NCBI GenBank assembly: GCA_903881425.1
Contig: CAIRTF010000170.1
Coordinates: forward strand, 1 to 45,444
Direction of reading: 5' to 3'
Length of the DNA: 45,444 nucleotides
From: an uncultured Chitinophagaceae bacterium
GTDB lineage: Bacteria; Bacteroidota; Bacteroidia; Chitinophagales; Chitinophagaceae
Shown: piece by piece, positions 1-45,444 of the stretch
Position numbering within the stretch: position 1 is the first letter of the stretch
How the letters are laid out: each line of letters begins with the position of its first letter
Translations under genes and position numbers: made by a program
Notes under the pieces: generated by a model
The model's input: the letters and a program-made list of their open reading frames with translations, nothing else
Databases searched by the model: none
What the model was told of the DNA's origin: nothing

Positions 1-241
1 ACCAGGTTTTGTAATGAACCTGAAAGATTTGGGCAAACTGATGAAGGAACATATTATTAATAAATTAGATCATAAAAATCTCAATTTGGATGTTGATTTC
101 ATGCAAGGAAAGATGGCGAGTGTTGAAGTGTTGACTACTGAAATTTGGAAAATTATTACTGCTCAATTACCACAAGGAGTTCATTTGCATTGCGTAAAAT
201 TATTCGAATCACACAAATCGTTTGTAGAATATTACGGATAA
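1..241 (+). CDS. queD: 6-carboxytetrahydropterin synthase / 6-pyruvoyl-tetrahydropterin synthase family, C-terminal part
   Basis: The reading frame is open from the window edge (first full codon at base 2), so the gene is 5'-truncated by the window and about 79 residues are visible. The visible part begins PGFVMNLKDL, which matches the family's GMVxDFxDLK motif. It continues with DHKNLN, the conserved catalytic-Asp/His stretch, and a C-terminal glutamate near VKLFES. Family members convert 7,8-dihydroneopterin triphosphate to 6-carboxytetrahydropterin in queuosine/7-deazaguanine synthesis, or act as eukaryote-like PTPS. The zinc-binding histidines lie outside the window, so QueD cannot be told from a paralogue. 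A bidirectional terminator follows the stop codon. Confidence 0.8.
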   Translation, partial: PGFVMNLKDLGKLMKEHIINKLDHKNLNLDVDFMQGKMASVEVLTTEIWKIITAQLPQGVHLHCVKLFESHKSFVEYYG

Positions 242-260
242 TTAATTATTGAAAGAATAA

Positions 261-294
261 AAAAAAGCTGATTCAATTTGAATCAGCTTTTTTA
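261..294. terminator. bidirectional intrinsic terminator between queD and tig
   Basis: The perfect 14-bp arms at 261-274 and 280-293 (core AAGCTGATTC / GAATCAGCTT) enclose a 5-base loop. An A-run on one side and a T-run on the other make it functional in both directions. It lies between two convergent genes. Confidence 0.85.
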
Positions 295-310
295 TTTAGT
301 AATAATATTT

Positions 311-1681
311 CTAATGATGGTGATGGTGTAATTTGCTTGCAAAATCTTCTGCGCTAATTTCTTCTTCTTTTGCTGTAACCAATGTTTCTAATGTTGCAAA
401 CATTTTTTCAGTAGCAATTCTGTGATAACTATCCTCTACAAATTTTTTATCCTGCATCATTCTGTTGGCATAATCATCTACCCATTGTTGATTATCGCCC
501 AAAGCACCTAACTGATTGCCCATGTATTGAAACAATTGTTGTTTCGCAAAATTGCGTATGTCATCCTGGCCAACTTCAATTTTATGATCAGCCGTTAATT
601 TATTGGTGATTAAAGTCCACCTTAATTGATCTTTGAATGAAGGAAATTCTGCTTCCGCTTCTTCCGCTGTTTTGGGTTTTTCGCCACCGGTTTGTAACCA
701 GCGTTTTAAAAATGTTTCGGGAAAATCCATAGTAGTATGATCCAACAAATGATGATAGATTTGATCATGAATTTGATTTCTGCTTTGTGCGGCATAATAA
801 GTTTCGATCTCTTCTTTCAAAGCTGCTTTGAATTCATCTATTGTTTTAATTTCTTTGTTCGGATAAACAGCGATAAAGAATTCTTCATTTAATTCTGCTT
901 TTTCAACATGCCCAACTTTAGTAATGGTCAATTTAAAATATTTATCAGCTGCACCTTTGTCTTCTTTGCTCAATCCTAAATCAGTCAAAATAAAATCTAA
1001 TTCTTTCTCTTCAAAAGCTTTATTCAATTGTAATACAACGCTGTCATCTTTCTTTTTGTCCAATAAATCCTTACGAAATTTTTCAGCAAAATATTTTACC
1101 AATAAAGAATTGTCTTTCACAACACCGCCTTCAATAGTGTTACCATCTTTATCGCACTCAACAAATTGTACATTCAAAACATTGTCATCACCTGTTACAA
1201 TTTCAGGCTCAGTCATTTTACCATGTCGAACTTGTAATCGCTCCAATTCATCATTGATCATTGCTTCTGTAACATTGATCTTAAATTTGGTAACTTTAAT
1301 TTTTGCTGCATCAATTTCAAAATCGGGCTTTAATCCTACTTCAAAAGCAAATACATATTCTTTAGGATTGTTTACATCCAGAGCCGCTGCATCATTATCC
1401 AATGGCAATGGTTGCGCAAAAATTTCTAATTGTTCTTTACCTAAATATTCATTCAAAGATTTTTCAACATTGCGTAAAACTTCATCAGTAAAAACACTTT
1501 GTCCGTACATTTTTTTAACCAAACCTGCGGGCACCATGCCTTTGCGAAAGCCCGGAATATTGGCGGTCTTTGCATATTTCTTTAAGCTTTGTTCAAAGCC
1601 GTTATAATAATCTTCTTTTGTTAGTGTAACGGTCAATTTATCATTCAATAGACCGATGTTCTCTCTGGTAACAGTTGCCAT
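311..1681 (-). CDS. tig: trigger factor (ribosome-associated chaperone/prolyl isomerase)
   Basis: Trigger factor binds the ribosome exit tunnel and shields nascent chains. The 456-residue length fits the family. The N-terminal ribosome-docking signature is visible as GFRKGMVP (residues 44-51), followed by a divergent PPIase-like middle part and a helical C-terminal domain, as in other Bacteroidota versions. The start is an ATG just downstream of tRNA-Leu, and the two may share a transcript. The protein ends in an encoded run of five histidines (KLHHHHH), which is unusual for a chaperone and resembles a natural His-tag. Middle-domain divergence makes isomerase activity uncertain. Confidence 0.92.
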   Translation of the reverse strand: MATVTRENIGLLNDKLTVTLTKEDYYNGFEQSLKKYAKTANIPGFRKGMVPAGLVKKMYGQSVFTDEVLRNVEKSLNEYLGKEQLEIFAQPLPLDNDAAALDVNNPKEYVFAFEVGLKPDFEIDAAKIKVTKFKINVTEAMINDELERLQVRHGKMTEPEIVTGDDNVLNVQFVECDKDGNTIEGGVVKDNSLLVKYFAEKFRKDLLDKKKDDSVVLQLNKAFEEKELDFILTDLGLSKEDKGAADKYFKLTITKVGHVEKAELNEEFFIAVYPNKEIKTIDEFKAALKEEIETYYAAQSRNQIHDQIYHHLLDHTTMDFPETFLKRWLQTGGEKPKTAEEAEAEFPSFKDQLRWTLITNKLTADHKIEVGQDDIRNFAKQQLFQYMGNQLGALGDNQQWVDDYANRMMQDKKFVEDSYHRIATEKMFATLETLVTAKEEEISAEDFASKLHHHHH

Positions 1682-1706
1682 AGCTCACTTAAATTTTAAA
1701 ATAAAG

Positions 1707-1788
1707 TGCGGATGGAGGGGGTCGAACCCACATGCCTTGCGGCGCTAGATCCTAAGTCTAGTGCGTCTGCCAATTTCGCCACATCCGC
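1707..1788 (-). tRNA. tRNA-Leu, anticodon UAG
   Basis: Read on the minus strand, the 7-bp acceptor stem GCGGATG/CATCCGC is perfect and followed by discriminator A at 1707. The anticodon loop is CTTAGGA (anticodon TAG). The T-arm is GTGGGTTCGACCCCCTC, and the long variable arm is typical of class II leucine tRNAs. CCA is not encoded. It decodes CUN leucine codons. Confidence 0.95.
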
Positions 1789-1800
1789 AAATAAGGGTTG

Positions 1801-1808
1801 CAAAAGTA
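1801..1808 (-). promoter_or_regulatory. Bacteroidota-type -7 promoter element for tRNA-Leu
   Basis: On the minus strand the sequence is TACTTTTG, a perfect match to the known Bacteroidota -7 consensus TAnnTTTG. It lies 12 bases before the mature tRNA 5' end, so transcription would start a few bases upstream of the tRNA. The -33 element is only a weak T-run. Confidence 0.55.
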
Positions 1809-1876
1809 GGGGATTTGGGTGAATGGGAAAAGTGTTGCGTTTATTAGCCAAACTGTATTATTTCAATTAAGCTTTA

Positions 1877-1896
1877 GTTGCGTCGCACTCTTGTAC
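1877..1896. repeat. 20-bp dispersed repeat, copy 1
   Basis: GTTGCGTCGCACTCTTGTAC is identical to 8136-8155. It contains the small palindrome TGCG-T-CGCA. Both copies are intergenic and are preceded by GCTT. Confidence 0.75.
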
Positions 1897-1925
1897 ATTT
1901 AGATTATTCTTCGGCAGAATAAAAA

Positions 1926-2165
1926 TTAGTCTTTCAAAAGTTTCTTTCTTTTCAAATACAAATAAAAGCTTTCCACTTTTTCTCTTGCCCAGGGTGTTTT
2001 ACGTAAAAATTTTAAACTGGATTGAATAGAAGGATTAATCGTAAAGCAATTAATGTTTACCTGTTTGCCTAATTCATCCCAGCCAATAGAATCCACTAAT
2101 TGCGTTACAATTTTTTCGAGTGTTAATCCATGCAAAGGGTTATTTTTTTGTGAATTGTCTTCCAT
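1926..2165 (-). CDS. VF530 family (DUF2132) small DNA-binding-like protein
   Basis: This 79-residue protein matches the DUF2132/VF530 family. It has the characteristic [16 protein letters not shown] opening, a GWDELG turn, [22 protein letters not shown] and a C-terminal YLYLKRKK tail. Family members are small, compact proteins reported to bind DNA; their cellular role is unknown. It ends about 140 bp from tRNA-Leu and starts 24 bp after the murF-alr stop, so it may be the last gene of a murF-alr operon. The start is the ATG giving MEDNSQKN. Confidence 0.85.
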
Positions 2166-2189
2166 TTTATTTTTAGCTGTTAAATAATT

Positions 2190-4643
2190 TTACTCTTCCA
2201 AATAAATTCTTTTTACGCGCTGACTTATTCCCGCCATCACTTCATATGCAATAGTATTACACCATTCAGCAATTTGTTCTACCGAAATATGTTTTCCAAA
2301 AATTTCAACGATATCATTTTCTTTGATCTCATCAATATCGGTTACATCGATCATCGTCATGTCCATACAAATATTACCAATAGTAGGTGCCAGTTTTCCA
2401 TGAACAAAAACTTTTCCAACACCATTACTTAATCTTCTACTTAATCCATCCGCATAACCAATTCTGATGGTTGCAATTTTACTATCTCTATTCACCAATC
2501 CTTTTCTGTTATAACCAATCGTTTCACCTGCTTTCACAATTCTTATTTGTGCAATGGTGGTTTTTAAAGTAGCTACAGGTTCTAATGATATTTGTTTTTC
2601 ATTCGCACTATCCACACCATACAACCCAATACCCAAGCGAACCATATCGAATTGCAATTCGGGTTTTCTAAAAATAGCTGCAGTATTCGCAATGTGTTTG
2701 ATGAAACTATAACCCAATATTTTTTCTGTTTCGTTACAAAAATTTTCAAACAAAATTGATTGATGTTTGGTAAAGCCATCATGCATTGCTGTTTCACTTG
2801 CCACCAAATGGCTAAATACTGATTGTACAGTCATTGTTTTGTTTTGTTGCAATGAAGTACATAATGCTTGCACATCATTCGGTTCAAAACCCAAACGATT
2901 CATACCTGTATTAACTTTTATGTGTACAGGAAATTCTGTAATGCCTTGTTGCAATAAATATTGATGGAATGATTGATAAATAGTGAATGAAAAAATTTCG
3001 GGTTCTAATGCATATTCAATCAATGCATCAAAACCGGCTTCATCAATATTCATCACCATAATTGGTAATCGAATACCTGCTTTGCGTAATTCAACACCTT
3101 CATCTGCATATGCAACTGCTAAATAATCTACTTTGCAAAACTGTAAAACCCTTGCTATTTCTGCACTTCCGCTGCCATAACTAAAAGCTTTTACAATGGC
3201 CATTAATTTTGTAGAAGGCAAAACCTGTTGCTGATATTGTTTTAAATTGTTCGCTAATGCCGATAAATTAATTTCTAAAACAGTTTGATGTACTTTTTGT
3301 TCTAACCATTTACTGATGCGTTCAAATGCAAATACCCTGGCACCTTTTAATAAAATAAAATCACCTTTAAATTGATGCGTGTTACTATTGACTAAAAATT
3401 TTTCAGTGGATGAATAGAACGTTGTTTGCGGAATGTATTTAAATAATGCATGGTGCTCGCTGATGTTTTTTCCGATACCAATCAAGCGATGAATATTTCT
3501 GGTTGATAATTCATTCGCTACTTGTTGATATAATATTTTATCCGATAAGCCCGATTGAAAAATATCTGATAGAATAACAGTAGTGGATTGCTCACCTGAT
3601 TGTTGCTTTAAATAATTTAAAGCCATACTTAAAGAAGAAATATCATTACTATAACTATCATTAATGATGGTGCAATTGTTAATTCCCTTCATTAATTGCA
3701 TGCGCATATCAACAGATTGCAATTGTGAAACCCTTTTTTGTATTGTGGCAATGTCATATTTTAATAACAATAAAATACAAATACAAGAGATGGAATTATC
3801 GATAGAGGCCTTATCCACAAAGGGAACTGTGATAGGATATGATTTGGTTTGATAAACCAGGATCAGATTTGTTGCAGATGAACTTTTTGTTTCACTTTCA
3901 ATAAACACAGTAGCCCTGTTTTTTCTACTCCAGGAAAATTGTTCTGCATTTGTTGTTATTTCAAATCCAATATCTTCTTTACAATAAATCAAATGCCGGC
4001 AATGCTCGAAGAGTTTTAATTTCTCTTTTATTTTTTCTTCAGTATCAATAAAACCTTCTTTGTGTGCTTCTCCAATATTGGTTAAAATACCGATGGTGGG
4101 TTGAATGATCTTTTCTAACTGTTGCATTTCATTGATGGTTGAAATACCCGCTTCGAAAATGCCCAATGTGTTTTGATCATTCATTTGCCAAACACTTAAT
4201 GGAACACCAATTTGAGAATTGTAACTTCTCGGACTTCTAACAATTGAAAAATCGTTTAGTAATAATTGATTCAGCCATTCTTTTACAATGGTTTTTCCAT
4301 TACTACCCGTAATGCCAATAACGGGATAATGAAATTGTTTTCTGTGATACGCAGCTAATGCTTGCAGAGATTGAGTTGTATGGGTTACAAACAAAAAATT
4401 GGCATCAGGAAAAGATGAAATATTAAACTCTTTTTTAACTACAAAATTTCTGATACCTCTTCCATATAGTTCTTTTATGAAATCATGTCCGTCTCTTCTT
4501 GGGCCGGATAATGCAAAAAATAATGAGGTTGCCGGAAAAACCAGTTTTCTACTATCAATCAGTAAATATTCAATAATAGAAGAATGCTTTATTCTTTTTT
4601 CGGCATTGAGCAGCTTGGCAATATCTTCAATTGAATATGCCAT
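2190..4643 (-). CDS. murF-alr: bifunctional UDP-MurNAc-tripeptide:D-Ala-D-Ala ligase / alanine racemase
   Basis: The 817-residue fusion joins two peptidoglycan enzymes. The N-terminal half (about 1-445) is a Mur ligase with the ATP loop GITGSNGKT (residues 110-118) and a Mur C-terminal domain. The C-terminal half (about 450-817) is alanine racemase, with PLP lysine K485 in VKAFSYGSG and the IGYADGLSRR and GNICMDMTMIDVT motifs near its end. Alr makes D-Ala for the D-Ala-D-Ala that MurF adds to the UDP-MurNAc-tripeptide. The fusion is known across Bacteroidota. The gene abuts the upstream terC-like gene without a gap (its ATG ends at 4643, the neighbouring stop starts at 4644), implying coupled translation. 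Confidence 0.95.
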   Translation of the reverse strand: MAYSIEDIAKLLNAEKRIKHSSIIEYLLIDSRKLVFPATSLFFALSGPRRDGHDFIKELYGRGIRNFVVKKEFNISSFPDANFLFVTHTTQSLQALAAYHRKQFHYPVIGITGSNGKTIVKEWLNQLLLNDFSIVRSPRSYNSQIGVPLSVWQMNDQNTLGIFEAGISTINEMQQLEKIIQPTIGILTNIGEAHKEGFIDTEEKIKEKLKLFEHCRHLIYCKEDIGFEITTNAEQFSWSRKNRATVFIESETKSSSATNLILVYQTKSYPITVPFVDKASIDNSISCICILLLLKYDIATIQKRVSQLQSVDMRMQLMKGINNCTIINDSYSNDISSLSMALNYLKQQSGEQSTTVILSDIFQSGLSDKILYQQVANELSTRNIHRLIGIGKNISEHHALFKYIPQTTFYSSTEKFLVNSNTHQFKGDFILLKGARVFAFERISKWLEQKVHQTVLEINLSALANNLKQYQQQVLPSTKLMAIVKAFSYGSGSAEIARVLQFCKVDYLAVAYADEGVELRKAGIRLPIMVMNIDEAGFDALIEYALEPEIFSFTIYQSFHQYLLQQGITEFPVHIKVNTGMNRLGFEPNDVQALCTSLQQNKTMTVQSVFSHLVASETAMHDGFTKHQSILFENFCNETEKILGYSFIKHIANTAAIFRKPELQFDMVRLGIGLYGVDSANEKQISLEPVATLKTTIAQIRIVKAGETIGYNRKGLVNRDSKIATIRIGYADGLSRRLSNGVGKVFVHGKLAPTIGNICMDMTMIDVTDIDEIKENDIVEIFGKHISVEQIAEWCNTIAYEVMAGISQRVKRIYLEE

Positions 4644-5588
4644 TTATTTGAGTGCATTTTTTTTATTGTATTGAATAGAATATAAAACAGAACCTCCTAT
4701 ACAAACTATGATCATTGCTAAGGAAATAAATACTTGTTCATTTTTACTGAGCCATTGATTGATGAAATATTCAGCTAACATTTTTATACCAATAAATATC
4801 AATACAATGGATATACCTTGTTGCAAGAATTGAAATTGTTTTACGGCACCTTTCAACAAAAAGAATAAACTTCTCAAACCCAATACCGCAAAAATATTCG
4901 AAGTAAATATGATCAGGCGATCTTGTGAAATGCCCATCACTGCTGGGATTGAGTCGAGCGCAAAAACCAAATCGATTGATGCCAATAAAACAACTACCAC
5001 AAATAAAATAGTGTATTGAGGCTTTCCATTGATTCGGATGATATATTTTCCATTACCATCTTCATGTGTAACAGGAAGAAACTTTTTTAAGAAACGGTAC
5101 ACTTTATTTTCATGCGGATCGAACTCTTTTTCTTCATCTTCTGCAAACATTTTAATTCCTGTGTACACCAGAAATACGCCGAATAAATATAAGATCCAAT
5201 GAAAGCGTTCAATCAATTCAACACCAACAATAATGAATATCACTCTAAATAGAATGGCCATTAAAATACCCAATAGCAAAACTCTTGAGTGAAATTTCTC
5301 TTTTATTTTAAAGGCAGAAAAGATGAGAATGAAGACAAAAATATTATCAATACTTAAACTCCATTCCATTAAATAAGCACTGATATATTCTAATGCAGGC
5401 TTACTTCCATCTTCCATTAATAAAAAAACAAAGAAACTAAACGCCAATAATACCCAGAAGAATGTTTGCCATAACGCTTTTTTGATGCTGATGGTTTCAC
5501 CTTTTTTGCTGATCAATCCAAGATCAAAGATCAATGCCAGCAAAACAACAATTCCAAAAACAAAATAAAGAATTTCAGTATTGTTCAT
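4644..5588 (-). CDS. TerC/Alx family integral membrane protein
   Basis: The 314-residue protein is mostly hydrophobic with about nine predicted membrane segments. It carries the TerC-family acidic motifs YLMEWSLSIDNIFVF and LVFALDSIPAVMGIS, which place conserved Glu/Asp residues inside the membrane. TerC/Alx proteins are linked to tellurite resistance, and in several bacteria to manganese export during metalation of exoenzymes. The tellurite role cannot be assumed here, because no ter operon partners are nearby. It probably forms an operon with murF-alr. Confidence 0.88.
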   Translation of the reverse strand: MNNTEILYFVFGIVVLLALIFDLGLISKKGETISIKKALWQTFFWVLLAFSFFVFLLMEDGSKPALEYISAYLMEWSLSIDNIFVFILIFSAFKIKEKFHSRVLLLGILMAILFRVIFIIVGVELIERFHWILYLFGVFLVYTGIKMFAEDEEKEFDPHENKVYRFLKKFLPVTHEDGNGKYIIRINGKPQYTILFVVVVLLASIDLVFALDSIPAVMGISQDRLIIFTSNIFAVLGLRSLFFLLKGAVKQFQFLQQGISIVLIFIGIKMLAEYFINQWLSKNEQVFISLAMIIVCIGGSVLYSIQYNKKNALK

Positions 5589-5605
5589 GAATAAAATTTC
5601 TGTAT

Positions 5606-5613
5606 CAAATATA
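5606..5613 (-). promoter_or_regulatory. -7 promoter element upstream of the terC-like gene
   Basis: On the minus strand the sequence is TATATTTG, a perfect TAnnTTTG match. It sits in the 33-bp gap between gldG and the terC-like start. No clear -33 TTTG is seen, so support is modest. Confidence 0.3.
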
Positions 5614-5621
5614 CATATTCA

Positions 5622-7334
5622 TTATGCAGCATATTTTTTTATGCGCTGCCATTGAATGAAGGCTCCGGTTAATAAAACCAATAAAACAGGAACAACCAAA
5701 TTGATGAGCTGCCACATTGTTTTCTGCTCTTGAATCTTTGTTTTATCCAGCAATCGAAGTGTGTAATCTTTGCTTCTTGTTTCTAATATAGAGGCATCGC
5801 CCACTAAATAATCCATGCAATTCAAAAAGAATTCTCGATTGGCAAATTGATAATTTTCAAATTCCTGTGTGCCCATTGGTAAAGGACCTTGCGTTTGTGT
5901 TACCACATTGGTTACAATATCTGCATCACTCACCACAATTTGTTGAGAGGACTTTTGTGCAACAGATAAAAAAGGAACGCCTGTCAATTGTTGAATAGAG
6001 TCTTTGATATTATCAGTAAAACGATTAGCGTATAAAGAATTGAATTTTCCTTCTAATAAAACCGCAACAGGCACATGACTTTTTCTGAATAATTGAAAAT
6101 CATCCTGTGACTTGATACTTTGTAAACTTACGATGGCAGGTGTACTGATAGTTCTGCTTAATGTATCGCTTGCTAATAAAATTATTTTAGTAATACCTGT
6201 GGCTTTTACAGTATCAATGGATGATGGAAAAACACTTAATACATTATCTAAATTTTTTGCAATCGGATTGTTGGATGGAGAAGCTAATAATGGATAATAA
6301 GGGAATGGAATCCGCTCTATTCTTGGCTTTCCGCCTTCATTACCTGTTACCAATGGTTGTTTGGCGCAATTTAAATCTTGTAACAGATCACCATTAATGC
6401 GAACACCATATTTGAATAAAAGATCATCAATATTCAATCCTTTATCAAATGCAACAAAATCACTTTTCGATCTTAATAGACTATCAAACTCTGCATATAA
6501 TTTATCAACAAACCAAACTACTTTTCCGCCTTGCATAATGTACTGATCAATCTTAATTTTTTCTTGTTCAGAAAATGGTGTGGCAGGTTTTACAATTAAT
6601 AATGCTTTAATGGTATCAGCATTTAAAATACTTTTATTGAGATCGATTACACCGAACCGATAATTGTTGCGCATACTTTGAACCAAATCATTCACAACCG
6701 GATTAAAGGGCTCTCCATTTCCTAAAGCATAAGCAACAACGGGGAATTCTTTTTTTGTTAGTTTATTGATGGCATCATCAAACTTAAACTCTAATAATGC
6801 TTCAGAATAATTTAATGTACTTTCTTCATCCATACCACTCTTGCCACTCATCAGATCGATCGCTAAAAGTTTGTCTTTATATTTTATGATCGCCGAAGGA
6901 AAGATCAGTTGTTCCGTTTTAGCATCTTCATTTTTTTTGTTAATTTCATTATTAAATCCTTTTACACCCAATCTCACTAAACTATCGTACAGCAGGGCTT
7001 TGGCGCTATCGCCCAATCCTTCGCCCGGACGAATAAAACTATAATGCAAATTGCCATTTGAATAATCACGATAATTTTCTAATAATTCTTCCGTCGTAAT
7101 TTTTAATTTTTTAAAGCCCGAACTTAAATTGCCGGTTAAAAAAACTTGTATCTCAACTTCTTCATTCAAGTTGCGTAACATTTTTTTCGTCGCATTACTT
7201 AATGAATATCTTTTTTCTTCGGTTAAATCTAATTTGGTATGAAATAATGAAGAGATCAAAACAATGCATACAAAAAATGCAATCAATGCAAACCACCAAT
7301 ATTTATGTTGTAATATTTTAGGAATGAATTTCAT
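5622..7334 (-). CDS. gldG: gliding-motility ABC transporter auxiliary/substrate-binding-like protein GldG
   Basis: The 570-residue protein has one N-terminal membrane segment (about 12-32), a large extracytoplasmic domain beginning with the GldG-type HTKLDLTEEKRYSLSNATK stretch, and a C-terminal membrane segment ending in IQWQRIKKYAA. This matches GldG, which works with permease GldF and ATPase GldA in an ABC complex tied to Bacteroidota gliding. Relatives also occur in non-gliding species, where the role is unknown. The start overlaps the end of gldF by 4 bases (ATGA), so the two are co-translated. No GldA ATPase is adjacent. Confidence 0.9.
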   Translation of the reverse strand: MKFIPKILQHKYWWFALIAFFVCIVLISSLFHTKLDLTEEKRYSLSNATKKMLRNLNEEVEIQVFLTGNLSSGFKKLKITTEELLENYRDYSNGNLHYSFIRPGEGLGDSAKALLYDSLVRLGVKGFNNEINKKNEDAKTEQLIFPSAIIKYKDKLLAIDLMSGKSGMDEESTLNYSEALLEFKFDDAINKLTKKEFPVVAYALGNGEPFNPVVNDLVQSMRNNYRFGVIDLNKSILNADTIKALLIVKPATPFSEQEKIKIDQYIMQGGKVVWFVDKLYAEFDSLLRSKSDFVAFDKGLNIDDLLFKYGVRINGDLLQDLNCAKQPLVTGNEGGKPRIERIPFPYYPLLASPSNNPIAKNLDNVLSVFPSSIDTVKATGITKIILLASDTLSRTISTPAIVSLQSIKSQDDFQLFRKSHVPVAVLLEGKFNSLYANRFTDNIKDSIQQLTGVPFLSVAQKSSQQIVVSDADIVTNVVTQTQGPLPMGTQEFENYQFANREFFLNCMDYLVGDASILETRSKDYTLRLLDKTKIQEQKTMWQLINLVVPVLLVLLTGAFIQWQRIKKYAA

Positions 7335-8053
7335 CGTTTGATCAGATTTCTTTGTGTGATGAATAAAAACAACATAATCATACCTAAAAAATAAATCACA
7401 TCTCTTGTATCAATCACACCACGACTAATGTTCTTATAATGAAAATTGATACCGAGCATTTCTACATAATAATCCCATCCGTTTTTTAATACAGGTAATT
7501 TACTCGTTGCATCAAAACCCCTGAACAATAAAAAACATACAAACGCACTGCTGATAAATGCCACCACCGTGTTATTGGTAAAACTGCTGGTACAAATTCC
7601 CGCAGCAATAAAAACAAAACTCAATAATAGTAAACCAATATAACTGCCAATGGTCCCGGCAATATCAATGCCGCCGGTACTGCTGAGATGCTGAATGGAA
7701 AAGGCATACACAGTTGTAGGAATCAATGCTGCTAGGGATATCAGCGCAGCACCCAGAAATTTACCCCACACCATTTGGGATGCGCTCAATGGCATTGTTT
7801 TTAATAATTCGAATGTGCCGCTCTTGTATTCATCCGCAAAACTGCGCATGGTAATGGTGGGAATAAAAAACAATAATATCCAAGGCGCTAATTCAAAAAA
7901 AGGATTCAGTGTGGCATAACCAAAATCTAATAAACTGGTATCGGGAAACACGAATAATAATAATCCGCAGAGCAATAAAAAAATGATCAATGCAATATAA
8001 CCGGTAATGCTATTGAAAAATTGTTGCCATTCTTTTTTGCAGATTATCCACAT
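7331..8053 (-). CDS. gldF: gliding-motility ABC transporter permease GldF
   Basis: The 240-residue ABC-2-type permease has about six membrane helices. The conserved early segment IFNSITGYI-like (here FFNSITGYIALIIFLLL) and the coupling region RSFADEYKSGTFELLKTMP are both visible. It would form the membrane channel of the GldA-F-G complex. It is the first gene of a gldF-gldG pair with a 4-base overlap. A good -7 promoter element lies only 4 bases before the start codon, so its mRNA may be nearly leaderless. Confidence 0.9.
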   Translation of the reverse strand: MWIICKKEWQQFFNSITGYIALIIFLLLCGLLLFVFPDTSLLDFGYATLNPFFELAPWILLFFIPTITMRSFADEYKSGTFELLKTMPLSASQMVWGKFLGAALISLAALIPTTVYAFSIQHLSSTGGIDIAGTIGSYIGLLLLSFVFIAAGICTSSFTNNTVVAFISSAFVCFLLFRGFDATSKLPVLKNGWDYYVEMLGINFHYKNISRGVIDTRDVIYFLGMIMLFLFITQRNLIKR

Positions 8054-8057
8054 GCAT

Positions 8058-8088
8058 CAAAACTAAGGCATAGTTTGTTTATGAGCAA
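8058..8088 (-). promoter_or_regulatory. promoter for gldFG
   Basis: On the minus strand the -7 box TAGTTTTG lies at 8058-8065 and a -33 TTG at 8086-8088, with a 20-bp spacer inside the 17-23 range known for Bacteroidota. The -7 box is 4 bases from the gldF ATG, predicting a leaderless or near-leaderless transcript. Confidence 0.5.
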
Positions 8089-8135
8089 CAGACTTATATT
8101 TTGTTTAACGAACAGTAGAATATCAATGGGGCTTG

Positions 8136-8155
8136 GTTGCGTCGCACTCTTGTAC
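8136..8155. repeat. 20-bp dispersed repeat, copy 2
   Basis: Identical to 1877-1896. It lies in the gap between gldF and the iscA terminator. Confidence 0.75.
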
Positions 8156-8186
8156 CTTCTGTTCTTTATTCAACTTTTTTTTATAT

Positions 8187-8216
8187 AAAAAAGTCCCGCT
8201 AGCTGCGGGACTTTTT
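8187..8216 (-). terminator. terminator after the isc operon
   Basis: Arms at 8188-8199 and 8205-8216 (AAGTCCCGC / GCGGGACTT) enclose a 5-base loop and are flanked by A- and T-runs on both sides. It lies 24 bp after the iscA stop codon. Confidence 0.85.
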
Positions 8217-8239
8217 CATTTATTCACTCAACTTTACTT

Positions 8240-8590
8240 TTAAACTGCAAAACTTTCACCACATCCGCAACTTCTGCTCGCATTGGGATTATTAAAATAA
8301 AATCCTTTGCCATTCAATCCATCACTGAAATCTAATTCGGTATTCACTAAATATAAAAAGCTTTTTAAATCGGTCACCACTTTTACGCCATTGTCTTCAA
8401 AGACCTGATCCATGGGCTTTTGCTCGTTATCAAAATCTAATTTATAACTCAAACCACTGCAACCGCCACCAACAACACCCACACGTAAAAAATAAGATGA
8501 ATCATTAGCAATACCGGCATCTTCCATCAGCTTTTTAACTTTAGCCTTGGCTTTATCACTTACTAATATTGCATTATCTGTTGCTGTCAT
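8240..8590 (-). CDS. iscA: A-type iron-sulfur carrier protein (IscA/ErpA/SufA family)
   Basis: The 116-residue protein carries the three family cysteines: C44 in GGGCSGLSY and C108/C110 in SCGCGESF near the C-terminus. A-type carriers hold [2Fe-2S] or [4Fe-4S] clusters and pass them from the IscU scaffold to apoproteins. It is the third gene of the iscS-iscU-iscA operon. Sequence alone does not separate IscA from ErpA or SufA; context favours IscA. The 79-bp gap to iscU is filled by an inverted pair of CCCCT-type repeats. Confidence 0.9.
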   Translation of the reverse strand: MTATDNAILVSDKAKAKVKKLMEDAGIANDSSYFLRVGVVGGGCSGLSYKLDFDNEQKPMDQVFEDNGVKVVTDLKSFLYLVNTELDFSDGLNGKGFYFNNPNASRSCGCGESFAV

Positions 8591-8591
8591 G

Positions 8592-8673
8592 CCCCTAACC
8601 CCTGAAGGGGAATTTTAAATTTGTGATTATTTTTTTCATTAAAACCTTACTCCCCTTTAGGGGATGGGGTTAA
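8592..8673. repeat. inverted pair of CCCCTAAAGGGG-type palindromic repeats between iscU and iscA
   Basis: Arm 1 at 8592-8610 reads CCCCTAACCCCTGAAGGGG. Arm 2 at 8650-8672 is the same family in opposite orientation (CTCCCCTTTAGGGGATGGGG). About 40 bp of AT-rich sequence lies between them. Arm 2 overlaps the iscU stop codon. A third copy lies at 37023-37048. Confidence 0.7.
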
Positions 8674-9086
8674 TGTATTCTTTCTTCAAATACCAATTCT
8701 TCTAAACCATTTTTCTTTCTGTAATCGTTGATGGCTGCTTTAATCGCATCTTCTGCCAATACAGAGCAATGGATTTTTACAGGAGGAAGATTTAACTCTT
8801 CTACGATATCCATGTTATCGATGGCAACGGCTTCATCAACAGATTTACCTTTTAACCATTCGGTAGCCAATGATGAAGAAGCAATAGCAGAGCCGCATCC
8901 AAAGGTTTTGAATTTAGCATCTTTAATAATACCGGTGGCTTCATCTACTTCAATTTGCAAACGCATTACATCGCCGCACTCAGGTGCACCCACTAATCCG
9001 GTACCAACATTTTTATTGCTTTTATCCAAAGTACCCACGTTCTTAGGATTGCTGTAATGATCGATCACTTTTTCTGAATATGCCAT
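8670..9086 (-). CDS. iscU: iron-sulfur cluster assembly scaffold IscU
   Basis: The 138-residue scaffold has the three cluster-ligand cysteines C37 (PECGD, with the labile-cluster aspartate), C64 (FGCGSAIASS) and C107 (KIHCSVLAE). It receives sulfur from IscS and builds clusters for transfer. The length and motif spacing are standard for IscU. It lies 39 bp after iscS and is co-transcribed. The usual HscA-binding LPPVK motif is present (NLPPVKIHC), although no hscAB genes are in the window. Confidence 0.94.
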   Translation of the reverse strand: MAYSEKVIDHYSNPKNVGTLDKSNKNVGTGLVGAPECGDVMRLQIEVDEATGIIKDAKFKTFGCGSAIASSSLATEWLKGKSVDEAVAIDNMDIVEELNLPPVKIHCSVLAEDAIKAAINDYRKKNGLEELVFEERIH

Positions 9087-9125
9087 ATAAAAATTATTAA
9101 TTGTTAATTATAAATTATTAATTGA

Positions 9126-10343
9126 TTAATGATGTGCCCATTCAATCTTATTCATATCAACTCCTTCTTTGAACATTTCCCATAACGGACTCATATCTCT
9201 TAATTTTAAAACAGTGTTAGAGATTTGTTCAATGGTATAATCAATTTGTTCTTCTGTTGTAAATCTGCTTAAGCCAAAACGTAAACTGCTATGTGCTAAA
9301 TCATCACCCAATCCCAATGCTTTTAAAACATAACTGGGTTCTAATGATGCTGAAGTACAAGCAGAGCCGGAGCTTAATGCAATATTTTTATTAAAGCCCA
9401 TCAACAAACCTTCACCTTCTACATATTTAAAAGATATATTACTTACATGCGGTAAACGATGTTGAGTATTACCATTTACATAAGCTTCTTCTAATTTTAA
9501 TAAAGCAGTTTCTAATTTATCTCTCAATTTGCTGATGCGTGCTGCGTCTTGATCCATTTCTAATCTGCATAACTCGCATGCTTTACCAAATCCAACAATA
9601 CCCGGAACGTTTAAAGTACCGCTTCGCATTCCTCTTTCATGACCGCCACCATCCATTTGAGCAGTAACTTTTACGCGTGGATTTTTTCTGCGAACGTATA
9701 GTGCACCAATACCTTTTGGTCCGTACATTTTATGTCCGGTAAAAGTCATTAAATCAATTCCGTCTTTAATTACATCTACCGGAATTTTTCCAACGGCTTG
9801 CGTTGCATCTGTAAAAAATAATACACCATGTTTTTTTGCAATCGCAGCAATCTCTTTTACCGGTTGAATCACACCAATTTCATTATTGGCATACATGATA
9901 GCTACTAAAATAGTAGTTGGTTTGATGGCAGCTTCTAATTCTTTCAAATCAATTAAGCCGTCTTCTTTCACATTCAAATAAGTTACTTCACCACCAGATT
10001 TTTCAATGTGTTTGCAAGTATCTAATACAGCTTTGTGTTCTGTATTCGCAGTAATGATGTGATTACCTTTGGATGCATACATTTCATACACACCTTTTAT
10101 CCCTAAATTATCACCTTCTGTTGCACCGGAAGTAAAAATAATTTCTTTAGGATCGGCGCCAATTAATTTTGCAACTTGCTCACGGGCATAATCAACTGCT
10201 TCTTCTGCTTCCCAGCCAAATGGATGATTACGACTGGCTGCATTGCCGAAATGTTCTGTAAAATATGGGATCATTGCTTCCAACACTCTTGGGTCCATGG
10301 GTGTTGTTGCATTGTTATCTAAATAAATCGGTAGCTTCAACAT
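9126..10343 (-). CDS. iscS: cysteine desulfurase IscS (NifS class I)
   Basis: The 405-residue PLP enzyme takes sulfur from L-cysteine for Fe-S clusters and tRNA thiolation. PLP lysine K205 lies in [11 protein letters not shown]. The catalytic cysteine C329 sits in the class I motif [14 protein letters not shown], and cofactor contacts are seen in [10 protein letters not shown] and ANTEHKA. It heads the iscS-iscU-iscA operon. No IscR-like regulator is beside it. The start gives [15 protein letters not shown], as expected for the family. Confidence 0.95.
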
Positions 10344-10470
10344 AAAAATTTAATATTTCTTTATTACTGACGAATAACACAAAATTACTGTAAAGGGTTC
10401 TATAAATTTGGGAAGATAAATCTAACAAAGCCAAAATTCCATATTTCGTAAAGCCCGCCAATACTGCATT

Positions 10471-10875
10471 ATGAAGAAAATTGAACATATAGGCATCGCC
10501 GTTAAAGATTTTGCTGCATCCATACAGCTTTTTGAGAAACTTTTGCGTGTACCCTGTTATAAAACAGAAATAGTTGAAAGCGAAAATGTTAATACGGCTT
10601 TTTTTCAAAAAGGAGAAACAAAGATTGAACTATTAGAAAGTATAGAGGAGGATGGCGTGATTGCCAAATTTATTGCCAAAAAAGGAGAGGGCATCCATCA
10701 CATTGCATTTGAAGTGGATGATATTGAAAAAGAAATGCATTTATTGAAAACGGAAGGATTTACATTACTGAACGATAAACCTAAAAAAGGAGCCGATAAT
10801 AAACTGGTTTGTTTTCTGCATCCCAAAGAAACCAATGGTGTGTTGATTGAATTATGTCAGGAAATTAAAACTTAA
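10471..10875 (+). CDS. mce: methylmalonyl-CoA epimerase
   Basis: The 134-residue vicinal-oxygen-chelate (glyoxalase-fold) protein interconverts (R)- and (S)-methylmalonyl-CoA in propionate metabolism. Family metal ligands are seen as H6 in KIEHIGIAV, the acidic IELLE segment, H76 in GEGIHHIAFEVDD, and the C-terminal Glu in NGVLIELCQ. Length is typical. It diverges from iscS and is followed after 4 bp by a lipoprotein gene. A TAnnTTTG-like box (TAAATTTG) lies at 10403-10410. Confidence 0.93.
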   Translation: MKKIEHIGIAVKDFAASIQLFEKLLRVPCYKTEIVESENVNTAFFQKGETKIELLESIEEDGVIAKFIAKKGEGIHHIAFEVDDIEKEMHLLKTEGFTLLNDKPKKGADNKLVCFLHPKETNGVLIELCQEIKT

Positions 10876-10879
10876 GTGT

Positions 10880-11524
10880 ATGAAAAAATTATTATTTATT
10901 TTATGGTGTACTGTCATTATTTTTTTTGCAAATTGTTCTACCACAAGAATTACAAGTAGCTGGAAAGCAACAGATGTAAGCGCTTCAACAAATTTTAAAA
11001 AGATTTTAGTAGTTGGATTGATTAATGATAAGGACAGAAGAATTCGCGAACATATGGAATCGCATTTGGTGGGAGATTTGATTGACTTGGGTTATGATGC
11101 AGTAAGTTCGGTAGAAGAATACGGACCAAAATCATTTGATAAAATGAACGAAGAAGACATTTTAAAGAAATTACACAACAGTAATGTGGATGCCATCATA
11201 ACAATTTCATTATTAGATAAATCAAAAGAAAGATCATATACACCTGCTACTGTTGCTTATCAACCTTTTGCTATGCGTTACAACAGATTTTTTGGCTATT
11301 ATCAAACTTATTATGATCGCATTTATACACCGGGTTATTACACCATTGATACCAAATATTTTTTCGAATCAAATTTGTATGATTTGAAAGGAACTGATAA
11401 AGATTTGTTGTACTCTGCACAGTCAGAAGCATTCGATCCAGCCAATATAAATGATATGGCGCACAGTTATGGAAAGATGATCGTTAAAGATCTGCAGAGG
11501 AAAGGGGTGTTGCAAAAAAAATAA
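10880..11524 (+). CDS. uncharacterised lipoprotein (DUF4136-like)
   Basis: The 214-residue protein has a type II signal peptide, MKKLLFILWCTVIIFFANC, with lipobox cysteine C19. STTRITSSWKA then resembles the opening of outer-membrane DUF4136-type lipoproteins. The middle part (ILVVGLINDKDRRIREHMESHL, then DAIITISLLDK) looks like an alpha/beta domain, followed by a tyrosine-rich segment. I chose the ATG at 10880 because it places the signal peptide at the very N-terminus; an upstream non-ATG start would overlap mce. The function is unknown. It converges with rnc. Confidence 0.75.
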   Translation: MKKLLFILWCTVIIFFANCSTTRITSSWKATDVSASTNFKKILVVGLINDKDRRIREHMESHLVGDLIDLGYDAVSSVEEYGPKSFDKMNEEDILKKLHNSNVDAIITISLLDKSKERSYTPATVAYQPFAMRYNRFFGYYQTYYDRIYTPGYYTIDTKYFFESNLYDLKGTDKDLLYSAQSEAFDPANINDMAHSYGKMIVKDLQRKGVLQKK

Positions 11525-11537
11525 AGTGAAGCATATA

Positions 11538-12248
11538 TTATTGTAATCCTAATTTTTCAATAGCAATTTGCGCAGCAATTTGACTCGCATCTTTTTTATT
11601 ATGAGCCTTTCCTTGCGACAAAACTTCTCCGTCTAAAACCGCATTCATTGTAAACACTCTGCGATTGCCTTCTAATTTTTCTTCGGCTAATTCAAAAGAT
11701 AAACTTTTGCCGTTTTTGCTTGCCCAGCCAATCAATTTATTTTTTAAATTGATATCAATCAACTCTAAATCATCTACAAACATATGTGGCAACACAATTT
11801 GTTTGAGTACCCATTCATGTGTTTTTTTATAGCCTTTATCTAAATAAATAGCACCAATAACAGCTTCTAATGTATTGCCAAAAATCTGACTTGCTTTTAA
11901 TGCATTATCAAACTTATTGAACAAAGTAATTTTCTTCAATCCCATTTTCAAAGCAATATCATTTAACTGTTGACGATTGACCATTTTGCTTCTCATCTCA
12001 GTTAAAAAACCTTCGCCTTTATATGGATAACGTTTAAATAAATAATCGGCTACAATAGCACTCAATACTGCATCTCCCAGATATTCTAATCGTTCGTTAT
12101 TTTCATCGGGAGTATCTTTTACGCTTCTATGACTTAAGGCAGTAGTATATAAAACCATCTTGCCTGGCTTAATGGCCAGCACGGTTTTTACTTGTTGTTC
12201 GAATGAAGATTCGTTGGATGATTTTAATAGTTGTTTTAGTATGCGCAC
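11538..12248 (-). CDS. rnc: ribonuclease III
   Basis: The 236-residue dsRNA endonuclease has the catalytic signature NERLEYLGDAVL (residues 51-62), a second acidic site in LEAVIGAIYLDKGY, and a C-terminal dsRNA-binding domain ending KKDASQIAAQIAIEKLG. It processes rRNA precursors and structured mRNAs. It starts 3 bp after the fabF stop codon, giving the acpP-fabF-rnc order that is common in Bacteroidota. Confidence 0.95.
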   Translation of the reverse strand: MRILKQLLKSSNESSFEQQVKTVLAIKPGKMVLYTTALSHRSVKDTPDENNERLEYLGDAVLSAIVADYLFKRYPYKGEGFLTEMRSKMVNRQQLNDIALKMGLKKITLFNKFDNALKASQIFGNTLEAVIGAIYLDKGYKKTHEWVLKQIVLPHMFVDDLELIDINLKNKLIGWASKNGKSLSFELAEEKLEGNRRVFTMNAVLDGEVLSQGKAHNKKDASQIAAQIAIEKLGLQ

Positions 12249-12251
12249 AAC

Positions 12252-13505
12252 TTATGCTGAATATTTTTTTACAATAACGCATGCATTCTTTCCGCCAAAA
12301 CCAAATGTATTACTTAAAGCAGCATTAACGGTTCTTTGTTGAGCCTTATTAAAAGTAAAATTCAACTTTGCATCTAATTCCGGGTCATCTGTAAAATGAT
12401 TGATGGTAGGTGGAACAATATCATGTACCACACTCATGATAGCTGCAATAGCCTCTACAGCGCCGGCTGCTCCCAAACAATGACCTGTCATGCTTTTAGT
12501 AGCACTGATATTCAAATCATAGGCGTGTGCTCCAAAAACATCCTGAATGGCTTTTACTTCGGCACCATCACCTAACGGAGTTGATGTGCCATGTGTATTT
12601 ACGTAATCAATATCTGATGGCTTCATGCCTGCATCTTTTAATGCAGCCAACATCGCATTCTTTGCGCCTAATCCCTCAGGGTGCGGAGCAGTGATATGAT
12701 GCGCATCACCGGTTGCACCACCACCGGCTATCTCACAATAAATTTTAGCACCACGTGCTTTGGCGTGTTCTAATTCTTCCAATACCAATACACCTGCACC
12801 TTCACCTAAAACAAAACCATCGCGGTCTTTATCATAAGGACGAGATGCAGTTTTAGGATCATCATTTCTTTCACTCATTGCTTTCATTGCATTAAACCCG
12901 CCAACACCTGCTTCGCTGATAACAGCTTCTGTTCCGCCGGAAATAATAATGTCTGCTTTTCCTAATCTGATATTGTCAAATGCATCAATTAATGCATTGC
13001 TGCTGCTGGCACAAGCACTCACCACTGCATAGAGCGGTCCGCGTAAATTATGACGCATGCTTATTTGGCTGGCAGCCATATCCAATATCATTTTTGGAAT
13101 AAAGAAAGGATTGAAACGTGGGGTGCCATCACCTTTTGCAAATTCGGTAACTTCATGTTGAAAGGTGATCAATCCACCGATACCACTGGCAAAAATAACA
13201 CCGATTCTATCTGGATCGATGTTCTCTTTATTCAAGCCGGCATCAATCATTGCCTGATCACTTGCCACGATGGCAAACTGTGTAAAACGGTCAATTTTTC
13301 TTGCTTCTTTTCTATCAAGGAATTGAGTTGGATCGAAACCTTTTACCTCGCAAGCAAACTTTGTTCTGAATTTACTTGCATCAAATTGAGTGATCATATC
13401 TGCTCCGGAAACACCATTGATTAAGGCATTCCAATAATCATGGAGATTATTTCCTAAAGGAGTGATAGCACCAATACCGGTAACGACAACCCTTTTTAAC
13501 TGCAT
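12252..13505 (-). CDS. fabF: beta-ketoacyl-ACP synthase II
   Basis: The 417-residue condensing enzyme elongates acyl-ACP with malonyl-ACP. The triad is visible: nucleophile C165 in VVSACASSSNA, histidine in NTHGTSTPLGD and histidine in KSMTGHCLGAAG. The C-terminal GFGGKNACVIV is also typical. It follows acpP in the same direction after a 99-bp gap that contains a hairpin. Confidence 0.95.
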   Translation of the reverse strand: MQLKRVVVTGIGAITPLGNNLHDYWNALINGVSGADMITQFDASKFRTKFACEVKGFDPTQFLDRKEARKIDRFTQFAIVASDQAMIDAGLNKENIDPDRIGVIFASGIGGLITFQHEVTEFAKGDGTPRFNPFFIPKMILDMAASQISMRHNLRGPLYAVVSACASSSNALIDAFDNIRLGKADIIISGGTEAVISEAGVGGFNAMKAMSERNDDPKTASRPYDKDRDGFVLGEGAGVLVLEELEHAKARGAKIYCEIAGGGATGDAHHITAPHPEGLGAKNAMLAALKDAGMKPSDIDYVNTHGTSTPLGDGAEVKAIQDVFGAHAYDLNISATKSMTGHCLGAAGAVEAIAAIMSVVHDIVPPTINHFTDDPELDAKLNFTFNKAQQRTVNAALSNTFGFGGKNACVIVKKYSA

Positions 13506-13530
13506 AAAATTGCGGTCCTTTTGAAGTGAG

Positions 13531-13573
13531 AATCCGCCTTACTCGTGGCACAGAGGCCTAAGAAAGGCGGATT
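13531..13573 (-). promoter_or_regulatory. hairpin in the acpP-fabF intercistronic leader
   Basis: The perfect 10-bp arms AATCCGCCTT (13531-13540) and AAGGCGGATT (13564-13573) enclose 23 bases that hold a small inner GGC...GCC pairing on the transcript strand. No T-run follows, so it is more likely a processing, stability or ribosome-access element than a terminator. Confidence 0.5.
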
Positions 13574-13604
13574 GAAATTATTCCATTAACAGTTTAAGAA
13601 ATTC

Positions 13605-13841
13605 TTATTTAGCATGTTCTTCCAGATAAGCTACAGCTTGTCCAACAGTAGTGATGGTTTCAGCTTGCTCATCAGGAATGGAAATGTTGAATTCTTTTTC
13701 AAACTCCATGATTAATTCAACGGTATCCAAAGAATCGGCACCGAGGTCGTTGGTAAATGAAGCTTCATTAGTTACTTCTGCTTCATCAACACCTAACTTG
13801 TCGACAATAATTTTCTTTACTCTTGTTGCGATGTCTGACAT
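13605..13841 (-). CDS. acpP: acyl carrier protein
   Basis: The 78-residue acidic protein carries the phosphopantetheine-attachment motif [10 protein letters not shown] with serine S37. It is the acyl carrier for fatty-acid synthesis and sits just before fabF. A good promoter is visible upstream. Confidence 0.96.
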
Positions 13842-13864
13842 TGTAAAAAGTTTTGTTACAGGCG

Positions 13865-13894
13865 CAAAAATATACTTTTTGCCAAAACTGCAAG
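13865..13894 (-). promoter_or_regulatory. promoter for acpP-fabF-rnc
   Basis: On the minus strand the -7 box TATTTTTG lies at 13865-13872 and a -33 CTTG at 13891-13894, with an 18-bp spacer. The box ends 24 bp before the acpP ATG. Confidence 0.55.
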
Positions 13895-14241
13895 GGATTA
13901 GTTCAGTTTTGTTTTATCCACATCATAAAATAATACCAAATTGTTGCTTTAAAATTGATTTTCAAGCCAAAAATTGCTTGTTGAATCACTGTAAATGCTC
14001 AAGAACTGCAATAGTTGCATACGAAATATTAAATTTTTATTGTATTCCGATCTCTGAAAAATCATAGATTGAGAATTATCGAATCCGTCTTTTTTTAATT
14101 TTATTGTTAATAAGTATGGTTTATTCATCATGTTATTTCAAATTTTATCCTAATAATTCGTTTTTTGAAGAAATAAATTATCAGATAAATCTCTGCATTT
14201 TTGTAAAAATGATTGCTATATTGTATATCCAATTATAACAA
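13895..14241. other. non-coding divergent region between acpP and the GNAT gene
   Basis: About 350 bp of AT-rich sequence. No convincing gene, RNA or repeat is seen. A short frame at 13949-14131 has no family-like features. Confidence 0.5.
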
Positions 14242-14670
14242 ATGGCCTTAAAAATTATTGACCACGGATCGTATGAATATCAACAAATGGTTGATTTGCG
14301 TATGCATATATTACGCAGACCACTCGGACTTGATTTTACGCATGAAGAATTGGAGAAAGAAAAAAGTGATGTATTGATCGGTTGTTTTGATGATGATAAA
14401 TTAGAAGGTTGTTGCTTATTGACTAAGACAGATGATAAAACGGTTCGTCTCCGTCAAATGGCTGTAAATGCCGGATTACAGGGAAAAGGGATTGGAAGGG
14501 TATTAATGATCTTTGCCGAAAATGTTGCACGTGACTTAGGCTTTAGAAAATTGACCATGCATGCAAGAAAATCTGCATTAGGGTTTTACGAAAAATTAGG
14601 ATATAATGTTTGCAGTAATGAATTTGAAGAAGTAACCATTCCGCATTATGTAATGGAAAAAGAATTATAA
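14242..14670 (+). CDS. GNAT family N-acetyltransferase
   Basis: The 142-residue single-domain acetyltransferase contains the acetyl-CoA loop in MAVNAGLQGKGIGRVLM (Q/RxxGxG/A type) and a C-terminal ALGFYEKLGY motif. It resembles the ElaA/PhnO-like branch that acetylates small amines, but the substrate cannot be read from the sequence. Its stop codon is separated by one base from the converging neighbour's stop. Confidence 0.88.
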   Translation: MALKIIDHGSYEYQQMVDLRMHILRRPLGLDFTHEELEKEKSDVLIGCFDDDKLEGCCLLTKTDDKTVRLRQMAVNAGLQGKGIGRVLMIFAENVARDLGFRKLTMHARKSALGFYEKLGYNVCSNEFEEVTIPHYVMEKEL

Positions 14671-14671
14671 A

Positions 14672-15145
14672 CTATTTTCCAATTTTCTTATTTAGTAGTG
14701 CACGCAATTCGTGTTGAAATGCATCATTCATGTTGTCTTTCGGTACTAAAAAAAATGATCTTGTATTAAAATATAAATGAAAGAAATGCGGACTTTCAAA
14801 AAATTTATTGAATTGTTCCCATTTCCATGAAGCATAACCTTTAGTATTATCCAATCTTACCGCATCTTCATTAAACATCATTCCAAAGCGATCTTTGAAC
14901 GTGGATGTTTTTTTATAAATCGTATAGGGTAAAATATACCAAACGCCCACCATCATAAATATCCAAATGCAAGTGCCTAAAAAAAATGGTTCGGGTCTTA
15001 TTTTTTTGGTGTAAAATAAAATAGCCGATGCAATGGCAAATATATTTACCAATATCATCATGATTCGAATCTCAGATCTTGAAATGAAATGATAACGAAG
15101 CGCTTGAATTACTTTTTTCTTTTCGTAAGTGAAGTTGAGTTGCAT
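14672..15145 (-). CDS. YcxB-like membrane protein
   Basis: The 157-residue protein has two adjacent membrane segments (about 28-47 and 53-75) and a soluble C-terminal half, with GMMFNEDAVRLDNTKGYASWKWEQFNKFFES and FFLVPKDNM. This matches the YcxB-like C-terminal domain pattern (acidic 'SW.W..' stretch followed by 'L.P...'). The function is unknown. It is a single-gene unit bounded by a terminator upstream. Confidence 0.7.
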   Translation of the reverse strand: MQLNFTYEKKKVIQALRYHFISRSEIRIMMILVNIFAIASAILFYTKKIRPEPFFLGTCIWIFMMVGVWYILPYTIYKKTSTFKDRFGMMFNEDAVRLDNTKGYASWKWEQFNKFFESPHFFHLYFNTRSFFLVPKDNMNDAFQHELRALLNKKIGK

Positions 15146-15203
15146 AAAGGAATCAAATGTAGAGAAATATTTTTTTTGATAAAATGTTTTGAGTGATCAG
15201 AAT

Positions 15204-15238
15204 AAAAAAACGCTTCAGTTTTTCTGAAGCGTTTTTTT
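15204..15238 (-). terminator. terminator after the DUF5777/YceI operon
   Basis: The 15-bp perfect arms 15204-15218 and 15224-15238 (core ACGCTTCAG / CTGAAGCGT) have flanking A- and T-runs and work in both directions. It lies 15 bp after the DUF5777 stop. Confidence 0.85.
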
Positions 15239-15253
15239 CAATGGGTTAACAAA

Positions 15254-16201
15254 TTAATTCAATGCTTTCACTACTCTTTTAATTCCGTAACTTCTGTTCA
15301 AGTTAAAACCTAAAGAGAAATTACCCAATCTTACATCATTTGTATTAGCACCCAACTGAGCAATATTTGTTGCCGCAGAAGAGCTTGTTAAGAAGAATTG
15401 GAAAATATGTCCGCCGGTATCCCAATCATATCCGATAGAAAATAAATCAGGAACATAATTAACTGCAGATGCAGTTTCGTCTAACAGATTTTTATATCCG
15501 TTAATTTGACGAGAATATTCAAAACTGATGGCAGTTTTATGTGTTAGTTTATATCTTCCGCCAAGTCCTACTGAAAATACATTATTGGTATTATTAATTC
15601 CATAAGGAACATAATTATAGTGTATCAAAGATGTAGTTAATTGCAAAGAAAAGTTTTCATTGAATTTTCTGGCGATCAATAATTGATGCAAGAAAGAAAA
15701 TCTGTTCCATGCCTGGTCATCCGGACTTGGGCCATCAGATCCATCATAATTAAATAAAGATTGCCATACAACAGATACCGGAATATTTTTTTGCCCGCTT
15801 TGTTGTCTTAATAATTTGAATTTCGCCCAAGATTCAAATCTTGCATTTCCGGTAGAAGCAAAACCAATATTTAACCAATTGGTATAAGAGTAATCGAATG
15901 ACATATATGTGTTAGCGGCACCGGCATTTAAACCGAATAGTTGCGCAACATTGGTCCATCCTTTACCATCTTTCCAAATGTTACCGAAACGGTGACTGAT
16001 CATAAATTCCAAATTACCTTTTCCGGTCATTTCAACACTTGGCATGTTAATGATACGTGTTGATTTGAAAGTAGCTGTTGCAATATTCTGTTTTACTTTG
16101 GCTGAGTCGTCTTTGGCTAAAGAAGCCAACAGATCATCCTGCGCTGTTGCTTTCACTAAAAAGCAGCTTGCGAAAATGAGATATAATATTATTTTTTTCA
16201 T
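15254..16201 (-). CDS. DUF5777 family outer-membrane beta-barrel protein
   Basis: The 315-residue protein has a signal peptide (MKKIILYLIFASCFLVKATAQ). Alternating amphipathic strands follow, with the DUF5777-type opening TRIINMPSVEMTGKGNLEFMISHRFG. Gly- and aromatic-rich strands such as VFSVGLGGRYKLTHKT end in FSLGFNLNRSYGIK. I infer a small outer-membrane barrel. It is the last gene of the operon with YceI and two heme-motif lipoproteins, so it may be the outer-membrane element of that system. The function is not established. Confidence 0.8.
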   Translation of the reverse strand: MKKIILYLIFASCFLVKATAQDDLLASLAKDDSAKVKQNIATATFKSTRIINMPSVEMTGKGNLEFMISHRFGNIWKDGKGWTNVAQLFGLNAGAANTYMSFDYSYTNWLNIGFASTGNARFESWAKFKLLRQQSGQKNIPVSVVWQSLFNYDGSDGPSPDDQAWNRFSFLHQLLIARKFNENFSLQLTTSLIHYNYVPYGINNTNNVFSVGLGGRYKLTHKTAISFEYSRQINGYKNLLDETASAVNYVPDLFSIGYDWDTGGHIFQFFLTSSSAATNIAQLGANTNDVRLGNFSLGFNLNRSYGIKRVVKALN

Positions 16202-16219
16202 AATCTTTCTATTATAAGA

Positions 16220-16774
16220 TTAATTTAATTGAAAATTGATAGTAGCTTCTAATGGTGTTTCATCAGATAATTTTGGTTTAACCAATGCAGGGATATTAAT
16301 GTTATAATCTTCTGCTTTGATTTTGAACACACAATTAAATGTGGCTGTTTTTCCTTTTACAGTTAATTTAACTGCAGCAGAGAATTTTTTAGTAACACCA
16401 TGCATGGTAACTTCTCCATCAGATGAAATATTGTACACACCGTCTTTACTTAATTGATCTTTATTAAAGCCATTCAATTTTCCTTTATAAGTGGCGTTTG
16501 GAAATTTGTTTGATTCCAGATAATTCTCATTAAAATGTTCTTCCAACAATGCATTATTAAAGTGGAAAGTTTTCATGGGTACCAATAAAGCAACATCACT
16601 GGTTTCTACTTTTAAAACTGCAGTGGCTTCTTTACTGTCTGCTGCATAATCTTTATGGCTTTGATCTTTATTAGGGTTAAAGAAAATATAGCCGTCTCTT
16701 GTTTTATAAGTTTGCGCATTGGTTAAGTTTGTGATAAAAACAAAGGCAAACGCTAATAATAATATCTTTTTCAT
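16220..16774 (-). CDS. YceI family periplasmic lipid-binding-like protein
   Basis: The 184-residue protein has a signal peptide cleaved near TNLTNA/QT, followed by a YceI beta-barrel/lipocalin-like domain. The domain shows LVPMKTFHFNNALLEEHFNENYLESNKFPNATYKG and VTMHGVTKKFSAAVKL. YceI proteins bind isoprenoid or other amphipathic molecules in a closed barrel. It sits 18 bp upstream of the DUF5777 gene and 42 bp after a lipoprotein gene, in one transcription unit. A quinone or polyisoprenoid ligand would fit redox neighbours, but this is inference. Confidence 0.88.
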   Translation of the reverse strand: MKKILLLAFAFVFITNLTNAQTYKTRDGYIFFNPNKDQSHKDYAADSKEATAVLKVETSDVALLVPMKTFHFNNALLEEHFNENYLESNKFPNATYKGKLNGFNKDQLSKDGVYNISSDGEVTMHGVTKKFSAAVKLTVKGKTATFNCVFKIKAEDYNINIPALVKPKLSDETPLEATINFQLN

Positions 16775-16816
16775 TGTTGTAAGGTTTTAATTTTATAGAT
16801 GTTGTTGATTGAATTT

Positions 16817-17446
16817 TTATTGTGGTAATCCTTGTGCTATCCAAGCTAAGAAGGTAGCAGTAGTTGTACCGTCTAAGCTGATCGTGCCACCCGGATGCCC
16901 GTTACTTCCGCTACTGGCCATCATCTTGCTAAGAATATCTTTATCAGAAGTTAGCTTAGCGTAATCTAAGTTGGCACCTAAACCACCATGACAGGCTGCT
17001 CCTTTACAAACTGATTTGTAAATAGGCAAAATGTTGATAGAATAAGTAACCGGACCTGTTATAGCTGGCGGAACATAATTATCTTTTGCACCTTGTGATA
17101 TCCAAGTTTTAATAACGGCAGCTTGTGCGGCAGAGAAAAACACACCACCTTCGCCAGGATGGCCTGTAGCCGGAGTGGTGATCATATTATTGAATACACC
17201 GGCTCTTGCCAAAATGGTTCCGTAAAACACAGTATCAACATGTGAAAATTGAACTGCATTAGAAACTACTCCATTATTATGACAACCGCATGCGCCTGAA
17301 ATAATAATTGGTACTACATCATCACGAAAAGAAACGTTTGTGATTGAAGTGGCAGTTGGCACTGAAATATCTTTTTTATTGTTGTAACAAGCGGAGAACA
17401 GCATTATCCCGCTGATCACTCCCAAGTATATTAGTTGTTTCTTCAT
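16817..17446 (-). CDS. lipoprotein with cytochrome c-like heme motifs (CX4CH and CXCH)
   Basis: The 209-residue lipoprotein has signal peptide and lipobox LFSAC (C20). Two cytochrome-like halves follow. The first has CGCH in SGACGCHNNG, and the second has CKGAACH (CX4CH) in YKSVCKGAACHGG. Both lead into segments like AVIKTWISQGAK, the helix that often contributes after the heme in Bacteroidota cytochrome-like lipoproteins. Neither site is a canonical CXXCH, so heme attachment is uncertain. It shares an operon with the larger related lipoprotein upstream, with YceI and with DUF5777. Confidence 0.75.
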   Translation of the reverse strand: MKKQLIYLGVISGIMLFSACYNNKKDISVPTATSITNVSFRDDVVPIIISGACGCHNNGVVSNAVQFSHVDTVFYGTILARAGVFNNMITTPATGHPGEGGVFFSAAQAAVIKTWISQGAKDNYVPPAITGPVTYSINILPIYKSVCKGAACHGGLGANLDYAKLTSDKDILSKMMASSGSNGHPGGTISLDGTTTATFLAWIAQGLPQ

Positions 17447-17470
17447 AAAATTATTTTTAGCGGTTGATGA

Positions 17471-18652
17471 TTATTTTTTTACAATGATGTTTCCTGATTT
17501 TCTGTATTTGAAAATTCCTGTTGCATCAGCTCCGTATTTCCATGCATCCGGAATATTTGGATCAGCGAAATACCATGCTTTAATAAGTGCTACTTCAGAT
17601 GATTTTAATCCACCATCGCTATATGCCATGCCTGCTTGTTGTGCAGTTGCCCATGCCGGAACACTTGGTGCATAAGCATGTTGTTGTCTTAAAACGAGTG
17701 TTGAATCTACTCTTGATAATAAAGTACTTGTTGAAGTAAGCGGGTCTCCTTTACAGTTTACTTTAACACCACTAATTGAGAATGCATTTGCAGAACTGCG
17801 AACTGATTTTGGATAGAACACATCCAACATGATATCATCATAAGTATTTAATGGACCACGAGTACCAAATGTTTTCCAAATTCTGAAAGAAGCATTCGCT
17901 ACTGTATCTGTATAGAATTTTCTAACACTGTCTTTATATGCTTGCCATACTTGAGATAGTTTAGGATCTTTTAACTGAGTATAATTAGTAATAGCACCGG
18001 ATGTTTGATTGGTAAATACAAAAGTGATACTATCTGCAGTAGTCAATGCGCCTAAATAACCGCTCTTACCCCAAGACCCTGCTGCAGTAGCTTCATTATG
18101 GCAGTTTCCTGAAGTACATCCTGAACTTATAACAGCAATTGCTGCAGGTCTGTAATCTTCAATAGCCGGTTTTTCTTTTGCGCCATTTAATATCCAGTTA
18201 TAAATAATAGATTTTTCAGCAACAGTTAAGTCAACACCATAATTAACAGGAGGCATTGCTTTATTTAAATCGCTGGTAGTAATTAATTGAAATAACTGAC
18301 TGGCAGCAGGATTGCCGGGAACCACCATACTCTTTACACTGGCATAACTATTTAAATATGGTTTAACGCCTGTACCACCATGGCAGGTAGATGATACACA
18401 GTTGTTTCTGATAATGCTCAATACACTTTTTGTAACAATTACATCATTTACATCTGGTGTTGCATCTGCTAATGGAACAATCGTAGAATCATAAAATGGA
18501 GAAAATATTGTTGAATCCGGTGTGTTTACCAATGCACGGGAAATACCGGAAGCATTAGTGCCTACTTTAGTACACTGTACTATTAATAGAGACATTAATA
18601 GTAAACCAAACAGGCTGATAATGCCTTTCTGATAATTGACCTTTCTTTTCAT
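17471..18652 (-). CDS. lipoprotein with two CX4CH heme-like motifs
   Basis: The 393-residue lipoprotein has lipobox LIVQC (C27). Two CX4CH motifs are seen: CVSSTCH (about residue 90) and CTSGNCH (about 180). A cytochrome-like segment AMPPVNYGVDLTVAEKSIIYNWILNGAKE follows the first one; its M-P-P and W-I-GA pattern resembles class I cytochrome distal sites. The C-terminal part has a related AEVALIKAWYF-like helix (SEVALIKAWYFAD). It is the first gene of the four-gene operon. It may be a periplasmic or surface electron carrier, or a degenerate cytochrome that lost heme; sequence cannot decide. Confidence 0.75.
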   Translation of the reverse strand: MKRKVNYQKGIISLFGLLLMSLLIVQCTKVGTNASGISRALVNTPDSTIFSPFYDSTIVPLADATPDVNDVIVTKSVLSIIRNNCVSSTCHGGTGVKPYLNSYASVKSMVVPGNPAASQLFQLITTSDLNKAMPPVNYGVDLTVAEKSIIYNWILNGAKEKPAIEDYRPAAIAVISSGCTSGNCHNEATAAGSWGKSGYLGALTTADSITFVFTNQTSGAITNYTQLKDPKLSQVWQAYKDSVRKFYTDTVANASFRIWKTFGTRGPLNTYDDIMLDVFYPKSVRSSANAFSISGVKVNCKGDPLTSTSTLLSRVDSTLVLRQQHAYAPSVPAWATAQQAGMAYSDGGLKSSEVALIKAWYFADPNIPDAWKYGADATGIFKYRKSGNIIVKK

Positions 18653-18893
18653 ACACTTAAATTTTATTTGAATGAATTTGGCTGTTTAGAATATTCAACC
18701 ATGTTTTGAATTGCATTCTTGAATATTACGAGCACAAAACTATTTCGAGTCCAATTATATATTTAGGAGATATGTCAGCATTTGTTGTGATTCATCTCAT
18801 CAGTAAAACTGATGCTCGTCATGTTTTTGGAAATATTCTTCAACCACTTTTACATCGAAATAAAAATTAGTATCAAACATTATTGTATTAATT

Positions 18894-19331
18894 ATGAAAA
18901 AGAAAATACTTTACTCCCTTCTTGCTATCATTATTATTATCGGCATTTGGGTTGCGATTTATCCGCAAAAAGCTTTACAAACTGTAGTTGATTTAGGTAT
19001 GTGGATGACTTCATCCATGAAACATCGAGATCCTTCTAAAGAAAAACCAAAATTTGAATTAACTGCAGATGCATTTGCCAAAGAATTTAAAGACAATGCT
19101 GCAGAAGCAACAAAAAAATATATTAATCAGGCTGTGTTGTTAGAAGGAAATGTAACTACTGTTTCAGGTGTTACTGTTTCATTAAATAATATTGCCTGCA
19201 ATATTGATTCTACAGAAGTAAATAAAATAAAAGATATTAAAGTGGGTGCTAAAATGAAGATACAAGGCTTGGTGGTTGGTTATAATGATATCATGGATGA
19301 AGTAGATTTAGCACAATGCACTATTAAATAG
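18894..19331 (+). CDS. membrane-anchored OB-fold (tRNA_anti-like) protein
   Basis: The 145-residue protein has one N-terminal membrane anchor (about 5-24). A domain resembling the tRNA_anti-like OB-fold family follows, with LTADAFAKEFKDNAAEATKKYINQAVLLEGNVTTV and a C-terminal GLVVGYNDIMDEVDLAQC strand. Family members are small envelope proteins of unknown function in Bacteroidota. Two cysteines (in NIACNID and AQCTIK) may form a disulfide. It is monocistronic and ends at a strong terminator. Confidence 0.78.
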   Translation: MKKKILYSLLAIIIIIGIWVAIYPQKALQTVVDLGMWMTSSMKHRDPSKEKPKFELTADAFAKEFKDNAAEATKKYINQAVLLEGNVTTVSGVTVSLNNIACNIDSTEVNKIKDIKVGAKMKIQGLVVGYNDIMDEVDLAQCTIK

Positions 19332-19359
19332 TTTCATATTGTTTTTGGTTGTGAGAATG

Positions 19360-19389
19360 AAAGGGCTTCAATTTTTTGAAGCCCTTTTT
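19360..19389 (+). terminator. terminator after the OB-fold gene
   Basis: Arms AAAGGGCTTCAA (19360-19371) and TTGAAGCCCTTT (19377-19388), then T-rich sequence. It also works on the other strand. Confidence 0.85.
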
Positions 19390-19400
19390 ATGTGAACTAT

Positions 19401-19432
19401 AAAATAAAATCGCCCCGAAGAATCAGGGCGAT
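19401..19432 (-). terminator. terminator after nrdJ
   Basis: Arms ATCGCCC (19409-19415) and GGGCGAT (19426-19432). On the minus strand the hairpin is followed by TTTATTTTAT. It lies 38 bp after the nrdJ stop. Confidence 0.7.
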
Positions 19433-19469
19433 GTGTGCTAATTTTTACCTGTGATAAAATCTTTATTGT

Positions 19470-22400
19470 TTAACTGCAACCCATACTGTTGCCGCAGTTC
19501 AAACATTTATAACATGTACCGCTGCGAATGGTAATATGTCCGCAAGTATTACAAGCAGGCGCATCGCTCTGCATGTTTTTTGCAGCAGCGTTTACCATAT
19601 CTAATCCTGCTTCTGCTTTTATAGTTGTTGCAGCGCGTTGTAATTTTTGTGGTTGTGCAGAGGCAGTAGTATTTGCAGATGGGGCTGTTACACGAACACT
19701 GCTTAATTCTGGTGTTCCTAAATAACTTACTTCATCATCATCACCTGTATTACCAACTTCAGGTTTATCTAATACATGTACTAAATCTGTTCTTCCTAAA
19801 TATTCATAAGCCAATGCACGGAATACAAAATCAACCAATGATGTTGTTGTTTTGATATTCGGATGATCTACCATTCCGGCCGGTTCGAATTTTGTGAACA
19901 CAAATTTTTCTACAAATTCTTCTAATGGAACACCATATTGTAATCCCACAGAAACCGCGATGGCAAAGCAATTGATCAAACTACGTAAAGTAGAACCTTC
20001 TTTGGCTAAGTCAATAAATATTTCTCCCAATGTTCCATCAGTATATTCGCCGGTTCTTAAAAATAAAACTTGTCCGTTGATCTTCGCTTTTTGTGTAAAG
20101 CCTTTGCGTTTGGATGGTAAAGATTTTCTTTCAACGATTCTTGATAAAGCACGTTTCAATGTTGTATCGGTTGAAGAAGTCATTCTCTTGGTTACTTCTT
20201 CCAATAATTCATCAACAGATAATTTACTTAAATCAACAATGTTGCTGTCCATAGTCAACAGTCCATTGTCTACAGCAGTTGTATTTTCTTCTGTTGTCTG
20301 TTGACTATCGTCTGTTGACTTTTTCTTCTTATCAGATTTATTACTTAATGGTTGAGATAATTTAGAACCATCGCGATACAATGCACAAGCTTTCAAACCC
20401 AATTGCCAGCTAAGCATATAACTTTCTTCAATCTCTTCAACATTGGCTTCGTTTGGAAGATTGATGGTTTTAGAAATGGCACCACTTAAGAATGGTTGAC
20501 AAGCTGCCATCATTTTAATATGTCCGTGTGCATGAATAAAACGTTCACCTTTTTTACCGCACTTGTTAGCGCAATCAAAAACAGGTAAATGTTCTTCTTT
20601 TAAAAGAGGCGCACCTTCAATGGTCATGGTACCACAGATATAATCATTCGCTGCTTCAATTTCATCATCCGTAAATCCTAATGCTTCCAACATATTAAAA
20701 CCCCAATCGCTGTATTGTGCTTCTGTAAATCCTAAACGTTGTAAACATGCATCACCTAATGAATAACGATTGAAGATGAAACCAATTTCAAATGCAGCTT
20801 TTGCAGCACCATTTAATTTAGCGATCTCTTCTGCAGTAAATCCTTTTTCGCTTAATGTTTTATTATTGATGAAAGGAGCATTTTCAAAACTTGCAGCACC
20901 TACTGCATATTTTTCAATGGCATCGATTTCACTTTTTGAATAACCTAAACTCTTTAATGCATTTGGAACCGCTTGATTAATGATTTTGAAATAACCACCG
21001 CCACTTAATTTTTTAAATTTCACTAAAGCAAAATCGGGTTCAACACCTGTTGTATCGCAATCCATTACTAAACCAATGGTTCCAGTTGGTGCAATAACAG
21101 TTGTTTGTGCATTTCTGTAACCATATTTTTCTCCGAGCTTCACTGCATCATCCCAAGCTTTGGTAGCAGATTTCAATAAATAATCAGGACAATATTTTGC
21201 TTTGATACCAACCGGTTTAACACTCACGCCAACATAAGCCTCATCAGCATCATATGCTGCAGCGCGATGATTGCGCATTACACGCAACATATCTTCTTTG
21301 TTTTCTTCATACTTAGGAAATGCACCTAAATAAGAAGCCATTTCTGCAGAAGTTTTATAAGCAATACCGGTCATGATCGCACTTACTGCGCCGGCAATAC
21401 CACGTGCTTCTTCACTATCATAAGGAATACCACTTAACATTAAAATAGTTCCTAAGTTAGCAAAACCCAAACCTAATGTTCTGTAATCATAACTTAATTG
21501 TGCCACTTCTTTTGAAGGAAATTGCGCCATCAATACACTGATTTCTAAAACAGCAGTCCATAAACGACTGATGTATTCCAATCCTTCAACATCTAATAAA
21601 TTGGTTTCTTCATTAAAGAATTTACGCAAATTGATAGAAGCTAAATTACATGCAGTGTTATCTAAGAACATGTATTCGCTGCAAGGATTAGATGCATTGA
21701 TACGGCCACCTTTTGGACAAGTATGCCATTCATTAATAGTTGTATCATATTGTGTTCCGGGGTCAGCACAACGCCATGCAGCATAAGAAATTTGTTTCCA
21801 CACTTCACGTGCAGGAATTTTTTTCATTACTCTGCCATCGGTTCTTGCTTTCAATTCCCAATCTTCATTGTTCTCTAATTTTTCAAAGAATGAATTAGGA
21901 ATACGAACAGAGTTATTAGAGTTTTGTCCGCTTACAGTTAAATAGGCTTCGCCTTCATAATGAGAATCGTATCCTGCATTAATTAATGCACCCACTTTCT
22001 TTTCTTCTTCTACTTTCCAGTTGATGAATTCCATTACTTCGGGGTGATCTAAATCCAAACAAACCATTTTAGCAGCGCGTCTTGTTGTACCGCCACTTTT
22101 AATGGCACCAGCAGCACGATCACCAATTTTCAGGAAACTCATTAAACCACTTGATGTGCCACCGCCACTTAATCTTTCTCCGCCACCACGTATTTGAGAA
22201 AAGTTAGTTCCAACACCGGAACCATATTTAAAAATTCTTGCTTCACGAACCCATAGATCCATAATGCCACCATCATTTACTAAATCATCACTCACACTTA
22301 ATATAAAACATGCATGTGGTTGAGGGCGCTCGTATGCATTCTTTGATTTTTTCAATTCGCCATCAATAGGGTCAACAAAATAATGCCCTTGCGGTTTTCC

Positions 22401-22847
22401 GGTAATGCCATAACTCTCATGTAATCCGGTATTAAACCATTGCGGAGAATTTGGAACGCATGATTGATTTAAAATACTGTAGGCTAATTCATCATAAAAT
22501 ATCTGTGCATCTTTTTCAGAAGCAAAATAATTATAACGTTCACCCCATACTCTCCAACAATTGGCCATACGATGTGCCACTTGTTTTACAGAAGTTTCTC
22601 TTCCTAAACTTCCATCCGCTTGCGGAACACCTGCTTTACGAAAATATTTTTGTGCTAAAATATCTGTTGCAATCTGACTCCATTGCTTCGGTACTTCTAC
22701 ATTGTTCATTTCGAACACAACTTCTCCGGTTGGATTTTTAATAACACTGGTTCTGTAATCGTACTCGAATAGATCGAAAACATTTACATCATCTTTTGTA
22801 AAGCGGCGAGAGAACTGTAAGCCTTTGTTAGTTTTTGGGTTAGCCAT
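19470..22847 (-). CDS. nrdJ: adenosylcobalamin-dependent (class II) ribonucleoside-diphosphate reductase
   Basis: The 1125-residue protein makes deoxyribonucleotides using B12 radical chemistry, independent of oxygen. It has the class II finger-loop and active-site segments SCVPNSPQWFNTGLHE, NPCSEYMFLDNTACNLASINL and VIAPTGTIGLVMDCDTTGVEP. A lysine/serine-rich linker follows (about residues 838-880), then a second domain and a C-terminal four-cysteine zinc ribbon (CNTCGHI ... CYKCLNCG) ending GCS, which provides the re-reducing cysteines. The linker coding DNA carries an in-frame insertion made of a short inverted repeat (20251-20325). Candidate DnaA-box-like sites lie upstream. Confidence 0.95.
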   Translation of the reverse strand: MANPKTNKGLQFSRRFTKDDVNVFDLFEYDYRTSVIKNPTGEVVFEMNNVEVPKQWSQIATDILAQKYFRKAGVPQADGSLGRETSVKQVAHRMANCWRVWGERYNYFASEKDAQIFYDELAYSILNQSCVPNSPQWFNTGLHESYGITGKPQGHYFVDPIDGELKKSKNAYERPQPHACFILSVSDDLVNDGGIMDLWVREARIFKYGSGVGTNFSQIRGGGERLSGGGTSSGLMSFLKIGDRAAGAIKSGGTTRRAAKMVCLDLDHPEVMEFINWKVEEEKKVGALINAGYDSHYEGEAYLTVSGQNSNNSVRIPNSFFEKLENNEDWELKARTDGRVMKKIPAREVWKQISYAAWRCADPGTQYDTTINEWHTCPKGGRINASNPCSEYMFLDNTACNLASINLRKFFNEETNLLDVEGLEYISRLWTAVLEISVLMAQFPSKEVAQLSYDYRTLGLGFANLGTILMLSGIPYDSEEARGIAGAVSAIMTGIAYKTSAEMASYLGAFPKYEENKEDMLRVMRNHRAAAYDADEAYVGVSVKPVGIKAKYCPDYLLKSATKAWDDAVKLGEKYGYRNAQTTVIAPTGTIGLVMDCDTTGVEPDFALVKFKKLSGGGYFKIINQAVPNALKSLGYSKSEIDAIEKYAVGAASFENAPFINNKTLSEKGFTAEEIAKLNGAAKAAFEIGFIFNRYSLGDACLQRLGFTEAQYSDWGFNMLEALGFTDDEIEAANDYICGTMTIEGAPLLKEEHLPVFDCANKCGKKGERFIHAHGHIKMMAACQPFLSGAISKTINLPNEANVEEIEESYMLSWQLGLKACALYRDGSKLSQPLSNKSDKKKKSTDDSQQTTEENTTAVDNGLLTMDSNIVDLSKLSVDELLEEVTKRMTSSTDTTLKRALSRIVERKSLPSKRKGFTQKAKINGQVLFLRTGEYTDGTLGEIFIDLAKEGSTLRSLINCFAIAVSVGLQYGVPLEEFVEKFVFTKFEPAGMVDHPNIKTTTSLVDFVFRALAYEYLGRTDLVHVLDKPEVGNTGDDDEVSYLGTPELSSVRVTAPSANTTASAQPQKLQRAATTIKAEAGLDMVNAAAKNMQSDAPACNTCGHITIRSGTCYKCLNCGNSMGCS
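20251..20325. repeat. AGTCAACAG-type dispersed repeat inserted in frame in nrdJ
   Basis: Perfect inverted 11-mers ATAGTCAACAG (20251-20261) and CTGTTGACTAT (20299-20309), plus a further CTGTTGACT at 20312-20320. The segment encodes the polar linker DDSQQTTEENTTAVDNG, which joins two conserved domains. Confidence 0.65.
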
Positions 22848-23213
22848 GACTCCGTGATTGATTTATGATGATTCTGTGATTTTTTATTCCCCGTTCAAAA
22901 TTTTATAAGCGGTTGACGAAAATATCTTTTGATAACTAAAATTCAAGGTGCTTTAAATCCACAGATTGTGGAAAATCTATGTTAATTTCCCCACACTGCA
23001 ACGCAGTACTGCGTTTGATGAAATATCCACACGTGTAGAAAAGAAATTTTAATTTTTTTGTCTGTGGAATCACTTAAATTCTGTATTATATGAAAGGTTG
23101 TACAAAATGTATTTTTATACTGATGTGTTTAAAAAATATTTTATTGTATTAGTAGTTTGAAAGCCTTATCATCGCTACATTGTAGCTTCATTTAAAAATT
23201 GAAAGGGTAGATT
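22848..23213. promoter_or_regulatory. divergent nrdJ/deacetylase control region with DnaA-box-like cluster and 16-bp palindrome
   Basis: The 366-bp non-coding, AT-rich region contains five TCCACA/CCCACA-core sites. They are AAATCCACA (22955-22963), TTTTCCACA on minus (22967-22975), TTCCCCACA (22987-22995), ATATCCACA (23023-23031) and GATTCCACA on minus (23063-23071). Two match the DnaA box TTATCCACA at 8 of 9 bases. A perfect palindrome AACGCAGTACTGCGTT lies at 23000-23015. The region is a candidate nrdJ operator or replication-related site; neither is proven. Confidence 0.45.
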
Positions 23214-24155
23214 ATGAAGGCGATTATGTATCATTATATTCGGGAACACAGTAAAGAATATCCTTATTTCAGATTCTTGCATGCGGATGATTTTAAACAA
23301 CAACTCGATTTCTTTGAAAAAGAATTTGGCTTTGTTTCAAAAGAAGATTTTATTACATGTTTTAAAACAGGAACACCTGCAAAGGGTGTGATACTTACTT
23401 TCGATGATGGCTTAAAAGATCATTATCAATATGTTTTTCCCGAATTACAGAAAAGAAACTTATGGGGAATTTTTTATGTATGCTCCGCACCTTATCAAAC
23501 AAAAAAATTATTAGGGGTGCATGCTACACATTTATTATTAGGTAAGTATGGAGGCAAGAAAATAGTTGAAGCTTTGGAAGAAATGATTACAGAAGATATG
23601 TTGATTGATAAAAAACGAATAGCTTTTCAAAAAAATACTTATATCACTCAAACTAATGATGCTTACACAACCGAAGCAAAAAAAATATTGAATTATTATA
23701 TTAGTTATGAGGCAAGAGAAAAAGTATTGCAATCATTGGTAAAAGATCTTTTATTAGACGAAGAAAAGATTGTTAATGATTTTTATTTATCTCTTGATGA
23801 AATAAAAACTATGCAAACTGCAGGAATGATCATTGGCAGCCATAGTGCAGATCATCCGGTAATGAGTAAATTATCTTTTCAAGAACAAGAAATTCAAATC
23901 GAAAATTCTTTCTCTTTCTTAGAAAAAACAACCAACGGCTTGGCATATAAAACATTTTGTTATCCTTATGGCGGCTTTCACAGCTTTACAGTTGAAACAG
24001 AAACAATTTTACAGCAAAATGACTGTCTTTTTTCTTTTAATGTTGAATCGAGGGACATTATTTCTGATGATCTGCTTCATCGCAAACAGGCTTTACCGCG
24101 ATATGATTGTAATATGTTTGCACACGGAAAAGTGAGGGATATTGTTACTATATAG
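23214..24155 (+). CDS. polysaccharide deacetylase (NodB) family protein
   Basis: The 313-residue protein has NodB motif 1 TFDDG (residues 62-66) and motif 2 GSHSADHPVMSKLS, with the two metal histidines. Motif 3 is represented by FCYPYGGFHSFT. The N-terminal MYHYIR is typical of the group acting on extracellular polysaccharide or cell-wall sugars. No signal peptide is seen, so it may act in the cytoplasm on lipid-linked or nucleotide-linked sugars. The substrate is unknown. It is monocistronic and divergent from nrdJ. Confidence 0.88.
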   Translation: MKAIMYHYIREHSKEYPYFRFLHADDFKQQLDFFEKEFGFVSKEDFITCFKTGTPAKGVILTFDDGLKDHYQYVFPELQKRNLWGIFYVCSAPYQTKKLLGVHATHLLLGKYGGKKIVEALEEMITEDMLIDKKRIAFQKNTYITQTNDAYTTEAKKILNYYISYEAREKVLQSLVKDLLLDEEKIVNDFYLSLDEIKTMQTAGMIIGSHSADHPVMSKLSFQEQEIQIENSFSFLEKTTNGLAYKTFCYPYGGFHSFTVETETILQQNDCLFSFNVESRDIISDDLLHRKQALPRYDCNMFAHGKVRDIVTI

Positions 24156-24252
24156 TGCAGCATTAATTTGATTAAACTTATCTTTAAATCTGTTATTTTT
24201 AACTAAAAGTATTTATCAGCAAAGTTTTTTGCATTTTTGCAGTAATACTTTA

Positions 24253-25017
24253 ATGAAAGGCATGAAGCATCGGATACACCAACAATTAATTGACAGAAAG
24301 AGAGCAGGTAAGAAATCTTTCACTGTTTTGATCGATCCTGATAAGGTTGATAATGCCGGTATTGAGCAATTGGTGGGATTGGCTGCTGCTGCCAAAGTAG
24401 ATTATTTTTTTGTTGGAGGCAGTTTGGTTATCTCTAATCATTTGGACGATTGTATCCGTCAGATTAAAACATCCAGTGATATCCCTGTTATTTTATTTCC
24501 CGGTGCACCATCACAAGTAAGTCGTTATGCAGATGCATTATTGTATCTTTCATTGATTTCCGGTCGTAATCCTGAATTATTAATTGGTCAACATGTAGTA
24601 AGCGCACCATTTGTAAAGCAAAGTGGTCTGGAAATTATGCCAACCGGTTATATGGTAATTGATGGCGGCGCACCTACCACAGTTTCTTACATCTCTAATG
24701 CAACACCTATCCCTGCTGATAAAAGTGAAATTGCCATGTGTACAGCGATGGCAGGAGAGATGTTGGGCATGCAATTAATTTATATGGATGCGGGCAGTGG
24801 TGCCAAAAGACCAATCACTGAAAGCATGATTGAAAAGGTTGCCAAGAATATTGAAGTGCCTTTAATAATTGGTGGTGGCATTACCAATGCAGAAAAAGCA
24901 TATTTAAATTGCAAAGCTGGTGCAGATATGATTGTGGTTGGCAATGCAATAGAAAAAGATGCATCGCTCATTAAAGAAATAAGCGATGCAATACATAGTG
25001 TTCCGGTAAAAGTTTAA
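24253..25017 (+). CDS. geranylgeranylglyceryl/heptaprenylglyceryl phosphate synthase (PcrB-like)
   Basis: The TIM-barrel prenyltransferase of 254 residues couples a polyprenyl diphosphate to glycerol-1-phosphate. Visible motifs are FTVLIDPDKV, FVGGSL, LFPGAPSQVS, IYMDAGSGAKRP and the phosphate-binding IIGGGITN. Archaeal-type GGGP synthases are known in Bacteroidota (group II), where their product is not settled. I chose ATG 24253 because the frame upstream has only a TTG, sitting in an AT-rich promoter-like stretch. The gene's TAA overlaps the stop codon of the converging M28 peptidase in a shared TTAA. Confidence 0.92.
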   Translation: MKGMKHRIHQQLIDRKRAGKKSFTVLIDPDKVDNAGIEQLVGLAAAAKVDYFFVGGSLVISNHLDDCIRQIKTSSDIPVILFPGAPSQVSRYADALLYLSLISGRNPELLIGQHVVSAPFVKQSGLEIMPTGYMVIDGGAPTTVSYISNATPIPADKSEIAMCTAMAGEMLGMQLIYMDAGSGAKRPITESMIEKVAKNIEVPLIIGGGITNAEKAYLNCKAGADMIVVGNAIEKDASLIKEISDAIHSVPVKV

Positions 25018-26309
25018 TTCAAGCTTTTTGTATCTACTCTCGATGGAGTTTCTTTTCCGCTGATAATTCCTTTTGAACTTAATGCAATGGCTTTAATGAT
25101 CTCTGCCATATTATTCATATTCAAGGTTCCAATCTCATCACTCACTTTATGATAATTCGGTTCATTATTTGGTGGCTCTTCCATTTTTGATGTTGAAATA
25201 GTATGAGCCGGAACGCCTAATCGGGCAAGCGTTGCATTATCACTTCTATAAAATAAACTTTGTTTAGGATAAGGGTCGGGATAAAAAGTAAAGTTCGTTC
25301 CTTGTAAATTACTTTGTAAAATTTTGCCCATATCTGTTCTTTCATAACCGGTGATATAAGCAGAATTATTGCCCCACTTGCTTTCTGTGCCGATCATTTC
25401 AATATTGAACATAGCAACAACTTGTTCCGGATTAAACTGTTTAGAAAAATATTGTGCCCCAAATCCACCCACTTCTTCTGCAGTAAATGCAACAAAAATT
25501 AATGTCCTTTCATTGTTGTGCAATGCTTTAAAATATTTTGCCAACATCATCACTGCAGTTGTACCGGCTGCGTCATCATTTGCACCGTTAAAGATGGAAT
25601 CGTTATTAGTTGGTTTGCCAATACCCAAATGATCATAATGTCCGGAAAAAATCACATACTCATCGGGTTTAGATTTTCCTTTCAACATTCCTACCACATT
25701 GTTCAGTGGTTTTTTATTGATGTTATTGATTAATTCAATAGAAAAAGAGGATGCTTTATTGATGCCGAATACAAACACAATGCTATTATCAGGCTGCTCA
25801 AATTTTGCAGGTGATCTTCTTTTTAAGCGACTGATGGATGAATTGAAAGAAGCATCTACCAAAACCAATAAGTTTTTTTTGGTGCTGCTGTACTCTGTAT
25901 ATTTTTTTCTGAAATCATCACCGGCATTGATGTTGACTACTTCAGTATTTTTTTCTGATAAAGAAGCAGTTGGTTGAAAAGACGAAACAACAATTAATGA
26001 ATCAGCGATTTTTTTTCCATCAATCATAATATTGGCTGATGCATTGGTTGATTCGATCATATTAAATTCTTGTCGGTATCCATTCGTGCCTTGTATTTTT
26101 TCTAATCCCGTTTTTTTAAATTCAGTTTCAATAAATGCAGAAGCTCTTTCAATATCAGGCGTAAATGTTCTTCTGCCACGCATATCATCGGATGACAACG
26201 TTTTTTCAATACGTTTTACTTCTTTTGCATTGATGATGGAGTTAATATTTTGAGCATTCATGCAATTTATTGCAAAAGCAAAAAACAAAAGCGCAATGAT
26301 TTTTTTCAT
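25014..26309 (-). CDS. M28 family zinc metallopeptidase
   Basis: The 431-residue secreted protein has signal peptide MKKIIALLFFAFAINCMNAQ. An M28 catalytic domain shows the metal ligands: H/D in SGHYDHLG, D in GANDDAAGTTAV, the catalytic E-E pair in AFTAEEVGGFGA, D/E in FNIEMIGTE and a late H in NEPNYHKVSDE. Such enzymes are aminopeptidases, or in some cases glutaminyl cyclase-like. The substrate is unknown. The terminal cleaved segment is short, with no sorting domain. It is convergent with the GGGP synthase. Confidence 0.9.
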   Translation of the reverse strand: MKKIIALLFFAFAINCMNAQNINSIINAKEVKRIEKTLSSDDMRGRRTFTPDIERASAFIETEFKKTGLEKIQGTNGYRQEFNMIESTNASANIMIDGKKIADSLIVVSSFQPTASLSEKNTEVVNINAGDDFRKKYTEYSSTKKNLLVLVDASFNSSISRLKRRSPAKFEQPDNSIVFVFGINKASSFSIELINNINKKPLNNVVGMLKGKSKPDEYVIFSGHYDHLGIGKPTNNDSIFNGANDDAAGTTAVMMLAKYFKALHNNERTLIFVAFTAEEVGGFGAQYFSKQFNPEQVVAMFNIEMIGTESKWGNNSAYITGYERTDMGKILQSNLQGTNFTFYPDPYPKQSLFYRSDNATLARLGVPAHTISTSKMEEPPNNEPNYHKVSDEIGTLNMNNMAEIIKAIALSSKGIISGKETPSRVDTKSLN

Positions 26310-26323
26310 ATGTAAATTTTAGA

Positions 26324-26355
26324 AAATAAAAATGCCACATAATAACTGTGGCATT
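26324..26355 (-). terminator. terminator after the LytTR regulator
   Basis: Arms AATGCCACA (26331-26339) and TGTGGCATT (26347-26355). On the minus strand a T-rich tract follows. It lies 12 bp after the regulator's stop. Confidence 0.75.
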
Positions 26356-26367
26356 AAAAGTACTATT

Positions 26368-27102
26368 TTATAAACTCATCATTTCTTTAAATTTCACAGT
26401 TTGTCTTCTACTCACTTCAATTTTCTCGCCTCCTTTCAAATCAACCAATAAACCGCCATTGAAATATGGCTCAATTTTTTCTATCCATCTTAAATTAATG
26501 ATGTGTTTTCTGTTGGCACGGAAAAACATTCTTTCATCTAATCTTTCTTCTAATGAATTCAACGATTTTAAAATGAGTGGTTTATTTGTACTGAAATAAA
26601 CTTTAGCATAATTACCTACACTTTCAAATAATCTGATCTCTCCTAATTTTACAAACCAGCAACGTTCTCCATCTTTTACAAATACCTGATCTTGTTCGGT
26701 TAATGGTCCGCGATTAAAGGCACCATTCATGCCGAACTTTTCTTTAGTTAATTCGTCTTGTAATTTATGGATGGCATCAGCCAAACGCTTTGGTTCTATG
26801 GGTTTCAAGAGATAATCCAATGCGTTCACTTCAAATGCTTTGATGGCATACTCATCATAAGCAGTAGTAAAAATTACTTTAGGCGCTTTCTCTACTTCTG
26901 CAAGCAGATCAAAACCTGTTTTACCGGGCATTTGGATGTCTAAGAAAATTAATTCGGGATTGAATTGTTCAATCTTTTCAATTCCTTCATCAACATTCGC
27001 TGCCTCTTCAATCACTTCAATTTCACTGTGTGATTGTAATAGTTTTTTTAATTCATTACGAGCCAAACGCTCATCATCAATGATGATGGATTTAATAGCC
27101 AT
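26368..27102 (-). CDS. LytTR-family response regulator
   Basis: The 244-residue regulator has an N-terminal receiver domain with phospho-acceptor D55 in LIFLDIQMPG, T/S in IFTTAYDEYA and the lysine of LLKPIEP. A C-terminal LytTR DNA-binding domain follows (VKLGEIRLFESVGNYAKVYF, then FRANRKHIINLRWIEKIEP). LytTR regulators typically bind direct repeats upstream of a few target genes; autoregulation is possible. It lies 29 bp downstream of its sensor kinase gene and is surely its partner. Confidence 0.93.
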   Translation of the reverse strand: MAIKSIIIDDERLARNELKKLLQSHSEIEVIEEAANVDEGIEKIEQFNPELIFLDIQMPGKTGFDLLAEVEKAPKVIFTTAYDEYAIKAFEVNALDYLLKPIEPKRLADAIHKLQDELTKEKFGMNGAFNRGPLTEQDQVFVKDGERCWFVKLGEIRLFESVGNYAKVYFSTNKPLILKSLNSLEERLDERMFFRANRKHIINLRWIEKIEPYFNGGLLVDLKGGEKIEVSRRQTVKFKEMMSL

Positions 27103-27131
27103 AGCAAAAGCATTTTTTGTTCAATAATAAA

Positions 27132-28208
27132 TCAACTGATTGCTTTAACGGGTATGATCACTTTAGCTTCAACCATATTTCCGTTAATGTCATTCAATTC
27201 AAAATGGGCTTTTACGCCGTATAATAAATTCAATCTGTTTTGAGTGCCGATGATACCGAAGCCTTCTTCATTTCTTTGTCCGTTCAATTTCCCTGAATTC
27301 AATACTATCAATTCGTGATGATTGTCTTTAAAATCCGAAATAATTTTTATAGTGCCGCCATTTACATGTTTGCTTACGCCATGCTTAATGGCATTCTCAA
27401 CCAATGTTTGTAACATCATTGGCGGAACAGGTTGGTCTAATGTATCATCATCAATATCATACTCTACTTTCAATCTGTCTTCAAAACGAATTTGTTCTAA
27501 AGCCAAATAATCTTTCACAATATTTAATTCTCTCTCAAACGGAGCCATCTCTACTTTTTCGGCCTGCATGCTGCTGCGCAAAATATTACTTAACTCGGTA
27601 ATGGCTGTTCTTGCACGTTGCGGATTTTCATCTACCAATGCACGAATACTGTTTAATGCATTGAAAATAAAATGCGGGTTGATATGAGATTTGATTGTTT
27701 TTAATTCTAACTCTTTTACAAGACTTTCCAATCTTACTTTTTCTACTTCCGATTTTCTGGTGGCTTCAACATAATGCCACACAAAATAGATGGATGTCCA
27801 GACAATAATGATCGGACTATCTCCCAGAAAATTCATTACACTTCTTCTTTGAAAAGAAGCTCTTAGTTTAGGATTGTATAATCGAAGCCATTCAACAATA
27901 GCACTGTTGGCTAAACTGTATAATGCACAGATGAAAATAATAAGTATGGTTAATATCCACCATTTATTTTTTTCAATGGGCGGATGAATTTTAAATGATA
28001 CAATCAACTGCCTTAAAATATGCGTACTTAAAATACCTAACGCAATAGAAATTAAAACTCTGGATAAAATAATCTCTGTAGAATTTTGAATGTATGTAAC
28101 AGGGTTGTTATTCTGGTTATATACAAACGAAAAGAATAACATGGTTAATCCATAGAAAAACCATCCGCCCAACTGGCAGGCCCAATATGCTGAAATTTTC
28201 TTCCTCAT
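27132..28208 (-). CDS. LytS-type sensor histidine kinase
   Basis: The 358-residue membrane kinase has about four N-terminal hydrophobic segments within residues 10-145 and a short coiled linker. A His_kinase domain follows with H179 in SHINPHFIFNALNSIRAL. The ATPase domain shows the N-box TLVENAIKHGVSKH and the G-box NEEGFGIIGTQNRL. It pairs with the adjacent LytTR regulator; the signal is unknown. A TACTTTTG element lies just before its start codon. Confidence 0.92.
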   Translation of the reverse strand: MRKKISAYWACQLGGWFFYGLTMLFFSFVYNQNNNPVTYIQNSTEIILSRVLISIALGILSTHILRQLIVSFKIHPPIEKNKWWILTILIIFICALYSLANSAIVEWLRLYNPKLRASFQRRSVMNFLGDSPIIIVWTSIYFVWHYVEATRKSEVEKVRLESLVKELELKTIKSHINPHFIFNALNSIRALVDENPQRARTAITELSNILRSSMQAEKVEMAPFERELNIVKDYLALEQIRFEDRLKVEYDIDDDTLDQPVPPMMLQTLVENAIKHGVSKHVNGGTIKIISDFKDNHHELIVLNSGKLNGQRNEEGFGIIGTQNRLNLLYGVKAHFELNDINGNMVEAKVIIPVKAIS

Positions 28209-28215
28209 GCTTTTG

Positions 28216-28223
28216 CAAAAGTA
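28216..28223 (-). promoter_or_regulatory. -7 element for the kinase/regulator pair
   Basis: On the minus strand the sequence is TACTTTTG, a perfect TAnnTTTG match ending 8 bp before the ATG. This suggests a leaderless mRNA. No -33 TTTG is evident. Confidence 0.35.
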
Positions 28224-28389
28224 TCGCTATGAGTGGGTTTGACGGGTTTGTTTTGTGATTAAAGGTAAAAATGGCGGCTATTTGGTATAAATTAATCACA
28301 CAATCGCTGAACTATCCCTTTTATTCGATGTTTAACATGGTGGGAAAATCTAATCTTGAGACCAAAATCGTACTTTTACAACTTAATTA

Positions 28390-30330
28390 ATGCCCATGGA
28401 AATTGTTCCCGGATCATTACTGCAAAATATTAATAGTCCTGCTGATCTTAAAAAATTAAGCAGGTCTCAACTGCATCAGGTATGTGATGAATTACGTCAT
28501 TACATTATTGATGTGGTAAGCGTGCATGGCGGGCATTTTGCTGCAAGTTTAGGTGTTGTAGAATTAACTGTGGCATTACATTACATATATGAAACACCTT
28601 ATGATCAATTAGTTTGGGATGTTGGTCATCAGGCATATGGACATAAAATATTAACCGGTCGCAGAGATAATTTTATTACCAATAGAAAATACAAAGGCAT
28701 CAGCGGTTTTCCTAAACGCAGTGAAAGTGAGTATGATACTTTTGGTGTGGGTCATTCATCAACATCTATTTCTGCAGCATTGGGCATGGCAATGGCCGCA
28801 AAGTACAAAGGTGAAAATAGAAAAAGTGTTGCTGTTATTGGTGATGGAAGTATGACTGCAGGTATGGCATTTGAAGCAATGAATCATGCAGGAGTTGCTG
28901 ATAGCGATTTGTTAGTGATATTAAATGATAATGGTATTGGCATCGATCCGAATGTTGGGGCATTGAAAGAATATTTAACAGATATCACAACATCGCCAAC
29001 TTATAATAAAGTAAGAGATGAAGTTTGGAATTTGATGGGTAAACTTCCTGCCGGTAAAAAATTCAGCAGAGATATGGCAAGCAAGCTGGAAGCGAGTTTG
29101 AAAGGAATGGTAAGTAAGAGCAGTAATTTATTTGAATCATTAAAATTCAGATATTTTGGTCCAATTGACGGACATAATATTACCAAGTTGGTAGATACTT
29201 TACAAGATCTAAAAAATATTCCCGGACCTAAATTATTACACATCATCACTACAAAAGGTAAAGGATATGAGTTGGCAGAAAAAGATCAAACCAAATGGCA
29301 TGCACCCGGCTTATTTGATAAAGTAACCGGAGAAATTTTCAAGAAAAGATTTGATGTTCCCCAACCACCAAAATATCAAGATGTATTTGGTCATACTATT
29401 ATAGAATTAGCAGAACAGAATGATAAAATTTTAGGAGTAACACCCGCTATGCCAAGTGGGTCATCTTTAAAATTCATGATGGATAAAATGCCTAAACGTG
29501 CATTTGATGTAGGTATTTGCGAACAGCATGCCGTTACATTAAGTGCAGGATTGGCAACTCAAGGAATGAAAGTCTTTTGTAATATTTATTCATCCTTCAT
29601 GCAAAGAGCCTATGATCAGGTAGTGCATGATGTGGCTATTCAAAAATTGCCGGTGGTATTTTGTTTAGACAGAGCCGGATTGGTGGGAGAAGACGGACCC
29701 ACACATCACGGATGTTATGATATTGCTTATTTCCGCTGCATTCCGAATATGATCATCAGTGCACCAATGAATGAAAAGGAATTAAGGAATTTAATGTACA
29801 CAGCACAATTAGATTCCATCAAATATCCTTTCGTTATTCGTTATCCGCGTGGTGAAGGTGTAATGCCTGAATGGAAAACACCGTTTGAAGAAATACAAAT
29901 TGGTAAAGGAAGAAAAATAAAAGATGGAAGAGATATTGCTATTCTTTCTTTTGGTCATCCCGGAAATTTTGCAACAACTGCTATTCGTGAATTAAGAACA
30001 GAAGGAATTGATCCTGCACATTATGATCTGCGTTTTGTAAAACCAATTGACGAAGCGCTGTTACACGAAGTATTTAAGAACTATGATAAAATAGTAACCG
30101 TTGAAGACGGAACGGTTGTTGGCGGATTTGGGTCTGCTATTTTGGAATTCATGTCAAAATACAATTACAAAGCAGAAGTAAAAATATTAGGTATCCCTGA
30201 TCAATTAGTGGAGCATGGTTCTTTAAAAGAATTATACAGAGAGAGCGAATATGATGCGAAAGCTATTGCAGATGCAGTAAGAGTTTTGTTGAAAGATAAA
30301 GTGAATGTTAATGCAACAATAGCCGGATAA
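28390..30330 (+). CDS. dxs: 1-deoxy-D-xylulose-5-phosphate synthase
   Basis: The 646-residue thiamine-diphosphate enzyme joins pyruvate and glyceraldehyde-3-phosphate, the first step of the MEP isoprenoid pathway. The ThDP site is seen in VIGDGSMTAGMAFEAMNHAG and NDNGIGIDPN. The catalytic glutamate lies in FDVGICEQHAVTLSAGLA, and GHSSTSISAALGMA is also typical. Two start ATGs (28390 and 28396) are close and either could be used. It may supply precursors for the nearby GGGP synthase and for quinones. A strong terminator follows. Confidence 0.95.
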   Translation: MPMEIVPGSLLQNINSPADLKKLSRSQLHQVCDELRHYIIDVVSVHGGHFAASLGVVELTVALHYIYETPYDQLVWDVGHQAYGHKILTGRRDNFITNRKYKGISGFPKRSESEYDTFGVGHSSTSISAALGMAMAAKYKGENRKSVAVIGDGSMTAGMAFEAMNHAGVADSDLLVILNDNGIGIDPNVGALKEYLTDITTSPTYNKVRDEVWNLMGKLPAGKKFSRDMASKLEASLKGMVSKSSNLFESLKFRYFGPIDGHNITKLVDTLQDLKNIPGPKLLHIITTKGKGYELAEKDQTKWHAPGLFDKVTGEIFKKRFDVPQPPKYQDVFGHTIIELAEQNDKILGVTPAMPSGSSLKFMMDKMPKRAFDVGICEQHAVTLSAGLATQGMKVFCNIYSSFMQRAYDQVVHDVAIQKLPVVFCLDRAGLVGEDGPTHHGCYDIAYFRCIPNMIISAPMNEKELRNLMYTAQLDSIKYPFVIRYPRGEGVMPEWKTPFEEIQIGKGRKIKDGRDIAILSFGHPGNFATTAIRELRTEGIDPAHYDLRFVKPIDEALLHEVFKNYDKIVTVEDGTVVGGFGSAILEFMSKYNYKAEVKILGIPDQLVEHGSLKELYRESEYDAKAIADAVRVLLKDKVNVNATIAG

Positions 30331-30346
30331 AAAATTTGATATAATT

Positions 30347-30377
30347 AAAAAGCTCCTGAATTTGCAGGAGCTTTTTT
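30347..30377 (+). terminator. terminator after dxs
   Basis: Arms AAAAGCTCCTG (30348-30358) and CAGGAGCTTTT (30365-30375), then a T-run. It lies 17 bp after the stop. It also reads as a terminator for scpA on the minus strand. Confidence 0.85.
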
Positions 30378-30392
30378 GGTTCATAGGGTTAA

Positions 30393-31217
30393 TTAATTTA
30401 ATTCCGGATCAATAATATCTTCTTCTGTTGCTCTTTCCACTTCTGCGCCGGCTAATTTTAAATCCTCTTCTCTGTTCTCATTCCATTCTACAATAAAATT
30501 ATTTCTGCCTTCTCCCATAATCAATTTCATGAATTTCTGTTGCACCAATTCTAATAATGAAAGAAATAAAAACAATGCATGAATTCTTCCTTCACACACT
30601 TCGAATATTTTTTCGAACGAAACATTTTTTTCCTGTTGTACAAAATTGGTCATGTAATCTCTGCTGCCCTCCATCGTGTAATTGTAGCGTACAACTGTGT
30701 GCACAGGCTTGTTCTGGCGTTCGTGTACTCTTTGCATCACACGTTCAAATGCCTTCATTAATTTGAACATGGTAATGCTCTGTATCTCTGTGCCTTCACC
30801 ACTTTCTTCACCAATGCTTGATAATTCTCTTTGTAAATTACCGCGTTTCATCATCAGCATTCTGGTGGCTTCCATCTCTGCCATTTTCAAAGAAGCTTCT
30901 TTAAATCTTTTGTATTCCAGAATTTTATTTACCAATTCTTCTCTCGGATCAATTTCATTTCCTTGTGCATCCAATTCTTTTCTTGGCAATAATAATTTTG
31001 CTTTGATGCGCATTAATGTAGAAACAAACAAAATAAACTCACTGCTTAATTCAATATTTAATTTTTCCTGTGTATGAATGAAATCTAAAAAGTCTTTAAT
31101 GATCTTGGTAATAGGAATATTGTAAATATCCAGTTCATCTCTTTCAATGAAAAATAATAAGAGATCAAATGGTCCTTCAAACTGATCTAATTTAATTTGA
31201 TAATTGGTCGTATTCAC
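30393..31217 (-). CDS. scpA: segregation and condensation protein A
   Basis: The 274-residue kleisin bridges the heads of SMC dimers in chromosome condensation. The N-terminal signature is YQIKLDQFEGPFDLLLFFIERDELDIYNIPI. A central helical region includes LSSEFILFVSTLMRIKAKLLLPR, and a C-terminal winged-helix part follows. ScpB is not adjacent. The start is the ATG in MNTTNYQIKL. Confidence 0.93.
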   Translation of the reverse strand: MNTTNYQIKLDQFEGPFDLLLFFIERDELDIYNIPITKIIKDFLDFIHTQEKLNIELSSEFILFVSTLMRIKAKLLLPRKELDAQGNEIDPREELVNKILEYKRFKEASLKMAEMEATRMLMMKRGNLQRELSSIGEESGEGTEIQSITMFKLMKAFERVMQRVHERQNKPVHTVVRYNYTMEGSRDYMTNFVQQEKNVSFEKIFEVCEGRIHALFLFLSLLELVQQKFMKLIMGEGRNNFIVEWNENREEDLKLAGAEVERATEEDIIDPELN

Positions 31218-31298
31218 TTGTCATTACTTTAATTGCAAATAAAACAAATCAAGCGCACAAAAGCTTTGTGCAAAGCGGATAGTTATCCACCAAATAAA

Positions 31299-31323
31299 AA
31301 TCCCGCTTTACAAAAGCGGGATT
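31299..31323 (-). terminator. terminator after mscL
   Basis: The 11-bp perfect arms AATCCCGCTTT and AAAGCGGGATT have a 3-base loop. On the minus strand TTTTTATTTG follows. It lies 20 bp after the stop. Confidence 0.8.
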
Positions 31324-31343
31324 GAAAATAGGGTACAAAAAAT

Positions 31344-31727
31344 TTATTTCTTCAATGCATCTCTGATTTCCATCAGTAATTTATCGGTTGAAGATGGTTC
31401 TGCAGGAGCAGCCGTTGCTTCAGCTTCTTTTTTCTTAGAAGTGTTAATTGCTTTTACTACCAAGAATAAAGCAAAGGCGATCATGGCAAAAGAGATGATC
31501 GTAGAAATAAAGTTGCCATATTTTATAGCTGTTCCGGGAATCACCAATTGATTCAGTTCTGTGAGTTTCGCAGCTTTAAGTGCCGGCGTTAAAATGGCAG
31601 GTGTAATAATATCATCAACAAGCGATGAAACGATTTTTCCGAAAGCACCGCCAATCACAACACCAATGGCAAGATCAACAACATTGCCTTTAATGGCAAA
31701 CTCTTTAAATTCTTTTAGCATTCCCAT
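31344..31727 (-). CDS. mscL: large-conductance mechanosensitive channel
   Basis: The 127-residue protein begins with the MscL signature KEFKEFAIKGNVVDLAIGVVIGGAFGKIVSSLVDDIITP (first helix and TM1). A second membrane helix (IISFAMIAFALFLVVKAINT) and a cytoplasmic helix ending LLMEIRDALKK follow. It relieves hypo-osmotic shock. The periplasmic loop is of normal length. Confidence 0.94.
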   Translation of the reverse strand: MGMLKEFKEFAIKGNVVDLAIGVVIGGAFGKIVSSLVDDIITPAILTPALKAAKLTELNQLVIPGTAIKYGNFISTIISFAMIAFALFLVVKAINTSKKKEAEATAAPAEPSSTDKLLMEIRDALKK

Positions 31728-31879
31728 ATAGAGAGGTTTTGATGAAAAATGAAAATAGTGAAAAAAGATTTTGGGGCAAAGAATTTCTATTGCACAATAA
31801 TTGCTTACGAAAACAGAAACTTAATATCTATAAGATTTGTTTTAATTGAAAATGATTGACATTTGTGCCAAATTTTTTT

Positions 31880-32779
31880 GTGGGGAATAAATTCATCAAT
31901 AGTATTTTATTTGTAGTACTGTGTTTTATTTGGGGCAGTTCTTTTATTTTAATGAAGCTGGGAATGTTTGATGAAAATCAGCAAGTGGCCTTATCTCCTT
32001 ATCATGTTGCAGCCATTCGTATGTTTTCCTGCGGAATAGTAATGGTTCCTTTTATATACAATGCTTTAAAAACTTTACCCAAAGCAACCATAAAATATAT
32101 TTTATTAAGTGGATGGGTTGGAAGCTTTATTCCTGCATTTTTATTTTGTATTGCTGAAACTAAAATAGATGGATCGGTTGCCGGAAGCTTAAATTCTCTT
32201 ACACCATTATTTGTAATAGTTACGGGTGTTATTTTTTTTAATATTGATACGACCAGGCAAAAAATTATTGGAGTGTTAGTTGGTTTATTGGGCTGTGTGC
32301 TACTTACGCTGGCTAAAGCAGATCAAATAAAATCATTTGGAGATATTGGATATTCGGGCTTTATTATTTTAGCAACTGTTTTATACGGCATCAATGTAAA
32401 CATGGTGCATAAAAGATTGCACGGAGTGTCTTCTATGCAAATTGCTACTGTTGCTTTTACGGGATTAATTATTCCTGCTTTAGTTGTTTTATGGATAACG
32501 GGCTATTTTCAATTGCCTTTATCAGATAAGAAATATCTGATTAGTTCTGTCGCAGGTTCAGTATTGGGAATCGTAAATACAACGGTTGCTTCTGTATTAT
32601 TTTATATGCTGATAAAAAGAGCAGGTGGATTACTTGCATCATTGGTTACCTACGGCGTTCCTTTGGTAGCCATTGGTTGGGGAATTTATTATGGAGAAAA
32701 AATTAATTTTCTACAAGTAACAAGTTTGCTGATTATTTTATCAGGTGTTTATATAGCTTACCGCCAAAAAAAATCCTGA
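31880..32779 (+). CDS. EamA/DMT family membrane transporter
   Basis: The protein is about 299 residues with ten hydrophobic segments in two EamA repeats, including the first-helix FIWGSSFILMKLGM and the repeat ending PLVAIGWGIYYGEKIN. It is probably an exporter of a small metabolite; the substrate cannot be told. The start is uncertain. No ATG precedes the first helix, and candidates are TTG 31856, GTG 31865 and GTG 31880. I chose GTG 31880 because a promoter-like TTTG-18-GACATTTG (31836-31865) overlaps the earlier ones; 31856 remains possible. Confidence 0.82.
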   Translation: MGNKFINSILFVVLCFIWGSSFILMKLGMFDENQQVALSPYHVAAIRMFSCGIVMVPFIYNALKTLPKATIKYILLSGWVGSFIPAFLFCIAETKIDGSVAGSLNSLTPLFVIVTGVIFFNIDTTRQKIIGVLVGLLGCVLLTLAKADQIKSFGDIGYSGFIILATVLYGINVNMVHKRLHGVSSMQIATVAFTGLIIPALVVLWITGYFQLPLSDKKYLISSVAGSVLGIVNTTVASVLFYMLIKRAGGLLASLVTYGVPLVAIGWGIYYGEKINFLQVTSLLIILSGVYIAYRQKKS

Positions 32780-32800
32780 TTTATTTTATTAAATCAGGAT
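32773..32800 (-). terminator. terminator after frr, overlapping the transporter stop codon
   Basis: Perfect arms ATCCTGATTT (32773-32782) and AAATCAGGAT (32791-32800). On the minus strand TTTTTTTGG follows. It lies 23 bp after the frr stop and overlaps the convergent gene's last codons. Confidence 0.7.
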
Positions 32801-32822
32801 GAATAAAAACTTGTATTATTTT

Positions 32823-33386
32823 TTAAACACTCAGCATTTCCTTTTCTTTTGCCGCTAAATGTTTATCAACTAATGAAATAAAATTATCAGTTAATTCCTG
32901 AACAGATTTCTCTGCATCTTTTCCGGCATCCTCACTCAATCCATCTTTTTGTAATTTTTTGATCTGTTCAATCGAATCTCTTCTGATATTTCTTATCGCT
33001 ACTTTTGAATGTTCTCCTTCACCACCTGCTTTTTTAAATAATTCTTTTCGTCTCTCTTCTGTCAAGGGCGGTAAGAACAAACGGATTTGGTTACCATCGT
33101 TTTGTGGAGTAATGCCGATATTGGCCATCAAAATAGCTTTTTCAATAGGAGATAACATATTTTTTTCCCAGGGCTGAATGCTGATGGTTCTTGCATCTAA
33201 CACAGAAATATTTGCCACCTGATTAACGGCTGTGGGTGCACCATAATAATCTACCATAATACCATCCAGCATACTTGGATTTGCTTTGCCTGCTCGTATT
33301 TTGGTCAATTCCGTTTCTAAATGCAGAATAGCTTTTTTCATAGAATCTTCTGCATCCGCTAATATTAATTCTAAATCTTCGGTCAT
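32823..33386 (-). CDS. frr: ribosome recycling factor
   Basis: The 187-residue protein splits ribosomes after termination, with EF-G. Motifs are KIRAGKANPSMLDGIMVDYYGAPTAVNQVANISV, IQPWEKNMLSPIEKAI and RNIRRDSIEQIKKL. Length is normal. It has its own promoter and is not next to pyrH or tsf here. Confidence 0.95.
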   Translation of the reverse strand: MTEDLELILADAEDSMKKAILHLETELTKIRAGKANPSMLDGIMVDYYGAPTAVNQVANISVLDARTISIQPWEKNMLSPIEKAILMANIGITPQNDGNQIRLFLPPLTEERRKELFKKAGGEGEHSKVAIRNIRRDSIEQIKKLQKDGLSEDAGKDAEKSVQELTDNFISLVDKHLAAKEKEMLSV

Positions 33387-33408
33387 GCGATAATAATTTA
33401 AAGTGCAG

Positions 33409-33416
33409 CAAAACTA
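33409..33416 (-). promoter_or_regulatory. -7 promoter element for frr
   Basis: On the minus strand the sequence is TAGTTTTG, a perfect TAnnTTTG match, with a TTG about 23 bp upstream. The leader is about 20 bp long. Confidence 0.45.
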
Positions 33417-33445
33417 ATAAAATGATAGCAAGATTGGATCAATAT

Positions 33446-33475
33446 AAAAAGCCTCAAATTTTTTGAGGCTTTTTA
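33446..33475 (-). terminator. terminator after the WecA-like gene
   Basis: The 13-bp arms (33446-33458 and 33462-33474), built on GCCTCAAA/TTTGAGGC, have A- and T-runs on both sides. It lies 19 bp after the stop of the downstream half. Confidence 0.85.
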
Positions 33476-33493
33476 TTATAAAAGATTTTAAGA

Positions 33494-33943
33494 TTATTCC
33501 TTTTCGGCAATAGCACCCGTTTTGATTAGGCTGATCAGGTTCCTCACATTATTCTTGGATTCATCATCTCTAACCAAATGCAATTTTTGTTTTGTGGGTT
33601 TATACAATTTGATGAGCCAAACACCCAGAAAAAAACAAATAATCTGTAATAAAATTATTTTTGTAGTACCTAAGGTTAAAGCAGAATAACTTAATGCAAT
33701 GATCAGAATAGTGGCAATGGAAAATGAAATTGTAATTTGTTTATGAGAAAATCCTTTGTCCAATAAAAGATGATGCAAATGATTTTTTTCTGCATAAAAT
33801 GGGGATCTGCCATGCATGATCCTGATGGTAAATACCCGTAATGTATCCATCAATGGAATTAATAGAATGCCAAAGCCCATAGCAGGCGAGGCCAATACGG
33901 GCAATATATTTGAGCCTTCTGCAGTTTTAATGAAACGAATCAC
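33494..33943 (-). CDS. WecA/MraY-type glycosyl-phosphate transferase, C-terminal part (separate frame)
   Basis: This 149-residue frame continues the protein encoded by 33940-34620. It starts at GTG within a GTGA overlap with the TGA stop of the first half. It supplies the remaining membrane helices and the family's cytoplasmic histidine motif HGRSPFYAEKNHLHHLLLDKG. The residues IRFIKTAEGSN...PLMDTLRVFTIRI align without a gap to where an intact homologue would go on. It could be made by stop-start reinitiation, by a -1 frameshift, or not at all if the gene is broken. Confidence 0.7.
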   Translation of the reverse strand: MIRFIKTAEGSNILPVLASPAMGFGILLIPLMDTLRVFTIRIMHGRSPFYAEKNHLHHLLLDKGFSHKQITISFSIATILIIALSYSALTLGTTKIILLQIICFFLGVWLIKLYKPTKQKLHLVRDDESKNNVRNLISLIKTGAIAEKE

Positions 33944-34620
33944 AGAATAGCATTTACTGTACCAATTAACATAGAGCCTGCATCTCCCATGAAAATTTTT
34001 GCAGGATTGAAGTTATATATTAAGAAAGCCAATAAACTTGCCGACAAACAAAATCCTAAACAAGAAAAAAACATATCTCCATTCATATAAAAGAAAATGG
34101 CAAATGCAGAAGAGGTAATAATTCCTAAGCAGCTGGCTAATCCATCAATACCATCAATTAAATTATACGCATTCATTACTACAACAACAGTGAAAAGTGT
34201 TAATGCATAACTAAAACTAGAGTCAAGTTTATTAAAGTATAAAAAACCATGTGCGTCATCAATTAATAGTTGTCCTTTCCAAATTAAAAGTCCTGCTATG
34301 ATTAATTGGCCGAGAAATTTTTTCATCGGAGTTAAAATCAAAACATCATCTTTCACGCCTAAAAAGAAAACAATTAATAAAGCTGCAATGATATATTGAA
34401 AAGAAGAAGATACTCCTGATGTGTTTGCTGCTATTAATAATCCTAAAATAAGTCCTGAAAAAATGCCAACACCACCCAAAGAAGAAATGGGATGTGAATG
34501 TAATTTTCTTTCATCGGGCATATCATACATATTTTTTTGATCTGCTATGTACATGATGATGGGAATAGCATAAAAAGTAATGATAAAAGAAAAAATGCCA
34601 CCTAATAAAATGTTTTCCAT
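33940..34620 (-). CDS. WecA/MraY-type undecaprenyl-phosphate sugar-1-phosphate transferase, N-terminal part
   Basis: This 226-residue frame is the first two thirds of a polytopic transferase. Such enzymes move GlcNAc-1-P, or a related sugar phosphate, onto undecaprenyl phosphate for O-antigen, teichoic-acid-like or exopolysaccharide synthesis. Motifs are KLHSHPISSLGGVG, catalytic D91-D92 in GVKDD, NLIDGIDGLA (153-162) and the Mg-binding MGDAGS (211-216). It stops right after GTVNAIL, where homologues continue into another helix and the His motif. That part lies in the next frame. The short product alone would lack the HLHH site. Confidence 0.78.
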   Translation of the reverse strand: MENILLGGIFSFIITFYAIPIIMYIADQKNMYDMPDERKLHSHPISSLGGVGIFSGLILGLLIAANTSGVSSSFQYIIAALLIVFFLGVKDDVLILTPMKKFLGQLIIAGLLIWKGQLLIDDAHGFLYFNKLDSSFSYALTLFTVVVVMNAYNLIDGIDGLASCLGIITSSAFAIFFYMNGDMFFSCLGFCLSASLLAFLIYNFNPAKIFMGDAGSMLIGTVNAIL

Positions 34621-34675
34621 GCAAGTTTAATTATTCGGTTTTCAATAGGATGTCAATTTTGATTAAACATTTAAA

Positions 34676-34777
34676 GTTCTAATCAAGGGTTTTAGGGGCT
34701 TTTCGGTCTGGAAAAATACAAATTTTATATCAATTAGAACCTTAGGTTCGATTAAAATCATTCAAAAATGATTTTTT
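34676..34777 (+). promoter_or_regulatory. leader with nested palindromes and terminator-like hairpin before the transketolase subunit
   Basis: GTTCTAAT (34676-34683) pairs with ATTAGAAC (34733-34740). GAACCTTAGGTTC (34737-34749) is near-palindromic. AAAATCATT (34754-34762) and AATGATTTT (34767-34775) form a hairpin followed by T's. It may terminate antisense transcription or attenuate the downstream gene. A -7-like TTACTTTG follows near 34780. Confidence 0.35.
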
Positions 34778-34851
34778 ATTACTTTGTCCATATCAAAATA
34801 CTTACAAAAGAGCAGCAATCTCTTAACTTCGCTGCCTGAAATAGTTTAAAT

Positions 34852-35694
34852 ATGAAGTCAACTGATCAATTAAAAAACATTGCCTCACAGGTGCGAAGAG
34901 ATATTGTAAGAATGGTTCATGCTGTGCAAAGCGGTCATCCGGGCGGTTCATTGGGGTGTGCTGATTTTCTTACAGCTTTATATTTTAATGTAATGGAACA
35001 TAAACCGGAATTTTTAATGGATGGAAGAAATGAAGATGTTTTCTTTTTATCCAACGGACATATTTCTCCTGTTTTTTATTCTGTTCTATCAAGGGCAGGT
35101 TATTTTGATGTAAAAGAGTTGGCTACTTTTCGTAAAATCAATTCTCGTTTGCAAGGTCATCCAACAACGCATGAACATTTACCCGGAGTGCGTATGGCAA
35201 GTGGTTCTTTAGGGCAGGGTATGAGTGTTGCTATTGGTGCTGCATTGGCAAAAAAATTAAATGGCGATAAACATCTCGTCTTTTCATTGCATGGTGATGG
35301 TGAATTAGATGAAGGCCAAAATTGGGAAGCTATCATGTTTGCAGCACATCATAAAGTGGATAATTTAATTTCTACCATTGATTACAATGGTCAACAAATT
35401 GATGGTACTACCAAAGATGTTATGGGATTGGAAAATTTAAAAGATAAATTCATTGCATTTAACTGGACAGTAATGGAAATGAATGGTAATGATATGGATG
35501 ATGTGATTGCCGGATTGGCAAAAGCCAAATCATTAACCGGAAAAGGGAAACCGGTTTGTATTTTGATGAAAACCATTATGGGTAAAGGAGTAGATTTTAT
35601 GGAAGGACATCACGAATGGCATGGCATTGCACCAAATGATGAACAATTGGCAAAAGCATTAGCACAATTACCCGAAACATTAGGTGATTACTAA
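34852..35694 (+). CDS. transketolase, N-terminal (ThDP-binding) subunit
   Basis: The 280-residue protein covers only the first transketolase domain, as in split transketolases. Motifs are SGHPGGSLGCADFLTALYF, ASGSLGQGMSVAIGAAL and the ThDP motif HGDGELDEGQNWEA ... DYNGQQIDG. The partner subunit, which carries the pyrimidine-binding and C-terminal domains, is not next to it; the following gene is a minus-strand permease. Its partner must be encoded elsewhere or the enzyme is inactive. It would act in the pentose phosphate pathway. Confidence 0.9.
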   Translation: MKSTDQLKNIASQVRRDIVRMVHAVQSGHPGGSLGCADFLTALYFNVMEHKPEFLMDGRNEDVFFLSNGHISPVFYSVLSRAGYFDVKELATFRKINSRLQGHPTTHEHLPGVRMASGSLGQGMSVAIGAALAKKLNGDKHLVFSLHGDGELDEGQNWEAIMFAAHHKVDNLISTIDYNGQQIDGTTKDVMGLENLKDKFIAFNWTVMEMNGNDMDDVIAGLAKAKSLTGKGKPVCILMKTIMGKGVDFMEGHHEWHGIAPNDEQLAKALAQLPETLGDY

Positions 35695-35717
35695 AAAGAT
35701 ACATTTTGATTGATTTG

Positions 35718-35749
35718 AAAAGAGAAGTTGTTATAACTTCTCTTTTTTT
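35718..35749. terminator. bidirectional terminator between the transketolase subunit and the permease gene
   Basis: The 12-bp arms AAAAGAGAAGTT and AACTTCTCTTTT have a 5-base loop and a T-run, overlapping the permease stop codon. Confidence 0.8.
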
Positions 35750-37004
35750 ATGACTTTAAAGAAAATTCTTGTAAGCTTGCTTTGCGAGATGGAATCCAGG
35801 AAGCTAAAATGGTAATGAACCAAACGGTAAAGAATACTAAAATAAAATCAAACACGGATAGTTGCACCGGATAATAATCAATGATAAAACTTCCACCCGA
35901 AAGTTTTATTAAATGAAATTTCATTTGTAACAAACAAATGATGGTTGCTAAAATTAATCCGCTGCCACCACCAATTCCTGCCAATACAAAGCCTTCGCTT
36001 AAAAATATTTTTTGAATTAAATTATTATCAGCACCCATTGCTTTTAATACAGCAATATCTTTTTGTTTTTCTAAAACCAGCATGGTTAATGCGCCGATCA
36101 TGTTAAAAGCTGCCACAATCAAAATCAAAGAAAGAATGGCATAGATCACCCAACGTTCTACCTGCATTACGGTATATAAACTTTGGTTTTGTTCGTATCT
36201 TGTTTGAACAGTAAAATCCTTTCCCAGCAACTGTTTTAATAAATTCTTTGTATCGTCGGTATTGATATTGTTTGATGTCTTTATTTCAACAGATGAATAT
36301 TCATTTGCTTTCATGTCTAACATAAATTGCATGAAAGCTAAGTTGGTAAATACGTATTTATTATCAAAATCCTGCTGCACGGAAAATGTTCCTGCAGCAG
36401 TTGCATTATAAGAATGTAATCCTTCAATTGAATTCAATGCATTTATTTTTCTGCCCGGCATATACATCAACAAAGGATGAATACTTTTTTCCACATCTGC
36501 TTTTACTGCATCTTCTACACCTGCACCAACAATCAATTTAGGATTCTCTGTATTGCCAATATCAAATTTTCCACGAACAATATGATTGCTTAAAGCAGTT
36601 ACTTTTAAATAATTTTCATCCACACCTTTTACCGAAACAATGGTTTGTGCATCATCATTAATCAATAAGGATTTTTCTTCAGCTACTAAACTGATTGCAG
36701 TAACACCATTTGTTTTTTGAATAGCATTGATTTGTTCTTGCGAAAGTGAAATGGTTTTTCCTTTTGAAGGAGCAATTCTTATATCAGCATAAAAATCGGA
36801 GTATAAACTTTTTACCAATCCTTCAAAACCATTGAAAACACTTAATACAATAATCAATGCAGCCGTACCAACGGCAATAGCAATAACACTGGTCCATGCA
36901 ATAATATTTACCGCATTGGTGGTTTTCTTTGATTTAAAATATCGCCAGGCAAATAAGAAGTTCAAAGTTTCGAGTTTCAAGTTTCGAGTTTCAAGTTTCA
37001 ACAC
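35748..37004 (-). CDS. LolC/LolE-type ABC transporter permease (FtsX/MacB fold)
   Basis: The 418-residue permease has TM1 at about residues 33-57 (SVIAIAVGTAALIIVLSVFNGFEG). A large extracytoplasmic domain and three C-terminal helices follow, including AFNMIGALTMLVLEKQKDIAVLKAMGA, the coupling motif of LolCE/MacB permeases. It is likely part of lipoprotein release, though its ATPase is not adjacent. The start is unusual. No ATG is available, and the GTG at 37004 and TTGs lie within or beside a tandem AGTTTCGAGTTTCA repeat, which encodes KLETRNLKLET. Family members usually begin right before FAWRYFKSKK. Confidence 0.85.
   Translation of the reverse strand: MLKLETRNLKLETLNFLFAWRYFKSKKTTNAVNIIAWTSVIAIAVGTAALIIVLSVFNGFEGLVKSLYSDFYADIRIAPSKGKTISLSQEQINAIQKTNGVTAISLVAEEKSLLINDDAQTIVSVKGVDENYLKVTALSNHIVRGKFDIGNTENPKLIVGAGVEDAVKADVEKSIHPLLMYMPGRKINALNSIEGLHSYNATAAGTFSVQQDFDNKYVFTNLAFMQFMLDMKANEYSSVEIKTSNNINTDDTKNLLKQLLGKDFTVQTRYEQNQSLYTVMQVERWVIYAILSLILIVAAFNMIGALTMLVLEKQKDIAVLKAMGADNNLIQKIFLSEGFVLAGIGGGSGLILATIICLLQMKFHLIKLSGGSFIIDYYPVQLSVFDFILVFFTVWFITILASWIPSRKASLQEFSLKS
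36966..37001. repeat. AGTTTCGAGTTTCA tandem repeat at the permease N-terminus
   Basis: Two complete 14-bp units (36966-36979, 36980-36993) and a partial third to 37001. It encodes the residues before the first conserved motif. Confidence 0.7.
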
Positions 37005-37020
37005 TTGCTACTCTAATATT

Positions 37021-37048
37021 TTACTCCCCTTTAGGGGTTGAGGGTTTT
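37021..37048. repeat. CCCCTAAAGGGG-type palindromic repeat, copy 3
   Basis: ACTCCCCTTTAGGGGTTGAG occupies 37023-37042. It shares the core with 8650-8672. It forms the 3' end of rbfA. Confidence 0.65.
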
Positions 37049-37389
37049 ATTTGTTTGAATAATTCTTCCATTTTAAATACATGGTCTAAAGTATCATCCA
37101 AATAAAATTGTAAAATCGGAATTCTTCTTAACTGATGTTTCACTTTATCTGCCAAATGCTTTTTAATATCCCAGGCTTTTGCATCGATGGTTTTCATCAC
37201 GGTATTTTGATCTTTCACCTGAAACAGACTGATATAAATTCTCGCTTCTAAAAGGTCGGGTGTTATTTTTACAGATGATATGGAAACCATACCACCATCC
37301 AACATTGTTAAATTCAGCCTTCTGAAAATATCATTCAATTCTTCCTGCAGCAGCGATGCTACTTGTTTTTGTCTCTTTCCTTCTTCCAT
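37021..37389 (-). CDS. rbfA: ribosome-binding factor A
   Basis: The 122-residue KH-like protein helps 16S rRNA maturation. Motifs are RQKQVASLLQEELNDIF, VSISSVKITPDLLEARIYISLF and LRRIPILQFYLDDTLDHVFKMEELF. I chose ATG 37389, giving MEEGKRQKQ; a TTG 24 bases upstream is less likely. The last residues (PSTPKGE) and the stop codon are encoded by a CCCCTAAAGGGG-type repeat. It lies 16 bp upstream of the permease gene. Confidence 0.92.
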   Translation of the reverse strand: MEEGKRQKQVASLLQEELNDIFRRLNLTMLDGGMVSISSVKITPDLLEARIYISLFQVKDQNTVMKTIDAKAWDIKKHLADKVKHQLRRIPILQFYLDDTLDHVFKMEELFKQIKPSTPKGE

Positions 37390-37474
37390 AATCTTTACCT
37401 TTGTTCCCTGCAAAATTAACAGTAATGTTTATAGCAGCACGTAATTTGTTGTTATAATCGCATAAATATTGATA

Positions 37475-39289
37475 ATGAAAAAATATTCGCGAATTTTTAA
37501 ATACCTGCAATTTCATACTACCAATATTGTTTTATATTTTATTTTCTCTGTTTTATCCATTGTTTTTGGGTTGATTTCTTTTGCCGGTTTAATTCCATTT
37601 CTCAATATCATCTTTAAAAAAGAGAAAGTAGAGTTGGTTAAACCCTCCAGCACATTCGATGTGTTGAAATATATTAATTATGAAATAGGAACATACATTC
37701 AAATACACGGAACCATTTATGCCTTAGGGCTCATTTGTATCATCATCATCTCTGCCGTATTTTTAAAAAATTTATTCTATTACTTATCCTTCTATGTTTT
37801 GTCGCCCATTAAAATGAATGTGGTAACCAGATTGCGAGCAGAACTCTACCACAAATTATTGCAATTGCCCATTGGTTTTTTTACGGAACAAAGAAAGGGA
37901 GATGTGATGAGCAGAATGACGAATGATATAGCTGAAATAGAAACTTCGGTAGTAGGTACTTTGGAAGGATTGATCAAAGATCCGTTGAATGTGTTGGTGA
38001 TATTGATAGCATTAATATGGATCAGTCCGGCATTATCTTTATTCCTTTTTATTTTTCTTCCCATCACCGGATTCATTATTGGCCGTATCAGCAGAAGTTT
38101 AAAAAAAGATTCCAATATCTCAGCTATTAAATTAGGAGAGTTATTATCTACATTAGAAGAAACTTTAACCGGATTAAGAGTGATCAAAGCTTTTAATGCA
38201 GAAAAATTATTGAAAGAAAAATTTGTTGCAACCAATGATGATTTATTTCATATCAGAAACAGAATTCAAATTCGCAGAGATCTCGCTTCTCCGTTAAGTG
38301 AATTTTTGGGGGTGATGGTATTGTGCGGTATTTTATGGTTTGGCGGAAACTTAGTGCTGGCCAATCATTCAGGCGGATTGGAAGCAGATGGATTTATTAT
38401 GTACATTATTTTGTTCTCTCAAATTATTCAGCCTGCCAAATCATTATCTACTTCGTTTTATAATATGCAAAAGGGCAGTGCTGCCATTGCACGCATCGAA
38501 GAAATATTGCAAGCCAATGTAAAAGTTGATGAGAATACAAATGGTGTACAAATGCTTTCCTTCAATCATGCTATTGAATTTAAGAATGTGAGTTTTTCTT
38601 ATGAAGAGGTAACTATTTTGAAGAATATCAATTTAAAAATTGAAAAAGGAAAAACCATTGCATTGGTGGGCAGCAGTGGTGCAGGAAAAAGTACACTGGC
38701 AGATCTGGTTCCGCGTTTTCATGATGTAACCGGCGGCGAATTATTGGTGGATGGTGTGAACATAAAAGATTATTCGTTGCATAGTTTGCGCAAACAAATA
38801 AGTATTGTAACACAGGAACCGATTTTATTTAATGATACTATTGCCAACAATATTTCTTTAGGAAAACCCAATGCTTCACAAGCCGAAATTGAACAGGCAG
38901 CAAAAGTGGCGAATGCATATAATTTTATTCAACAGAAAGAAGAAGGCTTTGCTACCAATATTGGCGACAGGGGTAATAAATTAAGCGGTGGCGAAAAACA
39001 AAGATTAACCATTGCAAGAGCGGTATTAAAAAATCCACCGATATTAATTTTAGATGAAGCCACTTCTTCATTAGATACCGAAAGCGAACGTTTGGTACAA
39101 GATGCCATTAACAACATGATGCAAAACCGCACCAGTATTGTGATAGCGCATCGTTTATCTACCATTCGTCATGCGGATGAAATTATTGTACTACAAAAAG
39201 GAGAGATTGTTGAACGCGGTACACACGATGTATTGATGCAAAACAATGGTATGTATAAAAGATTGGTGGAGATGCAGGAAGTGAAATAA
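37475..39289 (+). CDS. MsbA-like ABC exporter (permease-ATPase fusion)
   Basis: The protein has about 604 residues. Six membrane helices (about 15-330) precede an ATPase with Walker A VGSSGAGKST, signature LSGGEKQRLTIARAVL, Walker B PPILILDEATSSLD and H-loop IVIAHRLSTI. It resembles MsbA/LmrA-type lipid or drug exporters. The transmembrane domain has LPIGFFTEQRKGDVMSRMTND. The start is ATG 37475 (MKKYSRIFKYL); an upstream TTG adds two residues. The substrate is inferred only. Confidence 0.9.
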   Translation: MKKYSRIFKYLQFHTTNIVLYFIFSVLSIVFGLISFAGLIPFLNIIFKKEKVELVKPSSTFDVLKYINYEIGTYIQIHGTIYALGLICIIIISAVFLKNLFYYLSFYVLSPIKMNVVTRLRAELYHKLLQLPIGFFTEQRKGDVMSRMTNDIAEIETSVVGTLEGLIKDPLNVLVILIALIWISPALSLFLFIFLPITGFIIGRISRSLKKDSNISAIKLGELLSTLEETLTGLRVIKAFNAEKLLKEKFVATNDDLFHIRNRIQIRRDLASPLSEFLGVMVLCGILWFGGNLVLANHSGGLEADGFIMYIILFSQIIQPAKSLSTSFYNMQKGSAAIARIEEILQANVKVDENTNGVQMLSFNHAIEFKNVSFSYEEVTILKNINLKIEKGKTIALVGSSGAGKSTLADLVPRFHDVTGGELLVDGVNIKDYSLHSLRKQISIVTQEPILFNDTIANNISLGKPNASQAEIEQAAKVANAYNFIQQKEEGFATNIGDRGNKLSGGEKQRLTIARAVLKNPPILILDEATSSLDTESERLVQDAINNMMQNRTSIVIAHRLSTIRHADEIIVLQKGEIVERGTHDVLMQNNGMYKRLVEMQEVK

Positions 39290-39331
39290 TTATTCTTTAA
39301 ACAATATCAGAAAACCGATGATAATTTCCCT

Positions 39332-40738
39332 TTATTTCTTCTTGAATCCAGTCCAATGAGAAATAAATTTTCTGTTAGCCGAATAAGAGATTCCCGATAT
39401 TTTATCGCCATCAATGTATCCTGAGTGATAGTAAATATTTTCTTTGTCACTTGTGGTAAACGCAAAATATATATACTCCCATTCTGTATTGAATGTACCA
39501 CTGGTAAAAGGTGTTCCGTAGAACTCACCACTGAAGCTCTTATCTTTTGTTGGGTTTATTAAAAAGTCTTTTAGATAAATTTCACTGTTCGGCGAAGGTC
39601 TTAAATCAATAGCCCAGGTTCCTTTGATCTTATCAAAATCAAATGTCTTTGAAGCATCGTTTTTTTTGATTTCCGATAAACTGATTTTTTGTCCGGTAGC
39701 CACTGCATTTAACTGCTGGCTCATTTCAAAAAGGTCAGTGGCGTTTGTATTGCTGAAGGCAATAATGGTTCTGTTTGAATCAATCACATGAATCCAGTTA
39801 GCAGATGAACCGTATATACCGCCCGGTCTATATGCAAATCTTGTATTCAGAGCACCATATGCGGCAGCCGTCCAAAATCCTAAGCCTACGTTGTCTAATT
39901 TGGGATGTGGGGTAAGCATCAAATTCACGGTTTCCTTCTTTAGAATTTTGTAAGTAAAAATACCCTGGTCAAATTTGAGAAGGTCTTCAACAGTTGAATA
40001 CATTGCACCTGCAGAAAAAAAATTTTCAATATAATATGGTTTGTCGGCGCTGAAGCTTTTCAAACTATCATCAAATAAATAGGATTGTACCAACCCGGTA
40101 ACAATATCCTTGCTTTGCAACATATCCGTATTCATCATCCCTAATGGCTGCAGAATCTTCTCTTTCAAATTATCTCTAAAACTTTTGCCCGTGAGCTTTT
40201 CAATAATTCTTCCGAGGATGATGTAATCACCATTGTCGTAGCTAAATTTGGTTCCCGGTTCTGCTTCTAATTTTCCGCTTGAATATTTTACGATAAAGCT
40301 GTCTGCAGAAATAGGGGTAGCATAGATCTGATCACCAATATAACTTTCGCAATTAGGTATGCCTGAACTGTAGGTTATTAAATTCTCAATCGTTGTTTTA
40401 TTTCTTGCTTCACCTGAGTATTCCGGTAAATATTCTCCAATTGTTGCGTTCAAATTTAATTTGCCTTGTTCCATTAATTGGAGAGCTAAAACTGCAGTAA
40501 AAGTTTTTGTAACAGAGGCAATTTTGAATTTTGATTTTGAATTAATTGTAGTAATCGACTGTCGACTGGAAATACCATTGCCGTTTAAATAGTCAATTTG
40601 TCCGTTGGTGGCAACCAAAATAACCCCATTGAAATTTTTTTCTGAATGATAGTAATTTAAAAGTTTAGAATACTCCGGATTTTGTGCAAAAGTAAGTCCG
40701 GTCAGGTAAATGAAAATAGTTGTAAATATTAGTTTCAT
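39332..40738 (-). CDS. serine hydrolase (class C beta-lactamase / PBP4* type)
   Basis: The 468-residue secreted protein has signal peptide MKLIFTTIFIYLTGLTFA. A beta-lactamase/transpeptidase fold follows with SxxK S75-K78 in KIASVTKTF, YxN in KFSYDNGDYIILGRI, and a late RPGGIYGS segment in the position of the third motif. A C-terminal beta-rich domain of about 130 residues follows. Such proteins are often esterases or D-aminopeptidases. I chose ATG 40738 because it gives the clean signal peptide; 13 upstream residues could be read from 40777. An 11-bp perfect palindrome lies just before the start. Confidence 0.88.
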   Translation of the reverse strand: MKLIFTTIFIYLTGLTFAQNPEYSKLLNYYHSEKNFNGVILVATNGQIDYLNGNGISSRQSITTINSKSKFKIASVTKTFTAVLALQLMEQGKLNLNATIGEYLPEYSGEARNKTTIENLITYSSGIPNCESYIGDQIYATPISADSFIVKYSSGKLEAEPGTKFSYDNGDYIILGRIIEKLTGKSFRDNLKEKILQPLGMMNTDMLQSKDIVTGLVQSYLFDDSLKSFSADKPYYIENFFSAGAMYSTVEDLLKFDQGIFTYKILKKETVNLMLTPHPKLDNVGLGFWTAAAYGALNTRFAYRPGGIYGSSANWIHVIDSNRTIIAFSNTNATDLFEMSQQLNAVATGQKISLSEIKKNDASKTFDFDKIKGTWAIDLRPSPNSEIYLKDFLINPTKDKSFSGEFYGTPFTSGTFNTEWEYIYFAFTTSDKENIYYHSGYIDGDKISGISYSANRKFISHWTGFKKK

Positions 40739-40752
40739 TAAATTTCGATTGA

Positions 40753-40783
40753 ATAAAAGTGTTTCAATAACTAACACTTTTAT
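40753..40783 (-). promoter_or_regulatory. perfect 11-bp inverted repeat before the serine hydrolase start
   Basis: ATAAAAGTGTT (40753-40763) and AACACTTTTAT (40773-40783) flank a 9-base loop. It ends 15 bp upstream of the ATG and could be an operator or a 5'-UTR hairpin. Confidence 0.45.
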
Positions 40784-40876
40784 GGTCGATATGTTTAGTG
40801 ATTGTTTGGTTGATTTTTACTCAACCTATTTCAGGACGAGACATACATATGCCGATTGCTCTTTCCTCCGCCAGAC

Positions 40877-41062
40877 TTACTTATTATTGCTTTTAATCTT
40901 TGAACTGATTATTTGAATTAACAATGTAAGCAGACCACCAATTGCCAATAATGAAATATATTGAATTGGTCTGATGTTGTCATTACCTGATAGACGTGCA
41001 AAATTTCCACAAGCAAGGATTAAGAGTAATGCCACAATAATAGGTTTCTTTTTGGTGTCCAT
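40877..41062 (-). CDS. small two-helix membrane protein of unknown function
   Basis: The 61-residue protein has two hydrophobic segments (PIIVALLLILACGNFA and YISLLAIGGLLTLLIQII) and a basic tail (SKIKSNNK). I do not recognise a family. It lies 4 bp after the neighbouring membrane gene, so it is probably co-translated with it. No independent support exists, and this may be spurious. Confidence 0.5.
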   Translation of the reverse strand: MDTKKKPIIVALLLILACGNFARLSGNDNIRPIQYISLLAIGGLLTLLIQIISSKIKSNNK

Positions 41063-41066
41063 TGTC

Positions 41067-41441
41067 TTAGCTGTTTTTTTTATGATTTTTAATTCCTTTA
41101 TTTGAAAATCGGTATGCTAAATAAAACTGAAAGATTCCGACAATCAAATATATGGATGGAATAGCTTTTTTCCCTTCGTGAAAAAACTCAAATGACACAA
41201 CTAAGTAAAGTACTCCTTCAATTGCAAAAAATACACCGTCAATCCAAGGTGCTTTTTTCTCAATAAGTGGATGTAAAACTGCAATTGTCAAAAACAAAAG
41301 TCCTGCAAATAGAAATAGCTTGTACGTCTGGTTTGCATTGTCGTAATATTCATACGAATGAAGTAGAATGGTAAGCCCTGCAATAATGTGTACAAAGCGT
41401 TTTGCTTTTTCTCTATTTTTAATCAGTCGTTTTGTAAACAT
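41067..41441 (-). CDS. four-helix membrane protein of unknown function
   Basis: The 124-residue protein has about four hydrophobic segments (VHIIAGLTILLHSYEYY, LFLFAGLLFLTIAVLHPL, GVFFAIEGVLYLVVSFEFF, IPSIYLIVGIFQFYLAYRF) with basic ends, so a polytopic inner-membrane protein is likely. No family is recognised. It starts about 30 bp past a long palindrome and is followed by the small membrane protein gene. Confidence 0.65.
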   Translation of the reverse strand: MFTKRLIKNREKAKRFVHIIAGLTILLHSYEYYDNANQTYKLFLFAGLLFLTIAVLHPLIEKKAPWIDGVFFAIEGVLYLVVSFEFFHEGKKAIPSIYLIVGIFQFYLAYRFSNKGIKNHKKNS

Positions 41442-41472
41442 TTACCTAAGTATTTGAGGTCTTTTAAAATTA

Positions 41473-41615
41473 CTGCTAACGTTCGAGGCTTAGCTAAGTT
41501 GGGATTTTGAAAAAAGTCCGCCCGAAACTGCTGATAAATTTATAATTGTCCCGTCCTGAAAAAAGTTGAAGCTAAGATTGTCTAGCCCCAATTTTGCTAA
41601 ACCACCTGTTAGCAG
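41473..41615 (-). repeat. attC-like imperfect palindrome 1, after the SDR gene
   Basis: The outer arms CTGCTAAC (41473-41480) and GTTAGCAG (41608-41615) are perfect. Inner arms TTAGCTAAGTTGGG (41490-41503) and CCCCAATTTTGCTAA (41586-41600) pair imperfectly. The element starts 16 bp after the SDR stop codon in gene sense and ends 31 bp before the next start. Span is 143 bp, within the size range of long integron attC sites. Confidence 0.55.
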
Positions 41616-41631
41616 CAGCCTTTTTGGTTTG

Positions 41632-42459
41632 CTATTGAGTTTTGTCGCCATACCAATATTCTGCTGTTACACCACCGTCCATTAGAAAATCGCTTCCTGT
41701 TATAAATGCTCCGTCTTGACCCATTAGTAAATGTGCAACATTTCCAACTTCGTCTGGTGTTCCTGCTCTACCAACTGCACAAGAGTTAATCATTTTTCTA
41801 TAACCGTCTCCTCGTGGTCCATTTAGTTCGTCTTTTGCAAGTGGTGTAATAATAATTCCTGGACTAATTGTGTTAATTCTTGCGCCTCGTTTTCCCCAAC
41901 GAACAGCTTCTGCCATTACTCGTAACGAATTTCCTCTTTTTGAAAGTTGATAAGAATGAAGTGAGTCTTTTACTTTGTCAAGTTGAAGAAATGGCAACGC
42001 AAGTAATTCTTCTGTTGGTGTTGTCGCAAGTGCTTTGTTTTGTTCGATTGATAAAGGTTCTAATCTGTGTCCTGATTGAGAAGCAATAACAACTCCTGAA
42101 CCGCCTTGCGAAATTACTTTTCCAAATTCTTCAAGTACAATTGCAGTTCCGTATAAATCAACTTTTAAAATTGTCTCGGGTGATGCTTGTGAAGGCGAAA
42201 CTCCTGCTGTGTGAATTAGTCCTACAATGTCGCCTAATTCTAAAGCAACTTTAATCATAGAAAGTACCGATTGTCTTGAAGAAACATCAACTTTCGTAGT
42301 GCTAACTTCAAAACCTGCTTCACTTAAAACCACTGATGCTTTTTCGGCATTTGTTTCGTTAAGGTCTGCAAGTAAAATGTGTTTGTCTGCTCCAATTCTT
42401 CTTACAATTGCTTGTCCGATTGAACCTGCTCCAATTACAACTATTATTTTTTTATTCAT
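41632..42459 (-). CDS. SDR family NAD(P)-dependent oxidoreductase
   Basis: The 275-residue Rossmann protein begins with VVIGAGSIGQAIVRRIG (a GxGxxG variant lacking the usual T-GxxxGxG spacing). IHTAGVSPSQ, the catalytic-like YQLSKRGN (Y-x-x-x-K) and the C-terminal FITGSDFLMDGGVTAEYWYG follow. The YxxxK pair is conserved; the substrate is unknown. It sits alone between two long palindromes and is oriented like its neighbours. Confidence 0.9.
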   Translation of the reverse strand: MNKKIIVVIGAGSIGQAIVRRIGADKHILLADLNETNAEKASVVLSEAGFEVSTTKVDVSSRQSVLSMIKVALELGDIVGLIHTAGVSPSQASPETILKVDLYGTAIVLEEFGKVISQGGSGVVIASQSGHRLEPLSIEQNKALATTPTEELLALPFLQLDKVKDSLHSYQLSKRGNSLRVMAEAVRWGKRGARINTISPGIIITPLAKDELNGPRGDGYRKMINSCAVGRAGTPDEVGNVAHLLMGQDGAFITGSDFLMDGGVTAEYWYGDKTQ

Positions 42460-42497
42460 TCTCTGTCAATGTTTATGGTGTTGCTGTAAGGTTGCTG

Positions 42498-42705
42498 CCA
42501 GCGAACAGGGCTTGGCGTTGTTGGGGGATTTGAAAAAAGTCCGCCCGAAACTGAAGCCGATTAAAAAACTGAAATTGAAGTTAACAACTAAAAGCCAAAT
42601 AGAATTCGGTCAAGCCCGATAATAGCTGATAGCAGTTCAACAGCTGATTGTTATTCCGTCCACCAGCCTTGCGGCAAACCTTTTGTTGGTGGCATTGTTG
42701 GCTGT
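42498..42705 (-). repeat. attC-like imperfect palindrome 2, after the M20 peptidase gene
   Basis: The outer arms CCAGCGAACA (42498-42507) and TGTTGGCTGT (42696-42705) pair 8 of 10. An internal CCACCA (42660-42665) / TGGTGG (42687-42692) hairpin is also present. It shares a 25-bp identical segment with palindrome 1. It begins 9 bp after the M20 stop in gene sense and ends 39 bp before the SDR start. It is more degenerate than the other two. Confidence 0.45.
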
Positions 42706-42713
42706 AGTGCTTT

Positions 42714-43904
42714 CTACTTCTTCAGTTTACCTTCTTCGTCAGCCAAATGTTGTAAATAGTAGCAATAAATCAATTGCCCTTTACGAATACTTGATAATCT
42801 AAAAAATTCATTAGAAGCATGCCATCTTTCATCAGCTTGTTCGAACCCCAATGAATAGGGATAAATAACCAATGTTTCTTTAATGTCAATCAATGCTCCG
42901 GTAGAAAAACCTGCAGCAATTTGCAATGGTTGCTTTCCATAAAATTTGAATAACGCATCCGATACATAATTAAATGCTTTAGTGCCTGTTGGAAATTTTA
43001 ATGGTGCTGCTCCACCTTTGGTAAATTTATAAGTAACTGTAGCCCCAGCTGGGCAATTTTTGTTGATGTGCTTTACAATTAAATCAATAATTTCGGAACC
43101 GTTTTGGTTGTTTACCAATCTGCAAGTAATTCTTGCCATAGCACTACCCGGAATAATATTTGCATGTCCCTCAGGTGCAGTATAACCGCTTTGCATACCA
43201 ATTATCTCAAGCGTAGGACGATACCAAACTCGTTCAAGTGGTGAAAAAGTAGTGTCGCCTGTTTCGGTTGTTGTACCTAACAATTTCATATCATCAGATT
43301 TATCATAAGGCACTTTTTTTATCATTTCTTTTTCTTCTAAAGTGGTTGGTACTACTTTATCATAAAACCCCTCCACTGCTACATTTCCCTCTTTGGTATA
43401 AAACGAAGCTATGATTTGCGATAAAGCCACAGCAGCATTGGGGGTTTTTCCACCAAATTGTCCCGAATGTGCATCAGTATTGGCTGTTTTTACATTAAAC
43501 TCCAGAATTGCCGACCCTCTTAAGCCCATTAAAATTGATGGCGTAGTTTCACTGTATTGGCTACCATCGGCGTTTAATGCAAAATCTGCTTTTAATAACT
43601 CTTTATTCTTGTTAAGAAAGTTTTTAAAATTCGGACTACCTTTTTCTTCTTCACCATCAAAGATAAATTTTACGTTCACAGGCAATTTACCGTCTGTGCG
43701 CAACATTGCCTCAACTGCCCAAATAGTTAGCATAACACCGCTTTTATCATCACTTGCCCCACGTCCAAATATTTTGCCGTCTATTACTTTTGGTGAAAAA
43801 GGTGGGTTATCCCATTCCGATTCCTTTACAGGTTGTACATCATAATGAGCATAGATTAATACGGTCGGTTTGCCTGGTGCTTTGTCCCAGCTTCCGTACA
43901 CCAT
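42714..43904 (-). CDS. M20 peptidase, catalytic part downstream of the stop
   Basis: The 396-residue remnant starts at an internal ATG (MVYGSWDKAPGK). It holds all metal and catalytic residues: H/D in AHYDVQPV, D in GRGASDDKSG, the E-E pair in FIFDGEEEKGSP, D in DFALNADGSQ and the late H in ADERWHASNEF. Family members are carnosinase-like or related dipeptidases. If translated alone it would lack the signal peptide and be cytoplasmic. Confidence 0.7.
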   Translation of the reverse strand: MVYGSWDKAPGKPTVLIYAHYDVQPVKESEWDNPPFSPKVIDGKIFGRGASDDKSGVMLTIWAVEAMLRTDGKLPVNVKFIFDGEEEKGSPNFKNFLNKNKELLKADFALNADGSQYSETTPSILMGLRGSAILEFNVKTANTDAHSGQFGGKTPNAAVALSQIIASFYTKEGNVAVEGFYDKVVPTTLEEKEMIKKVPYDKSDDMKLLGTTTETGDTTFSPLERVWYRPTLEIIGMQSGYTAPEGHANIIPGSAMARITCRLVNNQNGSEIIDLIVKHINKNCPAGATVTYKFTKGGAAPLKFPTGTKAFNYVSDALFKFYGKQPLQIAAGFSTGALIDIKETLVIYPYSLGFEQADERWHASNEFFRLSSIRKGQLIYCYYLQHLADEEGKLKK

Positions 43905-43928
43905 AGAATTTCCGTCTGTTGGTATTGT

Positions 43929-44225
43929 TTAGGCTGTTGTCATTCCAACAGCTTTTAATTTATTCACAATCCATCCAGCAGCTTTGTCAATATCGACTTT
44001 GTGCGATTGAATATAAGATATGCTTGGAATAGATACCAACTCCATAAATTCTTTTAAGTGAGCATCATTATTTTCGTCAATATATTTTTCGTAAGATATC
44101 AAAGACGATTTTACTTGCTCCTTTCTTGAAGTTTTGGAATTAGCATTCTGAGCTGTTGAATTTGTGCTAGCCAATAGATTCAAGCTAACAAAGATTGACA
44201 GGGCTAAGGATTTTGAAAATGTCAT
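43929..44225 (-). CDS. M20 peptidase N-terminal fragment with signal peptide
   Basis: The 98-residue fragment has a signal peptide and the M20 lead-in (EKYIDENNDAHLKEFMELVSIPSIS, AAGWIVNKLKAVGM). It ends at TAA just before the first catalytic motif and by itself has no active site. Confidence 0.6.
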   Translation of the reverse strand: MTFSKSLALSIFVSLNLLASTNSTAQNANSKTSRKEQVKSSLISYEKYIDENNDAHLKEFMELVSIPSISYIQSHKVDIDKAAGWIVNKLKAVGMTTA

Positions 44226-44262
44226 TGGGATTATTGTTTTGAATTTAACGGGATGTCATTTT

Positions 44263-44404
44263 GCATTACAGCCAACGGTTTGCAGATTTGCGATGGGCGG
44301 GCTTTTTACCACAAATGTTGTTGCGGAGAACTGAACTTTCGGCTACCACAAAACTGTCTGCGGAGCACGAAACCCCGCCTATTGCAAATGTGCTGTTATG
44401 TGCA
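44263..44404 (-). repeat. attC-like imperfect palindrome 3, between the M20 gene and the DUF262/HNH gene
   Basis: The inner arms at 44282-44301 (GCAGATTTGCGATGGGCGGG) and 44374-44393 (CCCGCCTATTGCAAATGTGC) pair at 17 of 20 positions. Outer GCATTACAGC (44263-44272) and GCTGTTATGTGC (44393-44404) pair loosely. Core-like motifs are GCCAACG (44271-44277) and CTGTTATG. It lies about 66 bp after the HNH stop and 38 bp before the M20 start in gene sense. Confidence 0.55.
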
Positions 44405-44470
44405 TGTGCTGCTGCCTTTTCGAAGCGGTCAAGCCCAAAGTCTACACAAATACTCATTAGAATTTCAGTA

Positions 44471-45444
44471 TTAAGTCTTAGCGCCTTTCTCACGATTTTC
44501 ATCCTTATGAACAATCTTTAAATTTTCTAATGAATCTTTTCCTCCTTTGGAAACAGGAAACTCATGGTCAACTTCAATGTCGTCACCAAGAAATATTGGA
44601 GCTCCTGAAATATTGCTCTCATTCTTTTGCTCTCTAATTAGTTTTAGTTTTTCTTTTTCCGACAAAACAATTTTCCGTGTATCCTGTTTATATTTGGATT
44701 TGAAAGCATTTTTATCTGCATTAAATTTATTGAGACCTATGTTATCTCTTGAATCGGATTCAGGAATATTTTTGAAATACCTAAATAGTTGTTTCAATTC
44801 ATCCTTGATTGTTATTCGATGAAACTTTATCATTTCAAAATTGATGTCACTTAACAAATGCCATAAGAAATAAAAATCCTGCATTGTTCGCCTGAAATAC
44901 TTAGGATTTTTTCCTGCCTTATACAAGTCGTCTAATTCTTCTTTTAAATATTCAAAAAGTTCATCTTTGCTTTTGTCTTTATCAAGCAAAACATATTTTA
45001 GTTTCTTGATAAAACTTTTAATGTTTTTATGTGCTTGTTCAAATTGCGGCTTTTTATTATTGCCATCCTCTGTAATTTCTTGTAAGAGGCCACTGATTAA
45101 TATTTTATCGCCAACTCTTGCATTTAGTCTGTCCGTTTTTTGATAGATGTCGAGGGTCTTTCTACTGTCTTTTATTAGAACAGAATACTCAAGAAATATC
45201 AATGAAGTTATAAGTTCCTCATTTTCCATTCTATCGCGGTCGTTTTGACTCTTAAGTTGTTTCAGATAAAACCAACTTTCAATTGCTGCCTTATGTTCTT
45301 TGATATTTTGAATCACATCGACATCAACCCAAGAGTTCCACATTTCAAAAGAATTTTCTCTAATAGGATAAGGTTTATCATTAAGTCGAATAAATAAATC
45401 TATCGGGTCAAAATCTTTATTTTGTTTCTCATCAATCTCAACCA
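44471..45444 (-). CDS. DUF262/HNH endonuclease-like protein (GmrSD-type), C-terminal part
   Basis: The frame is open to the window edge, so the N-terminus is missing; about 323 residues are visible. The start has the DUF262-like end FDPIDLFIRLNDKPYPIREN and SFEMWNSWVDVDVIQ. The C-terminus has an HNH nuclease motif: DDIEVDHEFPVSKGGKDSLENLKIVHKDENREKG, with the D-H, the spaced N and a final H/N. DUF262 plus nuclease is the arrangement of GmrSD-type type IV restriction enzymes and related phage-defence proteins. The full domain layout lies beyond the window. Confidence 0.82.
   Translation of the reverse strand, partial: VEIDEKQNKDFDPIDLFIRLNDKPYPIRENSFEMWNSWVDVDVIQNIKEHKAAIESWFYLKQLKSQNDRDRMENEELITSLIFLEYSVLIKDSRKTLDIYQKTDRLNARVGDKILISGLLQEITEDGNNKKPQFEQAHKNIKSFIKKLKYVLLDKDKSKDELFEYLKEELDDLYKAGKNPKYFRRTMQDFYFLWHLLSDINFEMIKFHRITIKDELKQLFRYFKNIPESDSRDNIGLNKFNADKNAFKSKYKQDTRKIVLSEKEKLKLIREQKNESNISGAPIFLGDDIEVDHEFPVSKGGKDSLENLKIVHKDENREKGAKT

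Follow-up and report, generated by a model that had tools for sequence, protein, structure and literature searches.

How is the WecA/MraY-like transferase gene of this uncultured Chitinophagaceae bacterium expressed, when its two parts lie in different reading frames that meet in a stop-start overlap? The layout could reflect two coupled polypeptides, a recoded gene or a frame broken by a one-base change. The locus was analysed within a stretch of 45,444 nucleotides (the window), together with other contigs of the same genome and the genomes of relatives. The features of the locus are as follows.

33940..34620, minus strand: N-terminal frame of a WecA/MraY-type polyprenyl-phosphate sugar-1-phosphate transferase, 226 aa (PF00953; tblastn against relatives)
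33494..33943, minus strand: C-terminal frame of the same transferase, in a different frame, 149 aa (81% identity to the C part of G073; TIGR02380)
33940..33943, minus strand: GTGA overlap, in which TGA closes the first frame and GTG opens the second; corresponds to an internal valine codon of the relatives

A transferase gene in two frames

The first frame, read from 34620 to 33940, begins with ATG and reaches its TGA after the C-terminal end ...FMGDAGSMLIGTVNAIL, while the second runs from 33943 to 33494 and opens with the GTG that overlaps this stop. The KDD (DD motif), NxxNLIDGIDGLA and FMGDAGS motifs are contained in the first frame, and DTLRVF(TIRI) and NHLHH in the second. The N half matches PF00953 (Glycos_transf_4) with 124.6 bits (4.7e-36; cut-off, 27), and in a search of the whole genome with the same profile the split gene scores 126.3 bits. 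Positions 5-220 of the WecA model TIGR02380 are matched by the N half (106 bits) and positions 238-335 by the C half (45.4 bits), both under its cut-off of 326.05. Because the N-half score lies under this cut-off, WecA itself is not claimed for the split gene.

In tblastn searches, the matches of relatives to the N half end exactly where those to the C half begin. This back-to-back arrangement fixes the junction exactly and excludes the chance adjacency of two genes. Judged by sequence, the two halves together are one predicted WecA/MraY-type transferase of the PNPT superfamily. The split gene shares with WecA-like PNPT enzymes the same motifs in the same order, its halves matching consecutive parts of TIGR02380, but it is written in two frames where those enzymes have one. 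In the relatives, the catalytic Asp motifs and the loop-E His motif are found in one polypeptide; the split gene is a PNPT family member by descent, whose product as written does not hold the Asp and His motifs together. PNPT-type enzymes transfer a sugar phosphate onto undecaprenyl phosphate, the start of surface-glycan synthesis, and family membership suggests that the gene would function as a WecA-like transferase.

The original prediction was accurate in its description of the locus: the coordinates and -1 relation of the two frames with their GTGA overlap at 33943-33940 and the division of the DD, DGIDGLA and MGDAGS motifs from HLHH were as claimed, and its statements that homology continues over the junction and that a classical slippery heptamer is absent there were borne out by the abutting tblastn matches and by direct reading of the sequence, respectively.

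The junction in relatives and in the protein fold

The N half was searched against 195 genomes of the family, 193 of which gave a match at an E value of <=0.001, MraY paralogues included. In G073, the only other genome of the genus covered, the gene is unsplit and forms one intact frame of 385 aa, with which the N half shares 77% identity and the C half 81%. Likewise, both halves lie back to back in one frame at all 29 nearest family loci (L004 to L032). A scan of named genomes covered 80 loci, including two repeats of the first set (L033 = L004 and L034 = L011). Both halves were located in 65 of these, in one frame each time (65/65), and a C-half match was not found in the remaining 15 of 80. 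The same split, which the original prediction had proposed looking for in relatives, is thus absent from G073 and from the 29 nearest loci, although a coupled split gene would be expected to have its split conserved there (0/29).

The codon directly after residue 226 encodes valine in 26 of 29 relatives (GTA in 12, GTT in 8, GTG in 4, GTC in 2), the other three having alanine (2) or threonine (1). Since so many relatives encode valine at this position, the GTG of the second frame is a pre-existing internal valine codon rather than an evolved start. Because the close relatives examined lack the split, its most likely cause is a recent accident or an error of assembly rather than a new mechanism. 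We therefore favor a private, accidental one-base frame break, either a recent pseudogene or a consensus error, with a probability of roughly 0.93. What speaks against this reading is that the GTG at the start of the second frame overlaps the TGA precisely, as in genuinely coupled genes.

An AlphaFold2 model of the intact G073 protein was computed from 28 sequences (mean pLDDT, 88.7; pTM, 0.86). When compared to the PDB, all 36 matches with an E value of <=0.001 are MraY/PNPT or DPAGT1 structures, the best being 6oyh_D (8.2e-11); the MraY/DPAGT1 fold is thus seen for the intact G073 protein and not for the split copy. Residues 212-236 of the model form one helix, which by the fold match would span the membrane, and the break (226/227) falls inside it. 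Residues invariant in the alignment of the 28 sequences include D91, D92, N153, D156 and D213 on the N side of the break and P256, D259, R267, H281, H283 and H284 on the C side, so that each half is without part of the site. In MraY, whose fold (as modeled for the intact G073 protein) and catalytic motifs are common to the family of the split gene, a cleft of helices 3, 4, 5, 8 and 9b is proposed as the active site, and an HHH motif in the fifth cytoplasmic loop points at the Mg site, as described in passages of PMC5039524. With the break inside a predicted transmembrane helix and the active-site residues parted, neither half should work alone, and both are expected to be inactive by themselves.

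The alternative that survives best, although we hold it to be very improbable, is a natural split enzyme in which termination and reinitiation at GTGA yield two coupled polypeptides that assemble into a working transferase in the membrane. The GTGA overlap is present, constraint is seen in both halves, and coupled frame transitions occur in other prokaryotic gene families, as sections of PMC3711429 report. However, none of the relatives for which both halves were located has the split, the GTG is the relatives' ordinary valine codon, the cut falls within a helix predicted to span the membrane rather than in a loop, and the assembly carries further broken genes. A species-specific two-subunit transferase, its halves coupled through GTGA, divided midway along a transmembrane helix, and putatively translated and active after assembly in the membrane, is more doubtful still.

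Recoding, whereby a -1 frameshift near the TGA would fuse both frames into a full-length protein, is even harder to credit. The frame relation (-1) is of a suitable kind, but no slippery heptamer of the form X XXY YYZ is visible at the junction, and by codon reading a P-site tRNA on CTG would re-pair poorly after a -1 slip. In addition, a slippery site conserved in relatives, as programmed -1 frameshifting would have, was not found: the junction codons vary freely among the 29 relatives, which argues that there is no conserved shift site, and none of the relatives with both halves found changes frame there. Least credible of all is a phase-variable switch, in which expression would be toggled by a slippage-prone tract; phase variation is known to affect surface-glycan genes, but there is no homopolymer of at least four bases within 10 bases either side of the GTGA overlap, and a repeat tract is not visible at the break.

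Age and origin of the break

Among the three options of the original prediction, the one-base break is the one supported, and coupled polypeptides and recoding are strongly disfavored by the relatives, the valine codon, the position in the helix and other lesions in the assembly. The accidental break would have befallen an ordinary single-frame WecA-like gene, its frame lost in one assembly through a one-base change, be it a recent mutation that abolished function or an error in the consensus of the draft.

Compared to G073 (Nei-Gojobori), the estimated dN/dS values of the N and C halves are 0.098 and 0.065, respectively, against 0.050 to 0.102 for eight neighboring genes; these estimates are rough because dS exceeds 1 and is saturated. 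Both halves look as constrained as their neighbors and give no sign of long decay; the break would therefore be of recent date or an artefact. On the other side, the low C-half value would also be expected of a functional second half. Between a consensus error and a recent loss-of-function mutation, we lean slightly to the error, although a typical homopolymer miscount is not an obvious cause because no homopolymer lies at the break.

Comparable cases are the GeneTack singletons of Antonov et al. (2013; PMC3711429), which, as sections of that paper describe them, are likewise frame transitions in conserved genes that relatives do not share, but come from complete genomes, whereas the split gene comes from a draft of 217 contigs. 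In the same sections, the authors expect singleton frameshifts validated by BLASTp to be sequencing errors and not genuine indels. The split gene is a common gene, and its case is an ordinary one.

The window and other contigs of the same genome hold further broken genes:

42714..44225, minus strand: M20 dipeptidase, the second broken gene of the window, with an in-frame TAA at 43929-43931
L162:11804-14566, plus strand: M16 peptidase, interrupted at L162:12098-12100 by an in-frame stop
L170:6039-6697, minus strand: broken OmpR-type response regulator, whose frame changes near L170:6200

A comparison of frames between the syntenic parts of the window and G073 flagged 13 of 63 matched ORFs. By their coordinates, 11 of these are antisense to window genes; one is a 433-aa frame, presumably fabF-like, whose stop precedes the ATG of the gene in the window; and the last is the split transferase. 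The M20 dipeptidase scores 436.3 bits over positions 4-456 of the 458 of its profile, interrupted by its single in-frame TAA, and an unbroken full-length relative is present on another contig of the genome (C146). It had been considered as a second frameshift and was rejected as such because the sequence has an in-frame TAA.

A codon-score scan for lesions over 298,566 bases (the window and 29 stretches of the genome) returned 114 candidate pairs, most of which were by eye antisense shadows or normal operon neighbors. Five pairs from the sampled contigs were taken to Pfam. Two of them each proved to be one broken gene, namely the M16 peptidase and the response regulator, whose receiver and DNA-binding parts lie in different frames; one is a natural nucleotidyltransferase/HepT-like gene pair; and L180:10026-10412 and L155:8531-9759 were also among the five. 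The lesion counts are a lower bound only, as the sensitivity of the scan is unmeasured. The G073 assembly has a split of its own, in an scpA-like gene on L151 (G073:C545) that is divided over two ORFs. Its counterpart in the window (30393-31217), which we take to be scpA, is one whole 274-aa frame. With lesions in both assemblies, such accidents are not rare in these drafts.

Consequences and dispensability of the gene

If the break is real, the first frame would yield a 226-aa fragment without activity and the second probably little product or none, and the lineage may have been left without one of its routes into surface glycans linked to undecaprenyl. The split gene is the second PF00953 member of the genome; the other, an unbroken 446-aa frame on contig C41, is presumably MraY. 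The unrelated initiating family PF02397 has one strong member, on contig C201 (193 bits). With these two genes in place, loss of the split gene could be tolerated.

Among the matches listed for the N half, three further short frames occur, in G043, G129 and G003. From their coordinates, those of G043 and G129 sit at contig ends. The orthologous frame in G003 (open frame, 294 aa) runs after ...DTLRVFSI into IS4-family transposase-like sequence, a fragment that matches NF033592 with an E value of 7.3e-7, under the cut-off of the model.

L168 (G003:C15:115000-116959), about 1660-1960: independent interruption of the WecA-like gene, in G003, by IS4-family-like sequence, near a contig end

The G003 frame was considered as a second case of the split and rejected, since transposase sequence makes it a different event. 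This interruption suggests that the WecA-like gene can be lost within the family, where it may be dispensable. The N half also matched 33 of 50,697 phage records, each at <60% identity, and a search of viral contigs with the N half gave no match. More generally, the locus calls for caution, as a frame lost beside a valine codon can by chance yield a neat stop-start overlap.

Three other genes of the window may be recorded. Positions 34852-35694 (plus strand) encode a transketolase N-terminal half of 280 aa. The gene that follows it runs in the opposite direction, the C-terminal half does not adjoin it, and the G073 counterpart also has 280 aa. At the contig end, 44471-45343 (minus strand) encodes a protein whose C-terminal domain is of the HNH type (PF13395) and whose long N-terminal part lacks a Pfam match. 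The first protein of the window (311-1681, minus strand), which we assume to be trigger-factor-like, has a run of five histidines at its end.
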